From contig BBXU01002456.1 of NCBI GenBank assembly GCA_001598975.1, positions 1-64,000 on the forward strand: 64,000 nt of DNA, in the 5' to 3' direction. Of the stretch, positions 1-64,000 are shown piece by piece. Origin of the DNA: Parachlorella kessleri. Taxonomy: Eukaryota > Chlorophyta > Trebouxiophyceae > Chlorellales > Chlorellaceae. Under the pieces are notes generated by a model. That model was given only the letters and a program-made list of their open reading frames with translations. It searched no databases and was not told where the DNA came from. Both the position numbers and the translations under genes were made by a program. How positions within the stretch are numbered: position 1 is the first letter of the stretch; each line of letters begins with the position of its first letter.

Positions 1-3000
1 AAACGGGAAGGGGATCCAGGAAGATGCTGGAGAATCCGATGGGGTCTTTGGTTGCGCTGTGGGCAGCGGGGCGTACCTGGCCCGCCTGGGCCGCAAGTGA
101 GAGGGCAATGCTGGGGGAAATCCAACAGGGGGGTCTTTGGCTGCGCTGTGGGCATCGAGACTGACCTGGCCGCAGGCTAGTGCCCTTTTACTTATGTAGC
201 GCTGTATAGCGTCCCTGACAGCCCGCCATTCTGACTGGTTATCCTATCGTATGAGGCATGAGCCCAGGTGTAACTTACGGTTGTCCCGTGCCACTTTTCC
301 TGTGCAGGTGTGTTCAGCGCTCCGACCAGCCCATCATCCTGACGGGGTATGCAGCCCTCAACAAGCTGCTGGGCAGGGAGGTGTACACGTCACACATGCA
401 GCTGGGGGGACCCAAGGTCATGGGCGCCAACGGGGTTAGTCACCATGTGGTGGAGGATGACCTGGCGGGTGAGCAATGGCTGGGCCTGAAGGAGGGCTGT
501 GTGCAGGGCTTGGGAGGATGCGTCGTTTGTTGGGGCTCCCCACATGTGGGGAAGGCCGCCTCTAGCATGTTTCTTGGTGGTGCTTAAGTGCAAAGCAGCA
601 AGCCTGCCTTGGTGGTTGGTCGGTAGGAACGTTCACACACTGGCGCAGCATGTGTTGGTAGGTCCTAATAGAAGAGCCGGTCATCTAGGTGTTCTGAGCG
701 CCCTCCCTGCCCCTGCAGGCGTGCTGTGTGTGCTGAGGTGGCTCAGCTTCACCGCCCCGCGGGTCGGCGAGCCAGCAGCGCCGCTGCCCACCGCAGACCC
801 CATCAGCCGCCCCATCGGCTACACCCCTGCCGAAGGTGATGCTTTGCTGTGTTTTGTGATTAAAAGAGCAAAGAAAAGGGGTGCTCCCGTTCTCCATGCA
901 GTTCTTGATGCAAAGCTTGTTTTTTGTAATGTGTTAGACGGAGACCTGTCCCACGGCGGCCCCCTTGAATAAAGAATTTCTCTTCCTTACGGTCGTGCGT
1001 ACAGCGGGGTGATTGCCCAGTACAAGAGGCTACAGGGTCCCTTCCCGAAATGTGAACAGGACGCATCCTGAGAAGCAAGTGTCAGTGTCTATGTGTTCCA
1101 CCGTGCGGAGCCATTCTGGTGTGTGTTTTCTGTACCTTCCCGTCCGCTTTTTCTTTTCCTTTTTGCTGCAGCTTGCCGCCTCGTCTACCCATCACTTGCA
1201 CGCCCTCTAGGGAGCAGATGTAACATGATACTGGCCTTGCCTCCCTGGCTGGGACTCATCCCTAGGTAGCCACTGAGCGCCTTCAACCGGTGTGTACTTG
1301 GTTGCCTTGCTTGCGCACAGGGGAGAAGCTTGACCCTCGAGCCGCCATTGCCGGCAGGGACGCCCCCACATCAGCTGCCTTGGGAAGCCAGCCCCTGCAC
1401 CCGCAGCAGGCGCAGCAGCACCGCGAGGGGAGCTCCTGGCAGAGCGGCCTTTTCGACAGGGGCAGCTGGGTGGAGGCGCAGGTGGGCGGCTGTGTGGGTG
1501 ATGAGTACTGCCGGGATGGTGCTCGTGCTGGTACTTCTGTGGTCCACAGGCGTTTGGGCAGTGGGTGAGTCTGTTGGTGAGGGGTGTGGATGGGGAGGGT
1601 GTCTTGTGCTAACTGCTGCCGCACGTAGTGTGTGCACCGAGGAGAAGTGGGCAAGGCTGAGGACTGACTGGCACTGTGTCTGCTTGCACGGGGGTTACAC
1701 CTGCGTGCATGGTGACTACCTCCCCTCCAACCACCGCTTCACATCCCTTGCATGTCACCCATGTCCTGTGGTGCTTGGTGTCGTGTGGTGGCTGCGGGGA
1801 GTGCTGTATGGTGTGTAACCCGTCGGTATCAATACCGTCTTTGGTGTTGGCGGGAGAGGCAAGTGCCCCACCAGTGGCCCTTTGAGGTGCACACATGATG
1901 AGGCGGACGCTTAGAAACTATGAAACAGAAACACAAACATTAGAAGCCAGAGCATGCGCCTCTGGTGTCCTTTGCATGCAGTCGAGCTGCGGGCCCCTTG
2001 GCAGGGTGGCAGGGTGTGCCTGTGTGATGAGTGGTTTCATGATGTGGAATCCACGTTGAATACATCATTTAGCTGGTTTATTAGGTCTTGGAAGTCTTGC
2101 ATGGGCTGGTAGAGCCAGCCAGCCAGCCAGCCCTCCCTTAGGGCGCTGCCAGCCTGTCCCGCCTCCACCCCAAGCATTCGCACACCCTGTACGACACCCC
2201 CCTGTCCCTCGGCGCGCGCTGTAGGCTGGCTGGGCCCGCACCGTGGTGACCGGTCGCGCCCGGCTGGGCGGCATCCCCGTGGGCGTAATAGCGGTGGAGG
2301 TCAACACCGTCATGCTCAACCTGCCCGCGGACCCCGGTATGCCTGACTCATCCGAGCGCATCATCCCCCAGGTAAGCCCCTGCATGCCAGTACGATTGTC
2401 TGGCTTTCTCATGAAATGGCTGTCCATGATACTGGCTGTGCCTACTGGCAGGTGTACTTGGGCTTTACCTTTGCATGCGCTCATTAGAGCGGCCTCTCCC
2501 CAAGAGTCACAGGCCCCTCAGCTGCCTCGTACACTGCTAGCCTTGCCATCAGGCGCAAGGTACACCTGGGGACAGGTGCCGTGCATGCGGTGGCACCCCA
2601 GCCAACCCCCCGGTGCCAAGGGATGCCGCCTACTGCCCAGCTCCGTCCCCACAGCCTGATTCCCTCGCCTCCATAGACCCCCCCACCCTGGCCTCCAAAA
2701 ACCCCCCTTGCAGTCTGGCCAAGTCTGCTGCCTCACATTCTCCAACACATTGTTTGCGTCCATTCCCCACTATCTATATAACAACCCGTGCAGGCTGGCC
2801 AGGTGTAGGTCCACCCCCATCGTCAGGGCTCACAACCATTTACCTTCTGCATAACCACAGCCCGTTGCAGGCTGGCCAGGTGTTGGCTCCCCCCGTCGTT
2901 CCGCGCATTCAGTGCCTCGTCCCACACCCCGCCCCCGTTGCAGGCTGGCCAGGTGTGGTTCCCGGACTCTGCCCTGAAGACTGCCCAGGCCATGGAGGAG

Positions 3001-5859
3001 TTTGACCTGGAGGGGCTGCCCCTGTTTGTGCTGGCCAACTGGCGCGGCTTCTCGGGCGGCCAGCGGGACCTGTTCGAGGGGGTGCTACAGGTAGTTGGAG
3101 GGAGAGTTGGATATCTCGTTAACAATCCCGAAACAGCGGACATTGACCTTTGACGAGCTGCTGTCCCCTGGTTTGGAACTTTCTCCACCCTGCTGACATG
3201 GCGGTCCCCAGCCTAGTGTGCGCCAGCTCCTTCCCCCCAGTCCTGCTCAGCGTCGTTGCCGCTGGCTGGCTCACCCAACTGTTGGCAGCCTGCGCACCCA
3301 CCGGCAGCCCGTGCTTTGGTATTCTCTCACGTGAGCCGCCCAAAGATAGAGCCCCCATAAACCCCCCGAGCATCCCCTGCTGCAGGCCGGATCGCTGATC
3401 GTGGACAGCCTGCGCACGTACCGCCAGCCGGTCATGGTGTACCTGCCCCCCGGCTGCGAGCTGCGTGGTGGGGCCTGGGTGGTGATCGACTCCCAGATCA
3501 ACTCCGACATGGTGGAGATGTACGCTGACACCACAGCACAGGTTAGCTAGGCTTGGTCAACTAGGGTTTCCCCTTTGAGCTCTGGTAGAGTCCTCCAGGG
3601 TGCCAGGGTGGCCTGTCAGTTGACTGAGTCCCGGCAAGCTTTAAAGGACCAGGGCGGCATGGGAGAGGTCCACAGCAGGGGTTGGGGTCTGCCATGTCAT
3701 GCCGTGCTGGCATGAGGGAGTAAACGGTCAGCTGACAGCGTGGCATGGGGACTGTCAGCATGCACAGGGCCTTGTGCTACTTACCGGGCAGGAAGGGGTT
3801 CCTGGGGCTGCATCTCCCGGGCTGCGTAGGGGTATGTTTAGGGTGTTGGACGGCCGGGTCACACTGGCCACCCTGAGAGCAACACGGGGCGAGCCACTGC
3901 CGATGCTGCAGCGGGATATGGGGCGTTCATTGACCCCGCCCTGCACTGCACTTACCACTGAACCAACCGCTGAATCTACCTTGCCCTGCCACCGCCACGT
4001 GTAGGGGGGCGTGCTGGAGCCGCAGGGTGTGGTGGAGATTAAGTTCCGCACCCCGGACCTCATTGCCGCGATGCACCGCATCGACCCCGCCATCCTGCGC
4101 CTCAAGGCCGAGGGCGGCGCTGGGAGCGCTGCCGCCATCAAGGCGCGCGAGAGGCAGCTGCTGCCGGTGTATCACCAGCTGGCAGTGCAGTTTGCGCAGG
4201 TGGGTGTGTGGGCGGGTGGGAGGGGTGTTGTGTTTGGCGTGTTTCGGGCTTGCTGCCAGCTACCGGCAGGTTATGGGAGTCGGCCGGGCGGCGGGTGGTA
4301 GCATACGTGGTTGGTGCATTGTGGGTTCGGAGGGGTGTGCCTGGGCCCGATTAGGAGAGAAGGGGCCAGACTGGCGGGCAGGTGGTAGCTAGGCACTGCT
4401 TGATTGGCAGGCGTAAGGTGAGGCTCAATGATACAAGAATAGGCCCTGCCGCCAAGCATAGGCGTGATGGCCTCATAGTTGTAGTGTCCGCCGAGGACAT
4501 GCTGGCCTCTGGCCCTGGTCTGGCATCAACCCTGCCTCCCTCCCTGCCCAACTCGCTGCCCCGGCCCCGCTGCCGCCCATTACCCCATACGCACCCCTCA
4601 CGTCTGCCCTTGCCTGCAGATGCACGACGGCCCCGTGCGCATGCTGGCCAAGGGTGTGCTGTCGGGCATCGTCCCCTGGCAGCAGTCCCGCGCTTTCTTC
4701 GCCCTGCGCCTCAAGCGGCGGCTCACGGAGGAGGCCCTGCTCAAGCACATCGCCGGTGAGGGCAGGGGCAGCCTTGTACTGACCCATCCATCAGTGGTGG
4801 GGTTTGTCCATGGCAGCGGCTTGGCAGTTCCCTGGTCCAGTCGTAGTGAGGGATGACAGATTGCGAGCTGCTGCTGCCCGGTGGCTGACACAGCCTGAGA
4901 TTTCTGTCGAACCCCAAGATACGGTTCCGCCCCGCCCTAGCCCTGGGACATAGCACCTGGAGCAGGATGGTGTGGTTCCATGGGCCTCAACGTCCCGCTT
5001 AAGGCTGACTGGTCATTGTACCCCCCCTGCCCTTGCAGCCGCCGACGAGTGTGTCGGGCGCAAGGACGCCCTAGCCCTGCTCAAGTCCTGGTACCTTGCC
5101 TCCCTGCCCACCCACCACCACCAGGGCCACTCCCACAAGGGTCCCCACACCACTGGCGCTGCTGGGCCTGCTGCCTCCGGAAGCGCTGGCGCCGGCGCCG
5201 TCACCTTGGCGGAGGGCGCAAGCGGGTGCTGTGGAGACGCGGGGAGCGCTGCTGAGGAGCGGCGCTGGCGCGACGACGCCGCGTTCCTGGGCTGGGTGGA
5301 GGGCAGCAGCGGGGCAGCGCGCATTGCCATGGAGCTCAAGGTGGGCATGACTGCCCCGCTTTGTAGTACTGTCCCTCTGTATTGCTCTGCTGTGGTTGCA
5401 GCGTGCTTGTTGGGGCGGGGTCCAAGGATAGCGCACATTAGCAGCAAGAGGTGTTCCTGGTGGCCCTGTTGTCGGCGCCAGGGCATGGCACTGGCTCGCC
5501 TGCTACATAGCTGGGCATGGGATTAGTTTTTGCTTGACTTTAAGCAGCATGGTCAGCCGATGCTCCGCTGCATGTATTGGCTCAAAGTGCGAACGAGCAA
5601 CATCTTGGGGCGGCCCTTGCTTGCGTGAGGAGCCTGGCCTCTGCATGCGCTCAGCCATGCCAGCCCACCCACGCTACCATCATGCCACCGCCGCGCTTTC
5701 TTTCCGCAGGCGCTGCGCACCGTCGCCGCCTCGCGCGCTGTGCTGGAGCTGTCAAGCACCGCCGAAGGCACAGAGGGGCTGGTGAGGGGCCTGCAGGCCG
5801 CTCTCAAGGAGAACCCATCCCTGCTGCTACAGCTGCGCTCCTTGGTGAAAAGCGGGTGA
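1..5859 (+). CDS. ACC: Homomeric acetyl-CoA carboxylase, C-terminal (carboxyltransferase) part; 5' end outside window
   Basis: Transfers the carboxyl group from carboxybiotin to acetyl-CoA, making malonyl-CoA for fatty-acid synthesis; the single-chain form is usually cytosolic in algae. Exons read: (window edge)-96, 308-468, 719-835, 1321-1481, 2225-2371, 2944-3090, 3386-3541, 4005-4199, 4620-4755, 5039-5340, 5710-5859 (TGA). All junctions are GT-AG and stay in frame. Diagnostic carboxyltransferase blocks are visible: [20 protein letters not shown] (exon 2), [10 protein letters not shown] (exon 4), [16 protein letters not shown] (exon 5), [15 protein letters not shown] (exon 6), [17 protein letters not shown] (exon 7), [14 protein letters not shown] (exon 8) and a C-terminal LLKSW block (exon 10). 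About 570 residues are present; the biotin carboxylase and biotin carrier parts must lie upstream. The start of the first exon is uncertain. Introns 5 and 6 carry copies of exon-start sequence (see findings). Confidence 0.95.
41..173 (+). repeat. Imperfect duplication of ACCase exon end inside intron 1
   Basis: Bases 41-85 (exon, GGGGTCTTTGGTTGCGCTGT and following) recur with substitutions at 130-173 in the intron. The copy ends in a GGCCGCAG acceptor-like string but is out of use in the reading frame chosen. Confidence 0.6.
2708..2960 (+). repeat. Tandem copies of an intron/exon acceptor junction in ACCase intron 5
   Basis: The true acceptor TTGCAG|GCTGGCCAGGTGTGG at 2938-2958 is preceded by near-identical CAGGCTGGCCAGGTGT copies with CAG at 2791 and 2868, and a more diverged one at 2711. 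Spacings are about 80, 77 and 73 bp. Only the last copy opens into the conserved carboxyltransferase frame. Confidence 0.8.
3284..3432 (+). repeat. Partial copy of ACCase exon 7 start in the intron before it
   Basis: Intron bases 3284-3313 (core CAGCCTGCGCAC) match exon bases 3404-3432 with a few changes, 120 bp upstream. The coding copy encodes DSLRTYRQP, which is conserved in ACCases; the intronic copy has no suitable acceptor in phase. Confidence 0.65.
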
Positions 5860-6802
5860 TCTTCGCGGTGGTAGGCAGGGTTGTGGAGGAGCTGCACTGG
5901 AGAGGGCGTGGGTGAGGTGCGCGGTCGGCAGCGTGACAAAGCGCCTGGGCGTCGTGACTGGCTTGGAGGCGGTGGCAGTACCAGATAGTAGGAACCTGTA
6001 GACAGGCAGTATGGGGTTGCAGCTAAGGAAAGGTATTGGGTGAGGAAGGAGGCAGGCAGTGACAGCCAAGGGAGAAGACGGAGTTTGTAGGACAAAAGGA
6101 GGTGTACCAGCAAGTATGGCCCAGCTGACGAACTGACAGAGTATTACTCATTGACCAACTGATATGACTGACCAACCATGGGACTAGCCGGCTTGAAGGC
6201 AAAGGTTTTGTGACTAACACTGCTTCCATGACAAGCTTTTCTGTATGCTGTACTTCCTTGTAAGACTGACTGGTAAACATTTGTTCCATATGTGATTGAA
6301 GTATTGAAGTATGAGGCCTAGACATAAGGTGATGTAAGGTTCCAGCAGCTTTGGTAAAGATGTGGGCGTCCAGTGCGAAGGTGCACAGTTATGGACACAT
6401 GTGTTCCTGGATACGTATCTACAGTTTCAGGGCAACAACAACCTTGTGGTGAAGGCATTGGGGTCCTCTTTCATCAACCTCCAGATCATTGCATGAGCCT
6501 CTTGGGGCTGGGCCTGCCAGCAGCACCAACCTACCATATCACAGGCACTACACTGCTGTCTGCTCCTTACAAGGCATGGGGGGCCTGTCCTAGAACTGTT
6601 TCACCCAGCATACCCCCCGCCCCCCCCCCCTTTCCACCGTTGAATCATCCTACCGTCATAGTACCGTACACTGTTTGGACCCAAGATCATGAAGCCTGTG
6701 CCCTTGGAAGCTGTCAATTGGGTCAGAGGTGTTAAGTACGGCTCTAGTTGAAAGTTGTTGCGGGTCAGCACTCCGACCCTCGACCTGGCAGTTGTCCGCA
6801 GA
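5860..6802 (+). other. Intergenic: ACCase 3' flank and CDA 5' flank
   Basis: No coding exon is supported. It contains two TGTAA motifs (6259-6263, 6333-6337) suitable as algal polyadenylation signals for ACCase, and a C-rich tract (6613-6630, including a run of 11 C). The promoter and 5' leader of the next gene should lie in the right part; no clear TATA box was seen. Confidence 0.6.
6259..6337 (+). terminator. Candidate polyadenylation signals (TGTAA) for ACCase
   Basis: TGTAA occurs at 6259-6263 and 6333-6337, about 400 to 480 bp after the ACCase stop. TGTAA is the typical green-algal poly(A) signal; which one is used cannot be told from sequence. Confidence 0.4.
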
Positions 6803-9225
6803 ATGCACAAGGGGCAGCTGCTGAACCGAGCGCTCAGGCTACGATGCGTTTCCTCGCGCGCGATCACGGCTCTCCGCTGCTGCCCTACAGCAGCTGCAGC
6901 GAGCTCTAGCTCGCCTGCGGAGGCCCCTGCCAAACCAGCACCAGAAGGGTGAGCCGGGCCTCAAGAGTTTTTGCATCCTCCTCTCTAACTCACTGGGGGA
7001 GCTTTGCATTGTTGTCTAGTCCACACGTGCCTGCTCTTGTATCCCTGCAGCACTGCGCAGCGGCCTGCTGTTGGCAAGCGCGCCAGGGGCGCACGGCAGC
7101 GCGGCAAGGTGCTTATAGACATCTCTCACACCCCCGACGAGCCAGTAGCTCCAGCAGCAGTGCACCTGGCCCCAGCAGTTCTTGGCGGCAAGTTCAGGCT
7201 GGCGCCGGAGGAAGTGCAGGCCCTGCTGCGGCAGTACGTCGTGAACCAAGACGAGCTGCTGCAGCTGCTCATCACGCCGGCGTCGCAGCTTGCGCGGCCG
7301 CCCATCTCCTCCTTCCGTGTAGGGTAAGCCTAGCCGCACGACAGCTGAGTGCTTGGTTGGCTGAGGAGCTCATCAAGGGCCACGCTGCCCTACTGTACAT
7401 AATAGGGCAGGGCATCAAAGTTATTGTTGTTGTTCACCAGCGCGTGCTGTGTGGTAAGGCGGGGTTGCCACGTATGGGCTGCCCATTTTGGAGGTGGTGC
7501 ATGGCTGCAGGGCGGTTGGCTTGGGTGCCAGCGGAGCCTTGTATGTGGGCTGCAACCTGGAGTTCTCTCGGCTGCCCCTGTACAACAGCGTGCATGCGGA
7601 GCAGTTCCTGGTGGTCAACGCGCTGCATCATGGGGAGCGGGAGATCACCAAACTGGCTGTCTCAGCTGCGGTGAGTGTCAGGACGAGCAGTCTTAGCAGC
7701 CCACGGACAGCGAGTAGGTTAGTCAGGCTTCAGGGTGGGAGGCCATACCATCCATGCAGGCTTTGCGCGTTTGTACTTCCATGCACGTGCCCTCAGCCCT
7801 TTCTGCCCACGGCCTGATTCATATGTCGCTTGGGCTGTGCTTGCAGCAGCTGTGTAACGGTTAAAAAAGGGCGCCAAAGTACTTCTTTCCCTGCCTGCAG
7901 CCTTGTGGACATTGCCGACAATTCTATGCCGAACTAGCCTGCTCGGTGAGTGGCTTTTAGCCCCGCCTGCATACCTCACATATGTAGTACCACCTTGGCA
8001 CGGGGTGGACTGCTGCCACTTGTTCATCACGTATTTGCATTTGCTGCCACCTGAGGTCTGGCACCCGTAGACTGTCAGGGCGGCACGCTTGGCGATTGGC
8101 ATGTCAGCATAGTTAGACAACACCAGGCCAGATTGGCTCTCTGCGCAGGACGACATCCGCTTCTTCTTCCAGAAGAAGACCTTCTCTTTGGACCAACTGC
8201 TGCCAAGCCGCTTCAAGCCCTCTGATTTGCTTGAAGACCCCTCGGCCCCGCTGCTGCTGCAACCCCAGAACAACAGGATACAGCTTGGCTCGGCAGCGCT
8301 GGGGCTGCTTGCAGCAAGGGAGGGTGATGCTCCCTTCCAGCAGGCAGCCAAGGAGGCCCTGCAAGCAGCTACTGAGGTGAGCCTGCCTCAGGGCCATCTA
8401 GCTAGAGAAGCTTATCTGTTGGCTTTCCGGAACATCGCTCGCTTCGATCATGGCCTCCTGTCCTAGCATATCAAACTGTGCACGTTACTAGTAGCTTTAA
8501 CATGCAGCCCTGTTAGTCCAGCTCATCTCTCACTCCCTGTTCGCATTACCTGCCACTCATGCAATTAAAAACGGCGCCCTCCTTGGGCCGAGTTAAATAT
8601 GGCATCAAGTTCCGTGCTTGTCTTGCTTCACCGCAGTCATATGCGCCTTACAGCAAGTGTCCAGCTGGGGCGGCAATTATCACAGCTGACGGCGAGGTGT
8701 ACAGCGGGCCCTACATAGAGAGTGCAGCCTACAACCCGAGCCTTCCCCCACTGCAAACCGCCATCATTGATGCAGTCATCGATGGACTGCCGTGCTATAC
8801 AGGGGTAGGTTGGGTGGCCGTGGGCGTCAGCGGTGCGCCTTGCCAGCACAGGTGCTTCTTGCCAGCGTGGGGTGGCATCGCGCGTTATAGCGAGTCCGGT
8901 TATCACAATATGCCACACAGAGCAGCAGGAGGGGGAAAGGGCGCGTCTAGGGTGTGATGCATTGCTTATGAATTACCTTTCAAATGGGTACCGCGTGCTG
9001 AGAGCAGGCTTCAGCATGCCATGGAGGCCTTGCCGGGGACAACTTGTGGGTTCGGACTGTCACACAGGGCCTGCACCTTTTACCGTGCAGGTGCGGGAAG
9101 CCGTGCTGGTGGAGCTGGGCGAATCCCCGGTGGCGCACGCAACCGCCGCCCGGGTGTTCCTGGAGCAGGTGGCACCCGGTGCACAGCTCACGGTGCTGCA
9201 TGCTGTGCCTGCCGCGAGTGCCTGA
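6803..9225 (+). CDS. CDA: Cytidine deaminase (plant-type, two-domain), with N-terminal extension
   Basis: Hydrolytic deamination of cytidine/deoxycytidine to uridine/deoxyuridine in pyrimidine salvage. Exons: 6803-6948, 7051-7323, 7511-7670, 7901-7945, 8149-8376, 8637-8804, 9091-9225 (TGA), giving 384 aa with consistent phases. The zinc site is intact: H168-A-E170 (SVHAEQF, catalytic Glu170) and P-C195-G-H-C198 (PCGHCRQF). The N-terminal domain also shows FRVGAVGLGASGALYVGCNL; the C-terminal, zinc-free half (SYAPYSKCPAGAAI, ESAAYNPSLPPLQ, EAVLVE) is typical of plant CDAs. The first ~85 residues are Arg/Ser/Ala-rich and resemble an organellar transit peptide, so plastid or mitochondrial location is possible. 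Start chosen is the first ATG of the open frame. Its 3' end faces the SMG1 3' end, 643 bp away. Confidence 0.93.
8510..8559 (+). repeat. Dispersed ~50-bp repeat, copy in CDA intron 5
   Basis: Ends in CCCTGTTCGCATTACCTGCC, matching the conserved 3' core of copies at 33181, 37716, 40651, 40737, 43613 and 48714. Confidence 0.65.
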
Positions 9226-9868
9226 GAAGTGGTCGCTAACAGCCTTGCTGCCCACTGGCTTGTGTTTTGTAGCCGTTAACACACCATGAGGATGCGCAGC
9301 TGAAGCCCTGGCCTAGGGCTACCAGGCCGGGCGCTCCCCAACATTGTCCTTGCACACTTGTACCAAACTGATCAGATTACCAGTCAAACTCATGGCTTGT
9401 CTAAGTCCGACCACGACTGCTGCCACTTTCCTGGTGGTGACATTGTAGTCTACTCCCTGTTGCACTATCTGCCACGCATGCTGATTGTAGTCTATAGGAA
9501 GCGCACTTCGTCCTAAGTCTCCCATGTACTGTGTAGGTACTTTGTACAGTAGTTAGGTATGCTGGCTTGGGACGTTCATTCATATGTGGTACGTCTCTTG
9601 ACTCCTTGCATGGAGGCAGGCATTTTGTTGGGGTCTGAGGCCCTTGCGTGACCTTCAGTGCTGATGCCACACTTGTGAGAGCGGGCCTGCAAACTTGTTA
9701 GCTTGCCACTTAACCATCTACCTAACCGCCTACGCTACTGCTGACCAACGTGGACGTGCTGGCTCCAGTCGCAGCGGATTTGCTGTGACACTATGGTTTG
9801 CCTTAGGAACCCCCTGGCAATCAAGCAGAAGCCTGCCACTTTATCTTGATAGGTGTCCCTCCCCATCC
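9226..9868. other. Convergent intergenic region between CDA and SMG1
   Basis: Non-coding 3' flanks of two converging genes. It holds a degenerate copy of the dispersed repeat near 9446-9482 (ACTCCCTGTTGCACTATCTG). No TGTAA is obvious on either strand close to the stops. Confidence 0.5.
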
Positions 9869-9960
9869 TCAGACCCAGGCCATCCAGCCCTCAAACATGC
9901 GAGCTAGGTTGGCCTCACTCATGCTGGCCCCTATGAGCCTATCAACCAACTCCTCAACCC
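9869..9960 (-). other. SMG1: FATC domain of SMG1 (last coding segment)
   Basis: The last ~30 codons ([20 protein letters not shown], then MFEGWMAWV and stop) match the C-terminus of SMG1-type PIKKs, which end in a GWxAWV motif. This identifies SMG1 rather than TOR, ATM or ATR. Confidence 0.9.
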
Positions 9961-12900
9961 CCACCTCGCTACCACTACTCCCACCAGCAGTCCCCTCGCT
10001 GCCGCCAGCCTCCTTTCCTGTCGGCTGCCGCACTTGCTGCAAGGTCTCACTGGCACTACTAGCACGGCTGCCTACGGCGTCCCTCCTGGCTGCAGCGCCT
10101 GCAGCCACGCTCGGCCGCCAGGTGCCCCTCAGCTTGGCCCTAAAAGTAGCCACCACCGAGGCCGCATATGATGTGGCAGCTTCCCTACTCCTTCTCGCGG
10201 CGCTGGCTGCCCCCTGCTGCCCGCCCGCCCCAGCACCTAAGAGTGCTGGCAGGCCAACGGTGAGGGCCAACGAGGCTGCACTACTGCCATTGCCGGCATG
10301 CCACGGCAGCTGCTCTTCTGGCCTCTTGTTGTTGGCGGTGGCAGGGGAAGCGGCTCGCATCCCGTCCTCCGGTAGGCCAAGAGAAGCTGCTGGCAGGCCA
10401 AGGAGTGATGGCAGGCCCTCCAGGGGCTGCTGCAGGCTGTGTTCCTGGGCCAGCCGAGCGGCCTGCTGCGCCGCCTGCTGCGCTAGGGAGCCCAGCATGG
10501 AGGGCAGCGTGCCCAGCAGGGCACCGGCAGCTGGCAGGCCCTCCACCTGCATGAGCAGCAAGCAGTGCATCACTTGGCTGCGACCTGACTTGTCAAGCCA
10601 GAAATTTGGTGCAATACCTATCGCACGCATGTATGATACTCCGTCGCGACACAAGTGTAGACAACAGCGCATACTGCAGCGCGCTGTGGGGCTTACATGT
10701 GGCAGCTTCCACTTCCATGCATTAACAACAAAGATGTAGTCCTGCCAAGCTCGGCAGGGTGAGGAAGCCCTCGCTACAATTATTTCCCCACCTGTGGCTG
10801 CAGCTGCTCTATAGCATCCCTCATTGCCGTCACCAGCTCAACAGCCGTTTGTCTGGCAGCCGCCTCCCCCTTGCCTTTCTTCTGCAGCACAGCTCCGTGG
10901 GCCGCATTCAGGGCTTGCTGTACCGCGCGCACTGCCCCAGGCAGGCTCCCCATGCAACCCAGCGCGCGCAGCAGCTCCTGAGATGCCTCCTGGCACCGCC
11001 GTTGCAGCCCCTGCTGCTGCGTCTGCTGTGCGCGCTGCGCCCGACGCAGCATGGTACACAGCGTAAAGGCCTGCCGCTGCGCCTGCTGCAGGACGGCGGT
11101 GTGGGCTGAGAGGCCATCGAGCTGGGGGACAACCGCTCGGAGACCTTGCACCAGCTGCAGAGTGGCCTTGATGAGGGGCAGGGCCAAGGAGCCCAGCTCG
11201 ACCTCGGCCTCTGCAGTCTTTGCCTGCAGCTCAGGCACAAAAACACCAAAAAACCCTTTCTACAGCACCAAGCACAAGACCTACCCGAAAACGCAAAAAG
11301 ACACTCTGTTGGTTTCGTTCTGACGGCGCCAAGCCCCCCAAATGAGGGCACTCCCCTAATGGCAGCGAAATGGATATAGAGGCGTTTGCTGGACGTTGTC
11401 TTCGGTGCAACGCAATGACAGGACGGACGCATATGCTGTGCCAGAGGGGCAGCACACAACTCCTGTCCGGAGACATGTCTCACCTGTGCTGACTGCATGA
11501 TAGCCAGGGCCTCCATCCTGCGCTGATGCACCCCTGCCAGCTCGCGGTTGGCAGCTGTGGTTATGTCATCAGCTGCCATGTAAGACTGGTGGAGCCCCTG
11601 CATCTGCCGCAGCACTGCCTCGAACTGCTGCCAGCTGCTGTGCTGTGCCTGCTGTGCTGCTGCGTCAGAGCTTGCCTGCTGTTCTTGACCTCCCTCGAAG
11701 GACGAGAGCTCCGTTCGCGAGTTTTCAAAACTTAGGACTGCTTGTGCCAGCTGGACGAGGGCGGCGGAGTAACCAGCAGTGGAAGACAGCCAGTGCTGCT
11801 GAGAGCCGAGCAGACCCTGTAAAGGCACGCACAGCATTCGAACCTCAGCCATTGTCATTCTGTATAAAGAGAGACCAGGGATGCTACCCTGCCATGAAGG
11901 GATGACCTAAAGGCTTCCATGTGGCTGCCTTTGCAAGCACCGGCACGATCGGCGCAGGTGGCAGGCAAGGCATTGGAAGCGGTAGCAGAATGTAGCAGAA
12001 CAGGCATACGCAGGCAACAGAGGCTTGCAACAGGGGTTTTTGGGCACATGGCCTCAACCCCTGCACCCTTTCTCACACATCCCACACAAATGAAGCCCAG
12101 AAGTGCTGGCCGGAGCGGAATAACTCTATGCTATGCTAGAAGCCTTTTCAGCGCAAGAGCAGCATGACAGCTGCGGTTGCACCGTCCGGCTGCAGCGTTG
12201 GCCAGCCAGCCAACATGCCCACCTTAAGCCCAGGCAGCGCAAAGAGCATCACAGCCGCCACCTCACTCTCCAGCTGCTGCCCCTGCTGTGCCAGGCTGGC
12301 CTGCCACCGCTGCAGCTGCTGGTCTAGCCCTGCCAGCTGTGTGGCTGAGGTCTGCATAGCATGCAGCAGCGTGCTGCGGCGGGACCGAAGCACCCAGCGG
12401 GACACAAGTGGGTGAACCTGCAAGGTATGGGGAGCAAAAGTGGCAGCTAGGAGTGGACTATGATGGCAAGGGTGCCGGCAGGCGGCCAGTGAACCTAGCT
12501 GGCAACGCGTCTGCGAAGAAGGGACGGGGAACGCTTTGGCGCAGCAGGGGTTCCCAGAGGAAAAATGGAAGAGGAGAAGCCCTTGAAGGAGGAGCCCGTG
12601 AAAGATACACAGCAGCTTTGATAGATACCAGAAGGCCCCCTCTCAGCTCTCGAGGTGAAGGCTGTGAAACCACTTAGTGGGTTGCTTGCCGTCATAGTGC
12701 CAGAGCACTGATGCTGCTGCCACGCGCTTGCCAGCATCCTTTGCTTCTTGCAATTGGTGGTCTGCATGTAGCCAGCCGAGACCCACTAAACCCACTCACC
12801 AGGCTTGCATCCCCAAGCACCTCAGCCGTGATGCCACTGGGCTTCGCCCAGCTGCCAAGCTGGCCTGGGGCCACTCCCTGCGCCAGCAGGGACCCCTCAT

Positions 12901-15900
12901 GCAGCCACTCCAGCCTGGCCAGCTCCGCGGCCGCCTGCTGAGCCTGCTGCGAGCACTGCTGCAGCGCCAGACCTGCACAGAGGCGGAGGGGCAGCGCCGG
13001 TCGGCTGCCTTAAACCGCGGTACGTCATGGTATGGCTAGAGGCTGGAAGTACTGTGGCAGGAGGGCAGGCATCACTTGCTAGACCAGCATGACAGGTTTT
13101 CCCGCCTGTGGAAGATAGTCAGATGGTTTGCCAGCTGCTACTTTAGGAGCGCTTGGGACACCCCCCCCCCCCCACCCTCGTGAGGTACTGGAGTGAGTCC
13201 ACCGCCGCCAGCGCCCCCGCAGCATCAGCGCAGCTGCCTAGGGCGGCAGCCAGTTGCTGCTGCACTATCTTATCATCCCCAGCAGCGGCCGCTATCTCTG
13301 CCCCCCCAGCCCCAGTGCCTCCGGCCCACCCACTGCTGGCCTGACTAAGCTGGCTGAGCTGAGGCGCATGCTGCTGGGAGTGTTGGCTGGGAAAATCCAG
13401 GACCTCCCCAGAGAGTTGGGAGGGCGCTTTGGAGGCCTCCCAGCCGCCCCCGGTGGTATCTGATCCACCATGCAACTGAATCCCCCAGCTGTCTATTACA
13501 CCTTGGCTCTCTGCCCCTCCCTCTGGCTCCAGCGGCTCTAAGAGACCCTCCATGCCCTCAAGGCCCTCATCAAAGTGCGTAAACGGCACAAGGGAGGGCT
13601 GATGGGGCCCGGGGCTAACCCCCCGCTGTGTCTGTTGCGCCTCGCCATTCAAAGCATGCTCAGCGGGCTCTCCTTGCTCAGCATCCAACGGCTCCAGGGG
13701 CTCTAGCGGCTCCCCTCCTCCATCCAAGGTGTCATCCCAATGGGTAAATGGCACCAGGTCGGTGTGGCCAGGTGGCAAAGCAGGCATGTCACCCGCTGCA
13801 TTTCCAATATTGCCACCTGGCTGCCGAGCTGCGCTGTGGTCACCCCCAGCAGGGGCAGCAGCCACAGGCCCCACTGCCTGGTAAGCAGCTGCTGACTCAG
13901 CAAACACCTCTGCGGCTGCCTTGAAGAGGGCTGCTACTGCAGGTGCAGCCACCTGGCTGACTTGATGGTTCATGGCAGCGGCCACGGCACCACTGCACCC
14001 CTCCCAGGCTCCAACAAGCAGCTGCTGTGAGTGCTGTCCAGGCTCGTGCTGCGCCTGCTGGGCTGCTGCCGCCTGCTCTGGCAGCTGTGGCTGCAGGCTG
14101 GCAGCTGCCGCCGCCACGGCCTGCCATATGCCACACGCTGTTTGGACCAGCCACAGCTGACCTGCCACCTGGTCATGCTGCAGCTCTGACATCTGCACGC
14201 TTTGCATGTCCAGCGCAGCAGCAGCAGCAGCACCCCTGTCCTGGCCTTCCCCTGACGACCCTGCCAAATCTTCTGGATCTCCTGGATTCTCTGGGATCCC
14301 CCTGGTGCCTGCCAAGCCTTCTGCCCTTGAGGAGGCCTCCTGGGCGGCGCCTGCTGACTCAGCCAGCAATGCTGACGTGGCATGCACCTGCTGCAGCAGC
14401 CGCAGCACATCCCCTAGTACGGGATACTGTACTGCCAGCTGCTCTAGCGACTGCACAGCCGCAAGGATGGGGCCCGTCTCCCCATGCTGCCCAGCACCGC
14501 CTGTGAGCCCACCTCCTGTCTCCTCCGGGTGACTTGGCTGCTGCCCATGCTGCTCTGCTACCGCCTGCTTCAATTTTGCCAACCGGTCGGTCAGCTGCTG
14601 CGCATGATGTGACCTGGCAAGGCCTAGCACAGCGGGGCACAGCAGCTGCAGCTCCAGCGACAAGCTGGCTAGCCCTTCCAGCGCCTGCACAGCCCCTGTT
14701 AGCCACTCTAGCTGGCTAGAGCCCTCTGGCGCAATGAAGAGCTCCGAAAACACAGCCTCACTGGCTTGCTGGATGGCCACAGCCACCGTGGTGTAGCCGA
14801 GCACCAGCGGCTGCAGGCTGTTCAGGGGTGATGCAGCCTCGTCAACCTGCAGTTGAAAGCAAGCCCAGGATGATGCATTGGCTAAAGCGAGGGGAACCCG
14901 CTGAGGCAGGAAGGGCTGCTGTTAGCTTGGCTCCCAGCAACCCTCCAGAGACAGCGCTGCATCACTTGCATGGCTCAAGCTGGGAAGGATGCCACTAGTC
15001 CTGATGGCATCCTGCCTGTTGGGCTACCTGAGAGTACAACACCAGGCCAACTAAGGGCTTGTAACTATCTACGGCTGCTGGATGGTGGCACGCTCACCCC
15101 CATGTGTCCTGGCCCCACACCAACTAGGTGCTCCACAGCCTCTGCCTGCCGCCTCAAAAACTCTGCCAGGGCCTGCATGAGGGCTGGCACGCTGGGCGTG
15201 CTGGACGCTGACCCCAGCAGGCCCAGCAGGCGGTCCCTGGCCTCGTTGGCAAAGAGGGCAAGGTCCACCCGATCACGCTGGAAGGCACTCCGGCTGGCCT
15301 CCAGCCTCTGTACACGGAAAATAAGAGGAGGTAGCCGTTGTGTTTGTGTTTTCCAATACATAATGACATACGGAGAAAGCCCCAGGAAGTGCGTACATGT
15401 CTAGCAAAGGGGTTCTCCCCAGACCGAGGTAGGTTTTGAGAATGCTGTCATGTGACATCCTGCCGGGATGTGGCCGCACAGCCGCCTGCGTGCAATTTTG
15501 AATGAGCTCTGGGGGTGGTGGTGAGGGCAATCTCATGCCCAGATTACCTGCAGCAATGCTGAGGTGGCAGCTGAGGTGGCAGCCAGCGAGTGCCAGGTGG
15601 GCAGGAGGGCAGGCATGTCCTGCTGTGCTTGCTGTGGGGCCAGCTCAGCTGCCCGCTGGAAGCCCTGCATGTAAGCAACGCAGTACTGCTGCCTTGAAAC
15701 ATATCACTACTGCTGCCTCATCCCGGGGGGTTGCACCCAAGACAAGTCAGAAAGCACAGAGCCCTGAGGCCCCCCTCGCTTAACCTCTGCCACCCACGCT
15801 CGCACGCCCTCTCCACCACACCTTCCCGTCCCACCCAGTCACGCCTGTAACCTCCTCAAACCATTTCAGAGCAGCGCCCAGCACATGTACACGCCAGACG

Positions 15901-18900
15901 AACCCAGCAACACAGAAGGGGCACCCGTGGAACCCACAGACCTGCGGCACTGGCAGCGCCAGCCCCGCCTGGAATGCCTCTGCCCACTGGGCATGCCGGC
16001 TGGTGGCCGCATATTGGGGCCCCAGCAGGAATGCCAGGGCAGCAGCGTACTGCTGGAGGGAATCTGTGAGGGAGGTGAGGGCTTGCGCTCTCTGCAGACC
16101 AGCAGACAGCAGGCGCGCAAGTGTTGCAAACCATCATGTGGGCCTGGAGGGATCGCAGGCGGCACTGGGCATGGCAATGGTTGTATATGCAGGGCCCCTG
16201 TTGCAGCCCTAGGTGTCACGGTGCGAAGGAATCCTGTGGCCGAGATCAAGATGGATGATGGGTTGTAGCGAATGTCAATCAGCCTTGGTTACGTGAGTCA
16301 CGGTGTCCCCTCCCAAGACACTGCCACAGACCCTGCCCCGTACCACAATCTACAACCTGCCTGCCACCCTTAACTTCCCAGCGATTCTAGGACAGGCTGG
16401 CATAGCGGTAAGTACACGCCCCACTTTCCAGCAGCCGCTTGCCTGCTCCACCAGCTGCTGGCCAAGCTCATCAAGGGCAGCAGCCTGAGTCAGCAGATGT
16501 GGGGAGACGGGGGCGTCGGAGGCCGGCATGCCCAAGGCTAGCTCCAGCACAGGGCGCTGGCCTGTGGCCGTCGCACCGACCAAGCCTGCAAGAAGGAGTA
16601 GGCGGCGCAGCCGTGCAACAGGGTGAGGTGGGCTGCGGGCAAGTCTGGGATATACACATTAAGATGCAGCCTCATGCAGCAATGAGCAGGCTTGCAGCGG
16701 CTAGCGGGAGCCGAGGTTCCCATGCACGGAGGAAGCGGCACGGGACAACCTTGCACCGTGGCACCTTGCATCAACCTTGCGCCTTAGATGCAAGGCTTGC
16801 ATGATGAGGAAACTGCGGTCACTAGCATGCAGCAAGCAGCATGCTTCAGCATTAGGGCTACACGTTCACCATGCACCCCCCTGCAATCCCAGGGGACCTC
16901 CACGATTCCATGTAGGGAGTGCCTTCCACATCATGAAACCACACTTCACATTGTCTGCAAGGTAAATACTCTCCACCGCCATCAACTCACACATACACAC
17001 CCCCGCCTCTGAAGGGTCCCAGAAGCTGGAAGGGGCGCCCAGTGCCATTGGAGGGTTAGAGAGAAGCAGGGCCACCAGGGTGGCATGCCGGTCCTGCAGG
17101 CGGGGCACCAGCAATAGTTGCACCTGGGGGAGCGCACTGGAATGATGGGAACAACCAGGAGCTCTATGAAGGGCACGGGGAGGTGCGGGACATCTGGGGA
17201 TGATGAATACTCTGGGGCACGCTCTGTTAACAGCCATCCAGAGGGGCGTGCAAGGCAAAGTCGAGCGAGCAAGCCCACCACAGTCTCCAGCAGGACAACT
17301 GATATATATCTATATACTACTCTGTAGACTGGCTGGTCACCATCAAATGCTCCTTCGACTCGCAAGGTTTGACACTCGACCTGATCGCTTAACTGACCGG
17401 GGAAGGCAGCAGGTGCAGCTGCGGGCATTCAGCACGAGTACCTCAAGCATGTCGGCAGTCACAGGCGCCCTGCCAAAGCTGGGTGCAGCTTGGCGGAGGG
17501 GATCTGTACCCCACCTGAGCAGCATGGGGTGCTGGTACATATATATCATAAACCATCTGCTTTGATCCCCCGCCCCACCTACCTGCTCTGCCTGGCACTC
17601 CTGCAGCGCCCTCAGCGCCAGCTCAGCAACGGGCGCGGCCTGCTGGAGCATCAGCTGCAGCGCACGCTGCCCCTCCGCCAGCCTGGCAGCAGCCTGCTGC
17701 TCCTGCCCGTCTGACGCGGCAAGGGTCGCCTGCGGGACACACGGATGGCCACTGCTGGCTGGTGACAGCCAGTTGTAAGAATGCCCACCGCCTGATTTGC
17801 TCAGGGCCACCTCTGCCACTGCTTACATCCAGCAAGCTTGCCTCAGCCAGTGCTCCATGACCCTGGCAACCCCAGGTGCAGATAACAGGCGGCCAACGGA
17901 CTAGGTTGCAGTTGGTTTCCAACCTGCGACTATGCCACTATGCACGGTGCCGCTGTCCTCACAGGTCATGGACTGCCAGCAGCATTTTGCGACCCACAGG
18001 TCAGTGCACCCACATTAACCTACCGGTCAGTGCACCCACCTGGCAGTCTTGCAGCTGCCGCCTGCTCTGCTCTCCAACCCCGGCCGCTGCTGCGGCCCGC
18101 TGGAATAGCTCGACATAGCCCGACAGCGCCGCTCGGCATGCTGTGAGTGCCGCAGCAGCGCCCCCAGAGGCAGTGTTCAGCACCTCAGCGTCCCTAGCGT
18201 GCAGCAGCGAGAAGAGCTGCAGTGCGCTGGCCAGCTCGAATGCCCGTCTCCTGGCTTTGTCTCCGTCCTCGGCATTCCAGTCGACCAGCGGGTCGGCCAC
18301 GGAGGCCTCCAGGAGCGTGCTCAGCGGCTCAGCATTGGCGCGCAGCAAGCGCAGCGCACGCTGGCAGCACACGCGGAACCTCCCTTGGGCACCTGCGCCC
18401 AAGAGAGGAGATAGGAATCTCCCCTTAGTAGTGGTTTCCGGAGGCAGCTATTGGTGAAACCTATCAAGTGATAAGCCACACTCCTAAAGGTGGCCGCCCC
18501 TGCCGGTGCGCAAGGAGTGGAGCCCCACCGTCCTGCTATCACTTGCAGCTTCTCCACCCACAGCAGTCCACACTGCAGGATGCAAATTGACAACTTCTGT
18601 CAACACAAACCCCATTGAGCAGGTCACACCCCGACCCACGCGAGCCATCATGTACCGGGCACCTGCACAGAGGCATTGATGAGATGGGGAGTGTGGTCTG
18701 ACTACCACAGCAGCTGCCCACCTGCTGCTCCAAGGGCCGCCACCAGCGACTGGGTCAGCCGGAAAGGGACCATCTCAGGCACCTTTAGAGCCATGCCCCT
18801 GTAAGCCGCGCAGTGGTTTGAACCCTTGCGCTCAACCCCTAAGGGCCAGCGTGGCTGCTGGCACCAACCCCTACTCCCCGCACCGCCCCAGGCAGCACTG

Positions 18901-21900
18901 AACACCGGCATGGAATAAACACCGACACTGCACGGCCTAGAAGCAAGACCACCTAGGTACACAAGACCAGACAACCCCCTCACCAAAACCCCTTCCCAGA
19001 GACCCGCATGGGAGAACCACAGGTGGAGCCCACGGGGCAAAAAAGCTGCTGCTGCTGCTGTGGCGCCCCAGGTAATGATTATGGGGCACAGGTGCGGTAC
19101 CTGTCAAAGATGACATTGAAGTCGAGGTGCACCACGCGGCCGTGCTGCTTGTGGAGCAGTATATTGTCCAGGTGCCTGTCCCCCAACCCCAGCAAGTGGC
19201 CAACCTACAACGGGCATGCCGTCCTTCAGCCAAATTATTGCTAAGGGTGACTAACTATGTGCCTGGAAGCTTGCCGTGTGCTTGAGCAGGGAGCACTCTT
19301 GGCTCCTAACAGCCACATCCCAAGGCGGGCGGGGCAGACCAAGGGCGGACTGTTCGGAAGTGGCAAGCACGCAATGGTTTCTGGTCCTGAACAGGGTGAT
19401 GGACATAGGGAGTTGATGCAAGTCCCACCGGGAAGCACTTCGTGCAGGAAATTACCCCACTAACAAGATACTGGTAGAGAAGGGCGTGGTGTACGCATGC
19501 GCCAGCTGCAGCGTCTGGCCGCCTCAGGGACTTTACAAAGACTGTGGTTGTCTAGCAAGTGTGAGGCTGTGAGAGTCCCAAACAGCCACTTTCACTAAGG
19601 CCCCATTCAGTGCTGCCCACCTCAGGCCCCGACTACCTACATTGCACCATCTGCACTCTTCCCTGGGTCTCACCATGCTGATGGCAGCAGTGGACTGGGC
19701 GTAAGCCCTCCGGCGCTCCCACCAGTGCGCCGCGCCGCCAGCCCCACACCACAGCTCGTCGCTGATCATCGTGTGAGGGGCAGCGGCTGCCAGCGCACGG
19801 AAGGCCTGCTGCAGCGCCGCCTGGGGCCACTGTTTTCTGGGAGACGCGGGGTCCACACCCGCGGCCTGCAAACAGGCGCAGCAACCCACATATCAACTCC
19901 ACTGTCGTAAACAACCTTTGTGTACATTCTAGTGCACCTCAGCCACGTCAGAGTGGTGGTATCACGCGCATGAGGGCACATGCCCACCAGATTGTGAGAC
20001 GCGGTAACTCCTGGCAGGTGGCTCTGTGCCAAGCCGGTGCAGGGAACCAGGGGCCGAGGTCAACGCAGCAGCAGGCTTACCAAGGCCCTAGCACTATCGG
20101 ATAAACAGGTGCATTTAAAGACAATACCTTGAGGGCAGGCACCAGGGCGGCATAGAAAGCTTCCACGGGTTTCTGGGCCTTGGCTGGGGTGGCCTTAGTG
20201 GCTGCCCCACCCTGCACCGGGTCACCGTCAAAGATAGGCGAACACACATGGTCTTCTGAGGACCTACGCAGATCAACAAACCAGCAGCACAGCAAGCCTG
20301 TGACGAGCCCCAGCACCAAGTTTAAGGTAAATGTGCACCAGGCATCCATGGTCTCCTTATTCCCATACCGACCTTGTCCCCACGGCCGCCGTATCAGTAT
20401 GCGTGAGAGGTTCACCAGTTGCTTGCATATCATACCTGTGCTTGCTGCTGCGCTTTGGCCAGCAGGGCAGTACGCTCCGCCCGCCTGGCATGCCACGCGG
20501 TGTACAGCTCGTACAGCGGGACCGTGTTCTCCACCCACTGCACAGGGGATAGAGGCAATGAACAAGGCAGTTCAAAGGGTGCCCGCACCCACCTAGGGGC
20601 CCGACCGCGGCGAGTGTAAAGCTGTCAGCAAGAGAACGCGAGGGAGAGGTGCTCTCTCTCCTGTGCAGTTTAGGTCCATCCATACACAACCGCCCCCTCT
20701 TGGACGCCCACAGTCCCCTCAGACCCTGCCATGTCAGTGGCATGCATGCACACAGCCTGCATGCATGGTGCAAGACCCCACAGCTAACAGCACACCTGTA
20801 CCAGCCCCGCCCTGCGTGCCACGGGTGTGACTTGGAAGCTGGGCAGCTCCAGACGCCCTGCTGCGCCTCCGCTGCTGCCCAGAGCGTGCCCAGCAGCCCT
20901 CAGGAACTGGCACAGCCTCTCATCAGTCCGGAGGTCCTCCTTGCCCTGCAGGCAGCATCAGAGACTCCGCCTCTGCATCTGTGGTGGCAGGCTGGGCTCT
21001 CGCGCCAACCATGTCAAGCATAAAACGCTTCACAAGCTATTCACATCTACCAGTCAGCACCCTTCATTGCTGCCTGCACCTGTGGCCACGCACGTGATCA
21101 GCCTGTGCACCGAAAGCAAGGACTGACAGATAGCAGCAGCAGCAGCAGCGTTGGCCGTCCCGGCCTGCTCTCGCCTTCAGCAAGAACTCGTACTGGTTCC
21201 CATTGGAGCCCAGCAGTGTGAGCCGCTTGGGCCTCGTCTTTGTGTGGAGAACGTGCACCGCAGGCAAGATGGCCTGGATGGTAACTCCCGAGCTCGCTTC
21301 GCCTGCAGGCACGGTCCTTCTTTCCCAGGTTCCTGCCAAGGCTTCCGTTCTCTGGAACTAGATATGGTGTCCCAGCCCGGCGGTCAACACCCTTCACGCA
21401 GCCCTGGAGCACCCTTGCGCAAGGAGGCTGCAGACGGTGAAGAATGAAATGCTGGCAAGCCAGGACAAAAACAAATGACTCCTTCCAGAATTGGCGAGGT
21501 TAGGTACACCACCTCACTACCTGGCATGGGGATAGCGGTGTTACGCAACGTGGCAAGTTCTGGCACCACCTGCGCGAGCTCCAGCTGCTTGTCAAGCAGC
21601 TGCTGCCCAACCTGGGCTGCTGCCTGTATAGCAGGGGGTATCCAGCATGTCTATGTGGTAGCCACACACGCTGTCCATGCACATTATCTGCTGCACCAGC
21701 CCCCTGGCACCTAGGGGAAGCAACTGGGTGACCAGAGGATGGGCCAGGGCGCCATAATAGACACATAGGCAAGCAAGGAACTTCCGCTAACTAGTGATGT
21801 GGTGCATACATACTATCACTTCTACTCTTGCGCGAGAGTTTGCTTGGCAAGCATGCCAAGTCTCACACCACAACATGCACAACTAGCCTGTCTGATGGCC

Positions 21901-24900
21901 TGTGTGCGCTGGGCCAAATCCGCAGCGGAGGTGGGGAGCGACGTCAGCTGCTCACACAGCGCACGCAGCATGGGGCCCAGCATGCCCAGCATGTGTTCCT
22001 CATGGGGACTGCCTGGCGGCGCATCTGCCAGGGCGTGTACCCCTTCTTGTAGCAGGAGTTCGGTGGGGGCCATGGCAGATAGGTACCTGCAGGGCACCCG
22101 CACAAAATCAAGTCTGCCAAATATGGGTCGCGCTAACACTGGTGTCTGCAAACGTGCGCCGCCTTTACCACAACATGCAATCTGTGAGGAAAGTACCAAC
22201 CATGGCATGTGTGGTAAGCCACAGGAGACACTACTCCTGCTTCAAGTGCAATGTTGTTGGGCCGCCCTCCTAGCCAACCCACACAGGTGCTACATTTCAC
22301 AACATCATTACCTGCCAGCAGTAAACCATCCAGCAGACATACGCATTGCCTGCTCTGCGCCCACAAGAGCAGGTTATCTAACCCAAATAAGGTCTTACCC
22401 ATCCTGCAAGGCTTGCAGCTGTTTCTCCTCAGCAGCTGCTGCTGCCAGGTCAGCCTCAAGGGTGCCAAGCCCCTTGGAGGCCGCCGCTGCTGCCTCCTGG
22501 AGCAGAGTGTGCCACTGCTCCTCCCACAGCACTGCAGCACAGGCAGCAGCCCACGCGCAAGGAGCCGCAGACTTTAGGCGAGGAACAGATATGCAGGTGT
22601 CAGCCTTGCACCGGCGCCCGCCAGCTGCCGATACGAAAGCCAGCATCTGAGTCACTAAGCTGCGCCAGAATACAGGGCCAGAGTAGTTTGTACATCTCGA
22701 CCACCAACCCAGTTAGTCCATGTCATCCAAACGGAACTGGGCTGTTATCATATGGCCATGGCGAAGCGAGCAGGCGAGCCGCTCAAGACCAGCTACTGTC
22801 AGGCACCATTGGTAAACGGGAGATTGTCCATTTAAGGTCCAGCTTACCTGCTGCTCTGCTCAGTCCGTGGGTTAGGGTGGACAGCTGCTCCAGTAGCAAC
22901 GGGTGCCGACTCACACAGCCTTGAACCAGGCTTCGTAGGTCATGCAGCAGCTGCTCATTGCCTGGACGGTTTACCATGCAGCAAAAATTTCTAGGCTAGG
23001 TAGATATTTGACATTGGCACCCATACAGACGTGGGCGAGGAGCCGTAAGGCAGCTGTAGAGGGCGGGTGCAGCACTGCTCCCACACGTGCACATTTCCCC
23101 CATGTGGGCTGCCTATGTACGTTACTCAGACACAGCCCATGACAATACACCACCTGGCCCCTTCACAAGTGACCTCCACAGCCCAACCCGACATACGTGC
23201 TTAGTAGTTTGGACGAGCTTATACCTGCATGGGGCTCTCTGAGCTCCACCAACGCTGGCAGCAGCACATCGCATGGCGCTAGCTGGGCCACCTTGCCCAG
23301 CGTGCTCAGCACAACACCCCTGACTAACGACGAGGTAGTAGCTTGCCCGGAAGCCTCGGCACTGGTGCTGGCAGCTTGTTCAAAGTCGGCGGCAGCAGCA
23401 GGCTCGGCAGCCACAGCACCAGAAGCAGCTGCCGCGACAGCAGACGGAACAGCAGCATGGCTGTGAGCTAGGACGGCGAAAAGCTGCGGCAGCACTGCCA
23501 GCCAGCTGGAGGGCGGAACTGCTGCCAGGCCGGCTTGGAGGGCCGCTGGGGATGACAACTGCTGGGGATCGCCAGCTAGCCCCCTGCATGCATGGCAGGT
23601 CACCTCAAGACCTAGGCATGGCAGGTCTTGACATCGTGTTAATTGTAGGGAAACAATTACGATCTGTGTGAGCCTAGGACTTTGATGGATACCTGACAGC
23701 AGCCATTGAGCCGCCTTCCTCAAGAACAGTGAGCTCAACTTGGCTACTGAGGCAGCCCTTTTTGCAACCCCCCCGAAAGCGATCAATGGCGTGAGCTGGC
23801 ATTTAGCACCTGACAATGTGCAGCAGAGCTGGCAAGTCGGGGTCACTTGTCCCAGGGCCCCAGCGCAAGGCCTGGCAGTACGCCACTAAGGCAGCTGTGC
23901 TGGCTTCCGACTTGGCAGCTGACCCTGCGGCCGAGACACAGGGAGAAAAGCTGGCTGTGCACGCCATCCTTACTATAAGGGAGCCGCCCTCGTTACTGGC
24001 AATGACAGGTAGTGCGCTACCATGCTCATGACAAGTGTCCTACCTACTCAACCTGCACTGCCCTTAGGATGGCCTTCTCTGCGCTTGGGACTCATGAGAT
24101 GGCATATACAGGCTGCTCAGCGCTTACCTTGAACTGTTGGACCTGCTGCCTGCTCAGCTGCCCACCCAGCAAAGCACCGCCACAGCTGGGCACACTGCGG
24201 CATCGCTGCTAGCCCTGCCTTAGCAGCAGCATAAGCCAGCAGGCGCTGCTGTGCCGCCAAAGCTTCACCAGTGCCTTGAGAAGGCCCTGCTTCAGTTGCC
24301 GCTGCAAGCTCTGACTCCCATGCCTGCAAGGCCAGAGCGGCTGCAGGCTGCTCCAGGCTAGTGCCACAGCCAGTGACCCCGCTGGGATGTGCCATCCAAG
24401 GCAGCTGCGTGTTGCTGACCAGCGATTTGGCTTCCTCAAGCACTGCCTGCGCATCTGCTGTGCTCACAACTGCTGCTGAGCTGTCACCACCGACTGGCAC
24501 TGCTGGCACTGCCCCTGCTTTGCCTGCTAGAAATGAGGAGGAGATTGCTGTGGGTCCAGCCCAGCGCAGCAGCAGGATAGCTGCTGCGGCACTGTGAGAA
24601 CCCACACCCATTAGCACATGAGCACCTTTTCCACCAAAAGCCAGCTGCTGCTGGTGCTTCTCTAGCTGAGATCGGCCGGCAATGAACAACTGCCATACCT
24701 GCTGTGCCTCTGCAGCTGCAGCCTCACCAGACGCCCCAAGCTGCCATGAAAGGCAGAGCCTGCCCAATGCTACCTCCAGGCTGACTGCCTGGTGCCAGGC
24801 CGCGCCATGCACCCTTGGCGCTGGTTCTGTGGCTGCTGACGTAGTGCAAAAGGTGCCAGTCTGGTTGAGGAGTAAGCCAGCCAGCCTGGTGTTGCCCGAG

Positions 24901-27900
24901 GCGCAGGCTGCGTAAGCACCTTGTAGCAGAAGGGAGGCCGTAAGTGCTGGCTGGCTGCTGCCCAACAATCGACTGCCGCCGCCGCCAATGTTAAGGAGCG
25001 CTGTTAAGGGAGCCACATCTGGCACAGCGGGCGTATCTGTTGGCTTTTCTGGCAAGGAATGGAAGGCGGCCCAGGGAGCAGTTTGCAGCAGGCTCGCCGA
25101 AAATGGCCCAGGCTGCCATGCTGTGACCAGTAAGCCTGCCGTAGCTAGCTTAGCACCCTCTCTGCTCTCATCTTCACTGGCAGCACCCGCAGTAGCCAGC
25201 GACGCTAGGGACGCTGCAGACCCAGCTAGCAGCTGGGGGTCGGCCAGGCCCCCGCCCATGCCCTGCACTAGCTGCGCCTGCAGCAGGACAGCCTGTACTG
25301 CCCCATGTATTGCATGGCTAGCCTCGGTGGACCCCTCCTTAAGCGCCTCAGAGCCGCTGCCTGCTTGGCTGGCGCTCCCTGTCTGCCTCCCCGCTGCAGC
25401 CTGCTGCATAACAAGTGCTCTTAACGTCGCGCTCTGGAGTGCCTGAGCAGATGCAAGGGCGCCCTGCAGGAGCCCCTGGGGCCCGGTAGCGGCCCTGCCT
25501 GCTATGCTGGCCGCGGTTGGCGCGCTCAGCTGAGCCAGATGCTGTTGGGCTGCACCAGTGTCGCCAGTTGCCCAGCTGGCCAGCGCAAGGTGGTGAGCTG
25601 ACTGGGGCGCACGTTGACTTGAGGGATGGTTCTCATCCTGTAGCCAGCAGGATGCCTGCTAATGATAAGATGCATGGCCACGTGCAGGAATTTCAAAGCA
25701 GGTTACCCGCCAAAAGTTTGGAGCGTTCATATGACGGACAGACAAGGGCTACATGTCCAACACTTGCAACGCAACAAGCCAGGCTCCATATCTGTGACGA
25801 ACGTGCCCAAAAGGGGGGCGAGAAGTGCAGGGGCTTCATACCATCATACACAAAGACCTCTTCACCACCTGTAATGCAGCACACCTACAGCAACCAGGGT
25901 ACCATCACCCACCTGCAGCCAGGCTTGCATGCTGTCCCAGTCCTGCACTGCGGCATATGCGTCCGCCGTCAGAGTGCCCACGAGCTCCTTGATGGGCCCT
26001 GGCACCCGACTGCCCAGCTGGGTGATGCTGTACTTCCGCAGGGCTGCCTCGTACCGCCCTGCTGCATGGAGCTGTACTGCTTCTAGCCAGTCCCAGGCAA
26101 TCTCCGCAAACGAGGACCCAGGCTCCCTGGTGCCTTGCTCAGTATGGCGTAGCCTAGCGCTCTCAGCCTTGCTCTGGTGCATGCCTCCCTGCTCCACATC
26201 CTGGAACTGCTGCTCTTCCTGCTGTTCCTGCTTTGCAGGCTGTCGCTCCTGCTGCTGCGAGCCTGCTAGCCTGGGTAGGTGCCTTGCTGCCTCACCCCGG
26301 TCGCCTGTAGCTACCATGTGGAGTGTACTGAAAGGGCTTGGCCGGCCCTGAGCTGCGACAGGCGCCTCTGTATCATGGAGCACCCGCCACAGGGGACCAA
26401 AGGCGGACGTGCAGTAAGACTGGAGCTCTGCAACGCCATCTGGGTCTCTCAGCAAGCAAAGCGCCCTGGCCATGACAGCTGTCACGTAGCCGACGCGCTG
26501 CCACAGCTGTTGGGCTTGCACCATGTGCCGCGGCAGGGAGGCCCGACCGGCGCCCAGCCTGCTCTGTGACAGCAGGCCGGAGGCAGAGGCGGCCTGGGGT
26601 ATGCCCGGCAGCGCTCTAAGGCTGGGAGGCTCCAGAGGCGGATTTCTGCCTTCCCCTGCTTCTGCTGCCGGCTGTCTAACTGCTGCTGCTGCGGCGGCGG
26701 CTCCCGCCCCTGATGTTTGACCGATTGCAACCAGCGACGGCAGTCTGAGAGCAGCCAATGCCCCTGTCGATGCCGGCATGCCAACCAAGCCGATGTGCTT
26801 TGGCGACTGTCCAGAGCCGGCCGCAGACAACGCCACGCCCACGCCTGGGGAGGGCTGCAGGGCGGCTGCTGCAGCGGCCAGCTGCCGGCCTTGCAGCTCC
26901 AGCTGGCGAAGGCGCATATAACCCAGGCGTAGGGTTAGTGGGTGATGCTGCATGGAGGCGGCGGCCCTCAAGGCCAGTGGGCATAGCCGGGCAAACCAGT
27001 CCTGGCACACCTACAGGCATCAGATCCAACCCACAAAGACCGACTCAATTTGGGACAAGCCAGAAAATGAGCAAATCCTCTCAACTCTAACCACCTGTCC
27101 AGTGGTGTACCAGCACTCAGTGGGCCTGGCTACGGGGGCAGGCTCAGTTCAAGCTCATGTCCTTCACCCGCTGCAACCCATTTGCATTCTGTGAACCGTC
27201 CCACAAAATACAAATCCTGCAGCAGTACGCCGTTTGGTATGGTGACTTCATAACACACAGTGCCTTATTTTGTTTTCCCTTGAAACCTACCTTCTTGTTG
27301 CCTGCAAAAAAGGCTAGGGCCCCTGCCTGGGCAGCAGGCCTTCCAACGCTGCCTTCGTAAGCGTTGAAAACTCCCTGCTCCAGTGAATGGAGGAACTCCA
27401 AGAAAAGCCAACTGGGCAGCAGGTGATTGGCAGCACTGGCCTTCTCAACTGCATGCCCTGCAGACAAGCCCGTGAAAGTCAGTTCTAGGAACACCCAATG
27501 CTGCTTCAAACCACACACTCCAAAGTTCAGAAAGGGTAAAGATTTTATGTCTATGTCAGCTTTCTCTTCATGAATGAGCGACATTAAGCAGAGCGTAGGT
27601 TTGATGCATACACACCAGCGGCCAGCCTCTGCAGCCCCTGTTCCAAAGCCGCCAGGGTCTGTGCGGGCCCGCCAAAGTGTGTTTTGAGCCGAGCAGCCAC
27701 AAACTGCCGTGCCGCCTCATGCACAACAAAGGTTGCAGCCGGAACAAGCGCGGTGAGGTCCCTGCGCACAACAAAGCCCCTCATGGGCGACATGATCTGG
27801 CCAGATGCCAGCCCAAACTTCAAGTGGACTGAGGCATACCGTTGAGGCGTTTTCCGTCAAGGAAACCATTCCAGCGCTCTCTGCCGCTTGCATGCATGAG

Positions 27901-30900
27901 AGCCACCGACAGACTAAGCAGGAGACAGTGCCGGTGGTGCGCAAGACAGTTCTGGCCAGCCACAAGGTGACAGTACTGCTCGAGCAGCAGCCAATGATCA
28001 AACACAGCCGCCTATCCCAGCCCAAAAGCACGCCGCAGCAAATGCACAGCCATCCTAACGGCAGCAACAGCAAACTCACTCTACCATCAGGACCGGGCCC
28101 TCGTATGTAGGCAGTGGTACGTTCCTTGCTGTCTGGGTGGGCAATTCTGGAAGGCTATGCAACATCCTTGGAAGCCAGTCCTGTAGGGAAAGAAGAGGAG
28201 AAACTTTCCTTGCCCCTGGCAAACTCCCCTAGGGCCCAGCATGATAGGTGCACAACAACATGCCACCCCTCGAAATGCTCTCAACGATCATTGCAAAATT
28301 TTCCAACCTGATAGGTGCACCCACCCTGAAGCCTGCGACCGTCACAATGCTTGCCACATGCCACCAAAAACCGCTCACAAACCTTCAGCTGGTACGAGGC
28401 CTTGTCCGCCCCTGCCGTGAGCACTGCCGTGGGGGCCCCGCCTGTGAGGTAGTTGAACAGCTTGGTCAGCTGAACCGGCTTGAAGGCTCTGTGCTGAGGC
28501 TGGAGCGCCACGGCATATAACATATCCCTAGTCCAGTCCAGCACCCACTGTCCTGCACATGCTCTCCCGTCGCATCTTCCAGCAGCAATTGAGATTGAGT
28601 GTTCAGGGGCCAGCAGTCCATCTTGAAGCCAGAAGGAGGTTAAAGGGCAGTCAGAGCCGCGTGTGGCAGCAAGGACAAGGCTGGCGCCAGCGGCCTGCAG
28701 CAGCTGCTGTGCCTGCTGTGCCACGGCTGGCGCCAGGTCAGAGGAGGCTTCCAGGGCTGCCTGAAGAATGGCAGCTGCCAGCGTAGCGCTCTGCATGATG
28801 GCTGCCTGAACCCCAGCAGCCAGATAGGCCGACTCATCTGGCTGGCTGCTGCTATTGCTGGCAGAAATGTTGCTGGTCTTGCTGGCACTGCCGCCAGCAC
28901 TCGTAGTGGTCCTTGAAGAGCTATTCCCACCAGCTCTGCTTTGCTGCTTAGGAACCAGCAAGTCCTGGAGGGTCGACAACGCTGCCGCCCTCACAGTGGC
29001 AGAGCGCGCGCATGCAGCTAGCCCCACCAGAGCGGCCACAGCACGCTGCGCCTCCATGATGGGGCTGCTGTGTCCGCTGTCCCCCGTGCTGTGCGTGCTG
29101 GTGCCCGAGCTGTAGGAGCTGCTTCCCAGGGCTGAGAGCTGAGCATGCAGCTGACCCATTGTTAATGAAGTTTGCTGTAAGACTGCCAGGACAACTGCTG
29201 TGGGCAGAGGATGGTACCTTCCCAGGCCGTGATGCCTTGCTGGTGCGCCGCAGGCTGGATCTGCGGCTCCTGTCGGCACAACTGTCCTGCCTGCACCCAA
29301 CCCTTCCGCGTCTGCTGGGCCTTGGTCGCCTGGCACTCCGTAGGAACCTGCCAGCTCCGATCCCAGGCTGTGTGGGTTCCTGCGGCCCGACATGCTTGCC
29401 GCGGCCAGCAGCGCTGTGTGGAGGCGCAGCATGCACAGCATGACGTCAAAAAGCACAGCATGGCAGCCGGCAGAAGCCACCCTGCCGGGCTCCTGCTCAG
29501 GAGCTGACACTGCGGCCTCTGCACCAAATGGTTGCCCCTGCTCCTGCTGCTGCTGCTGCCCCTCCTGCTGCTGTCGCTTGGAGGTGTCCTGCTTAAGTAG
29601 CTTGGCTAGCAAGGTCGTCATGGTGTGCAACAGCTCGAAGGAGCGGCCCCACAAAGCAGTGTGATGGACCAGCGGTCCTGCAAACACATAAACACGCGGG
29701 CTGCAGGTGGCAAGGCATAGGGAGGAAGGGTGTTCCAGTAACAAAACCACCGACTAGGAGGATTCCCCTCAAATCCTGGCCAGGTAAATCATCCCAGTCA
29801 TCCCACAGCAAGGCCAGGCAGGTGTGCAGTGCTTTGCCCGTAAAAGCCACATCCTATGATAGGTGCCAGAATTAGAAGCTTTACATCTTTAGAGGCCTTG
29901 AACTTACAGGGTACATTTTGCCCAACTGTGACCCACCTTGAGGGCCGACTAGGCAGTACAATAGCGCCCAAGCCGGTGGTACTGCTGCTGCTGCCCTGGT
30001 TTTGGCCGAGGACCTCCACTTGGGTGCCTGACCCCTGGGCCCGTCCACCTCCCCAGTTGCAGGCTGCCCCGCCTGCTGAGCCTGCTCTGCCTTCCGGGCC
30101 GCCCTCTGCTGCTCTGCGTCTGGCCCTGGCTGCCCCAGTGGAAGGAACAACGCGGCAAGAAGCTCTAGATCAAACCTGAGCTGCAACGCCAGCCTCGCTG
30201 TCCGCCTGCCACTGCTGCCGCCGTGGTCTGTGGCGGACCCTGCTGTGCCTTCATGCCCTACCTGCTGAGCCTGCTGGGCTGGCTGCTGGGTCACCTGTGT
30301 CGCATGTGCAGCCAGTTCCAGTGCAACATCATTAATCTCCTCCAGCAAGCTACCAATCCCCGAGGGAGATTGATTTAGAACTGCAAGGTAGAGTTCCGCT
30401 GTGCGCTGAAGCACAGTTGCATCATTGCAGAGCCTGCAGTCATATAAATGAAAGGCCGTTTAGCCGCTTACCCAGCGGGAGGGAGTATTGTATTCCAGCT
30501 TGTCAGGGACTCCATATTTACGTTTAGATGTTCCTTGTTGCAAGATATAAATCCTGAGTGTATTAGCAAGCCCCTCACCTGAGCTTGGCAATCCGGGAAG
30601 GCGACTGACTTCCACCCATGAGCTTCCCCTCCACTTCCCGCCACAGTGTCGCCAGCTCAGCATCCGCCTCCCTTTGCTCTAGCACCTTGGCAACCACCAG
30701 CCACCTCCTCAGCAGGGACAGCAGGGCAGCCACAGCATCTGGCCGAGATGCAATAGAAAGCACGCCAAGAGCAGTTTCCACAAAGCAGGTGGCCGCTGCA
30801 AAGGCCTGCTGCAGCTGCTGTGCCGTGCTGCCACCGCTGCCCATGCTGCGCTGGGTTGCGTGACTTGTGCTGCTTTCTGCCGTACTGCCATTGCTGCTGC

Positions 30901-33900
30901 CGCCTGCACTGCCCATAGCCGTGGGGACCCCTAGAGTGCCGTGTATTCGCCTACCATGTTCCTGCTGTGCCGTGTGGACTGGCAGCGGCCCTGCTGAGGA
31001 GAGAGACAGCGTTCCTAGCGCACTGGCCAAGCTGGCGGCCAGCTGGCAGGCATTGGCAGCTGCTGGCGCCACCTGTGCAGATGCTGAGGGAGTACTGGAT
31101 ATAGTCCCAGGGGAAGCGGGGGCAGTCCCAGCAGCCTCAGCACAAAAAGCAGGCTCAGCAGGAGGCGCCAGCTTGGCTGCCAGCTCAGCAAGCCTGCTGA
31201 GGTGGCCAGCCAGCTCAGCAAGCGTTGGAGCGCCATCAGGCGCCGGCGCTTCTGCTGCCGCAGGGAACTGCTTCTCACTCAGCTGCCGCACTGCGGCCCC
31301 CAGGCACTCTGTCAGCCGCAGGATGGAAGCTGCAGCAGGGCACTTATGGGGGCTCAGCACTAGCTGGCGTCGCTGTTCGCTATGACGCCCTTTGGGTATT
31401 TAGAATAGGTTGAAGGTAGCATTAATAGGGCACCCATGACACTATGAAACGGCTGATCAGAATCTGTTGTCCAAATACTATGAGTCCCAAGTGTTAAGTG
31501 TCAAATCTTAAGTGGCCAGTAGGTCAGCAGGGGCTGCTGCATCAGAAAGGCGGCATGTCCATGGGTAGGGCCAAAGGAAAAGCCAAGGATCACCGCAGCC
31601 TTGCACTGGAGCCAGGGAGGCTGCCTCATTGTATTCCTACCTGCTACCTTGCCCTCGTCCTCAGGCTGCTGCTCCCAGGACGCCTCCAAGATTGCCAGCA
31701 CACAGGGCAGCAAGCCCAGCACCTTGCCCAGATCAGCACCCACTGTGTGGCCATTCTGAGGGCCTGCAATGCCAGCCACTGCTGACTGCATTGGCTGGCC
31801 AGCATCACCCTCAACCTCGCTCCCATCATGCGCTGAACTTTCTGCGGCACCTCCGGCGCCGCTCTGAGCAGCAGCAGCAGCTCCGGCGCCAGCGCTTGCG
31901 CCCTGTGCTGCTTCTCTGGGCGCCGCAGAGGCGCCAGCGAAGCGCTCCAGATCCCCCAGCAGACCGCCCAGAAGGGATCCAGCAAAGGCGGGCTGCTGGA
32001 GCCACATGGACTTGAAGCCAAGGAAGGTCCTGGCCAGGAGTTGCCTGCAGGGGGGCAGGGACCCAGAGGTGCTGGCTTGATAGTCACCGCCTAGAGGGAG
32101 CAGGGTGCCAAGAGTACCAATGGCTGCGGGAAGGGAGGAGAAGCAGCCTGCCGGTTCCCTGCCTGCAGGCAGGTCATAGGGAGGAGGACAACCAGTTGGC
32201 AGCAATGTGGGACTGCTGAGGATGGGAGTTTGGTCGCTTATCGTGACCACAGGCGCCAAAAGTGCCGCTCTTAGTAGGCAAGCGCAACGCAGGTTCACTG
32301 TGCCTTGCAGGCTAGATGCGCACGCGCCATGAGACACTGATTCGCAGCAGGAGTAACAGGCGGTCGACCCCCCACACTGGGGTCCCGGCAAACAGGAGTC
32401 TCATCACCCTGTCACGCCATGCAATACTTGCCTGGCAGCCGGGGGAAGGGCCGGCTCCAGCGCCCACCCCAGCAGCACATCCACCAGGTCACTAAAGCGG
32501 CCCCTCAGGGAGTGGTGGTGCTTGGAGGCCTGCACAAGATTGCGCAATGGTGCCTCACGAACCCTCACCAGTGGAGCATGACTAACCCTGACCAACACCT
32601 TACCCCATTGTAGCCAGCTATGCTCCTCTGACCGACGCAGTGAGGGTACACATCGGGGACTTTGCTGCGTGCCTTCTCGGGCTAAAACCCACAACCAGGT
32701 TTGCTAACAATCACCCTTGTCATTTCCAGCAAAAAGGAAACAGGCACACCAGGCTCAGGTTCCCTTGGCGTGTGCTCGTGCCTACCTGCATGACAACTTC
32801 GAGCAGAGGGGCCACCAGCTGTGGCGAGGTGCCCTCATCCTCCAGCAGCCCCTGGCACACCTCAAACACAGCATTGGCATAGCGCGCCAGCGTCACAGCG
32901 TCCACCCCTGCAGCAAAGCGCCCGCATAAACTTGCAGTTTGAGGGTTATCATGCGCGTACACTACCCAGAAGAACCTCTAAGTGAGAAGCATGGTCGACA
33001 TGGAATGTCCTTCCATGATCGCAATGCTACGCCCACCCAATGTGGGGTTGTCCATGGCCATACCACAGCCTAGGCTGACCCTGGGGCGTCCTGCACCGTC
33101 ACACGCTGCAACTGAAGGCCAAAAGCACCGGGGCACGACTTAAAAGGACGCTCACAAAGAGCATAACTGCATAGACCCCTTGTCAGCCCAGTATACCCGT
33201 ACCTCCTCTCTGATCGCCTTACCTGCCACCCTCACTAAATAATCTACTGCAACCAGGCACCTGCTGCCATGTGGCGTCACCTGACAGGCAGTTCCTGAGG
33301 GCCAGCAGAATTGCCGTGGACTGCTCAGGTGTCAGGCGCGACCCCTGTGGCGTGGCCTGCTTGGTCAGTACCGGCAGCAGCCAGTCAAACAGCATGCCCC
33401 CTGCAGGGCAGGCAGGTTGGGTCTTGGGTGGGGATATCATGCCCAAACAACAAATGGCAGCTAGCTGAACAAACTGGTAGCGTGCTGGGCCGAGGTAACA
33501 GATCTATTGCTTGCAGGCGCACGAGGTTTTGAGTGTCATGGTGGAAAACCGGGACAGCGACCCATAAAGGGAACTGGCATTCCAGCAACAGGCCCTAGGC
33601 AAAAGTCCAATACCCCACCTGCAGTGTTGGTTATGCCCCGCTGCGCCTGCTGTGCCGCGGCAGCCTGGGCGGCCAGCGCTCCCAGCGCGCCAACAGGCCC
33701 AGCAGCCGCAGCGCACACAGCAGGCTGGGGGTCCCAAAGCAGCGCCACCAGGCGGGGCCAGATGATGTTCAGCTTTTGCAAAGACTCGGCCTGTGTTGAG
33801 GGGGCGTAGAGAGCTTGGTGCAGCTGCTGAAGGGCAGAAACACGGCCAGCCTGCATCAGGAGGGACTTCAACAGTAAACCGCCAGTGCACACATTCACTG

Positions 33901-34609
33901 TGCAGGTCGTGAAAAATGGGCACACGAAGGCGATGCAGGGAATCACACAGCAACAAACACCGAATGCTAGGGAGCGTGCTTTGCCCAAAAAGTTGCCCCT
34001 AAGCTCCAGCACAATGACACAGCTCTCAGCACATGCATCCCCTGGTGCAGACCGCTAGGCAGGTGAATTCATGAGCTTGCGCAACACCAGGCAAATCGGT
34101 CACAATGCTATGGTACCTCAGCTCAGCATGGCACACCACACGCATCATAGATCATGCCATACCAGGGCCTGTAACGTATCGCCAGCAGTCCCCACCAGCC
34201 TCTCCGGTAGAGACACTGCCTGGCCTCTGCTGCTGCCAGGTGCCGCAGCTGCCGCAGCAGGCACAGCAGCAATGGGAGCAGCGGTGCCACCGCCTTGGCG
34301 CGGGCGGATGAAAGGAGGGCCTGTCGGGTAGGAACCCTGCCCGCGCCACTGTGGCTGCTGCCGCTGTGGCTGAACCTGGCGAGGCTGGCTCCCGCCAGGC
34401 TGTGGCTGCTGTCGCTGCCTGGCAGCCCCAGGCTGTGGCTGTGGCTGCTGCTGCTGCTGCCTGCCGGCCCATGGCTGGGCTTGGTGCCTGCCATAGCTCG
34501 TGCCCCCTTGCTGATCTGGCGGGTGCTGGGCGCCGTGAGGGCCTGGGCGGACCCCAAACCCCGCCTGCGACTGCCGAGGTCTGTCCTGCTTTTGCTGCCC
34601 GGGTTGCAT
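9869..34609 (-). CDS. SMG1: SMG1, PI3K-related kinase of nonsense-mediated mRNA decay (40 exons, ~4,569 aa)
   Basis: SMG1 phosphorylates UPF1 during NMD. Exons, 5' to 3': 34609-34163, 33850-33619, 33400-33281, 32907-32786, 32529-32432, 32044-31641, 31329-30579, 30433-29908, 29853-29751, 29677-28379, 27828-27616, 27457-27291, 27010-25913, 25637-24128, 23924-23810, 23583-23225, 22961-22848, 22531-22399, 22086-21867, 21623-21521, 21302-21175, 20945-20796, 20537-20436, 20211-20128, 19865-19674, 19204-19101, 18798-18722, 18392-18040, 17729-17583, 17123-16991, 16585-16425, 16091-15942, 15664-15548, 15307-15098, 14846-13176, 12958-12800, 12417-12223, 11816-11484, 11223-10792, 10546-9869. N-terminus is Q/P/R-rich, then HEAT-like repeats. 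FAT signatures: [20 protein letters not shown] and FNAYEG. Kinase: [41 protein letters not shown] (D2939), HLDFN (D2958), [18 protein letters not shown] ~1,450-residue insertion typical of SMG1 separates kinase and FATC ([13 protein letters not shown], end). Start: ATG with an in-frame TGA just upstream. Junctions near 31.3-31.6 kb and 17.1-17.6 kb are the least certain. Human SMG1 has 3,661 aa. Confidence 0.93.
13161..13173 (-). repeat. Run of 13 C (13 G on the coding strand) in the 5' splice site of SMG1 intron 35
   Basis: On the coding strand the donor reads AGG|GT followed by 13 G. The tract directly abuts the splice site. Confidence 0.9.
13176..14846 (-). other. SMG1: Large SMG1 insertion exon (exon 35) with a duplicated LVPFTH motif
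   Basis: A single 1,671-bp exon of the region between kinase and FATC. It is mostly helical Ala/Gln-rich sequence plus an acidic stretch in which [13 protein letters not shown] (about 13719-13757) and [13 protein letters not shown] (about 13554-13592) recur about 55 residues apart. Each is followed within ~10 residues by LEPLEP. Confidence 0.75.
17998..18041. repeat. SMG1: Short tandem copy of an SMG1 5' splice-site region
   Basis: GGTCAGTGCACCCAC occurs twice (about 17999-18013 and 18025-18039), next to the 3' end of exon 28. One copy supplies the GTGGGTGCAC donor; the other is intronic. Confidence 0.6.
18040..21623 (-). other. SMG1: SMG1 kinase domain exons (exons 20-28)
   Basis: Encodes the catalytic core, about residues 2678-3108. 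It runs from NTAIPMPG through LLK (candidate ATP-binding Lys2754), EDLRTDER, the catalytic loop GDRHLDN (D2939, N2944) and the DFN metal-binding motif (D2958) to [11 protein letters not shown]. All residues expected for an active PIKK are present. Confidence 0.88.
33181..33232 (+). repeat. Dispersed ~50-bp repeat, copy in SMG1 intron 3
   Basis: TCAGCCCAGTATACCCGTAC followed by a core ending ACCTGCCACCC; about 45 of 49 positions agree with the reverse complement of the copy at 48714-48767. Confidence 0.8.
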
Positions 34610-35368
34610 GGCAAGGCCTCAAGGGGCTGCGGTGGCGGCGGCTCCTCCCCCGGAGACCAGGAAATAAGCTCTTTCCTGTACTTGCAACTGTGCGCCTCAG
34701 AACAGCTGCCAGTGATGTGAGATTCATCACAGACAGGGAGCCCAGAAGGATGGAGCAAGCACATAACAGCTCACCTCAAAGCTTAGCCACATATACAAAC
34801 AGCGGCTTTGGCGCCGGCTTGTCTGCGCCCGGCTTCCTGCCTCCACACCACAATCCTAGTACAGAACATAATCGGTAAGCTCACTGGAGCATAGGGCAAG
34901 TCTGCATACAAGAAGGGGAAATGGCGTGTTGTTATGGCGTGTTGCTTAAGTGAGCACGCAGCAGCCTCCAAGGCGCCAGGAGTGCGCCTAGGGTGCAAAC
35001 CCACCTGGGGCCCGGTCTCTGTCTCGCAAGTAAACTCGCTCTCCAAATGAGTCCTTCAGTGCTCACCAGATCAGCCAACAAGTAGAGCAAACAAAACACT
35101 CTTCGTGGCGCAGGTGCCTTCGAGTCATGCACGTTTCATCAACCTTGTCAGACTTTTCACTACCTTAATCCTTACAGTACTTGATGGCTGGGAGGGAAAT
35201 ATCGATATGGCCTTGCTTCACCTGTATCTACCTAAGGCATTAGTCATAGGGGAGTCTCAGGAAGGACAGGAACTCTTACCTGCGTGCATTCCTGCGAAAA
35301 CCCGATTGCAGATTTTAAAAACACTAAATAGACTGAGGCGCAAGCGACTCTGAGACCTTTTTTGAGCC
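34610..35368. promoter_or_regulatory. Divergent promoter region between SMG1 and the P4H-GlcNAc-transferase gene
   Basis: The two start codons point away from each other, 759 bp apart, so both promoters and 5' leaders lie here. No conserved box was recognised, and no open frame in it shows a conserved motif. Confidence 0.6.
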
Positions 35369-38300
35369 ATGGATAGGTTGCCTGACCACATCAAGTCCAA
35401 AATCTTGTCACACCTGTTCCAACCGAAGCCACCAGCTGCTGCCTCCATTCCTGCCAACTCAGGCGTCCAGCAACCGGTCGCCTGCCTAGGCAAACTGCAA
35501 GGCTCGAGCATAACCCAGGGCCCCACTGTAATAGACGGCTTCTTGCACCCAGGATGCCTCCAGGTAGACTGCAGCCAGCTGAAAGACCCTGTTGTGTGCA
35601 GCAGCCTTGGGGGTCCCAGAAAGTGCATTTACAGCGGCAGAGTTACCTTTCTGAGTGGCTTAGCCGGAGAACAGCTCTACACCCGTAGAGTGGGGGGAAG
35701 GGTGCCGTACCTGCTGTGTTATACGTTGGGCTTCTGGTTCCCCCGCTACTGTGCCTAAAAGATGCTACTGCACACCGACGCACACGCCTGAGGGTCTGGG
35801 ATTTCGTTCACTGCTATCCTCCTTCCATGCATATTGATGGCAGCATATTGATGGCAGCGCAGGAAGTGCTGTCTGAGGCCAAACAGTTGGTTGACGAAAA
35901 GGCACGGCCGGCAGGCATGGGCGGCGCGGTCGCGGAAAGCAAGTGGCGAGATTTCCAGGTGGGCCACCTGCCTGCTGCATTGTTCGAGACCTGCGATGTG
36001 CCTAGGCAACTGGGCTCGGAGCAAACCACTGCGCTGGGGCTGCCTCCCGCACAGCCCTTCTCACCCTGGGACCATGGTACCCCCGTGTAGCAGGGTGTCC
36101 CTGCTTGAGTCTTCGGTAGAGTTGCCCTCAGACGCTCCCTGCCATGCACTGCTGAAGGCGCGAGGCGACACCACTGTGTTCCTGCACCCCGACCGCCTTG
36201 CCGCCTCAGGCTGCCCAGCACTCGCCTCCTTCCTGGCATCCACGATTGCTCAGCTGCAGCCCTGGCTGGCAGGCCAGGGCTACGATGTGGGCGGGCGCCC
36301 CACGTGCCAGCTAGGGTGCTATCCTGGTGGAGGCGCTAGATATGTGAGGCACCGCGACGCAAGCCTGACCTGCTCATACCGCACAGTTACGGCGATGGTG
36401 TACTTGAACCCGGGTGAGTGCCAGACCGTGGGCAGAGCTTGGACACAACCAGGGGACAGTCACAACTGTGGGTGGATTGTGGGGTGTGCTAGGTGTGTGA
36501 TGACCAAGCGTGGAGGCACGGCGCCCTGCTGGCTGGCTGGGTTGCCTCCTGGTTGGCATTGATCGGCCAGTATGGGATGTTTGCAGGCCCTCTTGTGTGC
36601 GTTGACGCACCGGCGGTGATATCAGGGCTGCTTGGGATAAGACGGATCTGCGGCCAGCAGTGTGTGTGCGTGTGTGTGTCTGTGTTCCTCTGGTTGTGGT
36701 TTTGCTGCGCGACATCTGCTGGCATTACTGCACCGCCCCAACCTTTGTTGCACTGGGGTGCAGGCTGGAGACCAGACCATGGGGGCGAGCTGTGTGTCTA
36801 CCACCTTCATACCTCGCCTCCTACAGAGCTTGCTGATCCAGCTCCTCCAGTGCTCCCGCAGAGACGCTGCTCAGAACTAGACGTAGCAAGGGCAGCAGCA
36901 GAGAGCACAACAGAGCATGTGCCAGCAGGGCAAGGCACATCAACTGACGCAGGCGGGGAGGGCAGCGCCACAGCAGCTGGAGCAGCAGTAAAAGAAGCAA
37001 CCGCATCACCAGGATTCAGAATAGAAGAAAAGGCAGAAGAAGCAGCAAGGAAAGCTGCAGCGCTCGTGAACAGTGGCCTGGAAGAAGGTCACGCTGCCTT
37101 GGTTGTGCCGCCCGTGGCAGGCAGGCTGGTGGTGTTTGACAGCCGTACAGAGCATGAGGTCTTGCCCAGCTATGCTCCCCGCTACGCTCTGGCTATCTGG
37201 TTCACCAGGGCCGAAGCCAGCGCATGCGGGGACCAGCAGCGGGAGGTGGTGCAAAGCGGGCAGTGTCAGCAGGATAGGCAGCCACTGGCAGGTGAGCCTG
37301 TACCTTCCCCATCGCAACCGGTCCCCATCACATCACCTCAGCAACATGGTCAGGCGGCTTATGTGGGGATGGAAGAGGATGTGAGGCGGCAGCAGCAGGA
37401 GGAGCAGCAGCAGGGGGTTGACGAGGCTCAGCCAGCAATGGGTGGCAGGTTCCCTGCGGGCTGCGAGATCCCTCCAGTGGATCCTCAGAAGCTTCCTGCA
37501 CTAGACACTGAGAGCATCGCCCGGCCTGGTCACATCTTTGTTTCCATTGCCAGCTACAGGGACAGTGAGACGCAGGCACGTAGCTACTGATGCTGAGCTG
37601 GGCAGTGGGTTGGCCTGGCAGCGACGTGGGTGCCTCCCTGCAATGTGAATACTGAAAGGGGTGTGGTCCTGTCTGGCAGGGCTGCCCGCCTCCACAGTCG
37701 TGTGCACCTTATTAGCATGGGTGGCAGGTAGTGCAAACAGGAAGTGAGAGCTGGGCTGGACTGACGTGCACCGCATAATGTAAGATATAAGGTGCTGTCC
37801 TGCATGGAAGGATGGCTGGCAAGTGCAGGCTATGTAGCCCTCCGGTTTTGCTTGCGGCCCCCATGCCAGGGTTGTGAAGGCTGGACAGGGTAGTTTACTA
37901 GGTGCCGCGGTGACCAATTTGCTTTCTACTGCAGTGGACGCTGCTAGACTTATTTGAGAAGGCAGCGCAGCCCTCCCTGCTGCGGGTGGGGGTGGGGTGG
38001 CAGGTGGACTGGGCCAGGGATGCCGGCTTTGTGAGGATCGCGCCTGGAGGCGAGGCCTGGCTTCCACAGGTGCTTGGGTTTGTTAGGTGGCATGAAGTGC
38101 GCTTCCTGAAAGCTACTGAAACCCCTGAAGCTGACAGGGCGGCTGGAGAGGTGCACTGAAGCGGTTGCTTACATGTTGGAGGGTGAACGCTGTGCTATCG
38201 TGTGCCAGCGTGCATGTGAGGGAGCAGGCAAGGCCGAGGCAGGTCCCACAGTGCTGAGGGGGGCCGGACCAGGGGCCATGGTTGAGACTGAATGTTGCCC

Positions 38301-40452
38301 AGGGTTTGGTCTGGCCACATGCCCTGCCGGAACAGATGGCACGTTGCGTGTCACGGGTGAAGCTGCCCATTGGGGTGAGGAAATGCCACGGATGCTAGTT
38401 GGGGTACTGTGCTTGGAGAGTGAGTGTGAGTCTCCCTGCCCTGCAGTCTTCTCGCAGGTGCGCCAGGTGATTGTCAGCAGCGAGGAGGCTACCGGGCCCT
38501 GCAAGGCCCGGGCGCTGGCCCAGCAGCTGTGGGACGGAGAGGAGTTTTATCTGCAGGCATGTGGGAAGTGTGCACGCCGTGTATCTGAGGAAGTAAAGTT
38601 GTGGCGGGTGGCGGCATCTTTAGAGTGGGTATGCGGGTTGTTGTTGGCAAAAGATACAGGGTACTTTCTGCAGTCTAGTGGAGGTTTTGATGCTGCAGTG
38701 CAGATGCCAAAGCCAGACGACTTGGTGTAAGACGAAGTAGGTCTGGGGGTGAAAGTAGCCACAGAAAAGGTTTGTGAGGCTGCCTGTAACCTGCATTACG
38801 ATGCTACATCCCATGCTGCCAATGCAGGTAGACTCTCACATGCGCTTTGTGCAAGGCTGGGACACCCTGCTGCTGGGCATGCTGCGCCAGGCGGAGCAGC
38901 AAGCGCAGCATGCACGGGTCGTGCTTTCCACGTACCCGCCAGGCTACCAGGTCTGTGACGCGGGCGGAGGGCTTGAATCAGGGTGCGTGGTGACAGCGGG
39001 CTGCTGCTCTGCAGCTCAGCCCCGGGCTGCTAGTATTGTGGGTAGGCCTGTAATGGCCGCTGCTGGCCATGTCAAGGAAACAATTGGTAAGCTGGGGCCA
39101 CAGGGCGGCGAGAGGAAGCCATATGGGGTTTCTTTTGTGAGGCAAGTATAATCTTCACCTCACCCTGGCGCCAGATGTGGGCCTGGGGGGGGTGGAGCTC
39201 CATCTGGAATCGTTATCACTTCTTTCTTGACGTCGTACCCACCCCATAAAGCTGGTCAGTTGGCAATATAAGAGCTACCCACCACACAGCTGGCAAGGTG
39301 ATGTGCAGGGGCAGGGACTGCAGGCCACCCTCCCTCGTCAACCCCCCCTCACCGTGCTGTGCGCCACACACTTTGATGCTGATGGCATGTTGCGCACCAA
39401 GGGCCGGGCGCTGCGCTCCCCGCCCGCCGCACCCTTGCCGGCGCTCTTCTGGGCTGCTGGCTTCTCTTTCAGCAGGGCGCAGCTCCTGCAGGAGGTAGGG
39501 TGCTGGTTGGCCCCCTGACAGCCCGCCCGGGTGTGCGTGCACCAGTGTTCTTCTGAACCTGTGCATCGTGATATCAAATCGGAGAACTCAAGGCGAGCTG
39601 CTGCTCCAGCTGGAGAAACCCCTGCAGGCCCCCCATGTCCCATCATCTCGTGAAGCATGCATGAGGTTTCCTGATCCGCGGCATGCACCCCATGCCCTGC
39701 ATAAGTTGTTGCAGGTGCCATACGACCCCTCCCTGGGCTTTCTGTTTTTCGGGGAGGAGATGTACCAGCTGGTACGCATGTGGCGCCAGGGTTGGGACGT
39801 GTTCACCCCCTGCTGCCCCGTGGTCTTCCACCTGTGGAGCCGAGCACACCGCCCCACATTCCAGCGGGACAACCTTCCTGCTGCGGGCGCTAGCGCCAGC
39901 AGTGTCGGCAGGAGCAGCAAGGAGCAGGGCGGACATGTCGTGTGCGATGCTGCACGAGCTGTTGCTGCCGGTGGGAATGGCATCGCTTCTGGGGGCCCAG
40001 CAGAACCTGTCGCAGGGACGGCAGCAGCAGTAGCCAGGGAGCAGACACTTGACCAAGAAGGTTCCCCAGGCGCCTCATCAACAGCAGCACTCCAACAGCG
40101 TAAAAGATCACAGCAAGTGGTGCTGCGAGCGCTGGGGCGACGGGAGCTCCCATGCGCCTCCACAGGGCAGCAGCCGCAGCTCGCGGCCATCCCAGTTTTA
40201 GAGAAGGGGCCTTCAGGTCCGCCCCTGGTGACCAGAGCAGCGACAGCAGTAGAGACGCCAGCACCAGCGCCAGCGTCGGCCAGCGGCTGCCAGGGGACTC
40301 AGGCGGCCAGACTCCGCAGCTTGGAGCAGTTTTACGAGTACTGCGGGGTGGACTTTGCTGCTGGCATTGTTGGGGAGAGGGCGCGGTGGGGTGGTTTGTC
40401 TCCTGACCACTTTGCTGCGTCCTGGCAGGACTTGCTCCCTGCTCAAGCCTAG
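35369..40452 (+). CDS. Bifunctional prolyl 4-hydroxylase / hydroxyproline GlcNAc-transferase (PhyA-Gnt1-like fusion)
   Basis: Exons: 35369-35563, 35863-35958, 36158-36413, 36764-37575, 37935-38069, 38458-38556, 38828-38950, 39324-39494, 39715-40452 (TAG), 874 aa. Residues ~50-330 form a 2-oxoglutarate/Fe(II) prolyl hydroxylase of the EGLN/PhyA type: VIDGFL, CQLGCYPGGGARYVRHRDAS with iron ligands H162 and D164, then H313 (TEHEVLP) and 2-oxoglutarate Arg322 (APRYALAIWF), nine residues apart as in human PHD2. An Ala/Glu-rich insert (~205-290) splits the two halves. Residues ~436-874 form a GlcNAc-type glycosyltransferase: GHIFVSIASYRDSETQ, LFEKAAQPSLLRVGVGWQ, DSHMRFVQGWD (metal site D533-S-H535), LFWAAGFSFS, FLFFGEEMYQLVRMWRQGWD, LRSLEQFYEYCGVDF. 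Known relatives act in cytosol/nucleus on Skp1. Residues 4-17 (LPDHIKSKILSHLF) look like the first F-box helix. Introns 4 and 6 have GC donors. No signal peptide seen. Confidence 0.9.
35831..35858 (+). repeat. 14-bp tandem duplication at the 3' end of intron 1
   Basis: ATATTGATGGCAGC is repeated twice head to tail just before the exon 2 acceptor (AG at 35861-35862), giving several nearby AG choices (GGCAG, GCGCAG). The last one keeps the hydroxylase frame. Confidence 0.75.
36659..36684 (+). repeat. TG-rich microsatellite in intron 3 of the P4H-GlcNAc-transferase gene
   Basis: GTGTGTGTGCGTGTGTGTGT, intronic. Confidence 0.8.
37716..37775 (-). repeat. Dispersed repeat, copy in P4H-GlcNAc-transferase intron 4
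   Basis: Its reverse complement (TCAGTCCAGCCCAGCTCTCA and on to CACTACCTGCCACCCATGCT) closely matches the copy at 40737-40797, extending through the CCCATGCTAA end. Confidence 0.75.
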
Positions 40453-41285
40453 GCATGCTGCACCCTTGCTTCCTGCTCTGGCATAGGCATGCTGCGTCCT
40501 TCCCCCGTGGGCTAGCTGAGGAACAAGGCACACCCGCCAAATAGTATGTATAGGAGGCAAGATGTATGTGGACATACTGCTGACGTCAGTAGCTCTGAAA
40601 AGGAGCACCCCACCAGGTTCAAATGCCGCCAAGGCTACTTCGCCAACCCCTGCCAGCCCAATATACCCGTCCCTCCTTTCTGAGCGCATTACCTGTCACC
40701 CTCAGGCAAGACTCAGGCTCATTCTGCATCCAGCCCTGTCAGTCCAGTCCAGCCCAGCTCTACTTCCTGTTCGCACTACCTGTCACCCATGCTAAACTTT
40801 AGCATGCGAAGACTCCTGAAGACTACTTCGCCAAGGCTGGCTCCTCACCGGGAATACCCATCTCCAGAGGCAGACCTGGCAAACAGGTGCTGTGGTACAG
40901 CAGGCCTGGAGGCAAGTGCTCGCAGGGAGGCTTTGACTGTCAAAACCAGTGAGTGGCCAGGGCGCCCTTGAGAGCCGCTAGTCTCAAGTGTCAAGCAATG
41001 CTGATAGGGACCAAGATGCACCCAGCCGCCAGTCTGTCGTGCAAACGCCAGGAAGGACTACAGCATCCCTGGACCGACCTCAAATCTCTATTGGGTACAC
41101 TGCAGGACCTGCAAGCTTCGTCAGATGACCGTGACATGGGGCCCACCTTGCAAGTCCCTGCGCCTGCCAGCTTGGACGCCAGCGCGGCAAGAAGCTGCCC
41201 AGAAAGCCCAGTCATCTCGTCTCAAACCCTTCCGCCGCACCCTTGTTGATATTCCAAGGCCATTACAGGACGTACTGCATTAAAC
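40453..41285 (+). other. Intergenic region with two adjacent dispersed-repeat copies
   Basis: No exon supported. Copies of the dispersed repeat lie at 40651-40701 and 40737-40797. The string GGTTCAAATGCC at about 40616 vaguely resembles a pol III B box. The promoter of the next gene should lie in the right part. Confidence 0.5.
40651..40797 (+). repeat. Two tandemly placed dispersed-repeat copies
   Basis: Copy 1 (CCAGCCCAATATACCCGTCC, ending ACCTGTCACCC) and copy 2 (TCAGTCCAGTCCAGCCCAGC, ending ACCTGTCACCCATGC) are ~85 bp apart and belong to two recognisable sub-types also found at 33181 and 37716. Confidence 0.75.
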
Positions 41286-42831
41286 ATGCTGCAGCAGGTA
41301 CTTCTTTCCCAGGGTCGCGCCCATGCCGTTGTGGGCACCCGAGGCTTGCTGCCCAGCCTGCGTCATGTAAGGGCCTACGGCTTTGGCAGCCACGTTAGTG
41401 ACAACGACCCAGGTGATCAACGGGCTGCCCGACGAGTTGGTCTTGGAGGCCACGGTCGCCTTTTGCTTGTGGTGCAAGAAATAGTGGTGCAACTGATAGC
41501 CCATGAAGGTGACACTTTGCGTGTGTTGCATCTTTCTCGCAGATATTATTGAGAAGGAGAAGAAGAAGCACCTTGCAGGTGGGCCTTGGTTTGCCTACAA
41601 GAGGTTGCAAATGTCTGTCAAGCGGGGCTCCGTTCCAGAGGCAGTGGGCGCAACTTCCGTTTAGCAGTGGAGGCCACACTTGTCTCACAAAGGTTGTTGG
41701 CTGCAGGGAAGCATGTTGACCATGTGCCTGACGTCCCTGGCTGGTAAGTGTAGCAGCTTCTGCCCTGGCCAAGAGTCCAAGCACACTGCCCCCCCGACAG
41801 GAAAACCATGTAAAACATGCTTGTGTGTTTAACCGCGCCTTGCACATGTTGATATGTTGTAGGGTTGGTGTGCAGTGCCTTCGCCAAGCTGCTGCTGCTT
41901 GCGATTGCGCAGGAATGAGCGCTTGGCTTCGGATTCTGAGGCGGTGGTGAAGGCTGAGGGGTCTGAATCTGCCAACCAGAGCATTGAAGAGATGCAAAAG
42001 CAGACGGTGGAAATAGTGACGGTGCGTTGGCACTGCAGGTGGTGATGCTTGTGTAGGCAGGGGCGGCTGTTAGGGGCTCTGCAAAACTTGTTTTAATGGG
42101 ACAGCGGGAAACTTGTGAAGCGTTTAAAGCTGGTTGTTGCAGGCAAGCCACATTGGGCATGTGTGTGTGTGTGTGTGCTGGGGGGCCGCTCGACGAGCTT
42201 ACAGAGTAGGTTCCATGCGTGAGGCTTGGTGTGACAGGCTGCTCAGATATCAACCCTCCAAGATTTGGTGGGCCTCCAGGCCAGTCAGCCTATATTCGTC
42301 ACCCCTACCTCATTGCCTCAAGTACTGGTTCCTGACTACCCCCTGTGCTTGTGCTCTTTGCCCATGCTGGGTGCAGAGGGAGACCCAGGTACAGGTGATG
42401 GCCAAACACCAAGGCTGTCGCCTTGACACCAAGGCTGACGCCTTGCCTATCGTACCCAACCTGTCCCGCCTGGCGCTACACGTGTTACCCTGAGTTGTCC
42501 CGCGTGGCAGCTAGTGGCAGCCAGCAGCATTCTCCTGCTTGACAGCTAAGCCACCATAAACTCCTCGATGCCCTGACATGGTTGACCAAATAACAGCACA
42601 AGCGCCAGCTGTACATCACGTCTTGTCAGCAGGGCCGGCCAGCTAGCCAGCCAGCGAAGTACCTGTGTGTTGTCAGACCTGGCTGTGTGGATGTCCACAA
42701 GCTTCACAAGAGCTTCACAAGAGCTTCACAAGAGCTCGAGAGTGACTGTCTGCCTCTGCTTGCAGGTGGACAACGAGTTTGGGGACCAACCCAAGCGGGA
42801 CCCTCCCTCCGGCGCCCTGGGCAATGCCTGA
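41286..42831 (+). CDS. Small conserved plant/algal protein, probably organellar (124 aa), function unknown
   Basis: Exons: 41286-41412, 41543-41578, 41707-41743, 41913-42021, 42766-42831 (TGA). Phases fit at every junction although two exons are only 36-37 nt. The first ~33 residues have Arg but no acidic residues (GRAHAVVGTRGLLPSLRHVR) and look like a mitochondrial or plastid presequence. The rest is hydrophilic and helical: GSHVSDNDPDIIEKEKKKHL, then PGWNERLASDSEAVVKAEGS, then SIEEMQKQTVEI, ending with a Gly/Pro/Asp tail. The order SDNDP - lysine/glutamate helix - GWNExLAS.SEA.VKA - EEmQkqTV resembles a short uncharacterised protein family of land plants that I know only by pattern, so no function is claimed. 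A short spliced gene with this much charge structure is unlikely to be chance. Confidence 0.75.
42160..42178 (+). repeat. TG microsatellite in intron 4 of the small organellar protein gene
   Basis: About nine TG units, intronic. Confidence 0.85.
42700..42732 (+). repeat. Three perfect 11-bp tandem units (AGCTTCACAAG)
   Basis: Located in the last intron of the small organellar protein gene, ending 33 bp before the exon 5 acceptor. Confidence 0.9.
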
Positions 42832-44514
42832 GCGCACCACCCAGCAGCACGCACGGGCAGGCCTTTGCTGGATCCGGCGGCAAAATTGCCATGCGCCCGG
42901 TAGCTCCATCCCAGCTGCAGGCGGCTAGGGGAAGGCCATGTGGTCAGACAGGCTTGGCGGGGAGTGTTGTGGGAGTTGTACGCCGGAGGCAAATTGTGGC
43001 TGGCTTAAGGCACCAGGGCAAGGCTGCCTGGCCCTGTGGAAGAATGCAAAACTTTGGGTTGGGCCCTACTGATCGGCAGGCAAACTGTGCCAGAGGTAGT
43101 ACGAGATGCCCCTCTGAAGAACCAAGGTAAATGGAAAACCTGGCACACCCGTTGTTTGTGTGTGTGCCTGTGTACCCCTCTGCCAAGTACTGTTTATGTG
43201 CTCTTTCTGGTTGCCTCCTCCTCGGATGGGGCTTGAAGTTTCAATCATTGGATCAGTTGTGCTGTTTGTTTGTTGGTTTGTGTGTGTGTCGTTGGAGAGA
43301 CAGTTGGCGTGACCGGCCTGTCATGACTTCCACAAGCTACTTGAGTGGAAGATGTGGCTAGCAGACAAACAGCAGGTTCATGTTGGCTTCGCAGTTCAGC
43401 GGATGCCTGTGACAGTAATCTGATCATACTGTCTGGTGCACAGGTGTGCTGGACTTGTTATAACGACCCTGGGTGCTAGATCCTTCACCCACAGTGGCAG
43501 TAATCGCACTCAGATGTGCAGCCTATAGCTAGGTCAAGCGGCGTGGCTTCACCTAGGAGGAAGAAGGGTAGCAGTCTAACCCCAGGCTAGACCCCGAATC
43601 ACTGTCTCCCGCCCTGTCAGTGTAGCTCACCCCTGCCTTTCCATTTATTCGCATTGCCTGTCACCATATCAAACAGTCGGCCAGCATGGCACATCGACAG
43701 CAGCATGCACAATGTATAAATCGAGCGCGGCAGCCATTGCAGGCTCGCTAAAATAAAATAGCATGGAAGACAGTACCCCACAAGGTACCACATCATGTGA
43801 CATGTACAGCATGGACAACATGGGATGGCAGTGTTTGAACAGGGATAACTAATTGAATGACTCACTGACCCCGCCTCAAGAATGACCCATCCTGCAGAAC
43901 GCAAGGAACAATGTGGAAGCAACATGGAAGCAAGCAACCAAAGCCACAAGCCAGGAAAGAAGCACCGAGAAGGGAGCATGAAACAAATCAGAGACTATCA
44001 AGGTTCCTGCACGGCTGCGTTCGCAGTGAGTTCACAGGAGAGCTCACAACCGTCGTTAACAGCAAGTATACTACTGCCACACCACTACCCTGCAGGCAGC
44101 TGCACCGCCTTGACCCGGGCTGCAAATTTGAAACCAGGCTGGACTAAACACAGTGTGACAAGTGTTATACTCCAGTTGGGTTCCCACATGCTATCACCAA
44201 CGCGCTACCGTGAGGTACTGACTGCAACCCAAACGAGTCACACAGCAGGCCACTACAAACCATTGCAATGCCTGTCAAACTGGCAAGCCCACACACTGCC
44301 AAGGCGTGTCTCGCATTCTAGTGCAGCATCTTCTGCACCGCTCATTGCCCCACGTTCAAGATGAGGTCCTACCAGATAGACAGGGCAGCAGCAAGAGGCC
44401 CGGTGGTAGCCGAACCTCCTCTCATGCCTGCCAAACACAAGCACACCCATGCGTGCCAACTGTCTGGGCCCCCTCAGCCCCCCAAGAACAGCCCCCCTGC
44501 TAAGCACTGCCCGC
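42832..44514. other. Intergenic region between convergent genes
   Basis: About 1.7 kb with no supported exon on either strand; open frames here lack conserved motifs and plausible codon use. It includes a dispersed-repeat copy (43613-43665) and GT-rich stretches near 43260-43290. Confidence 0.55.
43613..43665 (+). repeat. Dispersed ~50-bp repeat, diverged copy
   Basis: CCTGTCAGTGTAGCTCACCC followed by a core ending TTCGCATTGCCTGTCACC; matches the family core with several substitutions. Confidence 0.6.
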
Positions 44515-47500
44515 TCACGCTCCCCACATCCCCACACCCTCAGGCCTTCCCAAGGCACCGCTGCCTTGCCGGGCATGGTGGACCCCGGCTGTGGGTGGAC
44601 CCACAGCGCCTGTCCCTGCCGGCACAAGGCGAGGCCCGGCCACCTCAGCAGCTTGCTGGTGCATTCCTCGCAACTGTGCGAGTAGGTGCGGGGGTGCTGC
44701 GGCTGTGGGCAGGCCGTCGCGGCCACCGCCTGCATGCCCATGTGGTGGGGCTTGCATGGCGGACCTGCAAATGCGGCACACCGTGGCGCACGACTGAGTG
44801 GAGGTTCAATGACTTGTGATCATAAATGGCCGGAAAACATGCGGGGGAAAGTGGCACGCAGCATTATCAAGACCCTACCAGTGCCCAGCCACGCCGCCCA
44901 GCAACTATTGTGCCAACTATATATTGCTGTCCACAATCTCAGCGCTAAGCCATCCCATGCATGTTGCATTTTTCGGAACTCTGGGATTGCCACCATACCT
45001 AAGCAGGCCCAGGTGCTGCTGCAGACGCAGCGCGGCGGCTATCGAGCTTGCAGGGTACTGCCCCAGCAGCGCTGCTGCGGGCAATGCTCCTTCCTCTGCA
45101 GGCTGACCCAACTCCATCTGCTGCTGCTGGTGCTGCGGGTAGTGCACCCTCAGCTGTGCTGCCTCCTCACCAGACTGCCTGATACACAGCTCCTGCTGCT
45201 GCTGCTGTTGCTGCTGGCGCTGTAGAGCCTCCAGCAGGCTGGGAGGCGGCTGCAGGGGCGCGGGCTGCAGGTAGTGCAAGCCGGGGACCTCACCACCCAC
45301 CCCCTCCTCCTGCGGCTGCTGCTGCTGCTGCTCCTGCTGCTGGTGCTTCAGCTGGAGTGCAAAGCCGGAGCTGCGCACAGAGTCCAGCCTGGAAGAGAGC
45401 TCCCTGGCCTGGGCGGTGAGCAGCTCCAGCAGCGCTTGGGACTGGGGCCGCGGCAGCAGCCCTTCCTGCTGCTCCTGCGGGCCGGGGTGCTGCCCGGCTG
45501 GCAGTGCCTGTCCCAGGGGGTGCTGCGCGGCCATGGACGCAGGGTCCCAGAGGTTGGGTGCCCAAGGGGGATCTCTCTGGGGACCCAGCCCCGCTGCTGG
45601 ACCCCTTGCTGTGCCTGCTGCGCCTGCTGCCTCTGACGCTGCCGCCCTAGCTGTGAGCCAGGCCTCCAGCATCTGCTTGACCATCGCGTCCCCGTGCGCA
45701 GGGGCCGCCTCCGCCGGCCTCCCACCCACCCCGTTCAAGCCTCCTCCAAATGCGGCTGCACCGGTGGCTGGCCCCGCCCCAGCTGTTGCCCGCTGCAGGT
45801 GCTCCCTTGTCGAATCCGCCTTGTGCTGCTGCTCCAAGGCTATGTCAGCCTTGAGGCTGAGGTTCCGCCGGCGAAGGAGCTCCTCCACTGACGTGGTAGC
45901 CCCCGGCCGAGACTCGCTGCCGCTGAGCGTGCTGAGGCGATGAGTCAGGGAGAGCCCATGGGAGGATGTGGACCGCTGTGGCTGTTCCTGGAAGTCAGGC
46001 TGCTGGCCGTCTGGCCTGCGCAGCTCCAACTCCTGCGGCTGCTTGTGGCGCCAGCGTTGTTGCTGTTGTGACAGCAGCGCTGCCTCTGGTGGGACGCTCC
46101 CGGTCGCAGCTCGTTCCGCTCCTCCCACACTCCCTGCCGCTGCTGCTGCTGGTGCAGTTGGCGGGTGCAGCGTTGGCGCCAAGGCGGGCATGCATATGCT
46201 GGCCTGAAGATGAGAGGACCCAGGCAGGGCGCCCGCCGACACGCTGCTATCGCCGAATGCACCGCGGCTGGGCCCAAGCTCGGTGTCCCTTCGTTCTCGC
46301 ACTTGTGGGGTGGACGCTGCCTGCCGTGGTGGTAGCAATGAAGCTATGGCAGCAGCAGCAGCAGCAGGGGCAGCGACGGCCGGCAGGCCTGCTTGGCTCC
46401 TGTTGCCGCCTCCTGAGAAATGCCACGGACAGCGTCAGGGTCGGCAGTTAGCAGATATGGATGTCCACACGGTCCGCAGCCAACCACTGTCTCACAAATG
46501 TCACAGGCTGCAGCTATAGGGCTGACAAGCATGCCAAGCATGTTGGCTGCTCGCTTCCCAACAGTGAGCCCTGCATTTCACTTTGCTGCAAGCAGCTCAA
46601 ACCTGGTAAGGGGAGGAGCCCCCCATCACATCTGCCTTCACCAGTTTGCACTCACCCGCTCCGCCACTCCTGCTCGTGCGCCTTGCTGCTGCCTCCCGCC
46701 GGTGGCGTGCCGCCCTCAGCGCCTCCAGCAGCTGCCCAGCCAGCACTTCATCATCGGCCAGCTGCTCAGCCAGCTGAACTATCAGCACTGACTGCAGCTG
46801 GGCATCAAGGCGTGGCTGCTGCTGCAACATTGCTGACTGGTTCTGCTGGAGCTGCACTTGCTGCTGGGCTGGCTGCGCTGGGGCATCCTGTCCTGCTTCT
46901 GGGCACGGTGGTGGCGACTGCGAATGCACTGCATCTGCTCCCTGCAACAAGCCGGCCACTTTCTTTGGCTGTCCCTCCTGGGAAGCCGCTGCGGCGTCCG
47001 CATATGGCCGCAGACCAAAGCGCCGGGGGAGGCTGTTGGGTTCTGGCTGCTGCTGTGGACCGGGAGCCACCTCAGGCGGGACTGCGGGGGTGGGACCGCG
47101 GCTTTGTAATGCTCCAGACCCTGGCCCCCATGCTGAAATGCTGGCGCATGGCCCACCCTTGTCCTCTGCCAGCCGGCTCTCCTGTGTAAGCAGCCGCTGG
47201 ACTGTGTCAAGCAGCAACTGCGTCTGGACTGCCGGCTGGGTGGGCAAAGTGCAGAGCACTGTACCGCCAGGTCCGTGCTTGGCCTGCATACACCTTGAAA
47301 ACAGCACATCCTGGGAGTGGAAAGGTGGCTATGACTGCAGGACAGCAGGAAGTAGACCCGCTTCAAGCCAGTCTTAAGGGTTGAGGTGCCTGTCATGCAG
47401 GCTGCTGGCCACGAAGCAGGGCTTCCCCCGTCACACACCCGCGCTACACCTTTCGCACGCCCGCCCCAGACATGCTGTACCGCAGGACGGATACCATTTC

Positions 47501-47723
47501 CCAACACCTGCCTGGGGCACAGCCCGAAACGTCTGCAATACGCGTTGAGGAGCAGCTCTATACTACACTCTCGCACCTCTTGCTGCAGACAGCTGCCAGA
47601 GACAGATTTGAGCCGCTGGAAGTGTGGGCCTCCGGCTGTGCTCGACTGCCTCAGCCGCTTCTGGCCGACTTGGGGCGTATCGCCGTCAGAGCGTTCAGCG
47701 TGCCTCGGCTCGCCTTGAGACAT
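44515..47723 (-). CDS. Unrecognised Gln-rich, coiled-coil-prone protein (~812 aa)
   Basis: Proposed exons: 47723-47508 (ATG), 47310-46656, 46316-44999, 44764-44515 (TGA); phases are consistent (0, 1, 2). No known domain was recognised. Exon 1 encodes a basic segment (GQKRLRQ) and a Cys-containing helix (IELLLNAYCRRFGLCPRQ). Exon 2 has a helical block (QTQLLLDTVQRLLTQESR), poly-Gln segments and QLAEQLADDEVLAGQLLEAL. Exon 3 has a charged block (SVEELLRRRNLSLKADIALE), then long Gln/Leu tracts with (Q)n from CAG/CTG repeats and a hydrophobic C-terminal part (LGQYPASSIAAALRLQQHLG). Exon 4 is Ala/Gly/His/Pro-rich and is the least certain. The composition suits a nuclear scaffold or trans-acting regulator, but this is only inference. 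The intron from 46655 to 46317 could hide another small exon. Confidence 0.6.
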
Positions 47724-49664
47724 GGTATTCTGTCATCAGCACGGTCGACAGTAGTAAAGCGCCATATAAGCAGCTTGGCAGCGACACTTGGAAGACCAAA
47801 GGAGTCTGGTGACGCCCCAAGACCGCACCTTCGGGGTCACCGGGCGTGACCGGGAAGCTGAGCGAAAACCGCAAGCGAACCGCGGTTCAGCGGTGGTGAC
47901 CATAACTGCAGTATCATCATGCTCTGAAGTGCCGCTCGTATCTCTTACTAAGTAGGTCTCGTCAACCAAAACGGCTTTGGAAGCAGGGCGTGAGCTCAAC
48001 AACGGACTGCATAACACGTTTTAGAGCGCCAGCTTCAGCTGAAATCACGATTTTGTTGTCAAAGCCCACAGAAGATGTGATCCGCGATCTGATCCTTGGA
48101 ATGGCAAGTTCCCTGCGTCCGTGTAACAGTTTGTGACAGCATAGAGGTGTCTCATGCCACCTTCATGCCACCTATGCCGCGTCAGTGCTATGCACACCAA
48201 AATATGATGGTACCAAAGAGGACCCCACGATGCAAGGCAAGACTAGCTTGAGCCAACAGGCGCTGGGGGCCGCGGCAGTACCACCACTTGCCAGCCAAGG
48301 CTAAATATTGCAAGGGTCTGGTGCACAACTTTTTAGACTCCTGGGAGCCGCGGGCATGACCAAAGTTGCCCGTGAAGGCATTGCAGACGCAATGGCCCTA
48401 TAGAAGGAGCAAAATGAACTGTATACAGGGCTTTTCCCTTGTTTTTCCTGGGTCATGATGCTGCCACAGACTTTACTGCGAAGGCTGTCATCAAGAAGGC
48501 TGTCACCGTCATAGCGCCGTCACGTAAGCAAGTGTCTCACTCGAACAATTATGCTACACACCCTCTCGAGTGAATGTGGCCCAGTCTGAGTCTTAACAAG
48601 TCAACGGCCGGCACGTCATGTAGTTTGGTAGGACGGCAAGGCGGCCCTCCGCGAACCGGATCAGTACGCATCCGGTCTCGCCCAAGTGTCTGGTCCGCAG
48701 CAAGACAGTTTTGAATTCGGGTGGCAGGTAATGCGATCAAAGAAGTGGTACGGGTATACTGGGCTGACAGCAAGACAGTTTTGCCGGCCGACGTAACTCA
48801 GTGTTGGGTACCTCATTTTGCCGGTGAGTTGCGGGCCTACTGTCATTGACCTTCTGAGCCCATACAATGTGTCAAATGGCAGGCACCTCCAAATCTGCAT
48901 GAAGAGGGAGACCATCAAGGTCCCTCTGTTGAATTTGAAATACTGATGTACCAGGGCTTCGCTTACAGCTCAAACTCTTGCGTTTCTTCCTGGGTACAGC
49001 ATGAGCAGCAGGGGCACAACACAAGATTTGTCCCTTGACAGTCGTAGCAGGATACACATCAACACAGTGAGAGCTGAAGCCTAGCAGAAGTTCAAAGCAT
49101 GGGCGCGATACTTACAGGCATGCATCCACAAGAGGTGTGACTACCTTGTAAGGCAAAGTACTGTCTAGACACAGCAAACTGATCCCACGGAATATCAATA
49201 AATTGCTATTGCAAGCTTAAGGTTTCTAATGACTCCTGGCGTGCCGCTTCCCTCCCATTGCCTGCACAACCCTCCCAACTCCATCAAAATGAGGGTTCCA
49301 GAAGCAATTTGGAGCTTTTGGGCCATGCATGGCGGCCAGTGCTTAAACCTAGCGAAGGGGAAGCCATGCTCAGACCAGCCCTGCTGCTCTGCGCCTTAGC
49401 CACCCCCCGCAGACTGACCCGCCGTGTTGGCCCCTTGGAACGCCAAACTCCCAAGGAATAAAAGGGAGGTCCCCCCCTGGCGCCGCCCGCTGCCCATGCT
49501 GTGCGGTGCTGCCGGCCTTCCAGCAGCGCCAGCATGTCGACCCACCTGCCGTACTTGGCGGTACTGCGGGTACCGACTCCAAAACTGTACTGGTACCGCT
49601 GGCTCTGCAGGGTGGGAGCTCCCAGCACGTGCTGCCCCCTCTCGCTGGGGTGTGCAGGAACCCT
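47724..49664. other. Intergenic region, 1.9 kb, mostly featureless
   Basis: No exon could be supported on either strand. It holds the promoter of the Gln-rich gene (right of 47723) and the 3' flank of the J-domain gene, with a TGTAA on the minus strand at 49116-49112. A 54-bp element with direct repeats lies at 48698-48783. Confidence 0.6.
48698..48783 (-). mobile_element. 54-bp dispersed element flanked by a perfect 16-bp direct repeat
   Basis: CAGCAAGACAGTTTTG occurs at 48698-48713 and again at 48768-48783. Between them, 48714-48767 is, in reverse complement, the same sequence as the dispersed repeats at 33181 and 40651 (TCAGCCCAGTATACCCGTAC and on). The flanking repeats look like a target-site duplication, as made by retrotransposon-type insertion; the body is too short to code for anything. 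Confidence 0.75.
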
Positions 49665-52600
49665 TTAGCTGCCAGTGCCAGGGCCCCCTGCTGTGGGCAG
49701 CGGCTGCCGTGCCGGGACAGGCACATAGCACTGCTGGAAGTTTGGCCGTCCTCGGCCTGAGCCGCGGGACTGCCTGTGGCCTCCTCGGCTTCCGCCTGCT
49801 GGCCTCTCCAGCTGCTGCACTGCACTTGGCAGAACGTCTGGCAGAACCTGCTGCTGCCGAGTGTCACCTTGGACGGGCTGTGTCGGCTGCTGTGCCGGGA
49901 CGGGCGACGGGGCCACTCCAGAGCTCTGCCTGTGCCCAACAGGGATTGGCTGGTAGCGTCTGCGCGGCTGGCCCTGCGCTCGTGGCTGCTGCTGCTCCAC
50001 GCACCCACCCCCGACTTCCTGCTGTGACTTATGAGAGGGCTGCTGCATATGCTGCGGGTGGCTGTAGGGGTGGTGCTGCCCCTGCTGGGGGTCGCTGCCC
50101 TGGCCTGCATTGGGCTGGTAGATATACTGTGCCAGCGGCTCGGGTGCTCCATTACCAAAGTCTGAGTACCTGTGTTGCTTGGAATTCAGGGGCGGCACCC
50201 CGTGGTTGCTACCGGCTTGGGGCAACGGTACGGCTGGTGCAGGGGCCAGCACATGTCCCGGGGAGGTAGCATACCCGACCTGGCTGCCGCTGGATGTTCT
50301 TGCGGGGGGGTACTGCTGGGTGTGGGGGTGCCGCTGGGCCTGCTGGGCCGCATGCTGCTGCTGAGCATGCTGCGGTTGAGGGTAGCTCTGTCCACCAGCC
50401 CCCGACACCGGGAGGCCTTCCAGGGGCAAGGCCGCCCCCCCGGGCCTGCCACCAGACTGGCGGCCACTGTACTGCTCCTGGTACTGCAGGCTGCTGCCCT
50501 GGTACTGCAAGGTACCGCCCTCCTGGGCAACGTACACCCCCCTCTGGAACCCTCCTGGCTTACGCTGCTGCGCTGGGAACCCCCGAGCTGGCTGCGCTTC
50601 GCCAGTACCAGTGTAGTCATCCCCTCCCCCAGGGCTACCCCTACCGCTGGTGGCGCTGTCGGCCCCGCTGTGGCGCCTACTGAGAGCGCCTTCTTGTTCT
50701 TTCCTTGTTCTCTGTCGGGTTCCGACTCCATGCTGCTGCCGATGGTGCTGCTGTTGCGGGTACTGCTGCTGCCGCGGTGGTGGCGGGGGCGGCGGACGGG
50801 CCGCTTGCCCCGGTGCCACCAGGGGTGGCGGCGGCTGTGCCGCCTGCTGCCGCTGCTGCTGCTGGGCTAGAGACGGCAGCGGGAAGTTGGGAAAGGGGAG
50901 GCCAGCCGCCTTTGAGGCCACATCGGGCTGCAGTGGGCTATCTGCAGCATAGTACTGCGGCAGCGGCTGCAGGCCAACAGACTTCTGAACGACCTGCTCT
51001 GCAGCAGGCTGAGGGGCTGCTGGCATGAGGGGCGGTTGCCCGGGCATGGAAGGGAAAGCCAGCTCATCGTGCATCTACAGTGACGATAGAAGGGAAGGAC
51101 ATAGTCTGAAATAGCCCCCGAAGGCCCCCTGGAAACCAGGTTAGTCCTGCCATGCATGGCCGGCAGGGGAGGCGGAGGCCGACGGCGCATGTAGCAGCAG
51201 CGGCAGATGCAGCCTCTCCACAGGTCGACAGCAATACCATGTGCCTCTAGGGGGGGTGTAGTCTTGCTGCGAGCTGCTATAACATGAGGTGCTGCCAGCG
51301 CCCCTCCCATATCCCACCCCTCGACTACCCCTTTCTTCAGCAAGTGCCTCACCTCCGGCGCAGGCTGGGTCTCCTCTAGAAGCCTCCTGCTCTCCTCCAG
51401 TGCTATGCTAAGCTCGATTGCCTCCTGCCACAAGCAACAGCTAAAAATTCGGCGAACAACCATCCTGTCCCCGAGCAACCCCGATACAGCTGGCATGCGG
51501 AAGACCACCCAGGCTGGCAGGGGCATGCTGGTGAGATTGGCAGCTCCAAGGCCACCTCAGGTGTGCCCCAACGCACGCAAGTCTGCTGCAGGAGCACACC
51601 TTACAGGTGCAGGTCACGACTACCCACTAGGAGATGGATACATGTGCCCGCCTTTTTCACCTCACTGGGAAACATTGGCATGGCAAGACGGAAGGAGTAT
51701 ACCGCCCCACAGATAAGGTGGAATGAGGGCCATGAGGAGTAGGTCACCTGCAATGCGAGATCCTCTTGGTGGGCCATATACTGCTCCACCGTCATACCAT
51801 GTGCGGCAGCCTCCTGCAGGGTTGCAAGACACAAAGTTAGTATAAGGTGAAACGACGCCTGCAGTATATCCTCACAGCCTCCACGCACTCTTCACGCATG
51901 CTTGCCTGTGGCTTGAAAAGGCGCACAACTACAGCTTTGCCAGCTTGCAAGCCAGCAGGTGCAGGAGAGTAAACAGCAGGGTTTTGCAACAGGTACTCCC
52001 ATGGCATCATGTAAAGCAGCGGGCACCCCTGCCAACAGTCCTCACGCGTTGCAACTCTCGACTGCTGCCTGACTGCTGCAAATCCTGGGCCGCCACCACC
52101 TAGACTGAAACAATGTATGTGCATCACCACCCGTGCTAGAACCCTGTTGATGCCTGTGGTGGTGCGTACGCTCTGCCGCTAGAATGCCTCCATTAAACAG
52201 CAAGAAGGGTGGTGCTGCTAGACAAGAGAAATCTACTCACCCTGGCAAGCCTTGCCCGCGCCCCATCGCTGCCACTTGCCGCCTCCAGCCCCGCCTGCGA
52301 GGGCCGCGCCTGGAAACCGCCGCCCACACTTGCTGACTGACCGCCAAAGGACCCGCTGCTCCCAGTTGAGCCAGCCCGCTGGCCGGCACCGCCCCGGGCG
52401 GTGGTGGGCACTGCCATGGCAGGCTGCAAGCCCGGTCCAGGCCTGGGGTTACCGTTGGCGCTGTAGCTGCCGCTGGCGCCCCGCCGTATGGCCGGCTTCT
52501 GCTGATGGTGCTGGTACGGCTGTGCTGGCTGTGGAGGTGGAGGTTGGGCCTTGTCGTTCCCCGGCTCAAGTATGTCTTGGGAGCTGACAGCCTCTGCCGC

Positions 52601-55600
52601 GGTGCCCTCTGCCGGTGACCTGGCTGCTGGGGCTGCTGCGCTGCCGCTGCGGCCCGCGGCTGCAACAGGAGGCTCGCCACCCTGCAGTAATGCACAAGCT
52701 TTGGCTGTGTAGCTAGTGTACGAGACACAGGCTAACCCAATTGTTGTTGTACACACAGATGTGAGTCTAAGACACTGCTTGCTGAGAGCATCCAAGCTAC
52801 CTGCATATGACGCTATCAGAGCGCACCACTAGGCACCCAAAGCTCACAAGGGCTTTGGCAGACCAGTCGAGGGCCCTCCGGCTGCTGACAGCAGCGCCCT
52901 GAAACCTGTGAGAGTTGGGATGTCCAGGTTACCACATTGTCTGGGTACTGCTTGTGCCTGGCAGCAACCGCAGGTGCTTGTATTACACTTGAAGCTTAAG
53001 CTCCTATTACCCCCCTGTTTGGCGAAACAACAGCAGCTGCTAACCTCTCACGGGGCCGCCAGCTGCTACAGATCCGATTGCCATGCGCACCCCGAAGTGG
53101 GCGAGTATGGCAGCAACGCATAGCAGTGCATGCGCTGCCTAGGTATGCTGGCACGCACCTCATTGGACCTCCTGGCGCCGCGTTTCTTGGCCGTGTTCTT
53201 CCCTGTGCCAGCGCCCTGCTGGGCCTGCTGCTCCTGCTGCGCTTCGGGCGCTGCCTTGGCAGCGTGCCGGGCATAATCAGCCGCGGCCGCCTCGATGGCG
53301 GCCCTGATGGCTGCGTCCTTCTCCTGCTGGGCCTGCAATACACAAAATGGGACACATGAGTCGGTACGCATGGGTGATGGCTGCGTCCTTCTCCTGCTGA
53401 GCCTGCAGAGGTCACAGAAACCTCAAGTGTGGGTACAACCTGGTGCTATAGCCACTCGTGATCCACACTCGTTGCTAGGCCTTCTTATTGCAAAAATTCC
53501 TTGCTGCTCCACTCTTGGCCCATTGCCAAACGCACACATTGTCCCACACGAGGGTGGTCATGCCAGGTCTTCTTACTCACCCGTTGCCGCTCCTCCTCGG
53601 CCTCCTCATCCACCACAGCAGGCCTGGCATGCTGCTGCTGGGCCCGCTGGGCCTCCTTGCGCCGTGCTCTCTTCCCTGCACATGGCCACCAAGCTGGAGT
53701 TCCCTTGTGCTCGCATGTACCGTGGCCTCGGTTGCTGGCTCCCAGCAAGCAATGAGGTCCACGTCCCTTCAGACAAGCCACAGCTACCAGATCTCAAGTG
53801 ATGCGAGAACAGGCACGACAGCGTCAACAAGCAGCGACAGGCAGCCATCACTCTCATAGTCCAACAGTGGAACCCACCCTGGCCAGGGGGCGCGGCCGCC
53901 GGCGCCTGCGCTGTGGCGGCCGCATGCCGCTGCGGCGCTGTGCCTGCTGTGGTGTAGCTGCTCTCCACGCTCCACTCCCCATGGATGACCTCTTCCTCCC
54001 CTCCCCCCGCACCGGCCTCCACGCGCTTGCAGGGCCGTGCTCTGCAAAGGAAACAAAACAACGGCAAGGAGTTATTAAAGCAATCTGCCTAAGGAAGTCA
54101 GCTTGAACATGGCCTATGTAGGCAAGCCTCGCCAGGAACTCACCCCTATGACATCGGGACGAGGCATGACTTGCCCGCAGGCATATTACTCTCAAGCCAG
54201 CTACCCTAAGGCCTTAGGGCCAGCAGCATGAGAGTGCAGCATCCAGCATAAACGCCAAGACAGAGTAGCAGCACCCTGCCAACCAACCTCCTAAACCTTC
54301 CTTCTAAGAGGTACCGGGCCTTGGGGATTAGATGCCTCGCCCAGTTCCCTGCCTTCCTCAGAAATGCAATTGGTCCGAGCGACTTTCCCGTCACTTCTAC
54401 CTCCAGCGCCTTTTATGCAACAACCAACCACGGGAACAGCCCCCCTTCCGTCAACCTTGCCTTCAGCCGTACTTGATCCCCGGGTCAAGCCGCGCCACCC
54501 ACACCTCTACACTCTCCCCGACCACCCCTTTCAAAAGTGACACCGCCTCTCATTAACTGTACCTGAAGCTGTACTTGGTCCCGGGGTCAAGTCCAGTCAC
54601 CTCCACCTCCAGCGCACCATACACTGTCGCCGATTGCCACTCGCCCGGGGGCAGGCCCCCCGGCAGAGCCCGGTACTGCAGCTCCCAGAAAAAGGTCCGG
54701 CCCCCCAGCTGCATGAGCAAAGGGAGGAGGGGAGGCCTGATATGCCTGAATATAATACCAGCTTTAGACGGGATGCACATAACAGCACGGGTTTAGCAGC
54801 AGTGCGGCGGGTTACATATCACAGGTTTATAAGATGGGCGGGCCCGACACCGGCCCCAGGTACAGCGGCTTGACGTGTGCCAAACTGTGAGCACAGTTTG
54901 GCAGAGGGGCGATGCCAGGAGCAGCACCCCACGGCCAACAAGGACCCCCGTCAGCCCACCTCGCACTTGCCCAATGCCCCCCGCGCCACCGAGACGGTCA
55001 TGGCCGTTTCCGAGAAGGCGGCCCTCACGGGGCGCGGCATCTGCTGCAACCACGCCCGGTCGCGGCTGGCGCCCTCGCGGGCCTGTCGCACCGCCTCCTC
55101 GTACTGCAAGCACAGTATGGAGGCGGGTGTACGGCATGCAGCTGGCAGCATGAGGACACCTGGCCGCCTCACAAATACTACAGCTCTCACGACTGTAGGA
55201 CACAGGAAGCTGCCCTGGCCGGCATGCGCCCACCCTGTCAGGCAGCCTGCAGTGCTGAAGCTTGCAAGAGGTGCTCCTGTGGCGGTTATAGAGTGGACTG
55301 CTTATAAACAGCGTATCTGTCCCACCTGCGCCCGCACTCTGTTCTGCTCCCGGGCCCGCTCCTCGGCTTGCATTCGGAAAAACTCCCGCTCCTGCACCGC
55401 ACGCAAAAGCAGGAAGAAGATAAAAATGCTGTGGCGCCTCAGAGCCAAGCAGGGAGGCGGGGCTACACGTCGCCCCTCGGAGGGTACCCCGAAGGTGTAG
55501 GCGTAAGGAAATACTGCCAGGTAACAAAGGAGCACATAACGCACAGTAGCACAGCATGCACCTGGTTTGGCTGACACCTGCCAGCCCTTGATACCAATAT

Positions 55601-58110
55601 CAACTCTTGGTACCAGTATAAACTCTTGGTACCAGTATCAACTCTTGATACCGGTAGCAAGCCACCAGTGCCCACAAAGGTCAGCTCACACTATCAATCA
55701 CGCAATGCGGCAAGGGTATGGAAGAGAAGCGAACAGAAAGCATGGAACCCATGAGGGGTGAGGGGTTTACACTCGCCCGCTGGCGCTCGTAGTAGTCATC
55801 GCTCTCTGATGAGTAGTCGTCGCTGGCGGTTTCCCAGCCTTCACTGTCGTCATCCTCTGACTCACAGTAGCGGGTGCGCTGCATGGAATGCCGCAGGAAA
55901 AGTACCATCAATAGCAGATGGTTCAAGGAGTGCAAAACAGACGGGCGCTAAGTCTCATCGCCAGAGTTTCATAGCCACAATTTCAGAGGGAAGGCAGTTC
56001 ACATCACAGGGCCTGTTCAGCGGTGTCCAATTGCATCTACCAAATGAGCTGCTTAGCTGGTAGAACCACTCATCAAGCGCCTTTCATAACCAAAGCATGC
56101 AGACATTGTGTGTCGCATCAATGCCTGTACAAGACTTGTTGGACGCCCAGTGGCTATCGTACTGGGCTCCAATCAGGAACCCCATGGCCGCCCGTTTGAG
56201 GTGCCACGCGATGTTATCTCAAAGCAGCTGTGCAACTGCCTGGAGCTGCCAAGCCCCCATTTGTGTCATGAACCTCACCTGCTGGTACTGCTGGTTACCC
56301 CCACGAGGTTGATGCGGCTTGCCCCCTCCTCCGTACCCCCTGTACATCGCATTACCCAGGAAAAGCGCCCTGGTCACATACTGGCAACCCAGTCCTGGCT
56401 CTAACCTTCACAAGTGCAGACAATGCCAAACGCATGCGCATGCCCGTCAGCATGGACTGATGTGCCGTGCCGAAGAAAAGCAGGAACAGATGCCACAAGG
56501 GCAGAGGTGCTCCGGAGGCTGCTTCCACAGCGCTGGCGGAAGGATCAGCCACCTCACTGGCGGACCGCCGTGGCATTGCATTAGGCCAACATGAGACAAG
56601 GGCAAGGAGCCCTCCCAAAAGAGTGTCAGTGAGCGCACATGAAGAGCGAGCAGACAGTCAGCAGTGCAAGCTGATGCTGCACCATTGAACAGTCCACCTC
56701 CTAGGTCACAGAGCCAAGCTTAGAGAAAACCAAATCAAAGCGGCCCCCCAGGCACGTGGACTAAGCCTTACCCAAACGAGCCGCCGCCGCCTCGTGGGCC
56801 CGACGGGCCCATGCCAGGCGGAGGGCCCCCCATGAATACCGGTATGAAGCCAAAAGGGGTTGGGATACCGAAACCGCCAAACCCGCCCCCGCCCCCGCCG
56901 CCGCCCATCCCTGGGTTGAACGACTGGAAGCCCCCTGCAGTCCAAATCACAGGCAGACACGCAGGGGTCACAGGTGGGCCCCAAACCTACGTATGGGGCT
57001 TCTGAACAGCTCTTTCATGGCAGACCTGAGCTGGGTTCCGTCTCACGTCACTTCCTGCTCCACAAGCAAAGCGCAAGGACAAGCTGCAACGGTTCCCTCT
57101 GAGGGAAGCTGGGGCCATAACCATAACGTGTCAAAGTGACTCACCCCTGCGCCCTGCACGCTGTGCTCGGTGCGCCTCCGCCTTGGCTTGCCTGCAGTCA
57201 AAGCAATACGGCACCATGTGCGCCACAGGCATCCAACAACTTGACAAGATACACGGAAAGCACTGCATGCTTCCCAGAGGGCCGTTAGTCACAGGCGCCT
57301 CGACTCCACCTGCACCCACATGTAAGCGAAGAACTCAAACAGGATGTCAGACTCCACATCAAAGTCCTCATCGTTGTCTTCTTCCGAGTCCTCTCCAGTG
57401 GGCTTGTTCAGCTTCTGGTAGGCGGCATTGATCCTCTGGAACTTGGCGGTGGCCTCAGCATGTTCCTCGGGCGGTCGCTTGTCAGGGTGCCTGAAAATGG
57501 TGCTTACAGCGCGGCCCTCAGCTGACGCTGGCTCTTGATGGGCGCCAGCTGCACTTGTGACAGGCAGTAAAAGGCAAAACCAGAAGCAGCTGGACGTGAG
57601 TCAGGTGCAACACCATGGCAGTGCGACCACCGCTATATCAGGGGAGGCCTGAGTGGCAACACAACTACAGCCCGTCTACTGAGTGAGCAGGGGCACGGCA
57701 CAGTGACGGCTTGAACCAGGGCAACTACCAAGTGGCCAGCAACAGGCTACTTACCACTCTCGGCTTAGGCTGTAGAAGGCCTTCTTTATGACTCCATGCT
57801 CCGAGCCCTCCTACACCACCACAGGGCAGCGCTTTGTGGTGCACCTAGCCCAAGGTCACCGTCAGGGGCAGAGTAACAGCAGGCCGTCCCTGGCTAGGAG
57901 GCAGGACTGCAAGGTTCCTAGTGTCGATTGCAGCGAACTTAAGATAACCAGAAACACAGCAGTCCAGGACGTGGGTAACCCCACATGTGTGATGGCGGTC
58001 CGGTTGAAGGGCAACAGGGCCCTGGCAATCTGCAAGCGCCCCTTCCTGCCACCATATTTACACACCTCTACCCCTAAAATCGTGTGGGCCTCCTCACGGC
58101 TGATCCTCAT
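49665..58110 (-). CDS. J-domain (HSP40) protein with FN3 domain and UIM-like motif (~1,159 aa)
   Basis: A putative HSP70 co-chaperone. Exons: 58110-58066, 57810-57755, 57490-57320, 57191-57145, 56934-56772, 56339-56279, 55878-55771, 55391-55326, 55103-54960, 54708-54563, 54041-53878, 53675-53581, 53332-53159, 52898-52848, 52681-52241, 51813-51748, 51424-51353, 51074-49665; all phases agree. The J domain is at the very N-terminus (EEAHTILGVEEGSEHGVIKK, H35-P36-D37, FQRINAAYQKLNK). It is followed by an acidic stretch, a Gly/Phe-rich region (~107-180, as in type-B J proteins), an acidic Ser/Tyr block (ESEDDDSEGWETASDDYSSE) and a charged coiled coil (~210-260). A fibronectin type III domain spans ~262-365 (PRPVRAAFSETAMTVSVARG ... 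GLDPGTKYSFR). Then come a basic Ala/Gln coiled coil (~390-480), low-complexity sequence, a UIM-like helix (~667-685, IELSIALEESRRLLEE) and a 470-residue Pro/Gln/Gly-rich tail. The middle, low-complexity exons are less sure than the J and FN3 exons. Confidence 0.82.
53306..53407. repeat. Near-perfect 32-bp copy of a J-protein exon end in the adjacent intron
   Basis: 53306-53337 (5' end of exon 13 plus its acceptor) and 53376-53407 (intron 12) differ at one position of 32. Both carry the acceptor CAG and the codons AQQEKDAAI, so both are potential splice acceptors. Confidence 0.85.
54464..54601. repeat. Diverged copy of an FN3 exon end in the adjacent intron
   Basis: 54567-54601 (3' end of exon 10, encoding GLDPGTKYSF) is repeated with about six changes at 54464-54498, inside intron 10. 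Confidence 0.7.
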
Positions 58111-58741
58111 GTCGTGCTGATCACTTCGTGGGCGGGCAGGCGTGCAAAACTAGGGCCTGCAAAACTAGGGCTGCTGCAAAGCTTAGCTACCTAGCGAGAA
58201 TCTAAACTATGAAAACTCAGAGGAGATGGCTCTAGCTTGCCGGTCTCCCCAAGGACACCACTTGGCCCGGCCTCCGCTATGGGTTGTCATGTAGGTTCAA
58301 ATTATAAGGTAGATTTGGGCTCTGCATTTGTCTTGATTTACCCATGTAGCTACCCTCCCAGCAGCCTTAAGTGAGGCTCGCTGCCTAATTTTGCCTCATG
58401 CACGTGTTCTCTGTGTTGGGCTTGGCACGCAGGCCAACAAGTCCTGTTTGATGTGTGGATGACAGGTGCAGCTGTCAAGTTGCTGGACTTACTGATCTGG
58501 CCAAGCCGACTGTCAACTCGTTCAGGTTGCAAGCGTCGCTTTCATTTGCAACTTCTTTAGATTAAGGGTAACGGCTGGCACGCCAAGCATTTGCCAGGGT
58601 ACACAACCGCTGGGACACCACCTGGCAACACCGCACGCCACTGGCTCTACCCTTTCACAATGCCCGCCAGCTAGCTAGCTAATTATTGCACCATGGACAT
58701 CAACCAGCTTCCGCCCCGCACACAAATTTGCTATTGCAGCA
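58111..58741. other. Intergenic region between J-protein start and PrmC stop
   Basis: Non-coding: promoter and 5' leader of the J-domain gene plus the 3' flank of PrmC. A short direct repeat (GCAAAACTAGGGC, twice, 58143-58171) lies near the J-protein start. Confidence 0.5.
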
Positions 58742-60837
58742 TCAAAGCCCAGACCGTGTTGCTGTCACAAAACGTTCCACACCAAAGAAATCCGTCCGCA
58801 CCCTGACATCCGTGAATGCCAGCTCATCCTCTCCCCCAGTGCTGCTGCTCCTGCTAGTGCTCACGCCTATGTTTTCATTGCCTAAGCCTGTGTCGCTGCC
58901 TTCCCCACTGCTACCTTGCCACTGCTGCTGCTGCTGCTGGTAGTCTCGGAGATGCCGCAGGAGGTCCGCCACGTAATGAGCCTGCTCGCCACCCCCCGTT
59001 TCAAGTGCCAAGAAGCCGCCAGGCTGCAGCCAGGTCACCGCCCCTGTACAGATGGGCACCAGGGCATCGATGCCCAAGCCAGCACCCCCATCCAAGGCCA
59101 GGTGGGGCTCATGCCTGCAGGCAGGACACTTCAATGGCATCTGACTCATTGTTGTACCCCACCACAGCTAAGGCAGCTGCCGCCACCTTTTCTGGCCTGG
59201 GTCGCCCGAAGCTGCTGGCATGGCCATGGGAAAGGGATTTGAGCTCTTCTACCAAAGCTTTGCAACACGAGGCCCAGCTACTAGCAGCACCGGCAAGCAG
59301 CCACGCAACCCCTTCACGGCGGGGATCTCAAGGATCACCCCCACCCCAACCCACCGCAGAGCAGGAAGCACTGGCATCAACGGCAGATAGTAGGGAAGAA
59401 GCCCCACCTGCCAACCTCTGCTTGCAGCCCCGGCATCTGCTGTGCCGTCACATAGGGCGGGTTGCTCACAATGCCTCCCAGGCGCCCAGCGCCTGCCTGC
59501 TGCAGCGGCTCATACCAGCTGCCTTGCACCACCCGCACCCTGTCAGCAACGCCCAGCCGCTGCGAGTTGAACGTGGCATAGGCTACAGGGGTGGGGCTCA
59601 GGTCCACCGCCCACACCTGCAGCGCATGGCATGCTGCGGAAGTGTTGCTTCCATACGGACACAAGTTGATCGGCGTTTTCATGGACACCACTTATGACAA
59701 GTGCTCATGGCTCGGGTATCCAGCGCGGGCACCGCACTGCATTTCTGCTGCACGCTGTACAGACAGTGCCTGGCATACAGCACCGGCAGGCATGGGTGGC
59801 AGATACAATCCCAGAAGTATGTATAGCGGCGGCACCACGTCACACAACCCTCCCTCGCACTCATCATGACCCACCCAAGGCACAGCAGGCAGCTGCCGCG
59901 CCAGCGCGATCGCCAGTGCGCCGCTGCCCGTGCCAAGGTCAGCCCAGGGCGCCAGCGCCAGCGCTGGGTTGCCAGCGACAGCTTCCGCCACAAAGTCAAC
60001 CATCTGCTCCGTCTCTGGGCGGGGTATGAGGATGCCGGGGCCCACTGACAGCACCAGGTCTCGCCAGTGGGCAGAGGTTGTCAGGTACTGGAGGGGTGCC
60101 CTCAGGTGGAGGCGCTGCTGCCAGAGGTCATCTGTTATAAGCGACAAAGCAGGAAGAAAGGTGTAAGCAGGGCCCAAGGGTTGAGCACAGCTACCAGGAT
60201 AGGCACCACTTAGGTTCCACGCCGGACACAGCTTACAATCATGACCAAAAAAAGGCAACCTCTGAACCGCCCTGGAGGTCTACCCATTCCTGCCCATGCG
60301 CTGCGGCAGGAGCACTGCTAGCTGCTGCACTGCTGCTGGGCCTCTCTGCACTGTTGGAGAAAGTCAACAAGAGCCAGGGAATGTTTGCCAGGTCACACCA
60401 CAAGGGTGTCACTGCCTTGCCACACCCACCAAGTGCTTGCAAAGGCGCCCGCAGCTGGACTTCTTGTTGTAGCTGCTGCTCCTGCTCTTTGCTGCGCAAC
60501 CCACGCTCTATCCAGCGCCAGCTGACCTGTCGAGCATCGCCAACGGCTGTGATCAGGCCTGCCACTGCGTCGTCTAGCAACCAACTGAGCTCAGTCTGCA
60601 CAGGGGAAAATGCTAAGCGGATATGCGAGGCCAAGGTAACCACAACGAAATAAGACTTCTGCGAGGCAGCCACCAGCTGTGTGAACCGTTTACACGGCCT
60701 TACGCAATCATCAGTCCAACAAGCCTGGCAGCTGGAGCCAGGCTAGATCAAGGCTGACAAACCCCTCGACTCCGGCATTGTCATGCTGTAACGACAGCGT
60801 CAAACTGGGCTTAAGGAACAGAGCAGAAGCAGCAGCC

Positions 60838-60889
<52 letters not shown>

Positions 60890-61278
60890 CAGTAGTTGGT
60901 GTGGCATACCTCCAAGTCTGCCTGCGAGGGTCCACCCTCCTCCCTTGCCCAGGTGTCGCCCACAGCGCGCACGGCTGCCAAGGCCTGCTCATGCCACGAA
61001 AGCAGGCTGGCCAGCTGGGCAGTGTGCTCAGGCACCCTTTGACATAAGGGAACCTGGGGAGGCTGAAGTAAAGGCGCCTGGCCGGGTGAAGCATCCACAC
61101 TTTCCAAGGCTGTTTCCAAGGCTGGTGGGTAACCTCCTGCGCCCGCCATATACCTCCCACGGCTGCAACAAGAAGTATTAGCGCCATTCCCAGTCCTGTA
61201 CGTTATTGAAGGCTTGCCAAGATGCATGCAGGGTGCTAGGAAAGCCCGCAGGCTAATAAACCGAGTGAAGGTTCCCAT
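58742..61278 (-). CDS. prmC: Peptide chain release factor N5-glutamine methyltransferase (PrmC/HemK family), probably organellar
   Basis: Methylates the Gln of the GGQ motif of class I release factors, using S-adenosylmethionine. Exons: 61278-60910, 60595-60430, 60131-59875, 59616-59408, 59114-58742; phases agree; 457 aa. Family signatures are all present: an N-terminal helical domain (TELSWLLDDAVAG), PLQYL, HWRDLVLSVGPGILIPRPET, SAM-binding motif I D243-L-G-T-G-S-G249, VWAVDLSPTPVAYA, the substrate-binding N316-P-P-Y319, RHEPHLALDGG and LQPGGFLALETG. A long Gln/Ser/Gly-rich insert (~QQQQQQWQGSSGEGSDT) lies near the C-terminus. The first ~50 residues lack acids and contain Arg (MGTFTRFISLRAFLAP), as in a plastid or mitochondrial transit peptide. 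Start is the first ATG of the open frame. It is head-to-head with TRM1. Confidence 0.92.
60826..60893. repeat. CAG/CTG triplet repeat in PrmC intron 1
   Basis: About 18 nearly uninterrupted CAG units on the plus strand (CTG on the coding strand), starting about 16 nt after the 5' splice site at 60909/60910. Confidence 0.9.
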
Positions 61279-61591
61279 GCCACTGGGTTTGCGATACAAT
61301 AAGGTATAATCGTCGTTGCTCCAATTCGGTCTCGAGCCTTGTCTAGGATTTCTAGCGCCTGACTAATGCAGGTGTGATCAGGTCTCTACAACTTACTGTA
61401 TGGAGCTCCCCTAAAAAAAAGACTTTGCAATATATCCACGATAAGCTGCAGCGGGCACTAGGCTTGCATCTGCTCAGCCGCCCATTGAGCATCTGTGCAA
61501 AACGCGGGCTCTGGCCTGCCTTTTAAGTCGACGACGGCCTGGGGGTGCTGGTTGGAAAGGCATCTGGGCCTTCTGCAACCAGCTGAACACC
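61279..61591. promoter_or_regulatory. Short bidirectional promoter between PrmC and TRM1
   Basis: Only 313 bp separate the two divergent start codons. AT-rich strings that could be core elements are AAGGTATAATCG (about 61301-61312) and AATATATCC (about 61429-61437), plus a run of 8 A (61413-61420). Use of any of these is inference. Confidence 0.45.
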
Positions 61592-64000
61592 ATGCCCGAT
61601 CCAGCAGCAGCCTCCACCAAGTGAGTTGGCAGGCAGTTAAGCAGGTCATGGTTTGGTAACCTCCTTGCCAAGCGTGAATCCAAACCACATTGCAACAGCG
61701 TGCACAGTGCAACCTCCCCCAACTAGGATTTTGGTGTGGTTGTGGGCCGACTTTTGGGTGTGCCGGACTGCAGGGAAGTGCCTCCGGGCTTCTCTGCGCT
61801 AACAGAAGGCCAGGCAACCATACTACAGCAGGGCAATGAAGTGTTCTATAACCCTGCACAGGTGTGGGCAGCTAATCAATTGCCTTGAACACATTTTAGC
61901 TAGGCTGCGCATGACAGTCTCAGGTCAGACAGGACGGTGCTGGGGGCCGAGCTGCGTCTGCTAGGAATTAAGCAGAGGTACAGCCCAATGAAGAAATAAT
62001 GATGGCGCGATAACTATACTGACAGTCTGCAGGTCACGAAGCCTGTGCCAAAGACATGATTTCTGGGCAGTGCATACCCACCCAGCCGAGGCAACCCACA
62101 GGGGCACAGCATGCCGGCAGACCGCCCTGCAGCGGATGCCGTGCAGGTCATCAACCGCGACCTGTCCATCGCCATGCTTAAGTACTTCATCCAGCGGCGG
62201 CAAGAGGAGGCAGCCAGCGGCAAGCAGCGTAAGCAGCCGCCCAAGCGGCACCAGAAGGGCAAGGCCAATGCTGCGGGGCCGGCGCCAGAGGAGGTGGGCG
62301 CTTTTGGTGGCATGTAGAGATGTTGGAAATGGTTTACGATGGATGTCAGGGTTTCCTCAGACAAAGTTAAGCACTGGATGTGCGGAATGCTTCCCCATGA
62401 ACTCTAGAGGACCTGTAGCGTGGCGTTTGTACTTGAAGTGGGACTTGTCTAGCTGCAAACTCAAGCTGCCCTTACATATGGGCACTCCCAAATTGTTGGG
62501 CTCGTAAAGCAGGTGCTTGGTGATTATGGTGGACAGACAGGCTGCACTCGCGGTCCTTAGTGTCGGTGAAGAGACTTGCAGTTGCACAGCCAGCCTGCAA
62601 CCACCGCTGGACCCTGCCCTGCCACGCCGGCCAGGGACCCACCTGCGCCTAACCCTCTACCGTCCCACCTACCTATCTGCTTACCTGTCTGCTGGGAGCT
62701 CATTTCATGAGGGCTCCCTGTCTCGTATTCGCTTCAGACGGATCCTTCGCCTGCTCCGTCACACTGTTCCCCATTGGTAGTCACTCGCACCTGCAGGGCG
62801 GCAGCAACAGCGGCAGCGGCGGCAGCCGTGGCGGCATCCGCATCCTGGAGGGCCTTGCTGCCAGCGGGCTGCGAGCCATCCGCTATGCCCAGGAGATAGA
62901 GGGCGTGGGCCAGGTGGTGGCCAACGACCTGGACCGGTCGGTGGTGGAGTCCATGAAGCGCAACATCGAATTCAACGGCGAGCTGGCGCAGGCCAAGGTC
63001 AAGACCAGCTGCGGGGACGCGCGGCTGGTGATGATGCAGGTGGGTGGGTGGTGGCTGCTGGCCGTGTTCTACAAAAAGGGGGGGGGGGGCTTCCCGGTGT
63101 ACGCGTAATGTGTCTGTCCTTGCGGATGCCTTGGTAGTTTGTGGAGGACAGCTGATATGTCGAAGTGGCGTTGCTCTAATGGAAGTCGTTTGAAAGGGCT
63201 TGGGACACTAGACATTCATTTATTCCGGCCCATTACGGAAGTTCCCAGTGTGAAGACCACTCAGGTCTTACAGCATCACAGCCCTGCTGCCTCGTGGCAC
63301 TGCATATCCGACTGCCGCTGAGGCATGCCTGCCTCTGTCATCCATGTGGTGCAGGGCCCCGGCGCCTACGATGCCGTAGACCTGGACCCCTACGGCTCCC
63401 CAAGCGCGCTGCTCGATGGGGCTGTGCAGGCGGTGAATGAGGGCGGCCTCCTGCTGATCACTGCCACAGACATGGCAGGTGAGCGTTATAGCAGCCCAAT
63501 GGGGTGGGCCAGGTGGGTGATGATGCAAGTGCGGCGAATGGGGGAGGCCTACTGACGGTTGTTGCCACAAGCATGCCAGATGTATGAGTTTTGTTAAAGA
63601 TACTGTTTAGTTTGAAACGATTGCTTAGCATCGGTGTGGCGGTGGACTGTCTGATGCTTGATGTCATTGACAGTGGCGGCTGCCTGTTTCTGTGATGGAT
63701 GCAGCAGGCATGGCAGTTGGCTGTGCGCCTGGCCTGCTTGATTGGGCCGTGCACCATGTTCAGAACTTTCTATGCTCTACTGCATATGCAATAGCAGTAT
63801 GGTTGTTTGAGGTTGTGCCTCGCCTTGATCTTTACAGCAAGATGCCGGCTTGTGTGCAGTGCTGTGCGGCAACAACGGTGAGGCGTGCTTTGCCAAGTAC
63901 GGGTGCTACCCGCTGCACCGGGCCTACTGCCACGAGCAGGCGCTGCGCATCCTGCTGGCCGCCATACAGACACATGCGGGTGAGTCATCAGTACGGTACC
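61592..64000 (+). CDS. TRM1: tRNA (guanine26-N2)-dimethyltransferase Trm1, N-terminal part; 3' end outside window
   Basis: Makes N2,N2-dimethylguanosine at position 26 of tRNAs in nucleus and organelles, using S-adenosylmethionine. Exons: 61592-61620, 61774-61861, 62147-62293, 62797-63039, 63355-63478, 63860-63979; the last donor (GTGAGT at 63980) leads out of the window. Phases agree at every junction. Signatures in order: [33 protein letters not shown], a basic Lys/Gln linker, SAM motif [40 protein letters not shown], the catalytic-site region [52 protein letters not shown]. About 250 residues are present of a protein usually 500-700 long, so roughly half the gene is missing on the right. 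The 29-nt first exon is supported by its ATG and matching phase. Confidence 0.93.
63078..63089 (+). repeat. Run of 12 G in TRM1 intron 4
   Basis: Homopolymer tract just after an A5 run; intronic, no coding effect seen. Confidence 0.85.

Follow-up and report, generated by a model that had tools for sequence, protein, structure and literature searches.

Does a single gene of a green alga carry both a prolyl hydroxylase and the glycosyltransferase that would cap its product, and, if so, is Skp1 the substrate? This question is raised by a locus on the forward strand of the window, the stretch of 64,000 nucleotides of Parachlorella kessleri DNA analyzed here. Our favored reading, which we consider reasonably probable by analogy with known Skp1-modifying enzymes, is one polypeptide in which a PHD-type hydroxylase is followed by a GT60 domain. 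Its predicted activities are hydroxylation of one proline, likely of Skp1, and transfer of GlcNAc to the hydroxyproline so formed.

Gene structure and splicing

The nine-exon model proposed in a preliminary description of this DNA was rebuilt exactly, yielding 879 amino acids in a spliced frame that is open throughout and carries both enzymes. The gene and its surroundings comprise the following features:

35369..40452, + strand: whole gene, nine predicted exons, 879 amino acids, PHD-type prolyl hydroxylase then GT60 GlcNAc-transferase (open spliced frame; Pfam)
35369..35563, + strand: exon 1, N-terminus MDRLPDHIKSKILSHL (weakly F-box-like, E 0.3) and the beginning of the hydroxylase domain (spliced frame)
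35863..35958, + strand: exon 2, hydroxylase (spliced frame; also recovered as an exon of the fused protein in the assembly search)
36158..36413, + strand: exon 3, hydroxylase core with iron ligands H162 and D164 (spliced frame; PHD alignments)
36764..37575, + strand: exon 4, hydroxylase end (H313, R322, W328), linker and GT60 start (IFVSIASYRD) (single open frame)
37576..37934, + strand: intron 4, GC donor and AG acceptor, TGTAA at 37779 (splice-site check and TGTAA scan)
37935..38069, + strand: exon 5, GT60 (spliced frame)
38458..38556, + strand: exon 6, GT60, the intron after it having a GC donor (spliced frame)
38828..38950, + strand: exon 7, GT60 with the DSH motif (D533, H535) (spliced frame; GT60 alignment)
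39309..39494, + strand: exon 8, GT60, start could be 39315 or 39324 instead (spliced frame; splice-site list)
39715..40452, + strand: exon 9, GT60 with FFGEE, ~145 inserted residues rich in Ala/Gly/Ser, a C-terminal LEQFYEYCGVDF motif and the stop codon (spliced frame; GT60 alignment)
40701..40796, no strand assigned: dispersed repeat just 3' of the gene, common to many other contigs (at least 58 matches in the assembly)

An in-frame TGA lies two codons 5' of the start ATG, which reads GAGCCATGG. TGTAA serves as a poly(A) signal in algae, and the nearest one 3' of the stop codon is 914 bases away. Six introns are of the GT-AG type. A GC donor occurs in introns 4 and 6, and also in one of the four introns that interrupt Skp1 in this assembly. 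For intron 6, a GT-AG alternative derived by hand from the splice-site list (donor 38561, acceptor ending 38831) was rejected because it would remove D533, a residue shared by all five GT60 domains that were aligned. One weak point of the model is intron 2, where an AAG acceptor is required and many other in-frame joins exist; the join chosen restores the RGD motif found in PHD alignments. Another is exon 8, for which the splice-site list yields three in-frame starts. A further small intron might conceivably lie inside exon 4, because the insert at residues ~204-290 has an odd pattern of GC at the three codon positions (0.73, 0.62 and 0.36).

Both enzymes in one open frame

Exon 4 alone runs from the last part of the hydroxylase into the first part of the transferase within one open frame of 365 codons. 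A stop-free run of this length was found in none of 300 dinucleotide shuffles of the gene, the longest reaching 343 codons. Because this single exon bridges both enzymes, the fusion is independent of splicing, and cDNA across introns 4 and 5, which had been proposed as proof of one transcript, is less crucial than thought. Two separate genes were thus rejected at the sequence level.

Separate hydroxylase and transferase proteins could nevertheless arise from a continuous frame, for instance through transcripts ending in intron 4. That intron contains the TGTAA at 37779, and its retention would bring a stop at 37588-37590, as the open frame continues past the GC donor to 37590. However, a protein stopping there would still hold the start of GT60 and would leave the transferase without its first strand, and the linker lies inside the single open frame of exon 4, which contains no TGTAA. 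We regard separate products as quite improbable and infer that the fused protein is made from one transcript.

The hydroxylase domain

In the rebuilt frame, the iron ligands H162, D164 and H313 and the residue R322 all stand as previously described. Pfam assigns the region to 2OG-FeII_Oxy_3 (PF13640) with 57.4 bits against a cut-off of 27, and the domain thus shows the 2OG-Fe(II) fold with its HxD...H iron ligands. The 2-oxoglutarate anchor is an arginine rather than a lysine and lies nine residues past the second histidine, the spacing previously noted for human PHD2 and seen here in the aligned human PHD (EGLN) chains.

When the hydroxylase core was searched against the PDB, HIF-type PHDs ranked first, with the Pseudomonas PHD and chain 6t8m, which we take to be Dictyostelium PhyA, ranking lower. 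The collagen-type algal enzyme (2jig, 3gze) was absent from these matches at E values up to 1. A collagen-type hydroxylase was therefore rejected, and the domain is closer to PHDs than to P4Hs of the collagen or plant type.

The GT60 domain

The transferase half matches GT60 (PF11397) with an E-value of 1.9e-65 and 222 bits against a cut-off of 21. The match falls in two stretches, the better of which covers profile positions 98-351 of 352. The three motifs reported earlier are all present, with IFVSIASYRD starting at residue 440, DSH at 533 and GVDF at 845. The DxH residues D533 and H535 are identical in the algal domain and in the four GT60 domains of the bacterial protein L022, and the catalytic-type residues of the algal domain agree with those of bacterial GT60. 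No other GT60 gene was found in the assembly, and viral contigs scanned with the GT60 piece gave no relative. In a tree of the algal domain and 34 bacterial ones, the alga has a long branch leaving an open fork, which gives it no placement and supports no claim about its origin.

Origin of the contig

The assembly contains green-lineage marker genes, namely nuclear RbcS and a plant-type Skp1. Since the RuBisCO large subunit gave no matches in the assembly, from which the plastid genome seems absent, nuclear RbcS was taken as the marker.

Could the contig be foreign DNA, contributed by an oomycete or some other protist in which the fusion is already present? The fusion on record belongs to an oomycete, and no gene of the contig has been assigned to a lineage; among 20 neighboring ORFs scanned, one domain (FATC) scored above its cut-off. 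On the other hand, the repeat that lies ~250 bases 3' of the stop codon gives at least 57 further matches on other contigs and ties this contig to the genome, being no working part of the gene. In addition, the plant-type Skp1 gene shares the use of GC-AG introns with this locus, and the contig is 199 kb long and free of N from 35001 to 41000. Given the shared repeat and the GC-AG introns, we judge a foreign origin highly improbable. The Pfam assignments, PDB matches and marker genes together bear out the central proposal, a PHD-type hydroxylase joined to a GT60 GlcNAc-transferase in a green-lineage assembly.

Predicted function and substrate

In Dictyostelium and Toxoplasma, PhyA and then Gnt1 act in turn on Skp1, according to the available portions of PMC3515798, PMC8724618 and PMC9485057, and the first two of these describe hydroxylation and GlcNAc addition as coupled. 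By analogy with these enzymes and with the dual-function Pythium protein, Skp1 is the likely target of the algal protein. In a first step, the PHD-type, 2-oxoglutarate-dependent domain would hydroxylate one proline, probably of Skp1; in a second, the GT60 domain would add GlcNAc onto the resulting hydroxyproline. Hydroxylation would use up O2 and 2-oxoglutarate, so the O2 level would set the amount of capped Skp1 and could thereby tune the loading of F-box proteins onto SCF ubiquitin ligases. The fusion may also channel Skp1 from one step to the other.

The Skp1 of the assembly retains the target proline (TPEEEEEV), as the preliminary description had suggested checking. A land-plant Skp1 chain ends in the same letters, so this proline says little about modification, and its presence in the same genome, as would be expected for an enzyme of the Pythium kind, carries little weight. 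A GT8 search for later enzymes of the pathway returned two fragment matches, neither of them Gat1-like by PDB search.

Another substrate must also be weighed. The genome contains a second PHD-like exon on a different contig, C476 (match E 2.6e-7), for which chain 6t8m (E 4e-7) outranks the EGLN chains; the fused domain ranks them in the reverse order, and because of this reversal a stand-alone C476 gene could be the real PhyA counterpart. The fused enzyme would then hydroxylate and glycosylate a cytosolic protein other than Skp1, leaving Skp1 to the stand-alone PHD or to no enzyme. The Skp1 proline is likewise conserved in the plant chain, and we know of no Skp1-proline-modifying enzyme of this kind in land plants. 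Moreover, PHD-type enzymes have other targets, such as EF-Tu in Pseudomonas (PMC6235002, in the part available). Against this, Skp1 is the only substrate described for a PHD-type hydroxylase and GT60 pair in the accessible sections of the Skp1-pathway literature (PMC8724618, PMC3515798), and no GT60 gene other than the fused one was found in the assembly. A non-Skp1 substrate is possible but unlikely in our view, and Skp1 remains the preferred target.

The N-terminus MDRLPDHIKSKILSHL has an F-box-like match that scores 11.3 bits (E 0.3; cut-off 24.3) and covers only profile positions 1-18 of 47, and no PDB match at E values up to 10; a real, complete F-box is therefore not supported. A bolder and doubtful proposal is that of a one-piece green-lineage O2 sensor whose own F-box-like helix would grip Skp1, which would be hydroxylated and GlcNAc-capped before release. 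In this proposal, hydroxylase and GT60 would form a module that recurs, having been brought together on several evolutionary occasions, given that GT60 is paired in bacteria with other kinds of 2OG hydroxylases and in other orders.

If the enzyme modifies Skp1, the oxygen-to-ubiquitin-ligase switch of amoebae, Toxoplasma and an oomycete would also exist in the green lineage. Land plants, which belong to that lineage, instead rely on N-Cys dioxygenases for oxygen sensing (PMC13223302). A 2013 survey of glycosyltransferases in green and red algae, in the portion at hand, reports GT60 in prasinophytes only (PMC3797821). The clean single-copy gene makes the question of GT60 and Skp1 in green algae testable.

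Comparison with known systems

HIF prolyl hydroxylases such as EGLN1/PHD2 and the Trichoplax PHD are the best PDB matches of the algal hydroxylase domain and share its HxD...H ligands, the arginine nine residues on, and the CYPG and RGD motifs. Unlike the alga, they have no GT60 partner and act on HIF as their known substrate, whereas the algal domain carries an internal insert of ~87 residues.

PhyA and Gnt1 likewise combine a PHD-type hydroxylase with a hydroxyproline GlcNAc-transferase. As previously claimed, they are encoded by separate genes, being named as separate mutants in the available part of PMC3515798, in contrast to the algal fusion. The EGLN chains match the algal hydroxylase domain better than the PhyA chain 6t8m does.

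Among 31 bacterial GT60 proteins scanned, three also carry a 2OG oxygenase. In one of them, the proteobacterial L072 (genome G681), a proline-hydroxylase-like P4H domain lies ahead of GT60 in one chain, as in the alga; its hydroxylase, however, is of the collagen or plant type by PDB matches (2jig first), and an additional tubulin-tyrosine-ligase-like (TTL) domain is present. The other two, L022 and L041, also hold both domains in one chain, but there the oxygenase is C-terminal to GT60. Four GT60 domains are present in L022, the L041 oxygenase scores under the Pfam cut-off (24.6 against 27), and the two oxygenases resemble the algal PHD weakly, L022 giving the best E (4.8e-7). The P4H-GT60 arrangement suggests that the coupling of hydroxyproline formation and capping may have been reached more than once in evolution; if so, the presence of GT60 would point to hidden hydroxyproline sites.

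The fusion itself has precedent, contrary to what the preliminary description implied. In 2019, a dual-function P4H/GlcNAc-transferase was reported from Pythium ultimum, odd-even enzyme pairs of the Skp1 pathway are often fused in protists according to the available text of PMC8724618, and Chlamydomonas is listed, in the part of PMC3515798 at hand, among genomes with Skp1-modification-like genes. By its title, the Pythium enzyme unites both activities on Skp1 in one protein, and the algal gene similarly holds both domains in one predicted frame, through exon 4. Pythium is an oomycete and not a green alga, and the likeness is drawn from the title of that publication. The alga thus adds a green-lineage case to a known kind of fused enzyme.

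Structure of the fused gene

Rebuilding the gene from the window yielded one 879-residue frame with all of the residues and motifs quoted in the preliminary description, whose nine-exon frame is thus reproduced. Pfam likewise recovered the two halves named there, the transferase scoring 222 bits with PF11397 (cut-off 21) and the hydroxylase 57 bits with PF13640 (cut-off 27). An in-frame stop lies two codons upstream of the start codon, and the two enzymes are bridged by a single exon:

36764-37575, plus strand: exon 4, one open frame containing the second iron-binding His, the Arg that anchors 2-oxoglutarate, a linker rich in Gln and Pro, and the initial strand of GT60

None of 300 dinucleotide shuffles of the fused gene produced a stop-free run of 365 codons (longest shuffled run, 343), and the GC content of the exon 4 linker by codon position (0.80, 0.47, 0.64) is similar to that of other exons. 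Judged from the sequence, the fused reading frame is close to certain. TGTAA is an algal poly(A) signal; a motif search of the fused gene region found none in exon 4. The nearest one 3' of the stop codon is 914 bases away and another lies inside intron 4, a placement that counts against the neatness of the single-gene picture.

Six of the eight introns are GT-AG and two (introns 4 and 6) are GC-AG, which is no warning sign, since one of the four introns of the Skp1 gene in the same assembly also has a GC donor. Among the splice sites, the AAG acceptor of exon 3 is the least secure, as many alternative in-frame joins are possible there; the join adopted has in its favour that it recovers the RGD motif of PHD alignments. 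Exon 8 has three equivalent starts, and the odd codon-position pattern of an insert in exon 4 (residues about 204-290) makes a further small intron there possible. These uncertainties of splice sites and insert leave the main fusion claim untouched.

Copy number and affinities of the two halves

In a PDB search, the hydroxylase core matched HIF-type PHDs at the top, followed by a Pseudomonas PHD and 6t8m, which we take to be Dictyostelium PhyA; its match list contains neither of the collagen-type algal chains, 2jig and 3gze. The GT60 domain returned a single PDB match, at chance level (E 0.86).

Across the assembly (50.9 Mb, 1642 contigs), all three PF11397 matches fall in the fused gene and in no other. 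The whole protein gave 10 matches, namely its own nine exons and a weak one (E 0.026) on contig C476, while PF13640 matched at six places, one being the fused gene. The PF13640 matches and a PDB search identified another hydroxylase exon:

G000:C476, about 25109-25267, minus strand: PHD-like hydroxylase exon (L017), SIIYLNPDWRPGNGGELRLYPF

Its PDB list is headed by 6iuq and then 6t8m (E 4e-7), above the EGLN chains (HIF-type PHDs, about 2e-5), and this exon is a candidate stand-alone PhyA. The fusion is therefore the sole GT60 gene seen in the assembly, yet not the sole PHD-like gene, which makes the assignment to Skp1 less confident.

Skp1 as the proposed substrate

The target proline, which the preliminary description had named as a check on the Skp1 reading, is kept at the C-terminal end of the Skp1 reconstructed from contig C484 (first residues not placed), but this carries little weight because a plant Skp1 chain in the PDB has the same C-terminal letters from NDF on. 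The closest PDB entry to the C484 protein is SKP1-like protein 1A, presumably from Arabidopsis. We know of no such proline modification in plants with this C-terminus; the Skp1 claim therefore stands on the known pathway and not on this alga. A mechanism acting on Skp1 is our best guess, somewhat better than an even chance. A second Skp1-like exon, translated by eye, differs at the target:

G000:C957 end, minus strand: second Skp1-like exon (L008), DDLTEEEK, with E replacing the target P (T-E for T-P)

Parts of this exon sequence recur nearby on C957. Separately, the N-terminus of the fused protein (35369-35425, MDRLPDHIKSKILSHL) resembles the first F-box helix (Pfam E 0.3, positions 1-18 of 47), which is curious for a putative Skp1-modifying enzyme; a PDB search with it returned no match.

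Genomic context

The 199-kb contig is tied to the assembly by a repeat common to many other contigs, with 1315 candidate places in a first look:

40701-40796, no strand assigned: dispersed repeat, roughly 95 bases long and lying some 250 bases 3' of the fused gene's stop codon, with at least 58 matches, 57 of them on other contigs

RbcS has five matches in the assembly, and the PDB list of the one examined (L025) is headed by chloroplast RbcS chains including 1gk8, which we take to be that of Chlamydomonas. Elsewhere in the window, an ORF at 9872-10837 (minus strand) carries a FATC domain at its end (E 7.5e-10), and long minus-strand ORFs upstream of it reach about 32400; together they possibly form one very large PIKK-type kinase gene.

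Bacterial relatives and known fusions

The genome-contig scan turned up two relatives, each in a MAG that carries the label Alphaproteobacteria. GT60 matches occurred in 6 of the 385 genomes of that class group and, at the level of the phylum group, in 28 of 398 genomes, with G001 and G038 common to both. From 32 bacterial loci, 30 yielded 31 GT60-bearing ORFs (none from L075 or L076); L051-L078 are the 28 GT60 loci of the phylum group. The Pfam counts refer to these 31 ORFs and do not include L023, scanned as a 250-aa piece, or L043, L044 and matches without a fetched locus. Three of the 31 contain a 2OG oxygenase:

L072 (proteobacterial genome G681), 490-3114, minus strand: 875-aa frame with a collagen/plant-type P4H, GT60 and a tubulin-tyrosine-ligase-like (TTL) domain
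L022, 53-7327, plus strand: 2425 aa, four GT60 domains, then 2OG domains
L041, 613-2430, minus strand: GT60, then a 2OG oxygenase scoring under the Pfam cut-off

When the algal GT60 is aligned with the four domains of L022, the five sequences agree fully at 47 columns, among them D533, H535, E649 and H673. Because the alignment collapses past about residue 690, where an insert starts, the identities at R700, D712, G723 and E731 are probably due to chance. In the GT60 tree the alga is unplaced, and a group of 25 rows (support 100/98) lacks any oxygenase-bearing domain. The L072 domain groups with L022 repeats 2 and 3 (96/87), so these may share ancestry.

The preliminary description was sound in its observation and read the main point correctly, but the fusion is not without precedent. 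A Pythium dual enzyme (P4H/GlcNAc-transferase) is reportedly the subject of a paper, by its title. According to PMC8724618, protists frequently have odd-even enzyme pairs of the Skp1 modification pathway fused into one protein, and GT60 genes are present in diatoms, oomycetes and algae. Chlamydomonas is listed among genomes with pathway-like genes in PMC3515798, and PMC3797821 restricts GT60 to prasinophytes among the algae surveyed. Neither a hydroxylase-GT60 fusion in a green alga nor a P4H-GT60 fusion in bacteria appeared in the titles and abstract openings surveyed, with subscription literature mostly outside this scope. The algal fusion thus belongs to an already known kind of enzyme.

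The bacterial proteins differ from it in several respects. A methyltransferase-like stretch follows GT60 in 22 of the 31 ORFs (E ≤0.01; mostly below cut-off), a count that includes L042, outside the L051-L078 range; this architecture is unlike the eukaryotic one. In L022 and L041 the oxygenase comes after GT60, whereas in the alga it comes before. L072 shares the algal order, but its hydroxylase is of another type, matching 2jig and 3gze first where the algal core matches HIF-type PHDs. These differences in hydroxylase type and domain order suggest that the pairing of hydroxylase and GT60 arose more than once.
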